64,000 nucleotides of DNA from Macrocystis pyrifera (Eukaryota > Sar > Phaeophyceae > Laminariales > Laminariaceae): NCBI GenBank assembly GCA_031763025.1, contig JASSKH010000001.1:13543659-13607658 (forward strand). Direction: 5' to 3'. Positions 1 to 64,000 of the stretch are shown piece by piece (position 1 is the first letter of the stretch; the number at the start of each line of letters is the position of its first letter). The translations under genes were made by a program, and so were the position numbers. The notes under the pieces are model-generated. The model was given only the letters and a program-made list of their open reading frames with translations, had not been told where the DNA came from and searched no databases.

Positions 1-869
1 TGCTGCGCTGTCGTTGCTGCTTGTTGCGTTTTTTGTTGTGTGTACATATTTGCCTATTTTTTGTCGTTTTTGTCGATTGTTTTCTGTTCACCGAAAAAAA
101 AATATGCCAGAACTTGCCTGTCGTCGCCGTTGCCGTATTGCCCATTGCGAAACTGTTGCACTCCTTGGATAGATCAGACAGATCAGGCAGATCATGATCT
201 ATCTGCAGATAGATAGATCATGATCTAGATGATCTAGTTCCTCACCTACCGTTGTGAGAGGTTGGCTGTGCAGGATCTGCCTTATAGGGCAGATCATCCA
301 ATCCAGGGAACACGCGCTGCTGCAGATCATGCAGATTATTGATCGGCTCCCACCCGGCAACATCATGAACTATTAATAGATCATACATACAAGATCGGGA
401 ATTGATCTATCCGTATGCCTTGAAAGATCTAGATCATCTCTTGGAAATGAATGGTCTGTCGATGATCTGTCTCCGAGGTGTGACCTGTTGTCGTCGCCTT
501 TGTCGCTGTCGCCTGTTGAACAGTTGTTCGGCATACGCGAGTATTTCTGGTATACCTCACTGCATTGCTTGCGTGTGATACCTACGCGATGTGTCTATGT
601 TGCTCCTCGTATTTGTTTTTTTGTTTGTTTTGGCTTTTGTCGTGTTTGTTTGTTTTTTTTGTAAAATTTATTGTACCGCTGTTGACCTCTTGCCTTCCTC
701 GCTTTCCTTGTCCCTGCCTCGCCTTGCCTTGCCTTGCCTTGCCTTGCCTTGCCTTGCCTTGCCTTCCCTTGCCTTGTCCTTGCCTTGCCTTGCCTTGCCT
801 TGCCTTGCCTTGCCTTGCCTCGCCTCGCCTCGCCTCGCCTCGCCTTGCCATGCCTTGCTCTCTTTTCAG
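1..869 (+). repeat. Intron before the first visible GT48 exon: GATC-rich repeat and CCTTG satellite
   Basis: 170-470 is built of GATC/AGAT-rich units and includes CCTCACCTACCGTTGTGAG with ATCTGCCTTATAGGGCAG, an element also found near 10510 and 39715. 720-850 is a CCTTG pentamer array grading into CCTCG, ending about 10 bp before the acceptor at 869. No exon recognised before 870. Confidence 0.6.
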
Positions 870-1078
870 AGAGGGCTCTCTCCCGCCGAAGTCCGCCGTG
901 CACAGCCTCCACCGCAAGCTCTTCCTCAACTACAGGGACTGGTGCGAGTCCATGCGGGTCGCCCCGAACTTCATGCCCCTCCCTCTCCCTCAAACACTCG
1001 ACACGTACGGCAGCGGCACCGACAAGGCCGAGGTATCAAATCATACACATCCATCCGTCCAAAACCTCACGCGAATCT

Positions 1079-1131
<53 letters not shown>

Positions 1132-2377
1132 ACTCGATAGGAGAGATGTACTCGATCTCATGCATGGCCGTAGTCGTATGACCATAGACCCTCGCATCCC
1201 TACAATGCCGGGACGGAGCATGTCGGGTTTTCACCCGACCAGGCAGGGGGAAGGGGGGGGGGTCTTGGGGTTAGCGTAACAGCAGTCATGTATGACCTTT
1301 TTTTCCACCCATTTTGGACCGCAGTCAATCCCGTTTTGGGGAGGAACAACTCTAATTCTAAGTAGTTTGTCCCCCAACATGGGACTGACTGCGGTACTAC
1401 TACTACGGGGGGCCACAGTAAATAGGACCTACGGTACTCACAAAAACCTACATATTTGCCGTTTTTTACTGACAATATTTGGTCCTATTTACTATGGCCC
1501 ACCGCAACGAAAGGGTTAATATTATTTATTTTTTTTCCCACCAGAACCGTAGACATCCTTCGTGGCGCCATATAAATGCCGTAGTATGATGCGCGCGCAA
1601 TGGACGCACAGACTACTATTGCGGGGGGCCATAGTAAATAGGACCAAATTTTAAAAAAAAAAAACTACATATTTCCTCTCTTTTTACTTACAACATATTT
1701 GGTCCTATTTCTTATCGCCCCCCGTAATATTGACTGTTATTAAGGGGGACCATAGCAAACAGGACCTTTTTTTTCTAGCAAAAATAGGTAAATATATAGG
1801 TTTTCATGTATGCCATAGGTCCTATTAACCGTGGACCCCGGTAATAGCATCAACACTTGAGTTTCGACGAAATATTGGATCTCAACAGCTCACGTGTTTT
1901 TGTTTTTTGTTTTTTGTTTTTGTTTTGTTTTTGAGTGAATGTACAGCGGCAGTGCTGCTACAGTAGTAGTATGTGTGTTCTCTCACGCTGCCAACGATCG
2001 TTCACTGCGGGAGTTGGATTACACGAGGCCTCCCGCCCCGGTCGGTGGCCCAGGTACCGATTGCCAGGGATCTGTCTATGAAGGTGATGGCATTACAGTG
2101 TATACGGCGGTAGTGTGCCAGCTTTTGAACGACGACTTAAAAAAAAAAAAAAAAGAGAACGAGGCTGTGATGAGATTCAACGTTTTTCTCAAAACTCATG
2201 TTCACGTGTGTATATATATATATATATATCCGCAAGCTTGGTGTGAGACTGCAGTAGTGATACTTATTGATCGATGGGTGCCGCGGGGTGTGTAGACCGC
2301 TGTGGAGTGTTGTACAAATTCTGACGGTTTTTATATGACACATACGTACGATTTTTTTTTATGTTGTTCTGACCCCT

Positions 2378-2421
<44 letters not shown>

Positions 2422-5400
2422 AAAAAACGACAATAACAACAACAACTCCTTCAGGAAGACGCGCTTGTGGTTGACCTGATGATGTGGCTTTGCATGTGGG
2501 GGGAGGCGGGAAACCTGCGGCATATGCCGGAGTGCTTGTGCTACCTCTTCCACAAGATGATGCAGGTGGGAGTTGGTGAATATAGTGGCATTTTTTTATG
2601 GCTGTGGGGGGGGGGGGGGGGGGGGGGGGTACTCGATAGAAGAGATGTACTCGATCTCATGCATGGCCGTAGTCGTATGACCATAGACCCTCGCATCCCT
2701 ACAATGCCGGGAGGAAGCATGTCGGGTTTTCACCGACCAGGCAAGCATTGTTTGCACCAAGAGCGGGGGGGGGGGGGGGGTAGAGGCAGATACATGGGAG
2801 GGAGGGTGGATGGAGAGAGGTATTGCGAGAGAGAGACACAGAGAGGGAGAATAACACAGAGGGCAAAAAGAACAACGTAAAGGAGAGAGCGCGTGCGGGC
2901 GGGGGGCAGAGAAGGAGGGAGGGAAAGAGGGAAGCAGGGGGGGCGGGGGGGAGAAAGATCGAGAGAGTGGCAGGCAGGGGTAGAAAGTGTAGAGACAGGA
3001 CGCGCGCGAAAGAGAAAGAGAGAGAGGGAGAGATGCATCGGGGGAGTTCTTTGCTTTATTTTTTGCCAGGCGTATACCCCCCCCCCCCCCCCCCCCCCCC
3101 CCCACCCCCCCCTACCCATACACTCCCCCGCGACCACTGCGCACGCCGCCGATGTCGCGATCTACATGGTGTTGCTGTAATGAGTTGAAAAGTTTGTTTG
3201 GATGCGTGTTTGTTTTTGTTTTTCTGCTATGTTCTGGGTAAACCTTTTTTGTGACTGGTTTGTTCTCAAAGCCGGACTGCAGTACTACAACCGTTGATGC
3301 TGTGAGGCCCTTTCCGCCCACGAATCGAAAAAAACCATGTGGATTGAATCGAGTTTTCAACTGAATTGGATTGAATTGGATTGAATTGAATTGGATTGAA
3401 TTGAATTGAATTGAATTGAATTGAATTGAATTGAATTGACTTGACTTGACTTGACTTGACTTGAATTGAATTGAATTGAATCGAATCGAATTGAGTTGAC
3501 GTAACGCTCAACTGAAGTGGGATCGCACGGAATTGAGTTGAATCCAATGGAATTAAAACTGAGCTGAACTGGATCTAGAGATCGACTTGAACGGGATTGG
3601 ATTGATTATACTGAATTGAATTGAATTGAACTGAATTGAATTGAGTTGAGTCGGGTTGAGTTGAAATGAGTTAGATTGAAACCGCCTTGAACCGGAATGG
3701 ACTGATGTGAACTGAACTGAACTGAACTGAACTGCATTGGATTATATATATATATATATATATTCCCGCAGGATTACCACGCTATGCTGGGAATGGACTG
3801 CCCCGCTCTCTACGGCGGATACTTTCTCGACCACGTGGTCACCCCTCTCTACGAGGTACGGAACGGATCTACCCTTGCCCTCCCTCCTCCCCCTCCCTTC
3901 CTCCCCCCCTCCCACCCTCCCCTCCTCCCCTCATCCCAACAGGCCATCTGTTACGGTGATAGATAGAGGGTTTTTGGGGGTTACTCGCCTTGCCGTGTTT
4001 TGGGTGGTTTGTTGTCTCTCTGCGTGTGCTTGCCTTGGTTTTGCTTCGCTTTGGTTGCTTTCTTTTTTTCTGCTTGCTAGTTGTTTTGCTTTTGCTGCGC
4101 TGCGCTTGTGCTTGCTCTTCTTGTGCTCGCTTTGCTGGCTTTGCTGGCTTTGCTTGTGCTTGCTTTTTTTTTTTGTTTCGCGTATGTTCCCGCGTGTTGG
4201 GGTGGTGAGTCAGAGAAACACTGCGAGGGGCCGCTGCGAAGGCGTGGCGGTAGCTCCAGTTCTGCCGTTGGCCTTAGCTTTGGCCTTGACCTTACCCTAG
4301 CCTTGGCCTTATCTTGAGCCCATTGGCCTCGGTCTTAGGGCCTTAGACTTAACGTTTGCTTTAGTCTTAGCTTTGGTATTTGATTTAGCCTTAGCGCTGG
4401 CCTTAGTGTTAGCCTTAGGCTTAGCCTTAGCTCCAGTCTTTAGCCTTAGCGTTAGCCTTAGTATTAGTCTTAGTGTTAGCCTTAGCCTTGCCGCTAGTCT
4501 CAAGCGTTGTTCCTGGCCTTGGTCTTAGCCCCGGCCTTAACGCTGGTCCTAGTCTTCGTCTTGGCCTCGTCGTTAGCCTATCGCCTCAGCCTTCATCATA
4601 GCCTTAGCGTTTAAAAACGGCAAGCTTAGCGTTTGACTTACTTAGCACTGACCTTGGTGTTAACCTTTGGCCCTGACCCGAACCTCGGCATTCAGCTTTC
4701 CCCCTCGCTCTTAACGAACCTTCTCTCTCCACCCCCCTCCCATCCCCGAAGGTGGTCACGCGCGGGAAGAAAGCACGCGCGGATCACGACTCTACGTTGA
4801 ACTACGACGACTACAACGAGTTCTTCTGGACCCCGACTTGCCTCATGTATGTCGTTTCGTGCTGCTGTCTATTTGTTTTGTCGTGTGTCGTGTGTGATTG
4901 GTGTGTTGGACGATCGGCGAGTCGGTATTCACCATGTTTAGCCCTTGAGTGCGCTGCAGGTTCAGCTGTTTGTTCAGCACCGAAACGACGGTGGTAACAA
5001 CATGCTCCTCCTCGATGACGACGACATCACATTGTCACCGCTGTCATTGTCGCCGTTGTGATATAATCTCCTTTTTTCGTTGCAATTTACTACGTTACCG
5101 TTACTACGTTACCTTCATATCTATCCGTTGTTTATGTTACCGTTGTTATATATACGTATATATATATATATATATCCGTTGCTGGCTCAGCTACCGAAGC
5201 AACGGCGGCAACAGCATGCACCTCCTCCTCCTCCTCCTCCTCCTCCTCCTCCTCCTCGACGACGACAAAAACATTGTCACCGTTGCTGCTGTCACCGTTG
5301 TACCACGTAATACACTTATCTTCTTTTTGCGTTGCAATTTTCCATGTTACCGTTACTACAGAACCTTTGATTTATGTGTCCGTTGTTATATTACCGTTGC

Positions 5401-8400
5401 CAAATCTATCCGGTACTGGCTCAGCTACCAGAAGCGACCAAAACAGCGTGCACCTTCTCAATGAATGACGACAATTTTCACATTTGTCACCGTTGTGTTA
5501 TGTCCCTGTTATATCAACATCATATTTTTTATTTTACAATTACTACGTGGGTCCACAGTTAACGGGACCAAATTTCGTTAGTAAAAATAGGTAAATATAT
5601 AGGTTTTATGTATACCATAGATCCTACTAACTATGGGCCCCCGTAATAGCATGTTACGCTGCTACAGGTACGTATCACCTTGAATTCATATATCCGTTGG
5701 CACACATTACCGTTGTTGTATCTATCCGTTACAGGTTCAGCTACCGAAGCGACGACAACATGCACCTCGATGATGACGATGCCGCGGAGGAGGGGATGAT
5801 CGGGGCTGGACCGCCGCCGCCTCCCAGCGGCGTCATCCCTATCGCGGTCGGACTCGAGGTAAAGGGAGGGAGTGACAATCAGGGAGGCGGCGGGGGGGGG
5901 GGGGGGGGGGGGCAGGGGGGGGGGGGGGGGGGAGGCGTGTGATCATCGTATTCTTGTTTTGGCGGTTTTGTCGATGATTTGCGGCGGCTTGGGATCTCAG
6001 GGGTGCACTCTACGTGACTTTTCCTCGTCGCTCCTTCCCCCTCATGCGACTTGCCAAAGACCTCACGTTTCGCCTCGCGCTTGCTGCAAGCACTGCCTTT
6101 TCTGGTCGGTGAAAAACCCAAATCGTGTGCTCCGCCACGGAGTTGTAGGGACGCAGGGGTCTAACGGTTGGTCATACGACTTACGGCCATGCTTAAAAAT
6201 GAGTGCATCCCCTCCCCAGCCGTAGCTGATAGAGCTGTAGGGGAGAAGATAGGATAAGGGCGAGCTGGAACAAGGTGGGATAGCGTAGTCGAGAAAGTAC
6301 GGAAGGGTATACTGTCAGAGGAAACGAAGAAGAGGTGCTTCGCATGCTGGTGCTTCGCATGCTGGTGCTTCGCATGCTGTCCAGAGAGAAGTTTGGGAGG
6401 CGCAAGACAGAAATACGGCAGTAGATGAAAAGGGTGGAAAGAAGGGAACGGTATACGAGAGATCAAGACAAGGGATATGAATGAAAATGTATTCGCACGA
6501 CCCGATGGACTTCGCGAAAGGGCCGAAACTGCGATTTCGTGTAGGGGGGGCCTGTACCTGCCAGAAAGAAGAAAGAGGTACATCGGCAGCCTGGAGGAGG
6601 ATGTAGATCCACAAACGTGCCCGTGTGGCAAAGCAATAGATGGTAGGACTCACACAACTGGAGAGTGTTGTCGGTGTTGTTGTTGTTTTTGTTGTTTTTA
6701 CTTCTACTTGAACCCATTTAGGACTGCAGTCCGGTTTTGGGGACAAAGTACTTGGAATTAGAGAGGTTCGTCTCCAAAAAGGGACTGCAGTACTACGAGA
6801 GTTATCCCCCTGTTCCAAAATATTGAGCCCGTGGTCACAGCACGCGCTCCGACCAAAAAAAAAACGAAACGGAAGAATGCCTCAGGGGGGAAAAATATGT
6901 AGCCGAACTAAGTGACACGAAAACAGTCAGATATACGGCATGGCTGAAACACAGCGTACCCCTCGAACAGGACAAGTCGAATCCTTGCGCGAGTTTCAAC
7001 CATGTGCGATGGGACCGCGTACGAAAACAAGCCGGGACGGAATGAAGGAAAGTGTGAAACGTGCAAGGAGGAACGGGATGTCAGCTGAAGTTTTAGACGG
7101 TGTGACCTCGAGAAGCCTGGTACAACTACCTGGTAAGTATTAACGAAACAGCGATCGCTATCCTAGGAGATAGACGGTGGCCACAGGCGGCGGAAACAGG
7201 AAGCGGAGAAGATTAGGTAAAATGTTATACCCTGGTATGTGTTTTATGAGAACAACGTAATTAGCGCCCAGATGCTGGAGATATCTCTACTGGACGTAAG
7301 AACGGTGCTCCGTCTCGAATGGGCTGCGTTGGTCCTTGGTAAAATGCTTAAGGCATACCACAAATGAGTACGCCCCCCCCCATTCACTATTCCCTCCCCC
7401 CCCCCCCCTCCCCCTTCCCTTCTCACCTCCGCCACCGCCACCTCGCCACTACCAACACCCCTTTCCCCTTCCCCCCGTCTGCCCCTGCCCCTATCCCCAA
7501 TCCCCTCCTACCTACATCAACACCACGTCTACTACTACCACCACCACCACCACCACCTTCCAGAGCACTCCGAAGACATTCTGTGAGAAAAGGAGCGTCC
7601 TGTCGACGGTGCTCTGCTTCCAGCGCGTCCTGGAGTTTCACATCCTGACGTTCCAGCTGTGTGCGGTGGTGGCCTTCGGGAGCATGATGGTCTGGGACAC
7701 TCCCTACTTCCTTCAGGTGCGTGAATGCGATGCTCACCGTTCGTACCACTGAGACGTACTACTGATACGCACTCAGGCCACAGAATATGAGCCGTAACTC
7801 CTAGCGCTCTCTACAACAACAAACTGCAGATTAACATAGCATCAGTTCCCGATCCCTAAGGGCCCATCTTAACGGGGAACACTAAGTTTCGTTTAATCAG
7901 ATGCAAATTAAATTTAGGAAAAACAAAAAAAAAAAATCAGGTCAAATTGAAAGAACCGAAAATCCTCGATAAGATGAGCCCTTAAATTAAATTAGAAAGA
8001 AAAAAAACCAAGTCAAATTGAAAGAGCCGAAAGTCCCCGTTAAGGTGGGCCCTAATCACGTTTTTTCCCTTGTATACTTATTGGTTAACCGCGACGGTCC
8101 TTGTGTTAAAAGTGGGCGGAGTGGCGTTAAGTTCAAGGTGGGGACGCTTGCTGGTACGTGGGTTTGAAGGTTCGCGTGTTGAGCAGGTACTCGTTGGTTC
8201 TCACGTGTGTTCGAGTGCTTGAGAGACACAGAAGAAGAGCAGCTTTGCTCCTTTCGGGCACGGTGAGAGGCTGAGGGCAAGGCGCGCGCCTCGCCCCATA
8301 CCGGAAACTAAATTAACTCGTTGAAGCTGTCATCCATACGCAAGAAAATCCGCCTCTAGAGCTGTTCTTAGTAGAGGATGCAGCTCACTCTTCATGCGAC

Positions 8401-11400
8401 TCGCCCAACACCTCACGGCGCTTCGCGCTTGGTGCAAGCAATGTCTGCCTGGTCGGTGAAACCCGACGAGCTCCGTGCCGACATGGTCATACGACTACCG
8501 CCAAGCATGACATCGAGTACACCCGCCCCCCCTGTGCCCGGTGCCCCCGCGTCCTCCGTGCCCCCCCCCCCCCGCCTGTGCAACCCACGTGTTTTTTTTT
8601 TTCCATTTTTTTTTTCCAATGCAGATGGCGTCTACCGTATTTTGGAGCGTGAACTTCCTCGGCATCGCATGGACCACTATCGAGGTGTGGAACTCCCGAT
8701 TATATATCTGTAAAATAAAAAATAAAAAAATAACAGCAGCAGCTGTGAGATCGAGAATCTCGCCGAAACGCACGAAACTCATGTTCGCAAGCTTTGTGTG
8801 GTATTTCGACACAGTAAATGGGCGCAGGAAGGCACCCAGCACACCTTCATTCGAACACAACACCCGCAGGCGACTGATCGATCGCCCCATCCCCACCGAT
8901 AGTGACACTCTGAATCGAAGCAGCGAGATAAAACCCGAGCATGAGTCGATATCATAGCGATCGCGCGTCGAGGTTCGGCACGAAGAAAAGAATAAAAAAA
9001 AAAAGAACAGAGGGCCAGGCTTGCGGAGCGGAGTAGGACGGCGTAGAAATGATCGTCATGCATCGTCTTGGTTTATTTTTTTTTTGTTTGCGCTCTCTCG
9101 TTTTGTTTGCTCCGACTTGCAGGTAGGTAGGCGCTGTGGTCCCGGCTCGCGTATCACCTAAATATAACGGGATGGGATGGGGGGGGGGGGGGGTTGTGCG
9201 CGAGGTGTGAGCTCCAAAATGGTGGAAATGGTTCATCGTATGTAGTCTTTTTAGATCGGGGTCGGTACTCGTAGCTCGGTGCCGGCTCCAATCCGCCGGC
9301 GGATGAAATTAAATAAATAAATCAAAAACAGATCCGAATTATCCTCATTGGTACTATTAATAGTAGTAGTCTGTGGCAAGTAGTCTTACATCGTCAGGGT
9401 TTTCGGCCGTCCTACTATTTGATGGATAAACGGGTTCACCCTTTTTTCCCTAACGTTTCATGTCATTCCTTCGTATCGACCCCCCGCCCCCCCCCCCCCC
9501 CCCCTCCCACACGCGCCTGAGGTTCTCCTCCTCCTCCTCCTCCTCCTCCTCCTCCTCCTCCTCCTCCTCTTCCTCCTCTTCCTTCCTTCCCCCTGGATTT
9601 TATTTTTTGTTGTTGCTCGCGGTGACTCTTTTTTAGCTGGCAGAAAGAAAGCTCAACACGTTACACGACAAAGTTTATGACCTGCTTCTTACCGACCTCG
9701 CCTATCCCCCCTCCCTAACCCCTCTCCTGCATATTATGTTGGGTTGGCGTCGGGTTGGCAACAAGACTGTAAAACATGCCGCTCGCTGCGTGAGCTAGAC
9801 AACCAGGGTACCGTTTTTTTTTTTTTTTTGTTTTGTTTTTTTTGCGGTCAGTCACAGCGGGCGATGGAGTTATAGATCATCATTTTGTGCGGGGTCGCGA
9901 ACCTTCACTCCGCACAAGGGAATGGTCGCACCGCGTAGTGTTTCTGGCCAGGCACTCACGAGGCAGTCACGTATGATATTTACCCCCACTGCGGTCTCTC
10001 GAAGTGGCCACACCGGAAAATTCATTAAGCCATCGATGCTGTCATCCATCTGCAAGAAAATCCGCCTCTAAAGCGGCTCTTGGTAGGATGCAGCTCACCC
10101 TTCATGCGGCTCGCCGAACACCTCAAGTTTCGCTTCGCGCTTGGTGCGAGCAATGTCGGCCTGGTCGGTGAAAACCCGACGTGCTCCGTCCCGGCATTGT
10201 ACGGAGGCCAGAGTCTACGGCTATACGACTACGGCCATGCATGACACTGAGTCTCCCCCCCCCCCCCCCATCATCCCAACCCTACCCGACCCGACTCGAA
10301 CGCCAAAACCCGATTTTACCCTCTGACCCCGCCCCCCTCCGCCCCTCTCCTACCCCATCCCCCTCCCACCCTAATCCAGCCCTTCCCCACCCCCAAAACA
10401 ACCCCCCACCCCCCCCCGCACTCGCTCCCCGTCTCGCCCTACTCACCCCACCCTCAAAATGTACTACAGCTCGAACTGATCTGTCTACAGATGAGATAGA
10501 TGATTTAGTTCCTCACCTACCGTTGTGAGAGGTTAGCTGCGCAGGATCTGCCTTGTAGGGCAGACCATCCAACACAGGAAACATGTGCTACTGCAGATCA
10601 TGCACATTATACAAAATCGGGAATAGATGATGATCTATCTGTCTTGAAGGATCTATAGATCATAAACTGTAGGAATCGATGATCTGTAGACGATCTGTTG
10701 GAGCTGCGAAATTTACCCCTGCCCCCCCCTACCCGTACGCTGCATTGTTTGGTCCAGGCGTGGCAGGCGTACCCGGGTATTCAGATGACGGGCACGGCGA
10801 AAGTGGGTCTTCTGTCTCGGCTGTGCATGCGGTTCCTCCTCCTCGTCTACCAGAGCCTGTACTTCATGTGAGACCACAAAGAGGAGGGGGGGGCACGGGG
10901 GGGGGGGTGGGGGGGGTACATAAATGCGTGTTGATGTGAGTGTAGAAATGCAGGCTGAAAAGAGCTGTGAGAGGCGTCCGGGAGAATTATCCCGACGGAG
11001 CCCTTTCTGAGAGGGAGGGGGGCTTATTAACCTTTTTAAGGCCGCAGTCCCGCTTTGGGGACAAAGCACTCTAATTCCAAGTAATTTGTCTCCTAAACGG
11101 ACTGCCGTACCAAAAGGGAACGAGTGAGGAAAGTCTGCCGTTCCGGGCGGAAATGGAAGGACCGCTTCCTCTTCCGAGATTGATTAACGTCTAGGCGCTC
11201 CTTGCGTTTGACCGGCCAGGATGGGGTGTTTATTTACCGCTCTGATGAAAAAAAGTACACACCCCCGTGTGATGCTACGAAACGCGACACGAGCCTCAAC
11301 GTACGCACACATAGGAGACACAACACACGAGTTGGCGGTGGATTTTACTGACTTGTCTCCGTCTGCTTTGCGCGAGTTGCTGTTGTAGCTATGGCTACGG

Positions 11401-12686
11401 TTGTGTTGTTTTGTCTGGTAGAACTTGGCCGTACGTCGGGGCAGATAATCGGTCCCCGCTGTTATGTATGATCTAGATCCCTTAGGGCATTCAGATCATT
11501 CAGGGCAGATAGATAGATGGATGGATAGATAGGTAGGTAAATAGATCATCTCTTCTACTCCGAGCGTAAATATACGGATCGTTTCGTCTTCTCTACATGT
11601 CACGTTACCTAGAGCTATATTCATATTACTAGTAATCGTTCTTTTTACGATGCAGATCCCGCGGAGCAATCTCTGAACGGCAGGTTAGTAGGAGCTACAG
11701 CAAATGACCTATCTGATCTGATCTATCTGATCTCCATGATCTATATGATAGGTCTGATTTATATTATCCATCTGATATATATATATATACCTGGTATATG
11801 TGATGTGTATGATAGATCTCATGTATCTGTCTGATCTGTATGGTCTGTGTGATCTATATGTCCGACGTGCGAATTTATTCGTAAAAAAAAAGTAACAATA
11901 CTAACTGACCAAAACGAAGTAACCAGCTGAACTAGACCAACTACCGAAAACGGAACGAATTTTTTTTTTGACCAATATCCAAGTAAAACGTACCAACGAA
12001 AGCAACCGAACCAACTGCCCAACCAATTGACCAACTAAGACTATTACGGGGGGTCTATAGTTAACAGGACCTATGGCATACATAAAAATCTATATATTTA
12101 GGTATTTTTTACTAACAATATTTGGTCCTGTTAACTATGGACCCCGTAATAGCAAAAATTCATCAGCTGATCGACGCAGCGCATCGAGCACACTATCCAA
12201 CCAAGCAACCAACCCAACCACCAAAAAATAAACGTACGTTATTGACCAACCGACTAAACCAACTAAACCAACTACCGAACTAACCAACCAGCCAAGGAAC
12301 TATTGTAATCAACCGGCTGACCAACTGACCACATCGTGCACACTAACCAAAAAAAAAAAAAAACCATCATCAACACTAAACATACTTTTAAGTATGTAGC
12401 CAACTAACCAACTGTTAACCAATTGACCAACTGACCAACTGACCAACTGACCAACTAACCAACCGCCTGCCTCACCAACCAACCAACCAACCAACCAAAC
12501 CCAATCAACCAATGAACCAATCAATCAACCAATCAGGTGGTCGACGCAGCGCATCCCGCACCCCAATCGAACCGGGATGCAGGCGCAGGGCGACTGGGTG
12601 TTCTGGTGGTGGCAGTACCTCTGGTTGTCCGTCTTCACCATGGTGCCCTACGTCTTGGAGTCCTTCCAGCAGATAATCCCGGTATG
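870..12686 (+). CDS. 1,3-beta-glucan synthase (GT48), N-terminal part: FKS1 domain and first membrane cluster, 5'-partial
   Basis: GT48 enzymes are multi-pass plasma-membrane proteins that polymerise UDP-glucose into 1,3-beta-glucan. Nine exons join with compatible phases: 870-1032, 2455-2565, 3772-3855, 4752-4846, 5735-5858, 7564-7716, 8625-8684, 10758-10867, 12537-12686 (about 350 codons). The first four give the FKS1 domain: VHSLHRKLFLNYRDWC, MWGEAGNLRHMPECLCYLF, YGGYFLDHVVTPLY and NYDDYNEFFWTPTCL. Exon 5 adds an acidic, proline-rich insert. Exon 6 opens with KTFCEKRSVL, the family's usual entry to the first membrane cluster, and exons 6-9 are hydrophobic (FHILTFQLCAVVAFG; FWWWQYLWLSVFTMVPYVL). 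The start lies upstream of the window. Exon 9 can end at 12681 (phase 0) or 12686 (phase 2); I chose 12686 because it fits exon 10 on the next GT48 contig. The catalytic domain that normally follows this cluster is not found. Confidence 0.85.
1081..1237 (-). mobile_element. pC-A copy, 5' truncated
   Basis: A 50-nt poly(G) (tail of the minus-strand element) and about 105 bp of body beginning GTACTCGATAGGAGAG. It breaks off inside the CACCCGACCAGGCAG segment. Lies in the first GT48 intron of the window. Confidence 0.7.
1311..1400. mobile_element. M2 inverted-repeat element
   Basis: ATTTTGGACCGCAGTCAAT and its inverse ending GGGACTGACTGCGGTAC, with GGAACAACTCTAATTC inside. Confidence 0.55.
1403..1507. 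mobile_element. M1 inverted-repeat element
   Basis: Ends TACGGGGGGCCACAGTAAA and TTTACTATGGCCCACCGCA. Directly follows an M2 copy. Confidence 0.6.
1617..1730. mobile_element. M1 inverted-repeat element
   Basis: TATTGCGGGGGGCCATAG to CGCCCCCCGTAATA, with an expanded A run in the middle. Second of three M1 copies within 450 bp. Confidence 0.6.
1737..1846. mobile_element. M1 inverted-repeat element
   Basis: TATTAAGGGGGACCATAGC to GTGGACCCCGGTAATA, six bases after the previous copy. Confidence 0.6.
2607..2762 (-). mobile_element. pC-A copy, 5' truncated
   Basis: Tail of about 22 nt, body nearly identical to the copy at 1131 but extending to GCATTGTTTGCACCAAG. It starts 42 bp after the exon ending at 2565. 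A second G run and a purine-rich stretch follow. Confidence 0.7.
3355..3740 (+). repeat. TTGAA pentamer array
   Basis: Degenerate TTGAA/TTGAC/CTGAA pentamers over nearly 400 bp, followed by a TA microsatellite and the acceptor of GT48 exon 3 at 3771. Open frames such as SIQFNSIQFN are artefacts of the repeat. Confidence 0.8.
4250..4720 (+). repeat. CCTTAG hexamer array
   Basis: Degenerate GCCTTAG/GTTAG hexamers over about 450 bp in the intron before GT48 exon 4. Interior and degenerate, so not a telomere. Confidence 0.75.
4945..5540 (+). repeat. Three degenerate copies of the GT48 exon 5 acceptor region
   Basis: Segments starting at about 4960, 5186 and 5416 each read like GTTCAGCTACCGAAGCGAC, an ACA...CATGCACCTC stretch and GACGACGAC, the start of true exon 5 (5735). 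The spacer between them (TTGTCACCGTTG, TATCCGTTG) is also repeated. Units of roughly 130-260 bp form a tandem array leading up to the exon. One copy has a CTC-repeat expansion at 5220-5257. Confidence 0.65.
5541..5648. mobile_element. M1 inverted-repeat element
   Basis: TACTACGTGGGTCCACAG to TGGGCCCCCGTAATA. It sits between the exon-5-like repeats and the true exon 5. Confidence 0.6.
5995..6215 (+). mobile_element. pC-A copy, old and degenerate
   Basis: Recognisable by CCCTCATGCGACTTGCC, CGCTTGCTGCAAGCACTG and GGTCATACGACTTACGGCC, ending AATGAGTGCATCCCCTCCCC. Its tail has decayed to mixed C/T and it carries many substitutions. Confidence 0.5.
6216..7385 (+). mobile_element. pC-B: LINE-like retroelement 3' part, decayed, poly(C) tail at the end
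   Basis: The longest copy of family pC-B. Reading the plus strand across frame breaks gives MDFAKGPKLRFRVG, LPERRKRY, then CPCGKAIDGRTHTTGEC, a zinc-knuckle-like Cys/His segment of the kind found after reverse transcriptase domains. Further on are GDRRWPQAAE and a stretch corresponding to the NGAPSR region. The frame ends just before GAGTACG and the C-rich tail at about 7372. An M2 element (6717-6800) interrupts it, and a triplicated 15-bp unit lies at 6329-6380. No reverse transcriptase core is present, so it is 5' truncated. Confidence 0.6.
6717..6800. mobile_element. M2 inverted-repeat element inside the pC-B copy
   Basis: TTTAGGACTGCAGTCCGG to GGGACTGCAGTACTACG; interrupts the LINE-like frame after the Cys cluster. 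Confidence 0.6.
7857..8053. mobile_element. Inverted-repeat element of about 195 bp with a duplicated right end
   Basis: The left end TAAGGGCCCATCTTAACGGG pairs with the right end CCCGTTAAGGTGGGCCCTAA. Inside, a sequence like the right end (CGATAAGATGAGCCCTTAAA) occurs once more, after a matching TCAAATTGAAAGA block, so the right part looks tandemly duplicated. No coding capacity. Confidence 0.5.
8054..8324. other. Intron sequence without recognised feature
   Basis: Moderately complex DNA in the GT48 intron between 7716 and 8625. I see no exon, no repeat family and no RNA gene here. Confidence 0.4.
8325..8535 (+). mobile_element. pC-A copy, 5' truncated
   Basis: Starts at GAAGCTGTCATCCATACG and ends CATCGAGTACACCCGCCCCC. 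The middle has lost about 20 bp (ACGAGCTCCGTGCCGACATG) relative to other copies. Confidence 0.65.
8685..9736. other. GT48 intron with microsatellites
   Basis: A G run at 9180-9193, a C run near 9487 and a CCT array (9522-9590) are the only structured parts before the pC-A copy at 9737. No exon found. Confidence 0.45.
9737..10264 (+). mobile_element. pC-A copy, near full length
   Basis: Starts GTTGGGTTGGCGTCGG, passes an internal T-rich tract (9812-9842) and a short inverted pair around TGTGCGGGG / CCGCACAAGG. It ends GACACTGAGTCTCCCCCC. The 5' motif is shared with the copies at 31540 and 40092, which defines the element's start. Confidence 0.7.
10495..10700 (+). repeat. GATC-associated dispersed element, second copy
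   Basis: TTCCTCACCTACCGTTGTGA, ATCTGCCTTGTAGGGCAG and ATCATGCACATTATAC repeat the order seen near 237-345, embedded in AGATCTAT-type DNA; ends about 60 bp before GT48 exon 8. Confidence 0.6.
11034..11117. mobile_element. M2 inverted-repeat element
   Basis: TTTTTAAGGCCGCAGTCC to CGGACTGCCGTACCAAAA, in the intron before GT48 exon 9. Confidence 0.55.
11460..11860 (+). repeat. GATCTAT-rich degenerate repeat
   Basis: Tandem and dispersed GATCTATATGATC-like units with GATA and TA runs, in the GT48 intron before exon 9. Confidence 0.55.
12042..12151. mobile_element. M1 inverted-repeat element
   Basis: TATTACGGGGGGTCTATAG to ATGGACCCCGTAATA, flanked by TA and inserted in the CAAC-rich repeat before GT48 exon 9. 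Confidence 0.65.
12160..12536 (+). repeat. CAAC/CTGA-rich array with an exon-9-like fragment
   Basis: Degenerate AACCAACTGACC units fill the end of this intron up to the acceptor at 12536. At 12164-12205, AGCTGATCGACGCAGCGCAT closely matches the start of exon 9 (AGGTGGTCGACGCAGCGCAT), so part of the exon seems to have been duplicated upstream and has decayed. Confidence 0.6.
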
Positions 12687-12737
12687 GTATATATAGTGTT
12701 ATATACCATGGTATGGTGTATGGTATATATATATATA

Positions 12738-12837
12738 NNNNNNNNNNNNNNNNNNNNNNNNNNNNNNNNNNNNNNNNNNNNNNNNNNNNNNNNNNNNNNN
12801 NNNNNNNNNNNNNNNNNNNNNNNNNNNNNNNNNNNNN
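12738..12837. other. Assembly gap of 100 N
   Basis: Exactly 100 N, the usual placeholder for a gap of unknown length. The left flank is a TA microsatellite in a GT48 intron; the right flank is the open poly-Ala frame of the YLPM1-like gene. Confidence 0.95.
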
Positions 12838-12878
12838 TCCTCCACCTTCTCCTCGTTTACTGCCGCTGCCGCTGTTGC

Positions 12879-12917
<39 letters not shown>

Positions 12918-13104
12918 CGCCGCTGCTGCCGCCGCTGCTGCTGCCGCTGCTTCTGCTGCCGCTTCCGCTGCTGCTTCTGTTTCTCCCGAGTCATCGACCG
13001 GGTCAGCCCAGGTGACCGACTTGGGCTGGGCTTCGTCGCTATCATCACCGCTGTCATCGTCGTTGTCCATCCCATAGCCCGTCATCAGACTCTAACCGGT
13101 GCGA

Positions 13105-13164
<60 letters not shown>

Positions 13165-16100
13165 CGGGGACAGCGAGCGGAGGTGGAGGCGGCGGGCAGG
13201 AGGAGTGTTTACGGCTTGGGTCCAGCTTCGGCAAATAGGTTGAAAGTCCACTGATGGTCCACACTACAATAACAACGTATCATTCATACACGATCATTTT
13301 TCCGAGATTTTTTCCAGGCGGTCGTGGTTATATATAGGGGTCACGGTTGGGGGGTCGAGTCAAGTTTGTTCCAACCAGCTTTTCGAAGCATGCCAAACGA
13401 CGAGGAGGAAGAGCAGCAGGAGGAGGAGGAGGAGGAGGAGGAGGAGACGATGACGGAGCATAGCCATTTTGGGCAACAAGACAGCGAGCGCCGTGGCCAC
13501 ATGCCGCACGTACATATGTTTCGTGCCACGGGATGCTCGAGTACCATACCTATAAAGCACTCTCAAACGAAAAAAAAAAAAAATAGAAATCAAAGCACTC
13601 TCAAATGCAAAATAAAAATTAAACAATCACAGCAGAAGAAGAGAGAAAAAAACAAAAACAAAACTTGACAAAACCTCTCGCACATTGCTCTTTGTACCGG
13701 TATCGTGCGGTACATACAGTAGCACCGGTAAAAAAAAAATACCCCAAAACGCCTGATTCCAACACTCATTCCGAGTGATGTCACGCAGAGGGTGCGACTC
13801 TTCTCAAATAAATAGGCGGGGGGGGGGGGGGGGGGGGGGGGTTGTATTCATTATCATGCATGGCCGTAGTTGTAAGACCATAGACCTTCGCATCCCTACA
13901 ATGCCGGGACGGAGCATGTCGGGTTTGGGGGGGGGGTTATTATAAACCAGGCCATTCTCTTTCCCTATAGCTAAGGACCGTTTTGATCGAGCACTATTAC
14001 GGGGGACCATAGTAAATAGTACCAAATATCGCCAGAAAAAAAAAAGGTAAATATATAGGCTTTCGTGTGTACCGTAGGTCCTATTCACTATGCCCCCCCG
14101 CAATAGCATACATGGTCATAATACTTGGCGACATAGTGGTTCATGTCAAGCGTGCGTTATCTTTTACGCTGCAAGAAGACGCCAATTCTTAAGCCCACGA
14201 AAATCGTCTTGGACCACGTTGGCACCGTTCCTCCTAAAGGGGGCTACACGAACCCACCACCAAACAAACAAAACAATTAAAGCAATTCGCAACCAAAAAC
14301 GATTCAAACTGAAAATCCTCTCCAGGTGCACCACTATTCTCTTTTCAGAGTATCATACTTTTCGAGGGGGGGGGGGGGGGGGCTGTGCCGTGGGCTCTTC
14401 TGCCCAGAGCCAACCACTGGAGACAACGCCAAACCCGAAGCACGATTTTCGTACGTATCAGTGTGCAGTGTGCAATAAAGCGCACCAAGAGATTCCCGCA
14501 ACCAAAAACCCAAGGACCATCTCAGTTCCATTCTGGCACCGGCAGACAAAAACGATGACGACAAAAGGCAAAAGGCCGCGGACAGCCCGGCCCGGCTTAA
14601 TGAACCCTTTTCTACTGCCAAAACCAATCCCACACAAAACTACAAAATAATTTGTCCGCCCTCCCCCCCCCCCCCATGTCATCCCTATGCGAGAAAAATT
14701 CGCCTCTAAAGCGGTTCTTAGTAGGATGCAGCCCACCCTTCATGCGACTCGCCCAACCCCTGACGGCGCTTCGCAAAGCTTGGTGCAAGCAATTTCTGCC
14801 TGGTCGGTGAAAAAAACCCGACGTGCTTCGTCCCGGCATTGTCGGGATGCGAGGGTCTATGGTCATACGACTACGGCCACGCACGATAATGAGTACACCC
14901 CCCCCCAAAAAAAGGATTGCAGTACGTACCAAAAGAAGTTATAAGATAATCTCGTTGAAAAAAACGCTCCACTACGAGGGAGAAAAGAGGAGACCTAAAC
15001 GACGATTGCAGGCAAGCAAACGGCCACGTTTGACGTATCGTGTTCACCGCAGTGTCGGAGCTAACAAGCAGTGCAAGGAGTTGGTTGCATGCGTACACGA
15101 TGGCAAGCAAGCGCGCCACATGGACGTTCATACTACGTTCGCAGCATCTACAGACCCGTTTGACAGACACCGCTCTTATTTGTGGTGCAATCTTGCGGCC
15201 CCGAAAGCGCCACGTAGAATCCACTCTGTCAAATGTTGGGGACACTCTGCGGCCGCCGCGCGCGCTGCTGGCTTAAGAGCGTCCAGCACGTCAGCGAATT
15301 TCACAACCCGAAACCGAGTACGACACGTTGGTTGGTCTGTTTCGGATCGGGGCTGGTTACACATGCGCGTTGTGATGCGCATCGTGCGCAGCAGCGACCC
15401 TCAACCATAGAGTCGAACATGCCAACAAGCCATCCCTCCCCGAAAGGCCCCCCCCCCCCCCCAAAAAAAAAAAAAAAAAAGAAGTTTTTATGTTTCAGGT
15501 GTACGGAGTAAACCAGTGTGGCCCAACACAAACCTACACAGGAATAGCGTGGGGACCAACTATATACACAGCCGCTAAAAGGATGAGCACGCCTCGGGGA
15601 TGGTAGGATTTAAGGCCATCCGCGGCATTAAATGGGCCAAGCCACCGGAAAAATACCAGGGAGGCGGGAGGGAGGGGGGGGGGGGGGGGTTACTCATTAT
15701 CATGCATGACCGTAGTCCAGTGTGTGATCATAGACCCTCGCATCTCTACAGTGCCGAGCAAGTCGGGTTTTCACCGACCAAGCAGATATTGGTTGCACCA
15801 AGCGCCGCCGTGATGTATTGGGCGAGTCGGGAGAGAGGTTGGGGGGGGGGGGGGGGGGGGGGAGGAAGGAGCGGGCGTGACAGCAGCTGCTGCGGGGGTG
15901 GAAAACAACATTGAATTGAATCACCCCTACAGCATACTGGTATATAGCAACTCGCATTGCTTCACGTGGCTGGTGGTGTAATCGCACTGGTTGGTTCGTC
16001 ATTTTTGCCTTCTCAAATCTCAAACGGGAAAAAGAAAAAACAAAACAAACAACTAACCCCCCGCGCCCCCTCCCCTCCCGTCACGTCAAACGGCAACAAT

Positions 16101-18262
16101 TGAATAAAAACTAGCGATTGCTTCGCGTTGTATTCTGTATGTACCCACCGATAGAGCGTGTTGAGGCGAGCTGGGTTCCGTCTTTTTCCTCCGCTTCCCG
16201 TTGCCCCCTCCCCCCCCCCCCTTTCCTTTACTACTAATACTAACACCGTCGCCGCCCGATCGTTTACCACTACCAGTACTAGTGCCAGTACCAGTACCAG
16301 TACCAGTACCGCCGGTGTTTCTTCGGTTGCCGGGGACAGTTCTGGAGAACGCCGCTGTTCCTCGGCGTCCGTCGCCATCGTCGCCACTATCGCTGTCCTC
16401 GTCCCATCTAGCCGCTGGCTTCGCCCCGGCACCGCTACTCGGCCGCACGGCCGCTGCCGCCTCCGCCTTCGCCGCCCCTGCCGCTGCCGCCCCCGCCCCG
16501 ACCTTCGCTTTGAGCTTTGGAGAAGCTGCTTCGTGCCTGCGAGTGAGCGATCGAGCGATCGAGCGAGCGCGTTAAGCGCACAAAACAGCATACCGGTATT
16601 GATGTGCGATGCGAGCGGCAGGGGGTATGATGAATAACACCTCATGTAGCATGATCACTTCTTTATTTCTGAGGCTGAAGTCACTTGAGGAGAGCTCCAA
16701 GTCGCTCCCAAAAAAAGGTTTCGAGAAGAGCAAAAAAAACGAACGATAAAACTTTTCGGCCTTACATAGTCTGTTTGCTTCCTACCAGGTACGTATGCGG
16801 TTCAGATGTTGAGCTTCAGATTCCGGCCCGATCGCATTTTCAGCTGTGGACTTCGCAAATCGAAACAGTCTTCCCATGCGGGAAAAAAAAAATTTATTGG
16901 GCGCGCAGAGATTCGAGCAAACGTCAAGACCAACTGCTGTTGTTGTGGTCCGGGCACCGCGAAGGGACGCGCCGAATGCGCTGCGCTGCGCGAGGGACCC
17001 AAGCGTCCGAGCCCACTGGTCTGGCGGCGAACAGACGTGCCTAGTGCTCCAGAGTCAACCTGTCTTGGTATTTTGTACCAGGTATTTCACAATATGATTG
17101 AGACCTCTGCACACCTTACCCCCCCCCCCCCCCCCTTATGACGCGACCAGATCGCGAGCTGATTTATTTTGTTTCGTCCGTCCGTCCGTTTGTTTGTTTG
17201 TTTGTTTGTTTGTTTGTATGTTTTGCTCGTTTTCGTTCGTTCGTTCGTCTGCTCGTTTTTCCGGTGGAGTTTTAGGTTTCGCGGTTTCTCCACTCTGACC
17301 CAAAATATAAGGACCGTTTGTATTGAATAATTTAATGCTAACGGTCCCTATATTTCGGGTCAGAGTGGTACTCATTTTTTTTTCTTCTTCAATTGTCTGT
17401 CTTGCGCACGATATTTTTGGCCTCCCAGAGTTACATGTTAAAAAAAAAACAAAAAAAACGCCGCGATATCTGCCCGCTTGGTTCTGTGGAGAAGAGTAGG
17501 GGGGGGGGGGGGGTACTCATTATCATGCATGGCCGCAGTCGTATGACCATACCTCGCATCCCTATAACGCCAGGACGGAGGAGCACGTCGGGTTTTCACC
17601 GACCAGGCAGACATTGCTTGCACCAAGCGCACGCGAAGCGCCGTGAGGTGTTGGGCGAGTCGCATAAGGGTGAGCTGCATCCTACTAAGAACCGCTTTAC
17701 AGGCGGATTTTCTTGCATATGGATGAATGACAGCATCAATGAAGTGAATTAATTTAATTTCTGGTGTGGCCACTTCCAGGGGGGGGGGGGAAGGGGAAGA
17801 GGAGGGAGGGGTTGGCTTCGTTGCTTACGACGATAAGACCACAACAAAAAGAAATAAAATAAAAACATCACAAGACTTCAAAACGTCCAAAACTTCAGAA
17901 CTCAAAAGGGGCGCCTGCCGCCGCCTATGTAGACACACTACGCACGGACACAAGTACCGCCGGACACTTTTTTTTTCTCACCCCCCTTCCCTCCCACGCT
18001 CCGACCGCACCCCGCCTGCGCTGCTCCCGCTCCCGCTCCCGCTCCCGCCGAACCCAACCGTCTCCACAGCCGAAGCATGCCCATCCCTTTCTTCCGGGTT
18101 GTCACCACCGCCACCGCCACTCCCACCATCGTTGGCAGGGGCGGCGCTTGCCTCCCCCGCCTCCCCCGGGCCGCCTTTGTCGCTGATGTCGTCCGCCATG
18201 TCCTCGTCGTCAGAGTCCGCCATGTCAACCTCGTCGATCGTCGACACCTCGCCCGTTAGTTT
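12838..18262 (-). CDS. YLPM1/ZAP3-like protein, acidic C-terminal exons with PP1-docking motif, cut by gap
   Basis: Continuation of the YLPM1-like gene. The exon starting at 18262 follows the preceding exon in phase 0 and reads KLTGEVSTIDEVDMADSDDE, an acidic stretch like the EEVEMEDFD region after the P-loop core in animal YLPM1; its 3' end near 18000 is unclear. A second exon, about 16149-16525, contains KPAARWDEDSDSGDDGDG and a basic run (NGKRRKKTE). A third begins at 13091 after an acceptor TTAG and reads DNDDDSGDDSDEAQ, then PKSVTWADPVDD. KSVTW fits the protein phosphatase 1 RVxF consensus, and animal YLPM1 has an equivalent RVRWAD. A long poly-alanine tract follows and the frame is still open where the N gap begins at 12837, so the true C-terminus is missing. 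Intron limits here are less certain than in the core. Confidence 0.65.
13819..13930 (-). mobile_element. pC-A copy, short
   Basis: Tail of about 24 nt, then GTTGTATTCATTATCATGC, ending at CATGTCGGGTTTG. About 85 bp of body, in a YLPM1-like intron. Confidence 0.6.
13994..14105. mobile_element. M1 inverted-repeat element
   Basis: TATTACGGGGGACCATAG to TGCCCCCCCGCAATA. Confidence 0.65.
14678..14907 (+). mobile_element. pC-A copy, 5' truncated
   Basis: Starts near CCTATGCGAGAAAAATTCG and ends GATAATGAGTACACCCCCC. It is preceded by a C-rich tract at 14660-14674. Confidence 0.65.
15670..15835 (-). mobile_element. pC-A copy, internally deleted
   Basis: Tail followed by TTACTCATTATCATGC. It lacks the GGGACGGAGC segment and ends at GTATTGGGCGAGTCGGG, beside another G run. 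Confidence 0.6.
17290..17369. mobile_element. Hairpin element of about 80 bp
   Basis: CCACTCTGACCCAAAATATA at the left and TATATTTCGGGTCAGAGTGG at the right form long inverted arms that also share AAGGACCGTT / AACGGTCC. Only one copy seen. Could be a small transposon or a stem with a regulatory role in the YLPM1-like intron. Confidence 0.45.
17498..17778 (-). mobile_element. pC-A copy, 5' truncated, about 265 bp of body
   Basis: Complete from GTACTCATTATCATGCATGG through GCATATGGATGAATGACAG to TCTGGTGTGGCCACTTCC. It carries an extra CACG before the AAGCGCC motif. Confidence 0.65.
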
Positions 18263-18379
18263 CTGCTCCCACACAGCCGGGCAGGCGGGAGGGTGCCAAG
18301 TCCGGGAGGGCGTCGGCAGCCACCGATCACCGCCACACAAGAGAAGCGGGGCGTTGTTGAGCAGTGGACGGGGTGTATA

Positions 18380-18418
<39 letters not shown>

Positions 18419-18755
18419 GGCCTGAGTTAGGTGAGGGGTGAGAGAGCGAAGGGTCGAGAACGAAAATTCCTTTTCGAAAGACGTCGCGCGGCTACTTCAC
18501 AAGTCATAGCCTATCAACCACTCTACAGCAGTAGTAAACAGAGTAGTAGTGAAAGGACTACAGGCGTGTACATATCGGGGAATTTCACGGGACGCGACCC
18601 GCGGGTCGAGTATCAGGAGACCTTCAAAGTCTCATCACCCTGACCTGACCCGTGAACCGCCCGGAGCACACACGAACAGCAAAAGTCCCTCTAATGTGCC
18701 TGCCTCCCTTACGTACGTCATCCCTCTCGCATTTATTTCAGTCCAGCGTGGTTCC

Positions 18756-18793
<38 letters not shown>

Positions 18794-18973
18794 GTGATGA
18801 TGATGCTTTTTCCACGCCTTTTCGTTTTCCCCCAATCCCCTTTTTCCCCTTACAGCGTGCTTCCGTTTTTTTTTTTTTTTTTGGTCAACGATGCTTTTTT
18901 CGACGCACTTTTCTTTCCCCACCCCCACCCCATTTCCCCTCCCCGTGCCTATACGAATCCTCTCGGCACCCAC

Positions 18974-19575
18974 CTTGACGTCCATGAGGATCATGTGCTC
19001 GGGCGTCGGCTCCCAGCTCGCGTGCATCTGATTCAGCCTAGCCTCCCCCCAGCCGTGAGTGTCCCGGCTCAAGCACACCTGCGGCACGAATCAGGTCGGA
19101 TAGGCCCCAATGCAAACCCACCCACACCAACGGCCATTCGGAGGAGGAAGAGGAGGCGGTATTGGTGGGGGAGTGGGGGGCGGGGGCGGGGGGCGGGGGG
19201 GGGAACTTTAGATGAAATCAAGAACGAATGATAATAGGAAGGAAAGGAAGGAAGGGGCCGGTGGGTGGGGTCGTCACGTCCGGGTGCCAATTTGTGTGCT
19301 CCACTGATCTGTCTTGGGTTTCCTTACCACCCGGTCCCCCCCCCCCCCCACTCCCACGCCCATCTTTCCTCCACCAAGCAACGCTAATTTTGAGTAATAA
19401 AATGTCTGGTTTTGTTTTCGAGGAGCAATTTTTGCCAACTGCTCGGGCACACACGACAAGACACGAAACCGTAAATACGATACTGCAACAAGACGCCGCT
19501 CGAAACTACCGCTGTACTTCCTGGTATTAGCACGACAACGACCAAAAACGAAACGGAACCGCACGGATTCATCTC

Positions 19576-19618
<43 letters not shown>

Positions 19619-22600
19619 TGCCGCAAGCCCTGCACTTACTCGTGGGAAGGCAAGACCAAAGTACTCCCCCCAAAAAATTGGCAAGCGACACACGCAACCC
19701 AAGCGATCAGACATACGCTATGTGTAGCATATATAGGGAGCAGACCACAACACGTGAAACGATATCAACATTTTTTTTTGTTTGTTCATGTTCTACTCTT
19801 AATAAATAGTCCGAAACAGAACGAACGTTCGTTACGATACATACAGTACAAGCTTTTGGCTGAGTCAACTCAAGCAAAGCAAGCAAGCAAGCAATCAGAA
19901 AAAAAAAAAAAAAAAAAAAAAATGAAAGAAAAAACACAGACACACAAGAAAAAGAAAAGAAAAAAAAAAAAAAAAAATGGTGGAAAAGAATGAGCGCAAA
20001 AAGCGAAAAAAAAAAAAAACACTATTAATAAATACGTTTTGGAGCAGCAGCCGCTTTCGCTCTTTTTCGTCGAAAAACAAGACGAAACGAAAAAGGAGGG
20101 GAAGAGGTCTATCAAGACAACTGCCGGTGGCAGCACTCAATACATACCGGTCTCAAGAACAAGCTTGCCAAAACCGGGCAGAACACGATTTACGAAGAAT
20201 GTCTTAGCAGCGACCGCCGTACGCCGTGATAACAAAAGAAAAAAAAAAACGCCGGGGGGGAGGGGGGCGGGGGGCGTCGCATCAACATACCCCCCTTTCG
20301 TACGCACGAGAGGAGGGCCGTATTAACCAACCCTTCAACAAGCGAGGCAAGAGGGGGAGCGGCCGTTGAGATGAGGGCGGGTTGGGCGGTGGCGGCGGGA
20401 AGAGGGGATGGGGTGGGGACTGGGAGGAGTGGGGGATTAACTCCCTACATCACGCATGGCCGTAGTCGCACGGACGGGACCACAGGCCCGCGGATGGGGC
20501 GTGTGGGTGGGGGTTGGGAAGGCGGGGCAGGATAAAGCGCTGCGCACCTGCAGTCCGACGTAAAACAGGTCTACCACGTAGGCTCGAAACCGGCCCGTTT
20601 CGCTGCACCCCAAACGTCCTCTAGGTGACGCCTAGAAGGATGGGAGCTATCCACGATGAACAGCGGGAACAAACCTTCCCCGCTGTCTTCTTCACCACGC
20701 GGAGCAGACTGGCCTGGTACATCTGTTGGGAGGGAGGGGAGGGGTGGGGGGGGGGGGGGGGGGGGGGGGGGGGAGACAAAATTAAACAACAACAAAAAAA
20801 AGCAACAAACGAAAAAAAAAAAAGAGGGGCGAAAGGAAGAAGGGGCGGGCAGAAAGGAGAGAGAGAGAGCAGGCGAGAGGGCGACCACGGAATTGAGGGG
20901 TGCGAGGAAAGGAGGAAAGGGAGGGGGCAAGATGCAGGAGCAGGAGGGGGGGGGGGGGGGGGGTAGACCGCGCAGTTTGTTGCGCATGCGCTTAAGCCTT
21001 TCTCGGGGGGAGTTGCTGGTGAGGGGTGGGGATGAGGGGAAAGCGGCGGCGGGGCGGGGGGGGGGGGGTAGACAGGTGTAGTTTGTATGTGTCCTGCAGG
21101 GAGTTTTTGCTCGGGAGTTTGACGTTGCGATTCATGCGAGGTCAAGCCAAACTAAAGAACACAAACAAAATAGAGCCCACACAGAGCAGTTTCAGTAATA
21201 GTCGTAGCTCGGCGGCCAGGAGCCGGACGATGCTGCTGATGGCGATGGTGAACGACGATTAGGTGGATGCTCGTAATGGTTACTGGTGATGATGGTGATG
21301 GCAGCCATGGCGATGATGGTCATGGTGATGATGGCCATGGGGAATGACGACCACAACAGCGGTGATGATTATGATAAAATATTGATGATGGTGATGATCA
21401 TTACCATCATGGTGTCGATGCTGCTGACGATAATAGCGAAGCCCGGCTGGCGAGCCAAAAGAGCGAGGGGGGAAGGGGAGTCCCACCCCGCCCCCGCCCC
21501 CCCGGTCCCGTCCCCCCTCACGCGGCATGAGAGCAGTGATCCGTGTCGCGCGAAAAAAAAACAAAACAAAACAAAACAAAATCCCACACGGACACGCACG
21601 GGCTACAGGCCTTGTCGGTCGGTCGGTAAGCATCCATCGGAAGGAGCGCCACCACCATAAAAAAAAGGGTTTCTGAGGCGAATTCGCTTTCGGTTTTTAA
21701 TCTTCAGTGTTTTTCGTTTCTGTTTCCGTTTCCGTTTTCGTTTCCGTGTTCGTTTTCGTTTTAATTCAGTTTTCGTTTTTTTTTTTTTTGTTTTTTTTCG
21801 TTTTTTTTTTTTCGATTTTGCTGTCAAGCTTTTCTGCCATACGCTTGGGGGATTTTTGGCTGTGGCCGTTGCCCTTTTGCCCTTTGGCTTGTTGTTGTGA
21901 CTGGTGGCTTTCTTGGGCCTCGGCTTTGGCTTCCGTCTTTGGCTTTGGGTTTTTTTTTATCTGTGGGCTTTGTTTCAACATCTGGCTTGCTTGCGATCGA
22001 AACTGCAAATACCACCGGATATTTCAGAGCGTTTTTCGAAGTTAGCAAAAATTCGAAGAAAATCGACGAGCAGGAGGAATGCTGAGCCTATAACTCTAAA
22101 CCCTCTGCGCCATAGAAGATGAAGGGCAAAAGCAACCGGGAGGGGGGACAAGGGCAGACGTCTGTGACCACGGCTTGTCCGAAAGTTTGGAAAGAAAAAA
22201 GTGATGGCTTGAAATGAAACCAAAAACGAAAAAAAAAAAAAAAAAAAAGAGGACAAAAAACCCCCCCCCCCATGAATACCTCCTCCATCTCGGCGTCAGG
22301 CTGGTACTTCATCACGACTCCTTTCCGCTTTAGCCCCCGCTCGTCCGTGCCTTCCAAAGGGACCTCGGCCATGTAGTAGTCGTCGATGCTCAGCACTCGG
22401 GGTTTCTGCCCTCCGGCCTCCTGCGTCCCCGCGGTTCGAACAGTTAAAACGCGAAAGGGAAACGAAAAACAGACCAACACAACGAAGCCAAGCGAACCGA
22501 AGCAAACCAAACCGAACCGCACCGCACCGAACAGAAACCGTCCCCACAAAATCATGCCGAAAAAACATAAAAACGAAACCAAACGAAGCGCAACTCGAAG

Positions 22601-24342
22601 CCGAAACGAAACGAAGCGCAACTCGAGACGAGACGAGAAGCACCGAAACGGACTGAAAAAAGAAAGAACAAAAAAAAAACCGCGAGAGGACAAGAAGGGC
22701 GCACCGAACCGAACCGAACCGAACCGAACCGAACCGAACCGAACCGAATCGGACCGAAACGTAGACCAAAACGGAACGAAACAAAACGCAACACTGGAAG
22801 CGAGACGAAACGCAACACCGAAGCGAAAGAAAACAAAACCATACGACGCAAACGAACGAAAAAAACACGAAACAAAAAAATGCACACACTGCACGTTGCA
22901 GTAACGTCAACCTAAAAACTTCACATACATACGTACTCGAGTACAATATATCGGGCAATTGGCCAATATCAGAGCGGTGTTGTCAATGAAAATCCTTTAA
23001 AAAAAAAAAAAACCAAAAAAAGTGCGTCTGAACGTATATATAGCGTGTGGCCTCCAAAATCTGAATTGCTTGTTATATTTAGGGCATGCATACGCATAGG
23101 CATAGAAAACAACAACAGAGCACACACATCACATCATAACAACTGCTGATACAACGTCGTACAAAAAAATATACCAGGAGACATGTCAAGAAAGGCAGAA
23201 TACGTGCGCCGTCAAGGGCGTAGGGCCGAGTGTTCCATACTAAAACCTGGTAGTAGTTTGGTGTCAGTCGAGGCACGTCAGTCAAGGCAAAACTTGCTGT
23301 CTTGTTAAGGGGGTGAAAATGCGGTCTCCTGGCATCTTTATCGTACACCATCAACAAGAAAAAGTGAAATCACCGTACGTGAGTACGTATGCATGAATAC
23401 GTAAGTAAGAGCACAGAGCGTACGTACGTATACATCAACGCGTACGTACGTACGAGCACAGAGTGTGTACGCAACAGCCATTGCGCAACCGAGGGACCGC
23501 AGGCGCACACGCATACGCAGAGCAAAAGCAGTGTACGTACGTGTGGCCTCTCTTCTGATTGGTTCAAAATTGGCCAAAACCACTTGAAAGCTATACAGAG
23601 TAGACAAAAGTCAGGTACACCGGGGTACCCCGGCCGATTCGAGCCGATATCAGTTACGCTGTCAGTCGGGCAAATAGCAGCGCTCCAGGCGTGCGATTTT
23701 GTACTTGTTTTTAGCATGTAACTGACATTGGCCCAAAAGTGGCCAGGTATACCTCATTTTGGCCAAAAGCCAAATCTACATAAGAGTGCCACTGCAAAAA
23801 CGACCCAACGCTGAATTCAGGTATACCAGTACATGGAATGTGCAGTTGCAGAGGGTCTAGCCTCACGCACCAGCGCTGCTGCTGACGAGAGTCCGCCCAG
23901 CGATGCGGCACAGCACGCTGAAGGGGCGGAAGCGCTCGCTCGGCGAAGCCTAAACACCGCCACCTCGCGACCTCCACACCAAACATGTCTGATCCCCTCC
24001 GCGCACACGTTGGGCGTGTCAAGCCGAGCCGAGCCACGACCACGATAAGACAAGACAAGACAAGACGAGACAACCTAAGCCAAGCGAACGGTTCCACGCG
24101 ATTCGCGACGGAATAAAACTCATTCTCGAGCTAAAGGCAGGCGCCGTGGTGGTGGTGGTGGTGGTGGGGGGGGGGGGGGGGGGGGCGTGTGCCTGCTATG
24201 TGATCATACCAAGGGATTATAATTACGAAAGGGAGGGAGCTGGAGAAGTAAAGCGAACAAATATATTAGATGGGCTGGAACAAAAAGGCGACTAATATTA
24301 TAGACAGACACCCACGTCAAGCAAGCAGTAAAGTACCGTCAG

Positions 24343-24417
<75 letters not shown>

Positions 24418-24804
24418 AAACCTCCCTCCGTAACCTCATCATACGTTTTCGAGGTCCCGCAGCAGCCTTGATACGTGCGACTTCCCGGACCCGGCAGCCC
24501 CCGCAGGATGATGCAGATTTTTTCCGGGCGGTAACGCCGCCCAGGCCCCTTGAACACCCCCTCCGCGTCAACCACCTGCCTCGGCCGGGGAGGGATCAAA
24601 GCAGCAGTAGCAGCAGCTGCTGCTGCTGCCGCCGCCGCCGCCGCGTGTTGCTGTTGGAGTTGCTGCAGATGTTGCTGCTGCTGCTGCTGCTGGTGCTGGT
24701 GTTGATGCAGCAGCTGCTGCTGCTGCTGTTGGTGCTGCTGCTGCTGTTGGTGTTGAAGCTGGTGCTGAGGAGAAGGACTGCTGCCCGCCATTCTCCCCGC
24801 AGGG
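18974..24804 (-). CDS. YLPM1/ZAP3-like nuclear protein, P-loop core
   Basis: Four exons: 24445-24804, 22280-22420 (47 codons), 20548-20722 and 18974-19078 (35 codons). After a Q/A-rich start the first ends RPEKICIILRGLPG, then, one base out of frame, SGKSHVSRLLRDLEN, a Walker A P-loop. The second reads GGQKPRVLSIDDYYMAEVPL and ends AEMEE; the third starts MYQASLLRVVKKTAG and continues GLFPLFIVDSSHPSRRHLED and VWGAAKRAGFE. The fourth reads LNQMHASWEPTPEHMILMDV. Together these follow, in order, the kinase-like P-loop domain of animal YLPM1 (RGLPGSGK, LSLDDYF, AEMEE, WE-APRHM). Human YLPM1 is a nuclear PP1-binding protein; its role here is inferred from homology. Three single missing bases (24487-24495, 20678-20681, 20579-20583) break the frame. 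Adding two to the third exon gives exactly 59 codons with phase 0 at both ends, which points to sequence error rather than decay. Confidence 0.85.
20420..20490 (-). mobile_element. pC-A remnant
   Basis: GGATTAACTCCCTACATCA then GCATGGCCGTAGTCGCACGG. Only the terminal 60 bp is alignable, and no tail remains. Confidence 0.4.
22440..22770 (+). repeat. ACCGA pentamer array
   Basis: Degenerate ACCGA/ACGAA units with a clean block at 22703-22748, just beyond the acceptor side of the YLPM1-like exon at 22420. On the coding strand this is a T/C-rich run (TCGGT) before the acceptor. Confidence 0.7.
23380..23560. repeat. GTAC/TACG-rich degenerate repeat
   Basis: CGTACGTACGTA-type units with SnaBI-like TACGTA palindromes in a YLPM1-like intron. 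No gene recognised between 22421 and 24444. Confidence 0.5.
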
Positions 24805-25705
24805 CTGCAGGTTGTGGGGGGGAGGAGCGGTGGGCGAGGGCAAGGGAAAGGGACACCAACCCATTACTATCGTAACTGACTCCAGCATTCCAAGGACATG
24901 GGGGGGGGGGGGGGGGGGGTTAGGAGGAGAGAGGTGGGGGCGGGGTGCGGTCGGAATGTCTCATCAATACAATCTATATGCTGAGTGCAACAATTCCGGT
25001 CGTGCCCGGCCCGAATCACGACCCAAGGGCGCACGGCGCCGTGGGACGTCACGCACGTGTGCACGAGCGCTCGTGCGTGGGTGGGAGGTGGGTACGTGAG
25101 CGAGCGAGTGGTGGGTGGTTGGGTTGTTTGTTGATTGGGTTGGCGAGTGGGTGGGAGGGTGGGTAGACGGGTGGGTGAAAAAAAGTCGCACGGTTTCGTA
25201 TTAATAGTGCTTTTCAAGCTAAACAAACCCCGGCGTGGGAAAAACAACGGCCTACGAGACGAAAGGAAGCCGGGCGAGCTCTGCACTTGGCCAAGCACCC
25301 CCCCCGTTTCAGCCACAGATATTCCACCGCACGCAACTCATCCCCACCGTTGGGCGCGGACGGCCAAGTCTCGAACACGCCGGGAACGACAGAGTCAGCA
25401 CAAACCAACCAAGAAACTGACCAACCATCCTATCAGCGGATCAACCAATCTATCAGCAGATCAACCCCATCGCTGGCAGCCAGCCGCGAAGAAACAATGC
25501 TTTCGCGACCAAAATCATGGCTCAGAGCCCAGAAACAACTCAGAGAACAATCTAAAAAAACAAACGCAAAACCAATCCCGCTCATCGCCCCCCTTCCTAA
25601 CCCCCCCACCCCGGCCCTGCTCTCCTCCCCGAACCCCGGGCAAGCAAGCAAACCAAGCGAAGCAAACCAAGCGCACCACAGAATTTTACAGCCCAACCCC
25701 CTTAC

Positions 25706-26616
25706 CTGTGCCTCGAAAGTAAAGAAGCCCCATTGGCCACCGCCGCCGCAGGCGAGGCCGCGACCCCCACGGCTGCCAACCGCGTCATCAACGAATTTCG
25801 GAGGGACGCCCCCACGAGGCTCTCCCCAGGCAGTGGTGGCGCAGCCAATGGCCCTGCCGCCACCCCCCCCCCCGGCCCCAAGGAACTTGCCCCTACTCCC
25901 GCTCCCGGCCCCGCTCCCGGCCCCGCTCCCGTGCCCGATGAGCCTGGCGGCTGGGGCACGTGCTGACCGGGAAGGGGGGGAGGACGGGCCCACCCACCAC
26001 CGGCGGCGCTTGCGTTCCAACCCGGCCCCGGTTGTTGCTGTTGCTGCAGGTGCTGATGATACTGCTGCTGCTGCTGCTGCTGCGGTTGTTGCAGCTGCTG
26101 ATAGGTATGTTCTCCCCCTCCTCCTCCCCCCCCCCCCCTGCGATGAACTTCTGCTGCTCCTGCTGAAGAGGCGGGTGAGGGTCATGGCCCGGCATGGGAG
26201 GAGGAAGAGGAGGTGGCGCCTGCTGTTGCTGCTGCTGTTGCTGCTGCTGTTGCTGTTGCTGCTGCTGCTGCTGGACATCTCGGGGGACCCCGAGCACCAT
26301 CGCGAGCCAACACGGTTCCATTCCGTTCCTGAGGCGTCGCCGGGGGAGGAGGAGGCGGGGGTTGCGAGGCGCCGCCGACGGGACCTTGGCCTCCCGCACC
26401 CGCAGGCGAAGACCGCTGGTGCCCGTTCTGAACCTCTGGCCCTCGTCCCCACATGTTACCGTGCTGACGCGGCTCCTGCAGCTGCCGCTGCTGCTGGAGC
26501 TGCTTCTGCTGCTGGAGCTGCTCTTGCTGCAGCTCCTGTAACTGCTGCCGCTGCTGGCTCGCGAGCCCCCGCTGCTCCAGCGCTTGTTGTTCCTGGAGGC
26601 GCGGAAGCTCCGCTGC

Positions 26617-26659
<43 letters not shown>

Positions 26660-29450
26660 CCCGCGCCCCCGCCCGGTCCTCCTGCTCCGGCGAACGTCCC
26701 GCTGCCAGCAGGGCGCCCTTGTTGGTGCTGCTGGAGCTGCTGCATCCGCATTTGCGTGTGAGATAATCCGGCTTCGTGCCTCTCGTTCTGCTGCTGCTGC
26801 TGGAGCTCGTGCTCTCGCCGGAGGGCTAACATCTGCCCCCGCTGCTCCTCGGCCAGCCGCTGGTCGGCCTCCGAGCTGGCCATGTCCGCCTGTGGCTCTG
26901 CTGCTGCCGCTCCGCCCTCCCCCCCTCCCATCGCCACAGCCGCCGTCACCGCCGGGTGAGCATGGGCATGAGGATGGCCGTGGGGATGGGCAGAGACCGG
27001 GGAGGAGCCTGAGGCCGAGGAGGAGGAGGAGGATGGGGCTGAGGATGAGAACGAGCAGGAGGAGGAGGAGGAGCAGGCCCTCCCGCTAACGTTCCGGTCC
27101 CCCTGCCCTTGTCCGTTGCTGCTGCTGCCGCCACCTGGTGATGACCAGGACGACGATGAGGAGGGGGGGGAGGAGAAGGAGAAGGCTCTCCCGATAACAT
27201 TCCACTTCCCGTTCCTGCTCCTGTTCCGGCCACATTCACCGTGGCCACCGCCGCAGTCGAACTAGGATGGGGGTGGGCACGAGGATGAGGAGGAGGGGGG
27301 GGAGCTCCCGATAGAGTTCCCGTCCCTGTTCCCGTTCCCGTTCCCGTTCCCGCCGCCGCCCTCGCCGCCGCCGCGGCCACCGGTCTCGCAGCGTCGTAGC
27401 CCAGTCCTCCCGCCGAGGGATTGGCGGCCTCGCCCGGCGATGGCGATGGCGATGGCGGTGGAGGCTGCGGGGCGGCGTTCTGGCGCTGATAGGAGTAGGT
27501 CTGCGGGAGGCGGGGCTGCTGTTGCTGTTGCTGTTGCCCCTGCTGCTGCTGCTGCTGCTGCTGCCAAGGCGAATGGGGAGAGCAGTCGACAAGCGGACCA
27601 ACCCCGGAAACACCATCAAGGTGCATTTTCGTAAAGAAGGCTAGGAAATTCACGTAGAAATGAGAAACCTGCAGTATTCCATCAGGCCAAGCTCTAGGTA
27701 TCAACATCTTACAATCAACACGGTACGCCGCGTCTTCATACATACCTGGTATATACTCTGTATCAGACACACAACAGTACAACTCGCATTACGAGGTATA
27801 ACGCGTATTTTTGGGCGAGACACAGTGCCTGCATCTACCACTATCTACCACGACGGACGAACCGCGGTTGAATGCAGAAAATCCTTACCGTAGAAGCTAG
27901 ATGAATGAAGAGAGTACACCTGCTATACACCAACGATTGCTGCACCAGCAGTAGTTGCAGATGCTACACTAAAGGTAATGGACACTCTTAAAAGAGAAGT
28001 AGCATGAGGACGGCACGCCAGCACTAGCAACACTCATAGTACCATAATAGCACGAGTACTATGAATAGTCGCACGAGGAGCCGCAACCGGCGGGCGGCGC
28101 GTGCAGCGGGCGACGCAACAGAGCAACGTGAAACAACCTTCGCCGTAAGTCGGACGGACGGACGGACGAAACGGGATGGACGTCGGTGTTTTTTACATCG
28201 TGACTATAACCACAACTACTTGGAGACTATCTAATTATGTTCGCCGAGACCATACCGAAAATACGAACAACCCGTCAAAAACCGCATGTGTGCAGTATAT
28301 ATATATCCGACCGACTCTCATAGGGCGGGTTTTCTAAATAACAGCGGCGTTTGCGCCGCGGGCCAAAAATTATTGAACAGAAATTGCGGCACCCCCCGTC
28401 ACCTGTTGCTGGGCAAGCCATTGCTGCTGCTGCTGCTGCTGCTGCTGTTGTTGCAGCTGCTGCTGTGGTTGCTGTCGGTGCTGCTGTTGACCGGTGTGCT
28501 GCACGCCGTTCCAACCCTTAAAAAAAAAAAAAGAAGTATCACACGAAGAGGCTCGCAAACATGAATTTCGAGGGAATCTTGAAAACTACGATCTCACAGC
28601 TGAGGGTCTTTTGTTTCTATTTCTTCGAGCTTTCGGACAAAAACAAAACACAAAACTATCGGCCAATCAATCAAAAATACAAATAACAAACGTTGCGGGA
28701 GAGGCAGGCGGGCAACAGAGGCAAGTACGCGCCAGAGTGTCGGAAAACACCACCCTACTCACCACTGCTGCTGCTTTCGTTCCACGTTTTTTTCCCGAGA
28801 TAAACTACGTGCCTCATTTCAACCGTCTATCTGTAAGGATATGTACAGCAACATCATCTACTTGTATCACGGGGAACATAGTTAATAGGATCAAATATTG
28901 TTATCAAAAATAGGGAAAATATGTAGTGTTTTGTGTGTACCGTAGGTCCTATTTGCTATGGCCTCCCGTAATATAAACCAAGAAAGTGGTCTTCAACGTC
29001 TGCCGAATATCCCGACAGCAGTATTTGTATTACAACAGTACTGCAGCAGTACGACCGCCTTCGTATCCCCAGGACAGCAGCCACGATGAGAGAGACGCAT
29101 GGCCTCGTCCGACACAAAAAAAAAGGCGCGAAAAAGCCTTCGCAGCGACGAAATTCCGCTACGCAAGACATGACGCCTGTGGTACAGCAGCTTAATACGT
29201 CATACAATATGATACCGGTGCATCCTCAGGACGCCAGTCCCCTACCCACGACTTAGGATACCTGCTGCTGGCCGAATTGTTGTTGTTGTTGTTGTTGTTG
29301 TTGCATGTTCCGGAGGTTCTGGTGCTGGTGCTGCAGGTGGTGCTGGTGCTGCTGGTGCGGCGGCGGCGGCGGCGGCCCCAAGCTGGGAGCGCCACGTGGC
29401 GGCCCGAGAGCCCCGTATCCTTGCCCCCACTGGTGATGCGGCACAGGCAT
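25706..29450 (-). CDS. YLPM1/ZAP3-like protein, Q/P-rich N-terminal exons
   Basis: Three exons upstream of the P-loop core. 29262-29450 (63 codons) starts MPVPHHQWGQGYGALG after a CCTCCAG acceptor and ends in poly-Q plus FGQQQ. 28403-28516 (38 codons) starts GWNGVQHTGQQQ and ends WLAQQQ. The large exon, about 25706-27560, starts in CAG codons and ends at CACAG|GTAAGG. It holds Q-rich, P-rich, Gly/Thr and poly-Ala stretches and a likely coiled-coil segment near 26500-26900 (EADQRLAEEQRGQMLALR, LQEQQALEQRGLASQQRQ). The frame changes at least twice in G/C runs (26288-26291 and near 26110). Low-complexity N-termini are typical of YLPM1, so this assignment rests mainly on position, strand and phase relative to the core. 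CTG-rich open frames on the plus strand here are the complement of these CAG runs. Confidence 0.65.
28865..28973. mobile_element. M1 inverted-repeat element, diverged
   Basis: TATCACGGGGAACATAG to GGCCTCCCGTAATA; several substitutions in the left arm. Confidence 0.55.
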
Positions 29451-29608
29451 CTGGAGGGCACGGGACAGCAACGGGGCCGTAAAAAACCGCGCGGTTTCAA
29501 GCACACAAAAACCCACGTACTCGAGGATACCCCGCCCCCACCAAACACCAATACGTACTCCTATATTGTGTACGCAAGAGTACGGTTATCGCACCGTAAC
29601 CTTCAATC

Positions 29609-29696
29609 TTTTAGGACCGCAGTCTCGTTTCTGGGACATAGCACTGGGAATTAGAGTGGTTTGTCCCCGAACAAGAGGCTGCAGTTCTAAAAGGGC
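29609..29696. mobile_element. M2 inverted-repeat element
   Basis: TTTTAGGACCGCAGTCTCG to AGGCTGCAGTTCTAAAAG, 160 bp upstream of the exon starting at 29450. Confidence 0.6.
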
Positions 29697-30510
29697 CAAG
29701 AGCGTTGACTTCGCAGAGGGGAGGGGCGCAATCGTTTTTCAGCGCTCGGTATTCCCCGAACGGGAAGGAAGGAAGGAAGGAAGGAAGGAAGGAAGAAAGG
29801 AAGGAAGGGAGGGAGGAACGTCAGGGTTGCCCAATAAATACCGAACAAGGGTGTTTTCGGAAAGGTCTGGTCGAGATGAGAGCCCGTCCGAAAACACCAG
29901 ATATGATGTCCGATTCTTTACAGCGTAATACATGGCGCGGGGCCCGCGCTTTCTGCAAAAAAAACGTGCACTGCTGTTGTTGCACATCGTACCTGGTATC
30001 AGGGCGCACGTATCGTTCGGCATTCATGTGGCGGCAACGATTACTGCGTTGCGAGTTGCGGTACCTGTTGGGCGCTTGGCTGTGCGTACACTACGTGACA
30101 GAATGGGTATTATAGGCCAAGCTGCTCGATCGAGATGATCTACAAGTACTCGTACATATACGGCGGTATATCTGCTATTATTAAGATTAATCGTATAGAA
30201 ACTACTAATAATATTTTTGCTACGACTGTAAAACCGACCTTATCCTCACCATGCTTCGGAAATAAGTCACACAGTGTGACGCTTCGGAAATAATCTACAG
30301 ACAAGTAGTGGAGGTACTCGTACGTACTACTGCTGGATCATGAATACGCACAACAGACGGAAGTGGAGTCGTAGAACATAAAAGAGAACCGAAAGCTGTG
30401 AGATCGAATTTTTACGTAAAAACTGATCATTTTTTCGCAAGCAAGTTATTTTGGTGTGATAATTCCATCTCGCGTTCTACCCGGGGTGTGTGTACAGGTT
30501 TACGGCAACC

Positions 30511-30608
30511 CCTCTAGGGCGAACTGCTTAGCAGTCCCGTTTGGGGGACAAACCACTCAAATTCTATGTAGCTTGTCGCCAAAACGGGACTGTAGCCCTA
30601 AGAGGGTT
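30511..30608. mobile_element. M2 inverted-repeat element, diverged
   Basis: CCTCTAGGGCGAACTGC, TAGCAGTCCCGTTTGGGG, then the inverse CGGGACTGTAGCCCTAAG; an extra 10 bp in the left arm. Confidence 0.5.
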
Positions 30609-30768
30609 AATAGTTGTGTACAAATCATGATAGGCTTGAGAGCAGCGAAATCGCTACCTACCGCAAGTATGCCATAAAAGGCGACTGCCGTAGTTACGGT
30701 ATACTCCCTGTATATAAGTGTTGCAGCAGGGTCAGCATAGGTCCAGCCCAGGCATGTATGGGGGGGGC

Positions 30769-30850
30769 GGGGGGGGGGGGCGGGCGTACTCATTTGTTGT
30801 TTGCCTTGGTCATTTGACCAACCACCACACATCCCTTTCGAGACGGAGCA
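30769..30850 (-). mobile_element. pC-B terminal fragment, stacked copy 1
   Basis: About 65 bp of the pC-B end (CGTACTCATTTGTTG onward) behind a G-rich tail at 30761-30781. It stops at CGAGACGGAGCA, next to another tail. Confidence 0.55.
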
Positions 30851-30853
30851 CTG

Positions 30854-30915
30854 GGGGGGGAGACGCGTACTCAATCGTTGCTTGCCTTAGTCATTTGACC
30901 ATTGACTGCGCATCC
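30854..30915 (-). mobile_element. pC-B terminal fragment, stacked copy 2
   Basis: Starts CGTACTCAATCGTTGC after a short G run and breaks off at CGCATCC, where a pC-A copy begins. Its tail is mutated (GGGGGGGAGACG). Confidence 0.5.
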
Positions 30916-31020
30916 GGGTGCACTCATTATCATGTATGGCCGTAGTCGTATGACCATAGACCCTCGCATCCCTACAATGCCAGGACGGAGCACGTCGGGT
31001 TTTCACCGACCAGGCAGAAT
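30914..31020 (-). mobile_element. pC-A copy within the stacked cluster
   Basis: Begins GGGTGCACTCATTATC and is cut after CACCGACCAGGCAGAATGG, where the G tail of the next copy starts. Confidence 0.65.
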
Positions 31021-31540
31021 GGCGGGGGGGGGGGGTGTACTCGATAGGAGAGATGTACTCGATCTCATGCATGGCCGTAGTCGTATGACCATAGACTCTC
31101 GCATCCCTACAATGCCGGGACGGAGCATGTCGGGTTTTCACCGACCAGGCAGACATTGCTTGCACCAAGCGCGAAGCGCCGTGAGGTGTCCGGCGAGTCG
31201 CATGAAGGGTGAGCTGCATCCTACTAGAACCGCTTGTGAGGCGGACTTGCATATGGATGACAGCCTCAATGAGTCAGTTTAATTTCCGGTGTAGCCACTT
31301 CCGGAGACAGCAATGGGAGTACTATGTAACTGCCTCTTGGGTGCCTTACCTTGAACACTACGTGATACCATCAATTCCCTTGTGCAGAGTAAAGGTTCTT
31401 TACTTCCCACAAATAATCTCACTCGACAACCAGCTGTGGGCGACCGCCAATAAAAAAAAAAAAAAAAAAAAAAACGGTACCCTGGATGTCTAGCTCACGT
31501 ATGTTTTACAGTGTCGTTGCCAACGGACGCCAACCCAACC
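31021..31540 (-). mobile_element. pC-A copy, full length
   Basis: G tail at 31023-31033, then the complete body, including the A-rich tract (31451-31474), to CGCCAACCCAACC at 31540. With the plus-strand copies at 9737 and 40092 it sets a unit length of about 500-525 bp. No long open frame is conserved between the three. Confidence 0.7.
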
Positions 31541-31612
31541 GGGGGGGGGGGGGGGGATGCACTCGATGTTATGCATGGCCGTAGTCCATGTTCTTGAATA
31601 CCCCTGAGAATG
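31541..31612 (-). mobile_element. pC-A fragment
   Basis: G17 tail and about 45 bp of terminal sequence (ATGCACTCGATGTTATGC), then unrelated DNA. It abuts the 5' end of the preceding full-length copy. Confidence 0.55.
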
Positions 31613-31927
31613 CTGACTGATGTGCCCCGAGCCACGAGCCACGACTCAGTCACCCACGGTCCACGGCAGAGTCTGGCGTCTGGCGAAAACAAATATCCTG
31701 GGTTGCCCCAAAGCTCCTGTTGCATCAGAGGTGAATGTCGCAACGTATCTGGTACCGGATACATGCGATATATATATATACGAGTACGTACATATGCGAG
31801 CCACCTATTAACACTAGGGTATCAATATCAATAGTATCAACAGCTGCTGATTGGTCAATGCACGTACATACCGGTATGCTGCTGCACAATTTGGGTGTTC
31901 GTTCGACACATACAGAGACTTACTTAT

Positions 31928-33995
31928 AGATATCTTTCTCTCTGAGCGGGGCTCGGTTGGTACATCCCTGCCCCCCCCCCCCCCCTCAGAGCTCCCACCT
32001 GGAGACCGCCTCCTTCGATTACTTGCCGGACCTTCCCTGCGGTTCTTTCCTCCATCTGTTTTGCACTTTCAGTTAGTTTTTCCCTTCTTTTTTTTGCTTC
32101 GTGTGCGTGCGTGTACTCAAAGCACGGCACCGCGGGCGAGCAGGGCGCCGTCGCGGGGTTTGCAGCGGGTGCTGGCGGGTAGAGGGGGGGGTGGGGGTTG
32201 GACGGAGCGCGGTCGCCGTTTTCGTGGCAAGGCGTCACGTGCCCGGTCGAGACACGAGGGAAGCATGAGTGGGCTCTGTCTGGCCTCCTCGTGTGGAATC
32301 GGTTGTATAGTGTACGAGTCCAGCCGCTTGGGTCTGCAACATAAAAATTCAAGCGGTGCTTATTTTTGCGACCAAGCTCAAGTGCACAGAGAGAGTTACG
32401 CAGTCTTAGCACAGTCTTAGCACCAACGTTGTCGAGTTGGCGGACGAGGGCCGCGGTGAGCACCGGGCTTCACGCGAAGCCGTGCGATGGGGCTCACTGT
32501 GGCAGAGAAGGAGGAAAGCTTTACCCGGACCGAATCGGTGGCGAGGGTGGTCGCGAGAGGGGCGGGCGGCGTACGAGGCTGAGAGAGCTCGGTGTTTCGA
32601 TTTTTGTCTTTTCGACCGGTGTCAGGTGTTCCAAGCAGGCAGAAAACAATCAACATGAGAGGGGACGGGGATTTTTTCTTGTTTCTGATTTCTCGGTTTC
32701 ATTTTCATTGTTTTCGCAATGCTGTTCGGCCGTGCTGTGCTTTCTCTTTCGTACATACATAATATCAAAAGGAGATATTAATATTAATAGTACCCTGCGA
32801 GTACCTGGGGTGTGTGTGTACGTACGCACGGCATGCGGCGTTCTGGTTCTGTTCCTGCATGGAGCATGGAGCTGTTGGCTTTTTCAAATCGCCTGTTTGC
32901 ACCTTATTGTTTGGACCGTTTGTTCCGTTCCATTCTTCTTCCTCATGAGCGAGCGGAACCGCTCGCGACGCGAAGCGCTTGGAGACGTACTTGTAGATAT
33001 CTTTCTCTCTGAGCGTGCTCGGTTCGTACATCCCTGGCCCCTGAGAGCTCCCACTTGGACACCGCCTTCTGGTATTGCTTGCTTGCCGGCGAGAGTTTTT
33101 TTTGTTGTTGTTTGTTTTCTTCTTTCGTTTCGTGTGCGTGCGTGTACCCAGAGCACGGCACCGCGGGCGACCCCGGCGCCGTCGCGGGTGTTAGAGTGTG
33201 CTGGCGGGTAGAGAAGGGGTCGGACAGAGCGCGGTCGACGTTTTCGTGGCTAGGCGTCGCGTGTACCTCGAGATACGAGGGAAACATGAATGGGCTCTGT
33301 CTGGCCTCCTCTTGTGGGGCTGGGTATAATAAGTACGAGGCTATAAGGGTCGTTTTGGTATGCAAAAGAACATTCACGCGGTGCTTGTTTTTTTTACCAA
33401 GCTGAAGTTCACAAGGAGAGCTCCGCAGCCTGAACATCAACAGTGTCGAGCTGGTGAATCCAGATGCCACCGTAAGCGCGGGGCTTTACGCGAAGCGCGA
33501 CGACGGGCTCACTGGGGCAGAGAGGGAGGAAAGCTCTACTCGGATCGAATCGGTGGCAGGTTGGTCGCGAGAGGGGCGGGCAGCGCACGAGGCTGAGAAG
33601 AGGTCTGCTGTTCGGCTTTTTTTTTTTTCTGACCGGCGCTAGGTGTTCCAATCAGGCGGGAAATAATTACATGAGTGGAGGGTGGATTTTTTTTTTTTTG
33701 CTCTTTTTGAAATCTTCCATGGCTTGTTTTCATTTTCACTATCAGGGTTACCGGTGCTGTACCGTGCTGTGCTTTCTCTTTCGTACATACCCTGGTATCA
33801 AAAGAAGGAAACAAGTAGCCTACCTGGGGTATGCACGTGCGCACGGCATGCGGCGTTCGGGTTGTTTTCCTGGATGGAGCATGGAGCTCTTGGAATTTCC
33901 AAGTCGCCTGTTTGCACCTACTAGTCATTGTCTATCGGACCGTCTGTTCCCATTCTTCCTCGCGTGAACGAGCGTAGGAACAACCCGCTGCGCGA
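31928..33995. repeat. Direct tandem duplication, two units of about 1.05 kb
   Basis: Unit 1 starts GATATCTTTCTCTCTGAGC at 31930, unit 2 with the same sequence at 32996. Shared landmarks in order: AGCACGGCACCGCGGGCGA, GGGCTCTGTCTGGCCTCCTC, TTTCTCTTTCGTACATAC, GCGCGAAGC. Divergence is substantial and both have frame-breaking differences, so no conserved protein is evident. Confidence 0.65.
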
Positions 33996-35022
33996 AGCAC
34001 TTGTATACACACCCCAACACTGGGTGTATGACACAAATAATCGGGTGCCTCTGATTGCAACACCAACTGCAATTAAACACGTGCACCAACGTTTTGGTCA
34101 ATTTCCATTTTGCACGTCGGCACAAATCCTATCCGACCCTACCCCAACCCTAAACACTTTGGGGGCCTCGAGGTCGGCAAGGGCGGTCGCGGGTGTTTCG
34201 GTAGCGTTTTGGTAGAAAAACACGGCCGTCCGGAAAGCCAGGCGTCCGAAAGCCGGCCGCGAGGCCAGCCGAAAGCCGGCCGAGAGGCCAGTCGAAAGCC
34301 GGCCGAAAGCCGGCCGAAAGGCCAGCCGCGGCCTACGGCATCATATATTGGTTTTGTACAAGTTGTTTTTGCAAGAGGGCCTCTCCGAGTACTCGCAGAC
34401 TCGTCCGACTCCTACACCTGGTACGAGTACGAGTATAACCAGGTAAAGCGGGGTATCGAGGAGAGGGGCCAACACACAACTTTTGCTGGATATGGTGTGT
34501 ACCATTGAGACACGCGGAACACACCGAGATGAAGTAAGGTAGTATCTTCTATACCACAGGTAAAGAGTTACCTGGTACCTGCGATGCGGCGCACTGCTGT
34601 GGTTGCTTGGCTATAGTGCAGACCGCAACAACAGCAGCAGCGAGAGATACTTTTTTGTTTTAAAAGCTTCGTCAACATATTCGTTCAATTTTGTTTGCCT
34701 TTACGATACGCCGACGATCGTACTCGTACCGCAGCTGGAGTATTTGCACCAGCCTACGCCTACCCTCTCTCGCCGGCTCGTCGGCTTGATGCAAAAGTTT
34801 CAAATTGAAGGTTTCACAGCTTTTGAAAAGACAACCAGCACCGAACAACACAGTACTGCAGAAAGTGGGTTACACCTTGACCCCTTCGCCACGACGCAGT
34901 CATCACACCACGGCCAGCAGGAACACGCACAGGTGGCGTACACTACCCCCCCCCCCCAGCGCCACGACGGCCATGCCTCTCTCTCAATGCCGGTATCCAC
35001 AGGGTTTCCCCCCGTCTCTCAC

Positions 35023-35118
35023 CTGGCCACCCGGTGGATGGGGTGGCATCCCCATGCCCCCCGATTGAGAAACCTGCGGATGTCCCAGCGGAGTCGACGG
35101 CATCCCCGTGTCGGACAT
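35023..35118 (-). CDS. Putative first coding exon of the YLPM1-like gene
   Basis: Thirty-two codons from an ATG: MSDTGMPSTPLGHPQ, then a Gly/Met/Pro stretch MGMPPHPPGGQ, ending at a consensus donor CAG|GTGAGA in phase 0. The composition resembles the proline-rich N-terminus of YLPM1, and the phase fits the exon at 29450, 5.6 kb further on. Nothing in the sequence proves the link, and other small exons could lie in between. Confidence 0.45.
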
Positions 35119-36164
35119 AGCAGAGCAATCTAGTGTGGTTACGTAGTCATTGCTGTGTGTCAAAGAAGGGCCTGCTCACAGTTCTGCCAAAACTCCCGGA
35201 TCCCGGAAATATACGCCCTTAAGTCTTATGAACTCCATTCTAAACAAACTCGAAGAACGAAGCCCAACAGCGTACGACACGATAGAAACTCTGTGTTTCG
35301 CCAACGAAAGACTGCGAGTCGCACACGCCCTCAAGCCCCAGCGAAAAGTACCAGGTGCGTAGCAATTGTGTTGGTGGTAGCTGCTGCTTTGGCCGCTTTT
35401 TTTTTTTTTTAGTGGGAGAAAGTTTAATTTTTGTTGTTTTTTTTTAATCTGTCCTTCTGCTACGTTTGCACCACCAGGCATACATGCTCCAACGCCCGCT
35501 GCTGCTGTTTGCCGTGGTCTGGTGTTGCCACGTATTGCAGGTTCAAAATCAACGCCCAAAAATGGCGCGCGGTTTGGCTATACGCCGCCTGCGTGGTCAT
35601 GCTAGTTCTCGCAGCGGGCACTGGCGGAGGGACGGTGGAAGCTTCGCCGGGGAAAGAGAGACGACGAGCGGCGTGCCGAGTACGAGAGGTGAGGCCGGCT
35701 GATGTTTCGGACTCGTTTCGAGTTGTCTGCGGTGATGTAATGCCATCAACAGCAGCAGCAGCAGCAGCAGCGAAAGACGAAACCTGCCATGAAAGGCAAG
35801 GCAAGGCAGACAGCACCCATAAACTGAGATCACAAGTGTCAACTGGCCCCGAGGTGCCGACCGAGGACCCGGATGTTAATAAGACACGAGCACCTGGTAC
35901 CTGACAGCTGACAGATACCTTTTTTAGTATCCTGCAGCAGTGTGGAGTCGTGGGGGGGAGGAGCGGGTAACATGTAACACACGTAACACGGAAAGGTGAG
36001 CTTGCTGGATGCTCCCAAAATTCCGCGATATGATACCATCGAGTCATGTCATCACCCCCGCTATTCGTATTAATAATAGGATTGCTCTGATTCATAAATA
36101 TGAACATGCAGCTGAGGACCACAACCCTGGACAATAGACAATTGGCCCTGCAACACGTAGCAAT

Positions 36165-36506
36165 AGAATTTGGTGCAATGGACGGGTCTATTGTCGTCGG
36201 CACAGGCTATCGATTGGCACGTTCCTCGATCCATTGTCGTCGATAATGCCTATGGATAGGTTGCGTCCCCAAACATATTGTTCAGGCAGGAGTGTGCTGA
36301 AGTACCTGGGTTGAGACCTAGGACACCGACAATGGCTATCGACGGATAGCTCGCAGAATCTACTGCGGTCCACAGCAGTAGCTATCGATGGACAACATTT
36401 CTTGATCTATGATGGCCCGGCGATGACTATCGTTAGATGCATTTCTTGATATATTGTATATTGTGACCGGTAATGGCTATCGATATAGCGATTCGGCCCC
36501 GGATAA
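36165..36506 (+). repeat. Imperfect repeat with GGCTATCGAT core
   Basis: Units of about 60-80 bp, each with GGCTATCGA(T/C)GG and a TTTCTTGAT/TTCCTCGAT segment, run into the second gap. Confidence 0.5.
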
Positions 36507-36606
36507 NNNNNNNNNNNNNNNNNNNNNNNNNNNNNNNNNNNNNNNNNNNNNNNNNNNNNNNNNNNNNNNNNNNNNNNNNNNNNNNNNNNNNNNNNNNNNN
36601 NNNNNN
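36507..36606. other. Assembly gap of 100 N
   Basis: Exactly 100 N. The left flank is an imperfect repeat with CTATCGAT units; the right flank is a TA microsatellite that runs into the acceptor of a GT48 exon. Confidence 0.95.
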
Positions 36607-36624
36607 TATATATATATATATCAG

Positions 36625-41034
<4,410 letters not shown>

Positions 41035-41105
41035 CGTCGCTCAGGCTCCTAGTGCCTCTGTTATAGCGTCGCTCAGGCTCCTAGTGTCCCTATCATAGCG
41101 TCGCC

Positions 41106-42904
41106 GAGGGCACTCAAGCCCGGACTGAACGGAGGGTGCTCGAGCTGCTCTGATCGCTGGTCCCGACGTTGACATCGCCCTGCTGCCCGCCAGAGAGTAT
41201 CGTAGGGGATGGAGGGAGGGTAGGAGGAGGGAGGGAGGGAGGGAGGGAGGCTGGGGGAGTGGGGATGGGGAGAAGGAAGGGGGAGGGGCTTCAACAACGG
41301 CTGTAGGGTTTTGATGGACGGGATGTGTGTGCCGCCTCTTTTTGGCGGCTGCGTGTCTCTCTGTCTCTCTACCCGTCCGCATGTACTGTCCCAAGTTTCT
41401 GAAGTGTCTGTCGGTAAAAACGTTAACGGGACGGAATTCGGGAGAGACAGGCGGGGGTAGGAGTGGGAACGGGGGGCGGGGGTGGGGGGTACATAGCTGG
41501 CGCGTGACAAACCGGAGAAGTACTTCGGGTTTCGCAGGGATGGGACGCATGTTCGTTCCTCGGAGATGGGACGCTCGTCGTTCCTCGCCCTCTCGCTCAA
41601 CGTCCGCAAGTTTAGAATAGTTTATTGCAGGGGGAGGAAAATATGGTGGGGGGGGTGGGGGGGGGGTGGGGGGGTAGTTGGGTGGGTGGAGGGGGTCGTA
41701 GCAGTAGTGGTGGAGGTAGCGGGAGATAAAGTCGTATAGAGGCGGGGGGGGGGGGGGGTAACAATATGCGGCGTGGGGGGAAGGGAGGTGGACCCCGAGG
41801 GGGCTATCTAGCACACAGGGTACACCCCTTACATGAAGGGATGGAGGCGCATGTCATGGTTTATGTGCTATAGTATATTTTAACAGCTGGCTCTACTATG
41901 TACCGTTTTACGCAGATTAAGACGGGGTGTCACCTTCCCGGGATTGGAAGGGAGGATGCCAGGGGGTATGGGTGAAGGGGGGGGGGGGGGGGGGGGCAGG
42001 TTTACCCCCGGCCGTTTTCGGCGGCTTTGATGCACGCAAACAGGTTTCAGGTGGGGGACACAAGTTGTCCCATGACACTTTTGGCAGCCTCGGCGCACGC
42101 AGAGAGGTTTCGACTCAGATAGAGGCGGGGTATATCTCTGGCGAGAGAGGGGGTGGGGAGGGGGGGCGGACGCGGGGACGACGAAGGGGAAAAGAAACGA
42201 TGAAGGACGGCTTACGCGCGAAGCAGGGTGGATCGGGAAATGGCGGATCGCCACGGAATGGGATGGAGTGGAATGGAAGTGCCGAGGGGCAGACAGGCGG
42301 GAACGTTTCGTTTCCGTCCGTGTCTTCCCTCCTTTTTTTTTTTTTTCCTCTTTGTGCTCCCTTTTTTTCCCCTCCTCCCGAGTGCTTTTCCATATTTTAT
42401 TCCACCACCAATAAAATTTGTTGTTGTCGGAATGGAAGGGCGTGTACACGTTGTTGAGGTGTGTCTGTCTGCATGTCTTGTCTGTCCCGTGACGAACCTC
42501 AACGGTGCTGCTGTCGCCGGCAGGTGTGTGCGGGGGGGGAGACTAGAGAAAGACGGGAAGGGCGTGGTGACTCTTTTTCCTCCTTTTTTTTCCGTTTTGT
42601 TCGTGCTTCCCTTGTTGCCTCCTCCTGAGTGATTTCAAGCTGTTTTCTGATATTTTGGTTTCGCCACCAAGAAAAAACAAGGGGGGTCTGTTTTAGTCCG
42701 TCGTGCCGTACCCTACCCCTCACAGAACCCGAGGATGCTTGTGGATGTTTAGTTACCTGAGTGGTATATGTTCTCTACTTCTGTTTTGTCTGTCTTTCTT
42801 TTTTCCTTCCTTTATTTCTCGATTATTCTCTTCCTACCTTTCTTTCATGCAATGATCTTGCTACTAGCTTTGTTTTCTTTGTTTTATATTTTATGATACA
42901 TACA
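41106..42904. other. Intergenic DNA downstream of GT48
   Basis: G-rich strands with GGGAGG runs (41210-41300, 41640-41760), and two related blocks at about 42300-42470 and 42555-42680 (T-rich run, CCTCCT, ATATTTT, CACCAA). I see no convincing gene. Confidence 0.4.
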
Positions 42905-42919
42905 TTTGGCGAGCAGGGT

Positions 42920-43560
42920 GGTCGAGTCCAGCGGCGACTGTTCGCGTCTAGCGGCGTTTACCCACGTCTAGCGGCGTCTACCCGGCGTTCAACGTTGTTT
43001 GCCCGCGGTTGTCCCGTTTGAAGGCGTCTAGCCGCGTTTGGCGGCGTCCGCCAGCGTTTGGCGGCGTGCGTCTATCCGCGTCTGGCAGAGTTTACCCGCG
43101 TTTGGTGGTATTTACCCGCATTTGGCGTGGTCTACCCGCCTTTGGTGGGGTCTACCCGGAATTGGCGGGGTCTACCCGCAATTGGCGGGGTCTACCCGTG
43201 TTTGGCTGGGTTTACCAGCGTTTGGAGGAGTCTACCCGCGTTTGGTGGCGGTTGCCTTTGTTCGGCGGGGTGCACCCGCGTTTGGAAGCGTTCACGCGCG
43301 TGTGGCGGTGTCTAACCGCGTTTGACTGCGTGCGTGTACCCGCGTTAGGCCGGGGGGCTATACCCGCGTTTGACTGCGTGCGTCTACCCGCATGTGGTGG
43401 CGGCTGCCCGCGTTTTGAAGCGTCTGCTCGCGTGTAGTGGTGTCTGACCGTTGTTGGCGGTGTCTAGCCATGTTTGGCTTTGTCTACCCGCTTTTTCGGC
43501 CTCTACCCGCGCTTTTCTCGTCTCGCGGGATTTGCCAGCCACGTCTACGCCTGGCAGTGT
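42920..43560 (+). repeat. 20-bp minisatellite
   Basis: About 30 units of TCTACCCGCGTTTGGCGGGG with substitutions. A 20-bp unit rotates through all three frames, which produces several overlapping open frames with RVWRGLPAFGG-type repeats; these are not real proteins. Confidence 0.85.
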
Positions 43561-43716
43561 CTACCATCCTTTGAGCTCGAGGAAACTTATCACTCACATG
43601 ACGATGAGGATGAGTGATGATAGCAGAGCGAGCCCATCGGCGAAAACGCGAGGTTCGGACTCGAACGCGTGGATAGAAGCGGGGGCGGGGGTGGTGGCGG
43701 CGAGGGGGGGGGGGGG

Positions 43717-43765
<49 letters not shown>

Positions 43766-45473
43766 AGAATACCCGAACGATGCTGTCATAGTTGTTGTGC
43801 TGCGCCTCGTTCTCCAAACTTTGGCCGCCAATTTTGACTTGCTTTGTCGTGTCTTCTCAACGTACGAGCTCCTTTATAGTGTGTCTCCGTGGGCCAAGCA
43901 AGAAGTATTTATACGTACAGTACGTAGCCTTTTGTTTTTGTCAAAGTCACGACATGCCTGTCGAGGCGTGCATTTTTCTTCTTCAAATCGTTCCCTTATT
44001 ATAGTGTGTGTGTCTGTTCTGTCTTGTCTCTCTGTCTGCCGGTCGGTCGGTCGGTCTGGTCTATCTATCTGTCTGTCTGTCTGTCTGTCCGACTGCCCGC
44101 CCATCAATATGTCTGCGTTTCATTATTGTTGGTAAAGAGAGTGGCCCTCTTTTGCTAAACCGTTGTGTTGTACATCCCTGCGTTTTTTTTTTGGGAGGGG
44201 AACGGAGTAATACTTTGTTTTATGATGCAGTAGAAGCTACTGTAACTAGCAGCAGAAGCTACTGTGTATAGCAGTAAAAGCTATTTAAGGGTAGAGCGTA
44301 CAGACGAGTACCAGCTGGCAGACGTGGGGCCTGGGGGCAGAGAGAAATAGAAAGGTGGTGAGGCCGGCATGCTTCCGTATGTACGAGGAGGCCGTGAAGA
44401 GAAGATATGGCCTTGCGGACGACGCAAAACATCACACAGAGAGCAGCAACAGCAGCACCAATATCAGATCGATCGATCGGTCTATATAATTATATTATTT
44501 AATGACAACGTGGGAGAAGAGAGAGATGGTGATCTACCCGCGAGGAGGCGGGTTATACACTTTGCGGTCGGCCGTGGGTGCAAAAGTGACCGACCGTACT
44601 TACTTGTTGCATCATGCCCCTCTCCTCAGGGCGTGCGGTGCATTATTATTCGACCTATGGTGATGCCGCACCTCCCTCCTCAGCAGGTGGGATTGTATTT
44701 TGCGGCCAGGGATGAAACAACTGGGAGCGTTAGAGATGGACACCCCGCGCAGAGCGTAACCCTCGCACATTTGTCGGTCTGGACCATTTGACCATTCGCT
44801 GTCTCGGTGGGCTTTCTACCGTATTATTGATTGAATGTAGGGCAGGGCAAGGGTTGCCCGGCTGTTCCCTAGGGTTTTACCATAAAACAAAAGGTTGGCC
44901 GGCGGTATGACAATTCTCTCGCGACGTCGATATTTGCCACGTAGAATATTACTTGTTTGCAGATGCTGCTGTTGCCGCTATTTCGAAGCAAACACACAAA
45001 CAAAACGTCACAGTCGAGCATCGCGCAGATTGCGATGACCTCGACGTGTCGCGAACACACCCACACCAAATAAAACGCTGCCGTGAAGTCAAAGATGACA
45101 AAAGGCATACAAGTAGACTTTTCGCCGATGATCGTCACGTACATGCACCCCGTAAACAACACTCTGTCGACCGAACAGTTAATATAAATGTAGCCGCGCA
45201 GAACTCGAAAGGCTGGATGCGCCGTGCAACATTTCTACTAAATTCGTTCTAGCAATAAGGGGGAAACAAGAAGGCAGGCAATCCTAATCGAGAAGCAATA
45301 TCACATCAAAAATCAAAACGTTTCAACACACATGTGAAGAACACGTGAGACGCTCAAGGCGGTGGTACGTCGGAGTCGAGTCGGCAAGGCACAGCTGCGC
45401 TCCCCACGTCGTAGTGGCCAGGACTTCGGTAAGGCGGAGGCATGATGAGTCCTTGTCTAGTCGCCTCGATTAT
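43561..45473. other. Intergenic, simple repeats only
   Basis: A poly(G) block at 43707-43764, a GTCT/TCGG run (44035-44095) and an AGAAGCTACTGT repeat (44228-44285). The rest is moderately complex but I can assign no exon. Confidence 0.4.
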
Positions 45474-46334
45474 CTACGCGCGTTCTTGGCTTGCGCGCTC
45501 ATGGTAGCTAGCACTACGGTATGGTGACGTTTGTGCCTGGGGAACAGGCAAGGTCATAGACTTTCGAAGGTAGACATACATATGCTGGAAACCATGATAC
45601 CAGTCATAGTCGAAATCGTCGCAAGACGTGGTACTCCCCCCGAGTATGCAATCGTACTTCAACCACCGCCCTCTCGAACGCAACTGGGTCACGAAATGGT
45701 TCGGAATGGAGTAGATGACAGCTACGAGGCAGTACTCAACGCCTATCATCAAAATGGGTGACGGTGCTGGCGGCTCTCCGGCGTCCTCGTAGATGTCTAC
45801 ACGTGCAGACGCGAAGAAAACGCGATCTGGGGCGTTGTCCGCACTCCAAGGAAGAATCGACCATGTGGATGTGCTGATGTGCCGGGCGCAGCTCTCGTCG
45901 CAGGGGGGGCACGGAGCAGGTCCAGGAAATGGGAAGTCGGAGGCGGCTCCGGTTAGGAACAAGGCATTGACTGCATCATGGAGTGACTGGGGCGGTCCGT
46001 GCGGAATCAAGACTGGTGCGGGATCTCGCCATCGTGCACATTGGGATGCGGGTATCTCGATGTGGCCATGGTCTTCGATATGGCAATGGGTAGTGTAGTG
46101 CCAGTTGAATCCGAGAGCCGTCCGAGTGTACATGATACGAGCATGCCGTTCCACGACGTCACCTGGCCACCCGCTGTTGGGGTGGAGTTGATCATCAGGT
46201 CGAAGGGTGATCGCTTCGTATGTGGACCCTGGCGTTCTCATTACGGATCCTGCGCACCGTATTATTGATAGTTCGTCGATGTCGTATGAATATGATCGGG
46301 GTGGTTTTGTTTGAGATGGATTTCGGAGTTCCAC
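45474..46334 (-). pseudogene. Transposon-associated peptidase-like ORF, probably partial
   Basis: A 286-codon open frame without low complexity. Its C-terminal part has a CPPCDESC cysteine cluster and then ILMIGVEYCLVAVIY, HFVTQLRSRGRWLKYDC and DWYHGFQHMYVYLRK. The order hydrophobic strand, His-Phe, charged turn, Trp-x-x-Tyr-Asp resembles the histidine-box end of ubiquitin-protease-like domains carried by some large DNA transposons. The catalytic-Cys half is not seen. Near the middle it has RWRDPAPVLIPHGPPQ. I am unsure of the family; it could be an ordinary single-exon gene of unknown function. Confidence 0.35.
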
Positions 46335-47389
46335 ATAGTATACACATAGCTACGATGCTGATGAAAAAATGAAGAGGGGCAACGTTGGCCGGTTTGGTTT
46401 CTGACATTTATTTGTTTCTGTGTGGCGGCAGGCGAGCGGGGCGGCCAAGCGAGCGGCGCACGAGAAAAAAATATCACCAAGCATGATAACAACAAAGCCT
46501 CACCAACCACCACAATCACTACGTACGTATGAAAAAACGGGGGAGGGAAAAAACGTCATCATCATCAATCTGCGGCAGGCAGAGCGCGTATCGTCTGTAA
46601 TGGTCGGGCTCCCGCTGCATCCCCTACGGCCATGACATACCAATGGACTAAGCAAAGAATATCAGCACCAGAGATAACACCCTAACACCGACCACCCCCA
46701 CCCCGATCGCGGTACACGCACGTATCAAGGTAAGCACCGGAGGGAGCAACAGAGCAACGCGTATCGTTGGGTCTGCACTACAATGAGCTGAACCGAAAGC
46801 ATACTTGTACCTACCAGAGATGGATGCCGTACCACCACAAGGAAACCAATCAGAAACAGAAACAAAACTACAGAAGTAGGATCGGTCACTCGGAGAAGGC
46901 AGCTTTCGCTCCTGGGGCGGGATAATGCCTGGTATGGGGGCGTGCTTTGCTTGCCTTATAGGGGTAACCCCTAATTTTTCTGAGGTTCCTCGCTTGACCT
47001 TAAGTAGCTATACTATTAGTAACAAGTCACCCAAACAACTGAGTTGGACAACAGCCAATAGAAGGCAAACCGACGAACAATCTCCCCAGTAAATATTCCA
47101 AAACACTACGAAATTATTTTTTTCCGGCAATATTGTGTTAAGGCGCCCGGTCAGTCCCAGTGACATATTTTTGCCGGAAATTGCATCATACCCCCATCGT
47201 AGCACGCCTCATTATTACCATTACCAAAGGTGGTGTTTTATACCACGTGGATCATCAAGGGGGGGGGTAGACAAACGCCCAACTCGCAATCTCAGAGAGG
47301 TTTGCTACATTGTCCAATGTCCCCACCATGACCTTTTCACGCCCACACTGTGCCACGGGTGGGGGGGGGGGGTCCCGGCCACACCTGTG
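46335..47389. other. Intergenic without recognised feature
   Basis: No repeat family, no exon with a recognisable protein and no RNA gene seen. The transposon-like ORF at 45474-46334 may extend into it in another frame. Confidence 0.35.
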
Positions 47390-48730
47390 TACTCGCAGGG
47401 TGCGCGCGTGAGGTACAAGCAAGAAACGACGGTGCACAAACTCTTGTCAGGGCGGCCGCGCCCAAAGAAGAGGAGAACGTGAAGCGAGGACAAGCTTACA
47501 GCAGCTCGCGCCACCGTCCGCCTCTTCCGTGTTTAGTGGTTCATCCCGCCGCCCGTCATTATGATGCCCGCCACCCCTACCCCCAACCCCACCCACCCAC
47601 CAGACCTTACCCTACCCATCTATTTTTCAGCCCCGCAAAGCCAAACAGAGCCCCCCCGCTACAACAACAGTAACAACAACGACAGCAATGACCACGACGA
47701 CAAGCGAAATCGGGAAACAAATCCAGTATACCTACTTGAGTTTTTACGTCGACAGCTATCAGTAGTATTACGGGGGACCATAGTGAATAGGACCAAATAT
47801 TGTTAGTAAAAATAGGTAAATATATAGGTTTTTATGTATACCATAGGTCCTGTTAACTATGGACCCCCGTAATCGTAGTAGCTGCATGTTCTGTTTCTTT
47901 AAAACATGTTAAAAATATACGGGCATGTCAATGTGAATCCAACGATAACAGCGACAAAGAGCGCCAATGGACCCGGAAGAACCGTGTCCCATCGCCGCAC
48001 GTTTATCGGGCGGGAACGAAGGACCAACCATCAGTCAGTTAGTTAAGAGTCGCATTGCCACAGAAATTTCCCGATGTACACCGTCGTGCCCAATCAACGT
48101 GATGCTACTCGTACGTAGGGCGCGCGTGTGGGGTACAAGGAAGAAGCGATGGTGCATAAACTTGTCAGAGCGACCGCGCCCAGAAAAGAGGAGGACGTGA
48201 AGCGAGGACACGCTTACTGTACCTCGCGCCACCTTCCGCCTCTTCCGTATGTTTTGGTTTATCGCGCCGCCCGTCATTACGATGCCCAACACCCCTGTCC
48301 CCGTCCCCACTCCACCTCAACGATTCCCCTACCCTACCTTTTATTTAGAGTCCCTCAAAGCAAAAAAACACACACACACACACACACACGCACACACACA
48401 AAAAAAAAAAAACACGAAAAAAAAAAAAAAAAAACAAAAAAACAATGACGACAGAAAAAAAAATTGAGGAAAACCGGGGACACAGTTTTCTCCCTTGACT
48501 TTATTTAAGTCGACAGCCATTGATACCTGCATGCCATGTTTCTGAAAACCAACAGAAAAAGAGCAAACCCAGCTGCTCGAACCCAACAACAACGACAGCA
48601 ACAGCGACAAAACGGGCCTAGAGCTAAGGACGAACCGCGTCCCATCGCCGCGAGTCTGCAGCGCTGGAGCGAAGAACCAACCGCCCGTCCGTCCGTCGCA
48701 CAGACGGACAGCTCGGAGACTCGGGCCGAG
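47390..48730 (+). repeat. Diverged local tandem duplication of about 0.7 kb
   Basis: 47400-47650 and 48118-48355 align (GGTACAAG-AAGAA, CACAAACT..TTGTCAG, AGAGGAGAACGTGAAGCGAG, CCGTCATTATGATGCC). The following stretch 47735-48040 aligns with 48500-48720 (GTCGACAGC, CATGT, AACGACAGCAACAGCGAC, CGTGTCCCATCGCCGC). One copy has an M1 insertion. Confidence 0.6.
47766..47874. mobile_element. M1 inverted-repeat element in one copy of a tandem duplication
   Basis: TATTACGGGGGACCATAG to GGACCCCCGTAAT. A related duplicate near 48515-48530 lacks it, giving a candidate pre-insertion site. Confidence 0.65.
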
Positions 48731-49053
48731 AAAAAAACAAAATCGAGCAAAGGCTCCGGCGACGACGACGACGACGACAGCGGTGGGTCGGCGGCGGCGG
48801 CGGCGGCGGCGGCAGCGAGGACACGCACGCTTGTCCTTGGCAGCCAAAAAGAGTCATGCAGCCGGGCAACTAGCTTGCCACCGCCACCGCCAACACCGTC
48901 TGACGTCGCCGCTACCTGACACCATCGCCGCAGCAGCGCCATACTGCTACGGCAAATCGCTTCAGAGTCGAAGGTTACCCAACCGCGTCAAGGACGCGAT
49001 CGAGGGTCTCGCTCGCGTTTTTTTTTCTTCTATTTTTTTCTCGGCCCCAGCTG

Positions 49054-49354
49054 TCACCCTCCAGTGGCGCCGTCTTCAGCGGCATCCGCTTCAACCTCTT
49101 CCCTAGTTTTACGTCTGGGTGTCTCTTTCCCCCCCTCCTTCTCGTGCCCCTCGTCCTTCTTCTCTTTATCTTGTACTGCCGCTGTCCTCTTCGGCGATTC
49201 CCGCCGCTCCCTCTCTGGGGAGTCGACCACGTCACTCCGAGCGCCTATTCTCTCACCCGATTCTACCGGCGGCCCAACGCCGCGTTCACCCCCTGCGGAG
49301 TCCGCAAACGGTGCTACAGTCGTAGAAGGAGCACCAACAGCAGCAGCAGCAGCA

Positions 49355-49389
<35 letters not shown>

Positions 49390-50121
49390 AGCGGCGGCAG
49401 CGGCGGCAGCAGCAGCAGGAGCAGCGGCGGCAGCGGCGGCGGAGGCGGCGGCCGAAGCGGCGGTGGCGGCGGCTGCGGCGGCGGCGGCGGCGGCTGCGGC
49501 AGCGGCGGCGACAGTACCAGTACCAGCAGAAGCAGCAGCAGGAGGAGCAGCAGGAGGAGCAACAAAGGAAGCAGCAGAAGTAGAAGCAGCAGCAGCAGCA
49601 GCAGGAGAAGAAGGCGTCTCGGAAAGCGTTGTCAGAGGGGCGAAAACCGGGGCCGCGGGAGCCGAGGAAGCGGAGTAGGGCATAGAAGAGGCGCGGGCAT
49701 GCTCCAGGGTGTCTGTCAGTAAGCGAGGCACGTCCACGTTAGTCGAGAACGCTTCAATCAAGGCTTCCGCCCCGTCAAGCGCACGGCTACTATCGCCGCC
49801 GCCTCCACCGTCGCCACTACCACCGCCACCACCACTACCGCCACCCTCGCCGCCACCCCCACTGGGACCGCTGCTGCTGCTGGCTACCCCGCCCACTGAG
49901 GCGGACGCAGCAGCTCCAGCGCCCGTAGAGACAACCTCTACTGCTGCTGCTGCTGCTGCTGCTGCCGTTGCTGCTGATGATGATGGTGTCATTGCTGTTG
50001 CCGTCGCCCCGGCGTCGGAAGGCGAGGCTTCCGAAGACCCGATGGGCGGCTGTGTGTCGACGAGATGCTTCCCGATTTTGTCCAGGAGGTTCGCTTCTAC
50101 ACTGCCGGTATAGCTGTCGAC
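49054..50121 (-). CDS. Terminal exon of the fusion gene: thioredoxin C-terminus and Ala-rich tail
   Basis: The acceptor TGTAG|GTCGAC continues the thioredoxin with VDSYTGSVEANLLDKIGKHL, its last strand and helix. The rest is low-complexity Ala, Gly and Ser with one more complex segment (ALDGAEALIEAFSTNVDVPR, LLTDTLEHA), a long poly-Ala run from GCC/GCT codons, and a charged end (DKEKKDEGHEKEGGKETPRR) before the stop at 49054. Plus-strand open frames here are the GGC/GCA complement. The poly-Ala length is probably variable. Confidence 0.65.
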
Positions 50122-51345
50122 CTACATTTATCCGATCCAGCAAAAAAGCGGCGGGGGGGGGGGGGCGAAAAAAGATGTTGCGGTTTGTCAGGGAGGGGGG
50201 GGGGGGGGGGGGTTAGCGAAAAGAAACACAAAAAAGGATGAGGGCAAACAAACAAGTGACCCTAGGCCTCTCGGGTTTTGCGGCAGGGGAGGGGAGTAGG
50301 ACAAAAGAAAACTCATGAAGCAGGCTATAAAACAAGGAACAACCACAGGCGTGAGCAGAGAGAGGCCTCTCGGGCTTTTGAGCGGGTGGGGTACACGTAA
50401 GGGGAACTCACGAAGCTGGCCATATATACATAAAACAATATAAAAAAAAAAGCAGGATTAGCCCCAAGGCATACCGCATGGTCGACAGGAAGGCAACCAA
50501 CGCTCACTTCCTGCTTGCAGTCGCGCGGCCATAGCGGTGCAAGAGCGGTCAAGCAGAGCCTAGGTTAGACCGACTAATTCTGTTGCTGCTACTGCCGCAA
50601 CTGCTACGTATCACACGTATACTGAAGTTAATACTGTTGCTACTACCGCTATTACTACTATTACGGAGGACCATAGTAAATAGCACCTGCGGTACACACA
50701 AAAACCTATATATTTCCCTATTTTTACTGACAGAATTTGGTCCCATTTACTGTGGTCCACCGCAATGATACTACTATTACGGGGGGTCCATAGTTAACAG
50801 GACCTATGGTATACATAAAAACCTACATATTTACCTATTTTTACTAACAAAATTTGGTCCTGTTAACTATGGACCCCCGTAATAGCACGAATACTACAAG
50901 TAGTTCCGAGGTAGTATGACTACTACAGCTGCTACTGCTGCAACCGCTACTGTTTTTGTTGCTGCTGCTGTCGCTGCTACCATTACGGGGGTCCATAGTT
51001 AATAGGACGTATGGCACACATAATAACCTACCAGGGTATATATTTACCTATTTTTACTAACAATATTTGGTCCTATTTACTATGGTCCCCCGTAATACGT
51101 ACAACTGCCAATGATGTTCCCGATACTACTGCTGCTGCTGCTGCTGTTGCCGCCGCTGCTGCTGCGGCCGCCGCGGCTCACCTCAACACCATCCCTGAGT
51201 AGTGAGAAGTGTGGGATGCCTGTAACGCTGTCCATGACGAGAAGGTCAGCCACGTCCACGTCGATCGTGGCGACAGCAACGCCTCCTCCAAATTCAACCG
51301 GAAGTTCGTGTATAAACGGCTTGCAAAACGTGAATGGAGGGGAGG

Positions 51346-51420
<75 letters not shown>

Positions 51421-53667
51421 CGTACCCATTTCTTCTTTGCCTCAGTAATTTGACCATTGACCACGCATCCCTTTCGAGACGGAGCAGGAGGGGAGGGGGC
51501 TAGACAGGGGAGGAGGGGGGGGTGTACTCGATAGGAGAGATGTACTCGATCTCATGCATGGCCGTAGTCGTATGACCGTAGACCCTCGCATCCCTACAAT
51601 GCCGGGACGGAGCATGTCGGGTTTTCACCGACCAGGCAGGCATTGCTTGCACCAAGCGCGAAGCGCCGTGAGGGGTCCGGCGAGTCGCATGAAGGGTGAG
51701 CTGCATCCTACTAAGAACCGCTTGTGAGGCGGACTTGCATATGGATGACAGCTTCAATGAGGGGGGGGGGGGGGAAAGGGGGTATGAGCAGCGAGCGGGG
51801 TGGGAGGGGTGGGGGGAAGCAAGAAGAGGGGGGAAAGGGAAGGGAAAAAGAGAGGGGGGGGGCAGGAAAGAGGGAGAGAGGAAGAGAGGAGGCGAAGGGC
51901 AGATGGGGGAGGGGGGGGAATAGGGGGGGCGTACTCATTTGTTCCTTGCCTTAGTCATTTGACCCTTGACCACGCATCTCTTTCGAGATGGAGCACCGTC
52001 CCTACTCCTAATAGATACACCTCCAACAATTGGGCGCTCATTGCGTTGTTTCCATATATTACACAGATTTATTTTGCCGATCTTATCCCCTCCCTGTTTC
52101 GCCGCCTGTGGCCACCATCTATCTCCTAGGAAAGCGGGGGGGGGGGGGGGGGATGGAAGAGGGCATGGAGCGGGGGGCGGGTATGAAGTAGGCGCCCATG
52201 GCAGCTTCCAAGCTGTCAACGATATGAATCGTGTGCGTATTCCACTGCTCGCCGGAATGAAAACCGAGTCTGACGCTTTTAAAAAAAGTCGATGGCGCCT
52301 TCGCTTGTCGCTTGTCGGTCGGTCCCGCAACGACCGCTATCGCGAAGGGATGAGAAAAGAAGGCGAAGCCAGGACACGCACGGCTGCAATAACAGTTTAT
52401 CGCAACCGAAAATACAGAGCAAAATCGTGGTATGGCGAAGAGGAAGGGGGGGGGGGGGGGAGGACGGGGGGGGGGGAGGTCACACGCATAACCGGCACGG
52501 ACATCTGAACCACTGCCGTCGCCGCCGCCGTCGCCGAGTTATAGGAAAGCGCCAAAAGCACCACATAAGGTGCGCATGACAGGAGACACTCCCCCCCCGC
52601 ACTCACCCACTCACTCGCTTGCTTCCGCGATCGTCGAATGCGCAAAAACGAGCGGAACGTGCGCAAACACACGCGAGAGAAAAATGAAAAGTAACACGTA
52701 TATCGTCGTCCTCATCGGCGAGTCCCAGTCCTCACCCCCATCGAAGAACAACGACGTACATCTGACCATCCTGGCATTGTCAGGACAACGTGTGATCGCC
52801 CGATATCACATTCGACGACTGCCCTTCCCCCCGCCCAGCTCCACTCCACCCCCCCCCCCCCCCCCCCCCCCCCCCGGTCCTCCTTCCTCACCAGCATCGT
52901 CTGGCAGTTATGGCACCATTCCGCCCCGAAGTCTAGCACGACCAGCCGCCCACTCCCCGCCGCCGCCATAAACGCCTCCAGCTCCTGCTCGCTCGTCACA
53001 GCCGTCACTGGCAAGGGAGCCAGTACGACCGCCGCCGTCCCCGCCCCTGCTAATCCTACCGCCCCTCCGGCTGTAACGGCTCCCGACGGCGCAGAGGATG
53101 CCGTGGTCGCTGCAGACGCGGCGGTTTCTAGTGTCCCCTCGGCGAGGGCGTTAGTGGTAGTGGGGGTGGGGGTGGGGGGGTGGCGGTGGTAGTGGTGGCG
53201 GCGGTGGCGGTGGCGGGTTTCAAAGAGGCGATTTCGGGAACGAAACCGTAGGGCATGGCGTTCGGATTTTCCTGAGAGAAGTAGGATGTGACAGCCTGCG
53301 GAGAAAGAAAGAAAGGAGGGGGGGAAGGAGGGGGGGGAAGGGAGTGAAGTAGCTGTTGAGGGGAAGCGAACCGACCGCCTTTGGAGGAGCGCGGGAGAGG
53401 GGATAGGGGATAGTGGGTAGGGGGGGGGGGATACACATGTCATGCATGGCCGTAGTCGAACGACCATAGACCCTTGCATATCTAAGTACGATACCGGGGG
53501 ACGGAGCGCCCAACGGGTTTTCACTGATATACAGAAATTGCTTGCACCAAGCTCGAAGCGCCGTGAGGTTCTCGGCGAGTCGCATGAAGGGTGAGACGCA
53601 TCCTACTAAGAACCGCTTGAGTGGCGGACTTGCATATGGATGACAGCGTCGAAATAATTGATTCGGA

Positions 53668-53744
<77 letters not shown>

Positions 53745-56700
53745 ACTCGATAGGAGAGACGAACTCGTTCTCTTGCATGGCCGTAGTCGTATGACCATAG
53801 ACCCTCGCATCCCTACAATGCCGAGACGAAGGATGTCGGGTTTTCCCCGATCAAGCAGACATTGCTTGCACATGAGGGGGGGGGGGGGTGTACTCGATAG
53901 GAGAGATGGGGAAGGAAATGTCGGGGGCAGGGCGGGGCGAGGGAGGGCACCAAGAGGAGCGCAACTATCGAAAGCGAGTGCTGCAAGAAGAACAAAAGCG
54001 GGAGTGGAAGGTTGGGCATCGCAGGCGGCGGATACATGACATCGGCAGATTTTGCGCGCCCTCAACCACAGGCTCTTGGCTACACACAAACGCCGGAACC
54101 CAACCAGAGTTGAACCTGACCAAACCAAACCAACCTCAAACCGCACAGCACCGCACCGCACCAAACATGGCGAAACCAAACCGAACCAAGCCAAGCCAAA
54201 CCAAACCAAGCCAAACCAAGCCAAGCCAAGCCTAACCATACCAAACCAAACAGATTCCAAAAACAAGACCAAAGCCGAAAACACAAAAAACACGCCCAAA
54301 GCTCACACCCGAAAACCCACCTCGCGGCACCTCTGCAGCGAGTAGTACCCGTTCGTGGAGATGCGGTTAAACACGCCTCCCAGAACCCGAACGCCCCGCG
54401 CCTGGAAGAAGGAGGCGTTGAGGTTGTAACTGTCGACCGCGTCCCCCACCCCGGACTTCCCCACCAGCAGAACCGGAGCACCCAGAGCATGCGCAACATC
54501 GGCATTGGAAACCCCGCAGATAGAACCCACCGCCGGGTAACCAACGCCGTCGACAACAACAACCTAAAGAAGGGGGTGCGAGGGGGGGGGGGGGGGGGAG
54601 GGAGGTGGGGAAGGGAGGGTGGGGGAGGGAGAAGGAGGGGGGGGGGGGGGTAAATGGTCCGTACATATCCGAACAATTACCTAGTGGTAGCACATACTGT
54701 AGTATACGGAGGCTTTCACATTTTGAAAAAACGACACCTATAACCTCTTCCCCCCCCCCTCCCCGCCTACCGGTTCCTGCCCAATAAGACAAAAGACACA
54801 CAAACAAGCCCCCCCCCCTTTCCCCTCCTACCCCCGTCCCCCCACTTAGTCAACGCCGTTTCCGACGACCCACTACAATGAGGCAAGCAGTAGGGTACCT
54901 TCTTTCCTTGGGAGAGTTCTTCGACGGCATCTCGTATCTCCTGAAGCAGGTCCTCCGACGTCCCCGCACCACCTTTTAGGAACTCCCTCGTAAAGCCCTA
55001 AACTTATTGGTATGGAGGTGGGGCGCAGGTGGGTAGGTGGGTGGGACGGATGCAGGACAGTTTTGGGAACATCAGCCATGCTTTCCGTCAAGTATGCTAT
55101 ACGTAGGAGACCGCGGTTTGACGGCATTGACTTACCGAAGAACATTTTTGCTCCCCATCAACTTCATTCGGTGGTCGCTTCTGCCGTGCATGGCACACGA
55201 TGCGAGTCGCCGCGTGCTTTTGGCCTACAGGGGTAGCGCCTAACTTTTCTGCGCCTCTTACTCCTCCTCCTCCTCCTCCTCCTCTTCCTCCTCCTCCTCT
55301 TCCTGACTTGAGAGCTCCATATAGTTAATAAAGTAAGTCACCCAAAACTCAACTTTTGTTTTCTAAATAGGTTGGCTTAAGCCGATACTACGAACTCTAG
55401 CATGGCCTACAGGTGTAAGCGATTTGATTTTGTGCAACACAAGTGGGATATCACACCCGGGTAGTTCATCTATCACACCGGGTAGTTGCTTCACCACACC
55501 GGGTAGTCCCTTTATCACACCGGGTAGTTCCTTTATCGCACCGGGTAGTTCCTTCATCGCACCGGGTAGTCCCTTTGTCACACGGGGTAGACCTTTTATC
55601 ACACCGGGTGATAGCTCCTCATAAGGCAAAAAAGGTGATAAGCACCCCTATCGCATAGTACAGCATATTTAGATTGGATAAGCCAAACTCACGCGCATCG
55701 AAGTCAGGGTACGAACACGAATAGGTCTCTGGGCGGAAATAGGCCTTCGGAGCAATTTCCGCAACAATAATGAAACAGGCGGTACAATACTGCCTCTCGT
55801 CGGGAACTTAATCCCCCCTTCGATGTTTCACATCAGAGTGCTAGCGTACACAATATTTCTCGGCCAGAGTGCTGCAACGCTGCTCTAGGTATGTGTGGAT
55901 ACGCAGACCAGCTGCTTTCAGGAAGCAGGAGAAACAAAAACACGGCTCTCTCTGCGGGGCAAAATCTCCTTCAGAGAAAAAGAAAGCCCGACAACATTGC
56001 TCGATGAGATCTGCCTACGTACGTGTATATTCTCCATGAAGTCGTTGTTTTGTCTGTGTGTTCCTATTTCCATTCTTACTGCCCCCTCTATCCATTGATG
56101 CTGTCATCCATATGCAACAAAATCCGCCTCTAAAGCGGTTCTCAGTAGGATGCAGCTCTCCCTTCATGCGACTCGCCCAACACCTCACGGCGCTTCGCGC
56201 TTGGTGCAAGCAATGTCTGCCTGGCTGGCGAAAACCCGACGAGCTCCGTCCCGGCACTGTAGGGATGCGAGGGCCTACGGTCATACGGCTACGGCCATGA
56301 TATCGAGTACACCCCCCCCCCCCCCCCCTTTCATTCCGCACACGCGAGGCCTTCCGCACCTTGTAGAAAACCACCGGGCCTATCCCGCGACAAGCCACTC
56401 CTTTGGTCTCGCACCACTCGGTGACCAGCTGGGGCTTCTCGCACTGCGTGGCTGGTTTGATGTAGGCGATGTCGCTCGCTGACAAGCCCTGTCTCAGCAG
56501 GGAGCCCAGAAGCCCGAGGCACGTGCTGCTTTTGCCGACCTGCGACGCACGCGAAAAATATTTTTTGAACAAAAACAAAAAAAACACATAAAATACGAGC
56601 TGAAAAAAAAAAAACAAGTAGAAAAATGAACAAAAGCAAGAATCGAATAAAAAATATCGAGTACGTATCGAATATCAAAATCTCAAATATCGAAATCAAA

Positions 56701-59700
56701 AACAAGACCAAAACATAAAATGTTGAACAGCAATCATCAATATGAAAAATGAAAAAATAGATAAATTCGAAACAATAGACAAAAACCGACAAAAAATATT
56801 TCTCATAAAAAAAAACACATCAACCAAGAAAAATTTGTACATACGATCGTAGACCCAATGAGCGGGGGGCGGGGGATGCAAAAAGCAAGATGGAGTGTCG
56901 TGCTGCATGGCGGCATTGCGGTCAGAAGTGGCTGTTTAGACTCTCGCACAAAGACGAAACGAAGCAGGAAACAAACAAATAGAAGAAACAAGTGGCGGGA
57001 GGCTTCTTTCTTCCCTCGATTGCTTCGCTTGCGCATACACCAGTATATGGAGGACACACGTACATACTGCATGAACGAAAACGGCGCGAACCGTTGCTTT
57101 CACAAATCCACCGCTGCGCGCCCCTCAAATAAAGCAGACTACACCCACTGTCTCACGGCCTGTGACCACATACTCAGCGTGTATCTCTCTAGGACGAAGA
57201 ATCAGGACGGACACTGGGTGTACTACCGCAATGTAGCTGGGTAGAAAGAACTGTTCAATGTTCAAACAACACACACGAACAGAAAAAATTACAGCTTCCG
57301 CCAACAACACAAGAGTGCAGCATCAGCAGCAGCAGCAGTAGTAGTATAAACTACGTTTTTGCATTGCAGTCAAGTCATTCGTGACCAGCCACCGCTAGGT
57401 GTGCAGCTCGTCGGGACCCCCCCCCCCCCCCCCCCACCCCCCCTCCCGCCCTCCCGCCCCCCGAACCCCCAACTCCACCCCTAACAAACCCACCTGGGAA
57501 CGGTCCCCGGCCACGAAGACCAACGCCGCAGGCGGCTTAAGAAACGCCTCCCCTGCCGCGCCTGTCCCCGCCCCCGCCCCTGCTCCCGGCATCGTATTTG
57601 CTCCAATCTGCTGTTCTTGCTGCTGCTGCTGCTGTTGTTGCGGGAAAGCGTCGCGCTTGTTCTGCTCTTCGGCCATCACCTGTTTCTGTCTGTGCCTTTG
57701 CCGGCGCGAAACGTCTTCTTGCCGTCCGAGCTGGGCGAGGGTGTCCGGGCTATTCTCCAGGAGGTGGACCAGGCGGGAGACCTTGGCCCACGGGGTGGAG
57801 CCCGGCGCCGCGTACACCTGCCAACCCGTTCGGCCCGGTGGTCGGTATTTTGTAGGGAATAGAAAAAAGCGCGCAGCGGTTATGTACCGAACCGGAAGCG
57901 CTTGGTGATACACAGGGCTGTCAGTTCAGGCATGCCTTGGATGTGAGCCGAACGGACATATACCGAACCAAAACCGCTTCGTATATTAGGGCTGTTATTA
58001 CGGGGGACCATCGTAAAAAATAACCAAATTTTGTCAGTAAAAATAGGTGAACATATAGTTTTTTTTGTGTATACCATAGGTCCTATTTACTATGGCCCCC
58101 CGTAATAGTTGACCCTTTTAGGACCACAGTTCCGTCATGAGGAAAAATTGCTTGGAATTAGAGTGGTTTGTCCCCAAAAACCGGACTGCAGTACTAAAAG
58201 CCTTGGGTGTAAAACTTAACAGCTAAGACGGAACCGAAAAATCGCAATATGGGGCCGTGAGTTAAGGTACGCCTTAAATGTGAACAGAACGGTCAAAATA
58301 CGGAACTCGAACATCGCAATATGGGCATGTCTTGGATGGACGTTAGCGCATGCCTTGGAGTTATTATATAGATGGGAGGCGATGTAACCCAACTCTTTTT
58401 GGGGGGAGGGGGGATATAAATCAGAACGCATGATGGCCCCAAATATATATATATTCCACGAATTTTACTATTACGGGGGTCCATAGTCAATAGGACCAAA
58501 TATTGATAGTAAAAATAGGAAAATATGTAGGTTTTGTGTCTACCGCAGGTCCTATTTACTATGGTCCCCCGTGATAACAAAATAGTGGTTCTGGTTACTA
58601 CAGTATGTTCCCCGGCAATAGCTGACCAACTTACGGTAGCTTTTGTCGGTAAACAAATACACGTCGACCCACAAACGCGCCAAAGAGAAAAGTACAAAAC
58701 CGCCAATTACCCCGCGCAAACACCTGACCAGCAAATCTAGCTACAGGCAGTGGTGTAGCGGGCAGCATATACCGAAAAGAGCGTTATGTTCAAGCGGTGC
58801 AGTTTGAGCGAACCATACCGCGCCGAATACTATTAATAGGATTTTGTCTTGAACAAAACCGCATCGCGCCGCACCGTAGGACTCTCAAAAAATAAAAGGC
58901 CGCACCTCATCTCACCGTACGATTCTAAAAAGCAAATCCCCATCGCACCGCACCGCTCGGCTCTCACAAAAAAAAAACGCACGCACAGACGCACACGAAA
59001 AGGTCTTCGAGTCTTTTAATTAAAGTCGAAAGGCTTACTACGTTGCGGGAACTTAAAACCGTCCCGCCTGAAAAATCAAAAACCAAAACCCGCACCGTGG
59101 TAAACGCACCGTACGATTCTCAAGTACCAAAATCCTTACCGTACCGCACAGCACAGCACCTTTTACCATTCTGCAAAAAGAAAAAAAATCACGGCGGTTC
59201 GACTCTATGATGAAGGGTGACAAGCCTTGCCCTGAAAAAACAAAATGGGTCTCGCTCCCCAGAATGAAATACTGTACGAGTGCTGTGCCGGTATATTGTC
59301 CCCATATCCCCACACCAAAATCTCCAAGGTTTTGATAGGTGGGGCATACCCATCCCATACCCGGGTATAATTTCGAGGTCGTACCTAAGGCACCCAAGAC
59401 TTAGGTGAGTATCGGAGGTCGTACCCACCGTTAGGCACGACTAGCTAATTACTGAAGGTCGTACCTAGAGTGAGGTAAAAATTGGGTACGTTAAGTATCG
59501 GAGGTCGTGCCGGTTGAGTTAGGTGAAAAATTGGGGTCAAGTATCGGAGGTCTTACCTAAAGTTAGATGAAGCTCAGGTCAGTATCGAAGGTGTTCGGCA
59601 ACGCTTACGTAAGCATCGTAGGTCATAACTAGAGTTAGGCACTGCGTAGGTGAGTACCGGGAGTCGCATCTAGAGTCAGGTAGATATCGCCGGTGAAACC

Positions 59701-61591
59701 TAAAGTTAGGTAAAAAAAGTCCTGCGAGGTACTTGTACGTACTGAGTTCCAATTTGAGTGCGCGCGGTATGTAACCGCTGGGCATTTTGTAGACGGGAAT
59801 ACCCGACAACCGGGTAAGATTAAGGTTTGGTCGGCGTACCTAACGAACCGAAAACTTAAATAGGTTAACGATATTACGGGGGACCATAGAAAATAGGACC
59901 AAATACTGTAGCTAAAAATAGGGAAATATATAGGTTTTTGTGGGGGGGTTAGGTCCTATTTACTATGCCCCCCCGTAATATTAATAGTACGCTGTTTTCT
60001 TGCGCAGGGGGCCATAGTATTTCCAGAGCGGCACTCGCTGTTGACCAGGCCGCGGCACGCCGCGTTGAGGTCGTTTTCTGGTCAGCCGGGGCGTAACGGC
60101 CTCCTAGAGAGTACACGAACGACGCCTCAGGAGTTCCTTCTGTCCGACAACCACGCAGTACGACGAATTCATCGACGAACTTTGTGGCCTCGCTCGGCAC
60201 GTCGTACACCTCATGTGCCCCCGCCCTTGCCGGGTGCGGCCTCGATCATCTCTACGTACCCCGGACGTGTTCTGCGCGCTGCGCCCCTCGCTCGGTACAC
60301 TTGGTGGGTCCTCATTATCTCCACCAACGCTTTCGCTCTTCGTCCATGACCTTACTTTCTATCCGTGGCTTAAGAACGCCTGCGTGTGGCAGGTATCTCA
60401 TAGCATAGGGAGGGCGAGGTGTCTCGTGGCAGAGGGAGGATGCTACTGAAACCACTGCCGTAATGCGTGCCTGCACCTATCGGCTGACCAAATCCAAATA
60501 ATTTGCTTCACGAGATGGGGTGGTCAACAAGCAGTTTAGTACAAGCGGGACTTGGGGAAAACGCGGCTGACCAAACATCCGGGTCGTCAGTTCAGAAAAT
60601 CGTAAAACTATCCCTTTTGAATTTCGCGGGCCACTTCAGGCTGGACCAGCCTACGAGCATAGTTACACAGCAGTACGTACAGCAGCAGTTGTGCGAGCAA
60701 TCGCCAATCGCGCGCTCTGGCCAACAATTTACGGGGGACCATAGTAAATAGGACCTACGGTATATACAAAAACCCATGTATTCCCCTAATTTCACTATAA
60801 TAATAATAATATTCGGTCCTATTTACTACGGTCCCAGTAATACCACGGCTCGTACTTGTATGGGTACAGCAGAACATGGTATATACACCAGCACAGGCAG
60901 GTATCAACCAAAAAGCAAAGCGAGAAAAGCAAACAGCAGCAGTGTGAACTACTGCTGCGTTCGTGTGTGCTGCGTGTTGTCACGAAACTACACCGACGTT
61001 ACGTGATACCGCTGCGCCAGGCACGATGGTACGAGGTACCAGGTGTGTGAGTAATACAGCCGCATACAGCAGCACAGCAGGTACTTCACAGCAGCCTCAA
61101 CTTGATACCTTGCACGTACCTGGTACCTACCTGGTTCAACGAGTGCCAAACAAGAAGCAATTGCTGCTACTCGTAGGTACGTACATACAAGCCCTCACCA
61201 TCTTTCCGCCGGTGAAGAACAGCCAGCGTGCCGCAGAGACGCCATCACCTGCTTCCCCTCCCTCCGCGCCCGGCAGGCTAGCGGCGACATCCGGTCTGCT
61301 GGCTACATCAACGCGGTACGACTTCACGCCAGAGGAAGAAGCATCGAGAGTACTTGAAAGCTCGTCGAACGCTTGAGCCACCCGCGCGAAGTCACCGCCG
61401 CCGCCGTTGTCGCTGCCGCTGCCGCTGTGGTCGTCCTTTCCAGTTGTGAAGCAGTGGATTACTAGCTTAGCACTGTCCTTCACAAGGCGATCGAGGTGCT
61501 TTGTGCTCACTATGCTGACGGGTGGACCCATGCCTACTTGGCACTTGGCATGAGCTAGGTAAAGAGCACAGCAGAGCAGAACAAAGAGCAT
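49054..61591 (-). CDS. Signal-peptide / thioredoxin-like / BioD-like NTPase / thioredoxin fusion protein
   Basis: Eight exons join in phase 0 to about 949 codons: 61199-61591, 57494-57817, 56360-56539, 54899-54997, 54321-54563, 52892-53295, 51182-51319, 49054-50121. Order of parts: N-terminal signal peptide; thioredoxin-like domain without CxxC; Q-rich linker; P-loop NTPase of the dethiobiotin synthetase / phosphotransacetylase-N type; Pro/Thr/Ala-rich linker; thioredoxin domain with CHNC; Ala-rich tail. Each acceptor gives a protein join that makes structural sense, for example FFTGGKM+VYAAPGS, GDRSQ+VGKSST, CHNCQTML+PFIHEL and RDGVE+VDSYTGS. The sixth exon needs one extra base in the G7 run at 53174-53180; with it the exon is exactly 135 codons. 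I do not know a named protein with this layout. A redox-linked nucleotide-dependent role in the secretory pathway is a guess. The alternative is that two or more genes are being joined, but the splice phases argue against that. Confidence 0.72.
50659..50766. mobile_element. M1 inverted-repeat element
   Basis: TATTACGGAGGACCATAG to GGTCCACCGCAATG; first of a cluster of three. Confidence 0.6.
50776..50883. mobile_element. M1 inverted-repeat element
   Basis: TATTACGGGGGGTCCATAG to GGACCCCCGTAATA; both arms near perfect. Confidence 0.65.
50982..51097. mobile_element. M1 inverted-repeat element
   Basis: ATTACGGGGGTCCATAG to GGTCCCCCGTAATA, with a small CCAGGG insertion in the centre. Confidence 0.65.
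51182..53295 (-). CDS. Exons 6-7 of the fusion gene: end of NTPase, linker, thioredoxin active site
   Basis: Exon 52892-53295 opens AVTSYFSQENPNAMPYGFVP, the usual C-terminal strand of the BioD-like domain, then runs through a Thr/Pro/Ala linker into TSEQELEAFM and LVVLDFGAEWCHNCQTML. The thioredoxin active site is WCHNC. Exon 51182-51319 (46 codons) gives PFIHELPVEFGGGVAVATID, VDVADLL and GIPHFSLLRDGVE, including the cis-proline (IP) needed in thioredoxins. The intron between them holds unrelated repeat DNA and two poly(C)-tailed elements. Frame continuity in the first exon depends on one missing base in the G7 run at 53174-53180. Confidence 0.75.
51349..51490 (-). mobile_element. pC-B terminal fragment with a tail of about 70 nt
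   Basis: Poly(G) at about 51349-51420 is followed by CGTACCCATTTCTTC and ends at GAGACGGAGCA. It sits in an intron of the thioredoxin/NTPase gene, directly beside a pC-A copy. Confidence 0.55.
51513..51762 (-). mobile_element. pC-A copy, 5' truncated
   Basis: Starts GTGTACTCGATAGGAGAG and ends GATGACAGCTTCAATGAG at another G run. Nearly identical over its length to the copy at the right window edge, which suggests recent activity. Confidence 0.7.
51911..52131 (-). mobile_element. pC-B: best-preserved coding end
   Basis: On the minus strand one open frame reads LGDRWWPQAAKQGGDKIGK, LCNIWKQ, RNERPIVGGVSIRSRD and ends GQMTKARNK followed by TGA at 51937-51935. The stop overlaps the TGAGTACG terminal motif and the C tail begins six bases later, so the element has essentially no 3' UTR. 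The 5' truncation point (52131) abuts another G tract at 52137-52152. Confidence 0.65.
53417..53657 (-). mobile_element. pC-A copy, 5' truncated
   Basis: Starts GATACACATGTCATGC and ends GATGACAGCGTCGAAA. It has an AAGTACGATA variation in the CATCCCTACAATG segment. Confidence 0.65.
53671..53875 (-). mobile_element. pC-A copy with a 73-nt tail
   Basis: Uninterrupted G run at 53671-53743, then GTACTCGATAGGAGAGACG to CATTGCTTGCACATGAG. A further 30-bp piece of the same terminus follows at 53878-53908. Confidence 0.65.
54321..57817 (-). CDS. Exons 2-5 of the fusion gene: BioD-like P-loop NTPase
   Basis: Exon 57494-57817 finishes the first thioredoxin-like domain, passes through a charged, Q-rich linker and ends ALVFVAGDRSQ. 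Exon 56360-56539 starts VGKSSTCLGLLGSLLRQG, so a Walker A motif (GDRSQVGKSS) is split by an intron of nearly 1 kb. DIAYIKPATQ matches the strand after the P-loop in BioD-like enzymes (KVGYIKPVGQ). Exon 54899-54997 is helical (GFTREFLKGGAGTSEDLLQE). Exon 54321-54563 begins VVVVDGVGYPAVGSICGVSN, the Walker-B-like strand, and continues ADVAHALGAPVLLVGKSG and VLGGVFNRIS. These are typical of the dethiobiotin synthetase / CobB-like fold and the BioD-like N-domain of phosphotransacetylases. The substrate is unknown. Confidence 0.75.
55435..55622 (+). repeat. 21-bp minisatellite
   Basis: Nine units of CACACCGGGTAGTCCCTTTAT type. Because 21 is a multiple of three, all six frames stay open and give heptapeptide repeats (LPGVIKG on the minus strand). 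It lies in an intron of the fusion gene, so I do not call a protein. Confidence 0.75.
56085..56332 (+). mobile_element. pC-A copy, 5' truncated
   Basis: Starts CTATCCATTGATGCTGTC and ends ATATCGAGTACACCCCCC (tail about 17 nt). The exon ending at 56360 begins 28 bp later, so this insertion is very close to a coding exon of the fusion gene. Confidence 0.7.
57996..58108. mobile_element. M1 inverted-repeat element
   Basis: TATTACGGGGGACCATCG to GGCCCCCCGTAATA; an M2 copy follows immediately. Confidence 0.65.
58113..58200. mobile_element. M2 inverted-repeat element
   Basis: TTTTAGGACCACAGTTCCG to CGGACTGCAGTACTAAAAG, four bases after an M1 copy. Confidence 0.6.
58469..58575. mobile_element. M1 inverted-repeat element
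   Basis: TATTACGGGGGTCCATAG to GGTCCCCCGTGATA. Confidence 0.65.
59385..59710 (+). repeat. Degenerate repeat with AGTATCGGAGGTCGTACC units
   Basis: About eight units of 35-50 bp, each with (G)AGTATCG(G/A)AGGTC and AGTTAGGT. Confidence 0.55.
59872..59980. mobile_element. M1 inverted-repeat element
   Basis: TATTACGGGGGACCATAG to GCCCCCCCGTAATA; the centre has an extra G run. Confidence 0.65.
60728..60842. mobile_element. M1 inverted-repeat element
   Basis: TTTACGGGGGACCATAG to ACGGTCCCAGTAATA; the centre has a TAA-repeat expansion. Confidence 0.6.
61199..61591 (-). CDS. Exon 1 of the fusion gene: signal peptide and first thioredoxin-like domain
   Basis: The ATG at 61591 is the first in frame and starts MLFVLLCCALYLAHAKC, a good secretory signal with likely cleavage after AHA. 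No Phe follows the site, so the plastid-type signal of secondary algae is not evident. The mature part has thioredoxin-fold order: KHLDRLVKDSAKLVIHCFTT (helix then strand), FARVAQAFDELSSTL (helix), VKSYRVDVASRPDVAASL (strand/helix) and ARWLFFTGGKM (strand). The usual WCGPC site is replaced by CFTTGKDD, so this copy is probably not a classical oxidoreductase. It ends at ATG|GTGAGG; the next exon completes the fold with VYAAPGSTPWAKVSRLVHLL. Confidence 0.7.
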
Positions 61592-61771
61592 GGATTGCAC
61601 CGCACATGGTTCTCCCCTGCCTACATTAATACCAGTATATTTACACTTCAGCCCTATCAAAACACGCTTCTCAGATTACTATAAAACCTACAAGATCTCA
61701 TACGTACTCGCTCAGCTCAGGGCTGGGTGCCAAATTCCTGCGGTGCACAGGGGAGCTAGGCAGACCCTAGC
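61592..61771. promoter_or_regulatory. Divergent promoter region between the fusion gene and the GH81-like gene
   Basis: Only 180 bp separate the two start codons, so both 5' leaders and core promoters must share it. TATAAAA at 61680-61686 lies about 86 bp upstream of the GH81-like ATG and is a plausible TATA box for the plus strand. On the minus strand an AAATATA sequence at about 61636-61642 lies roughly 45-50 bp before the fusion gene's ATG. No repeat or mobile element is inserted here, unlike almost every other intergenic or intronic stretch. Confidence 0.5.
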
Positions 61772-62257
61772 ATGAGCACTCCTCACCCCAATGAGCGCAC
61801 GTCTTTAAGCGTCGGTGAGGGTGGGTATCGAGCCACGGAGCCAACCCCACCCGCCGCCGACAGGTCCGCAGGAATATGCGGCGCCCTGCATCTGCCTCGC
61901 CTGGGCATCGCATGCGGTGCAATCTTCTCGCTGGTGATCCTGGTATCTATGCTGTTGTCCGAGCCCGGGGGTGCTCCGAACGCTCAGCAAGGCGGGACTC
62001 CGGGTGGATCCCCCGACAATGAAAATCTTCAGGACACCTCAGCTGGTGTCCCTGTGGTCGAGGACCGCGTCGTTCCGAGCATGCAGCCGTTTTCGACGAT
62101 GGATCCTGCGGACGTCCACTGCCCTCATATGGACAGGCCCAGAGACACCTGGCCCTCGGGTGCCTGGGGCACGTTGGCCAATGCCTCGGTAGATCTGCAC
62201 ACCAGCCTGCCGACCAACGCGTGGTGGGAGAACATCGCGCTGGGTTCTCCGACGCAG
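61772..62257 (+). CDS. Membrane-anchored endo-1,3-beta-glucanase-like protein (GH81-like), first exon
   Basis: GH81 enzymes hydrolyse internal 1,3-beta-glucan bonds. The 162 codons from ATG comprise a cytosolic tail rich in Pro/Glu (residues 1-44), one membrane helix (about 45-62, IACGAIFSLVILVSMLL) and a Gly/Pro linker. Then come DPADVHCPHMDRPRDTWPSG and SLPTNAWWENIALGSP, which matches the start of GH81 domains (PLPTN followed by an aromatic and LGS). No signal peptide; the helix suggests a type II anchor with the enzyme outside. The exon ends at ACGCAG|GTGCAT in phase 0. No later GH81 exon is recognised before 64000, so only the N-terminus is in the window. It is in the same locus as the glucan synthase, and its 5' end faces that of the thioredoxin/NTPase fusion gene. 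Confidence 0.68.
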
Positions 62258-63625
62258 GTGCATCGTCGTCGTTTTCGTCACTATGGCTGGGCGTATGATA
62301 TATACGTTGCTAGATTTTCGGCTAGTCAAAACGGCCGGTTGTTGATGTTGGGCACTGGGCACTGCGCACCCATGGTTGACTTGATATCTGCACACCTGGG
62401 TGTGCAGGCTGAGAGCCGAGAGGACTCTCTACCTTTCGGGATTCTGGTTGTACCTGGTATCATGCCACCTGTATACCTGCTACTCGTACAGTCGTGCCGC
62501 TTCACTGCTGCTGTTGCAGGGTACTGATACCGGACTGGTATACCAGGTATCATGTAGCTACTGCTGTAGTTCCTGGCCTATACAAAAAACGACGAAACTC
62601 GATGTACGAACCTGGGCCTATTACTATTAATAGACGAAAAGCAGAAGTGCATGCCAGTTCTGTCTTCCGGTTTCGGCTCCCATAAGATTCAGCCAGCCTA
62701 GCACGCAAAAAAGATGACACACACCCCCACCCCCGACCCCCCAGGCGACTTTCCAAGCCGAAATTCTCGAAATCCAAGGGGCGGCACCCACAACGAGAAT
62801 GGCGGCTGTGGGGGAAGCTCTCCATGAGATACCCTCCTCACAGACGCATCGCTCGGCGCTTGCACCTTCTTCCTCATTGTCGAGAGAAAACTGCCTTCCA
62901 ATTTCGTCCGAGGGGATGAGTTCTACCGTGGTACCTAAATTTAGGGACAGTTTTAATTTTATTTTATTATACGAAATGTTCTTATATTCAGGGACAAAGT
63001 GATATACAGCAGCAGTAGTAGTATTACGGGGGACCATAGTAAATAGGACCAAATATTGTTAATAAAAATAGGGAAATATATAGGTTTTTTGCTTGTACCG
63101 TAGGTCCTGTTTACTATGGTCCCCCGTAAATAGTAGTAGTAGTAGTCGTAGCCTCGCACCTGCTTTGCAAGCACAGCGACAGCACAAACAACAAGTCGCA
63201 AGTCATCGTGGTACATTGTCGGTGCAGAGCTATCACACCACGGCCGTAATACGAGTAGCTTCTATCCCACGATTGGGACGCCGAGTGAAAAAAGCGGTGG
63301 TGGCGCTCCTGGTGCGCCGGGGACGACGACAGCTGGTTCGAAAAATGAATCGAGCCTGCTTGCTTGCGAAAGAAGCTCTTGTCCCGCGGGGAAGTACGAG
63401 CAGGAGGCCGGTCGTTTCGGGGGGTGTTGAGTGTCAAGGCCTCCCTTGGTGTTACTTTACCGGTTTTAAATGGTCTTGGGGGGCGGACAGTCAAGGGGTC
63501 AAACCGCGTTCTCCTTGTATTGTGAAGTATCTTTACGTATGTTTGCTTATTGTATGAACACACATACGTAGTGATTATTTTCTCCTTTCCCATCTCTTCG
63601 GACCCCGTCGGTTAATGATTGGATG
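62258..63625. other. Intron of the GH81-like gene
   Basis: No further GH81 exon is recognised. Holds CAGGTATC/ATACCTGGT palindromes (62450-62560), one M1 copy and, at the end, the start of a pC-A copy. Confidence 0.45.
63021..63130. mobile_element. M1 inverted-repeat element
   Basis: TATTACGGGGGACCATAG to GGTCCCCCGTAAATA, flanked on both sides by TAG repeats. Confidence 0.65.
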
Positions 63626-64000
63626 GAGGGGGGGGATGTACTCGATAGGAGAGATGTACTCCATCTCATGCATGGCCGTAGTCGTATGACCATAGACCCT
63701 CGCATCCCTACAATGCCGGGACGGAGCATGTCGGGTTTTCACCGACCAGGCAGGCATTGCTTGCACCAAGCGCGAAGCGCCGTGAGGTGTCCGGCGAGTC
63801 GCATGAAGGGTGAGCTGCATCCTACTAAGAACCGCTTGTGAGGCGGACTTGCATATGGATGACAGCTTCAATGAGCTAGTTTATTTTCCGGTGTGGCCAC
63901 TTCTAGAGACAGCAATGGGAGTACTATGTAACTGCCTTTTGGGTGTCGTACCTTGAACACTACGTGATACGATCAATTCCCTTGTGCAGAGTAAAGGTTC
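63626..64000 (-). mobile_element. pC-A copy, runs off the window
   Basis: Short G tail (GGGGGG) then GATGTACTCGATAGGAGAG, continuing past GGAGTACTATGTAACTGCC to the end of the window. The visible 375 bp is intact. Confidence 0.7.

Follow-up and report, generated by a model that had tools for sequence, protein, structure and literature searches.

A BioD-like NTPase apparently fused to a CHNC thioredoxin domain behind a signal-peptide-like start

Does a single gene at this locus encode a secretory-pathway protein that combines a BioD-like P-loop NTPase with an active thioredoxin, and what might such a protein do? The gene is real in outline: it runs from 61591 to 49054 on the minus strand of the window (the whole 64,000-nt stretch of DNA analysed), and all features described below lie on that strand. 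Eight exons are joined by seven introns of 335-3381 nt, all GT...AG and all phase 0; the long introns are rich in repeats. The coordinates, the strand and every motif quoted in the initial annotation are present in the sequence. Its statement that the eight exons join in phase holds for the seven introns but not for the interior of exon 6, which is 404 nt long (2 modulo 3) and changes frame internally. Rfam (gathering cut-off) and tRNA searches of the window returned no match, and neither did a Pfam search with ten other open reading frames of the window at E 0.1.

Exon 1 (61199..61591) carries the start codon, a signal-peptide-like stretch and the first part of an N-terminal thioredoxin-like domain that lacks CxxC; its in-frame ORF opens at 61675 and has its first Met at 61591. 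Exon 2 (57494..57817) encodes the presumed last strand and helix of that domain, a Q-rich linker, the first NTPase strand and the first half of the P-loop (AGDRSQ), with a single open frame running across this first domain border. The second P-loop half (VGKSS) and the KP motif (YIKPATQ) follow in exon 3 (56360..56539), the stretch preceding Walker B in exon 4 (54899..54997), and the Walker B-like VVVVDGVG and FNRI in exon 5 (54321..54563). Exon 6 (52892..53295) holds the NTPase end (YGFVPE), a Pro/Thr linker with the frame break, and the start of a second thioredoxin domain with WCHNC (52904-52918). Exon 7 (51182..51319) encodes the middle of this domain with the GIP cis-proline (51212-51214), and exon 8 (49054..50121; 355 open codons) its last strand and helix and a long Ala/Gly-rich tail up to the stop codon TGA. 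The join of exons 1 and 2 is the weakest of the gene model.

A domain search on the translation of the joined product placed both assigned domains far above their curated cut-offs: Pfam AAA_26, the BioD-like P-loop family, scores 68.8 bits against 27 (E 7e-19, nearly full-length), and Thioredoxin (PF00085) 52.2 bits against 23.5 (E 7e-14). Taken singly, the thioredoxin part of exon 6 matches Thioredoxin positions 5-36 (18.1 bits) and exon 7 positions 38-82 (14.9 bits), both below 23.5 and consecutive in the profile; exon 8 by itself gave no profile match. The domain possesses the CxxC motif and the conserved cis-proline of thioredoxins, and its buried Asp (LDF), WCxxC, following-helix Pro (TMLPF) and cis-Pro (GIP) align with those of E. 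coli TrxA. It differs from thioredoxin in reading CHNC rather than CGPC, in being part of a larger protein and in its TIGR01068 score (47.6 bits against a cut-off of 96.8). A search of PDB sequences matched 207 distinct sequences; among the best 60 of these 207 the first row was TXNDC5, a three-domain match.

Exon 5 alone matches AAA_26 positions 102-168 above the cut-off (44.8 bits, E 1.7e-11), and exons 2, 3 and 4, each by itself, gave no AAA_26 match. The P-loop GDRSQVGKSS displays the Gly-Lys-Ser/Thr signature. The NTPase aligns across the domain with BioD from E. coli and two gammaproteobacterial BioDs (L004 and L005) at 23-27% identity; three features are invariant among all of them, namely the P-loop Gly-Lys, the Lys-Pro lysine (K40-P41 in the alignment, Lys37 of solved enzymes) and the G-x-G that follows the Walker B acid. 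The residues expected to contact nucleotide are kept, and the domain may bind it. On the substrate side the two diverge: the NTPase reads VDGVGY where the three aligned BioDs have VEGxGG, and VDSYNLN, with one extra residue, where they have INHALLT. Because these substrate-site positions differ from BioD, no known reaction can be assigned to the NTPase. Its NCBIfam bioD score of 26.3 bits falls below the cut-off of 83.3, which the controls L004 (175.8) and L005 (182.3) pass and, unlike BioD, it is fused to a thioredoxin behind a signal-peptide-like start. Identity as a dethiobiotin synthetase was rejected on the equivalog cut-off and the differing substrate-loop motifs.

The best NCBIfam profile of the NTPase is PRK05632 (E 1.7e-10), which recalls the N-terminal BioD-like domain of phosphate acetyltransferase (Pta), and BLASTP against E. 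coli Pta gave 20% over 172 columns. However, true BioDs also match PRK05632, with 52 bits, so this match is no mark of the Pta type, and the P-loop lysine kept in the NTPase is missing in E. coli Pta (SVGLTS). Pta identity was rejected, since the fusion protein has no acetyltransferase domain and reaches 40.1 bits against the PRK05632 cut-off of 418. Searches with the NTPase returned just two weak chains, of other families, among PDB sequences and no match in PADLOC.

SIMIBI-class switches are normally cytosolic or organellar. NTPases of this class form face-to-face dimers, and many carry a Gly at D+3 (excerpt of PMC9599734), as does the present domain, which reads D-G-V-G; BioD itself forms homodimers whose substrate cavity lies between the subunits (excerpt of PMC8659263). 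The domain contains six cysteines, which could just as well mean that the NTPase itself is under redox control. A rather doubtful reading would make the BioD-like domain an enzyme, a ligase or NTPase with a substrate other than diaminopelargonate, while the thioredoxin would keep its cysteines reduced or sense redox. The cysteines, the kept P-loop and KP lysines and the intact C-terminal thioredoxin agree with such a redox-controlled enzyme, whereas the altered positions near the BioD substrate site (VDGVGY and VDSYNLN) argue against it.

The initial claim that a BioD-like NTPase is fused to a CHNC thioredoxin, after a signal-peptide-like start, stands as far as the profile matches and the border-spanning exons 2 and 6 carry it; its second border, between NTPase and thioredoxin, rests on the unexplained frame break in exon 6, across which a continuous translation would have to be assumed. 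The NTPase end and the thioredoxin start lie in different frames within this exon. The frame changes at or near a C7 run (53174..53180) in the linker; 17 codons past the start of the run, at codon 56 of the exon, the NTPase frame meets a stop. A small intron could bridge the break: within the limits scanned there are 15 frame-keeping GT-AG choices, each ending the NTPase part no later than YGF, and 41 frame-keeping GC-AG choices, assessed by number only. Followed upstream, the thioredoxin frame stays open as far as 53602 in intron 5, a stretch that contains Met codons, so a separate thioredoxin start is possible; within exon 6 this frame has no Met ahead of the domain.

If the break is genuine, which we consider unlikely, this allele would make a secreted thioredoxin-like/NTPase protein whose end comes just past the linker; the thioredoxin exons would then be untranslated or decaying, or would have a start of their own. 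Such a break would account for the 404-nt length, the stop at codon 56 and the open frame with its Met codons in intron 5, but it fits poorly with the preservation of everything downstream (WCHNC, the cis-Pro, the intron 6 and intron 7 splice sites and the open codons of exon 8) and with the lack of a Met before the domain in exon 6. The break also sits in a repetitive, C-rich tract, and such tracts are presumably prone to sequence errors and length variation.

The thioredoxin-like domain proposed for the N-terminus fared less clearly. It has no Pfam or NCBIfam match and no credible match among PDB sequences, where one weak designed chain was returned, and hhalign against a five-sequence thioredoxin profile was borderline (P 0.034, probability 1.5%, 3/150 shuffles as good). 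A direct sequence similarity to the C-terminal thioredoxin was rejected (hhalign E 0.48), and an AlphaFold model of exon 1, computed with the signal stretch removed, was of low confidence and uninformative (mean pLDDT 46.8). In its favour, intron 1 (57818..61198, 3381 nt; GGKM|VYAAPG) and intron 7 (50122..51181, 1060 nt; DGVE|VDSYTG) share both fold position and phase, which makes a thioredoxin fold of the first domain plausible.

The chain begins with MLFVLLCCALYLAHA (61547..61591), a stretch of 15 residues recognised from sequence and hydropathy (highest 11-residue Kyte-Doolittle mean 2.86) that ends A-H-A and is followed by Lys-Cys. It may act as a signal peptide, which would take the protein into the secretory pathway. 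A KDEL-type ER retention ending is absent from the C-terminus, which reads EDGATGG. It is improbable that the protein is instead a plastid or periplastid thioredoxin that gained a domain by fusion, with a bipartite targeting sequence at its N-terminus, although the signal-peptide-like start and the sequence, which we take to be alga-like, would suit one. About nine residues separate the presumed cleavage site from the first presumed strand, which would be too few for a transit peptide, and the residue after the cleavage site is Lys, where the heterokont plastid motif has Phe and rarely Trp, Tyr or Leu (excerpt of PMC2567999). A periplastid bipartite peptide without Phe is described in the same excerpt, in a statement that concerns cryptophytes (PMC2567999).

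That two or three neighbouring genes were wrongly joined is improbable, although the long, repeat-filled introns (335-3381 nt) would favour it: the objection that the domains belong to separate genes is weakened because both domain borders fall inside single exons, exons 2 and 6 each holding parts of two neighbouring domains, and all junctions are phase 0 with the joined profile matches continuous.

A single chain that joins a BioD-class domain to a CHNC thioredoxin and opens with a putative secretion signal appears unusual. The collections searched, all of them prokaryotic or viral, yielded no ortholog of the fusion, and its absence there says little about algae. Scans of viral contigs with each of the three domains gave no relative; they were seeded from short exact peptide matches and would pick up only close relatives. 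Prokaryotic genome contigs gave none with the NTPase alone and two loci with a three-sequence alignment; both are BioDs adjoining BioC genes. Plasmids, for which the NTPase was the sole query, gave none at E 1e-5 and, at E up to 10, two weak places annotated bioD and cobyrinate a,c-diamide synthase. In phages, neither the N-terminal domain nor the NTPase found a relative at E up to 1, nor did the thioredoxin at E 1e-5. A literature search with loose terms found no such fusion named in titles among the matches listed. NME8/TXNDC3 differs from the fusion in its nucleoside diphosphate kinase (NDPK) fold and in its domain order. It resembles the fusion in joining a thioredoxin to a nucleotide enzyme, this kinase (excerpt of PMC11457495).

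Like members of the protein disulfide isomerase (PDI) family, the fusion would combine a signal peptide, here a signal-peptide-like start, with an inactive thioredoxin domain, here a presumed one, and an active one; TXNDC5, first among the best 60 PDB matches, is a further point of likeness. The fusion departs from it in having CHNC instead of CGHC, no KDEL and an NTPase between its domains; TIGR01126 scores 26.7 bits against a cut-off of 107.2 and, per domain, single-domain thioredoxins match better (among the best 60 of 207 PDB matches).

We tentatively read the product as a PDI-like oxidoreductase of the secretory pathway in which a nucleotide-binding switch couples two thioredoxin domains, the first inactive and the second active. 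One gene would encode a chain of ~950 residues destined for that pathway, made up in order of a thioredoxin-fold domain without redox activity, a P-loop NTPase of the BioD class (SIMIBI), a CHNC thioredoxin that is active and a low-complexity tail. In this PDI-like thiol-disulfide oxidoreductase the inactive domain would help to hold the client and the CHNC domain would exchange disulfides; nucleotide binding to the NTPase, tied in its class to face-to-face dimerisation, would set the redox-site distance or client access. We infer nucleotide binding, dimerisation and the coupling of NTPase to redox chemistry, and the secretory-pathway pairing of a nucleotide-driven NTPase with an active redox site, initially put forward as a new combination, may be what this gene encodes. 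Counting against the PDI-like reading, the exon 6 break may limit the product of this copy to its first two domains or be a sign that the copy is decaying; the borderline first domain, the lack of a KDEL-type ending, the usual cytosolic or organellar setting of SIMIBI-class switches and the six NTPase cysteines also weigh against it.

Redox couples, not nucleotides, are usually seen as the driving force of disulfide formation in the secretory pathway. A nucleotide-gated disulfide isomerase, in which a SIMIBI NTPase between two thioredoxin-fold domains switches disulfide exchange in that pathway, is a long shot for this locus; if true, it would offer a directly testable case of nucleotide control over disulfide exchange and would represent a new use of the BioD fold beyond biotin, cobalamin and acetate metabolism.

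The gene is readable on the minus strand as eight exons, from a start codon at 61591 to a stop at 49054, and all seven introns (335 to 3381 nt) begin with GT, end with AG and sit between codons (phase 0). The initial annotation had these exons joining in phase, which holds for 7/7 junctions but not within exon 6, where the frame changes; the way in which this break is bridged sets the predicted product at 948 or 949 residues. In exon 1 the in-frame ORF starts at 61675 and has its first Met at 61591, and a second ATG lies out of frame 16 nt upstream of the start codon. The gene displays Ala/Gly/Gln-rich stretches and long GT-AG introns, and G+C is 0.49-0.63 per 4 kb across the window, features that resemble those of algal DNA.

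A Pfam search with the joined product recovered two of the three domains described in the initial annotation, a BioD-like P-loop NTPase (AAA_26, residues 231-417, 68.8 bits, cut-off 27) and a C-terminal thioredoxin (Thioredoxin, residues 515-609, 52.2 bits, cut-off 23.5), and no other family above cut-off. Searched singly, exon 5 (54563-54321) matches AAA_26 positions 102-168 (E 1.7e-11), while the last 279 nt of exon 6 and all of exon 7 (51319-51182) match Thioredoxin positions 5-36 and 38-82, both under cut-off. Exons 2 and 3 gave other families only, under those families’ cut-offs, and exons 1, 4 and 8 gave zero Pfam matches. Joining the exons thus raises the score and preserves profile order. 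Each domain border lies within one exon, as exon 2 (57817-57494) combines the presumed end of the N-terminal domain with the initial half of the P-loop, and exon 6 the NTPase end with the thioredoxin active site. A single fused gene is very probable, and its domain order is unusual. No fusion relatives were found in the prokaryotic and viral collections searched, which does not imply uniqueness because these hold no eukaryotic sequences, and no paper on such a domain order was among the literature matches listed.

Exon 6 is 404 nt long. Its first part (AVTSYFSQENPNAMPYGFVPE...) encodes the NTPase end and its last part (...TAVTSEQELEAFM...WCHNCQTML) the thioredoxin start, in different frames; the switch falls in or close to a C-rich tract that contains runs of 7, 5 and 5 C. 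The 7-C run starts in codon 39 of the exon, and the NTPase frame reaches a stop at codon 56. A small intron could restore the frame: requiring a length of at least 20 nt and at least 30 nt left on each side, 15 GT-AG and 41 GC-AG frame-keeping introns are possible, and all 15 GT-AG candidates delete GFVPE, or all of it except GF. A sequence error or length variant in the tract seems likelier.

In alignment with E. coli TrxA, the C-terminal domain shares the Asp of LDF, WCxxC, the next-helix Pro and the cis-Pro of GIP, in agreement with the WCHNC and cis-Pro described initially. Its CHNC motif differs from both CGPC of thioredoxin and CGHC of PDI.

The N-terminal domain had been called thioredoxin-like without CxxC. 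CxxC is indeed absent, as is a Pro at the cis-Pro site. The domain matched nothing in Pfam or NCBIfam and no PDB chain credibly. Direct similarity to the C-terminal domain was not found, and the predicted model of exon 1 is poor. Against a thioredoxin profile of four E. coli proteins and the window’s own C-terminal domain, hhalign aligned 99 columns (P 0.034, own probability 1.5%; 3/150 shuffled sequences scored as high), and hmmsearch with that profile gave E 0.0022 (4.3 bits) for this single sequence. Introns 1 (57818-61198) and 7 (50122-51181) cut the N- and C-terminal domains at a matching place, two residues after the turn Gly and both in phase 0, with a chance of ~2% by hand estimate (one intron in the N-terminal domain, two in the C-terminal). 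The intron match and the profile P and E values speak for a thioredoxin fold, which is plausible; hhalign’s low own probability, the database searches, the comparison with the C-terminal domain and the poor model speak against it.

The NTPase shows 23-27% identity to three BioDs in alignment, with the P-loop Gly-Lys, Lys-Pro and G-x-G invariant. That it is BioD itself was rejected: in the NCBIfam bioD equivalog model it scores 26.3 bits, below the cut-off of 83.3 bits that two control BioDs pass (175.8 and 182.3 bits), and it has diverged from BioD at positions around the BioD substrate. Its top NCBIfam profile is Pta, which true BioDs match as well, and BLASTP gives 20% identity with the N-terminal part of Pta from E. 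coli. Judged from its sequence, the NTPase is a BioD-class P-loop domain distinct from BioD, with no assignable substrate. Face-to-face dimerisation is described for this class (PMC9599734), and a homodimer for BioD (PMC8659263).

Introns 1 and 7 also contain several copies of a ~110-bp element with inverted ends, TATTACGGGGGACCATAGTAAA ... TTTACTATGGTCCCCCGTAATA, which looks like a MITE. In the window it occurs at 50659-51097, 57996-58107, 58469-58576, 59872-59980, 63022-63131 and elsewhere, with 21 end copies when at most 3 mismatches are allowed, against an average of 0.00 over 100 shuffles. A dispersed repeat of ~180-250 bp (51515-51761, 53532-53980, 56120-56299 on the minus strand, 63629-63875; 62-98% alike) adjoins long poly-G tracts (73-82 nt) in two copies, and intron 3 carries a 21-bp tandem repeat (55449-55609, 7.6 copies). 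Two runs of exactly 100 N (12738-12837 and 36507-36606), flanked by TATA-type repeats, mark the window sequence as a gapped scaffold. A divergent plus-strand ORF (61772-62527), with its ATG 180 bp from the start codon of the fusion gene, encodes a membrane-like stretch and SLPTNAWWENIALG, which we take to be reminiscent of GH81 beta-glucanases; its first 193 residues have no Pfam match.

Residues 1-15 of the predicted product are strongly hydrophobic and end A-H-A, and the protein is taken as secretory on this predicted sequence. Lys follows the presumed cleavage site, and about nine residues precede the first presumed strand; in heterokont plastid proteins that position is taken by Phe or, rarely, by Trp, Tyr or Leu (PMC2567999). 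The predicted C-terminus has no ER-retention ending. Between NTPase and thioredoxin, exon 6 (52892-53295, minus strand) encodes a moderately hydrophobic 19-mer, AVGLAGAGTAAVVLAPLPV (mean 1.78), which could be a membrane segment. If it spans the membrane, the NTPase and thioredoxin would lie on opposite sides, and the PDI-like reading, a secretory oxidoreductase with a nucleotide-binding NTPase between an inactive and an active thioredoxin domain, would fail in its present form.
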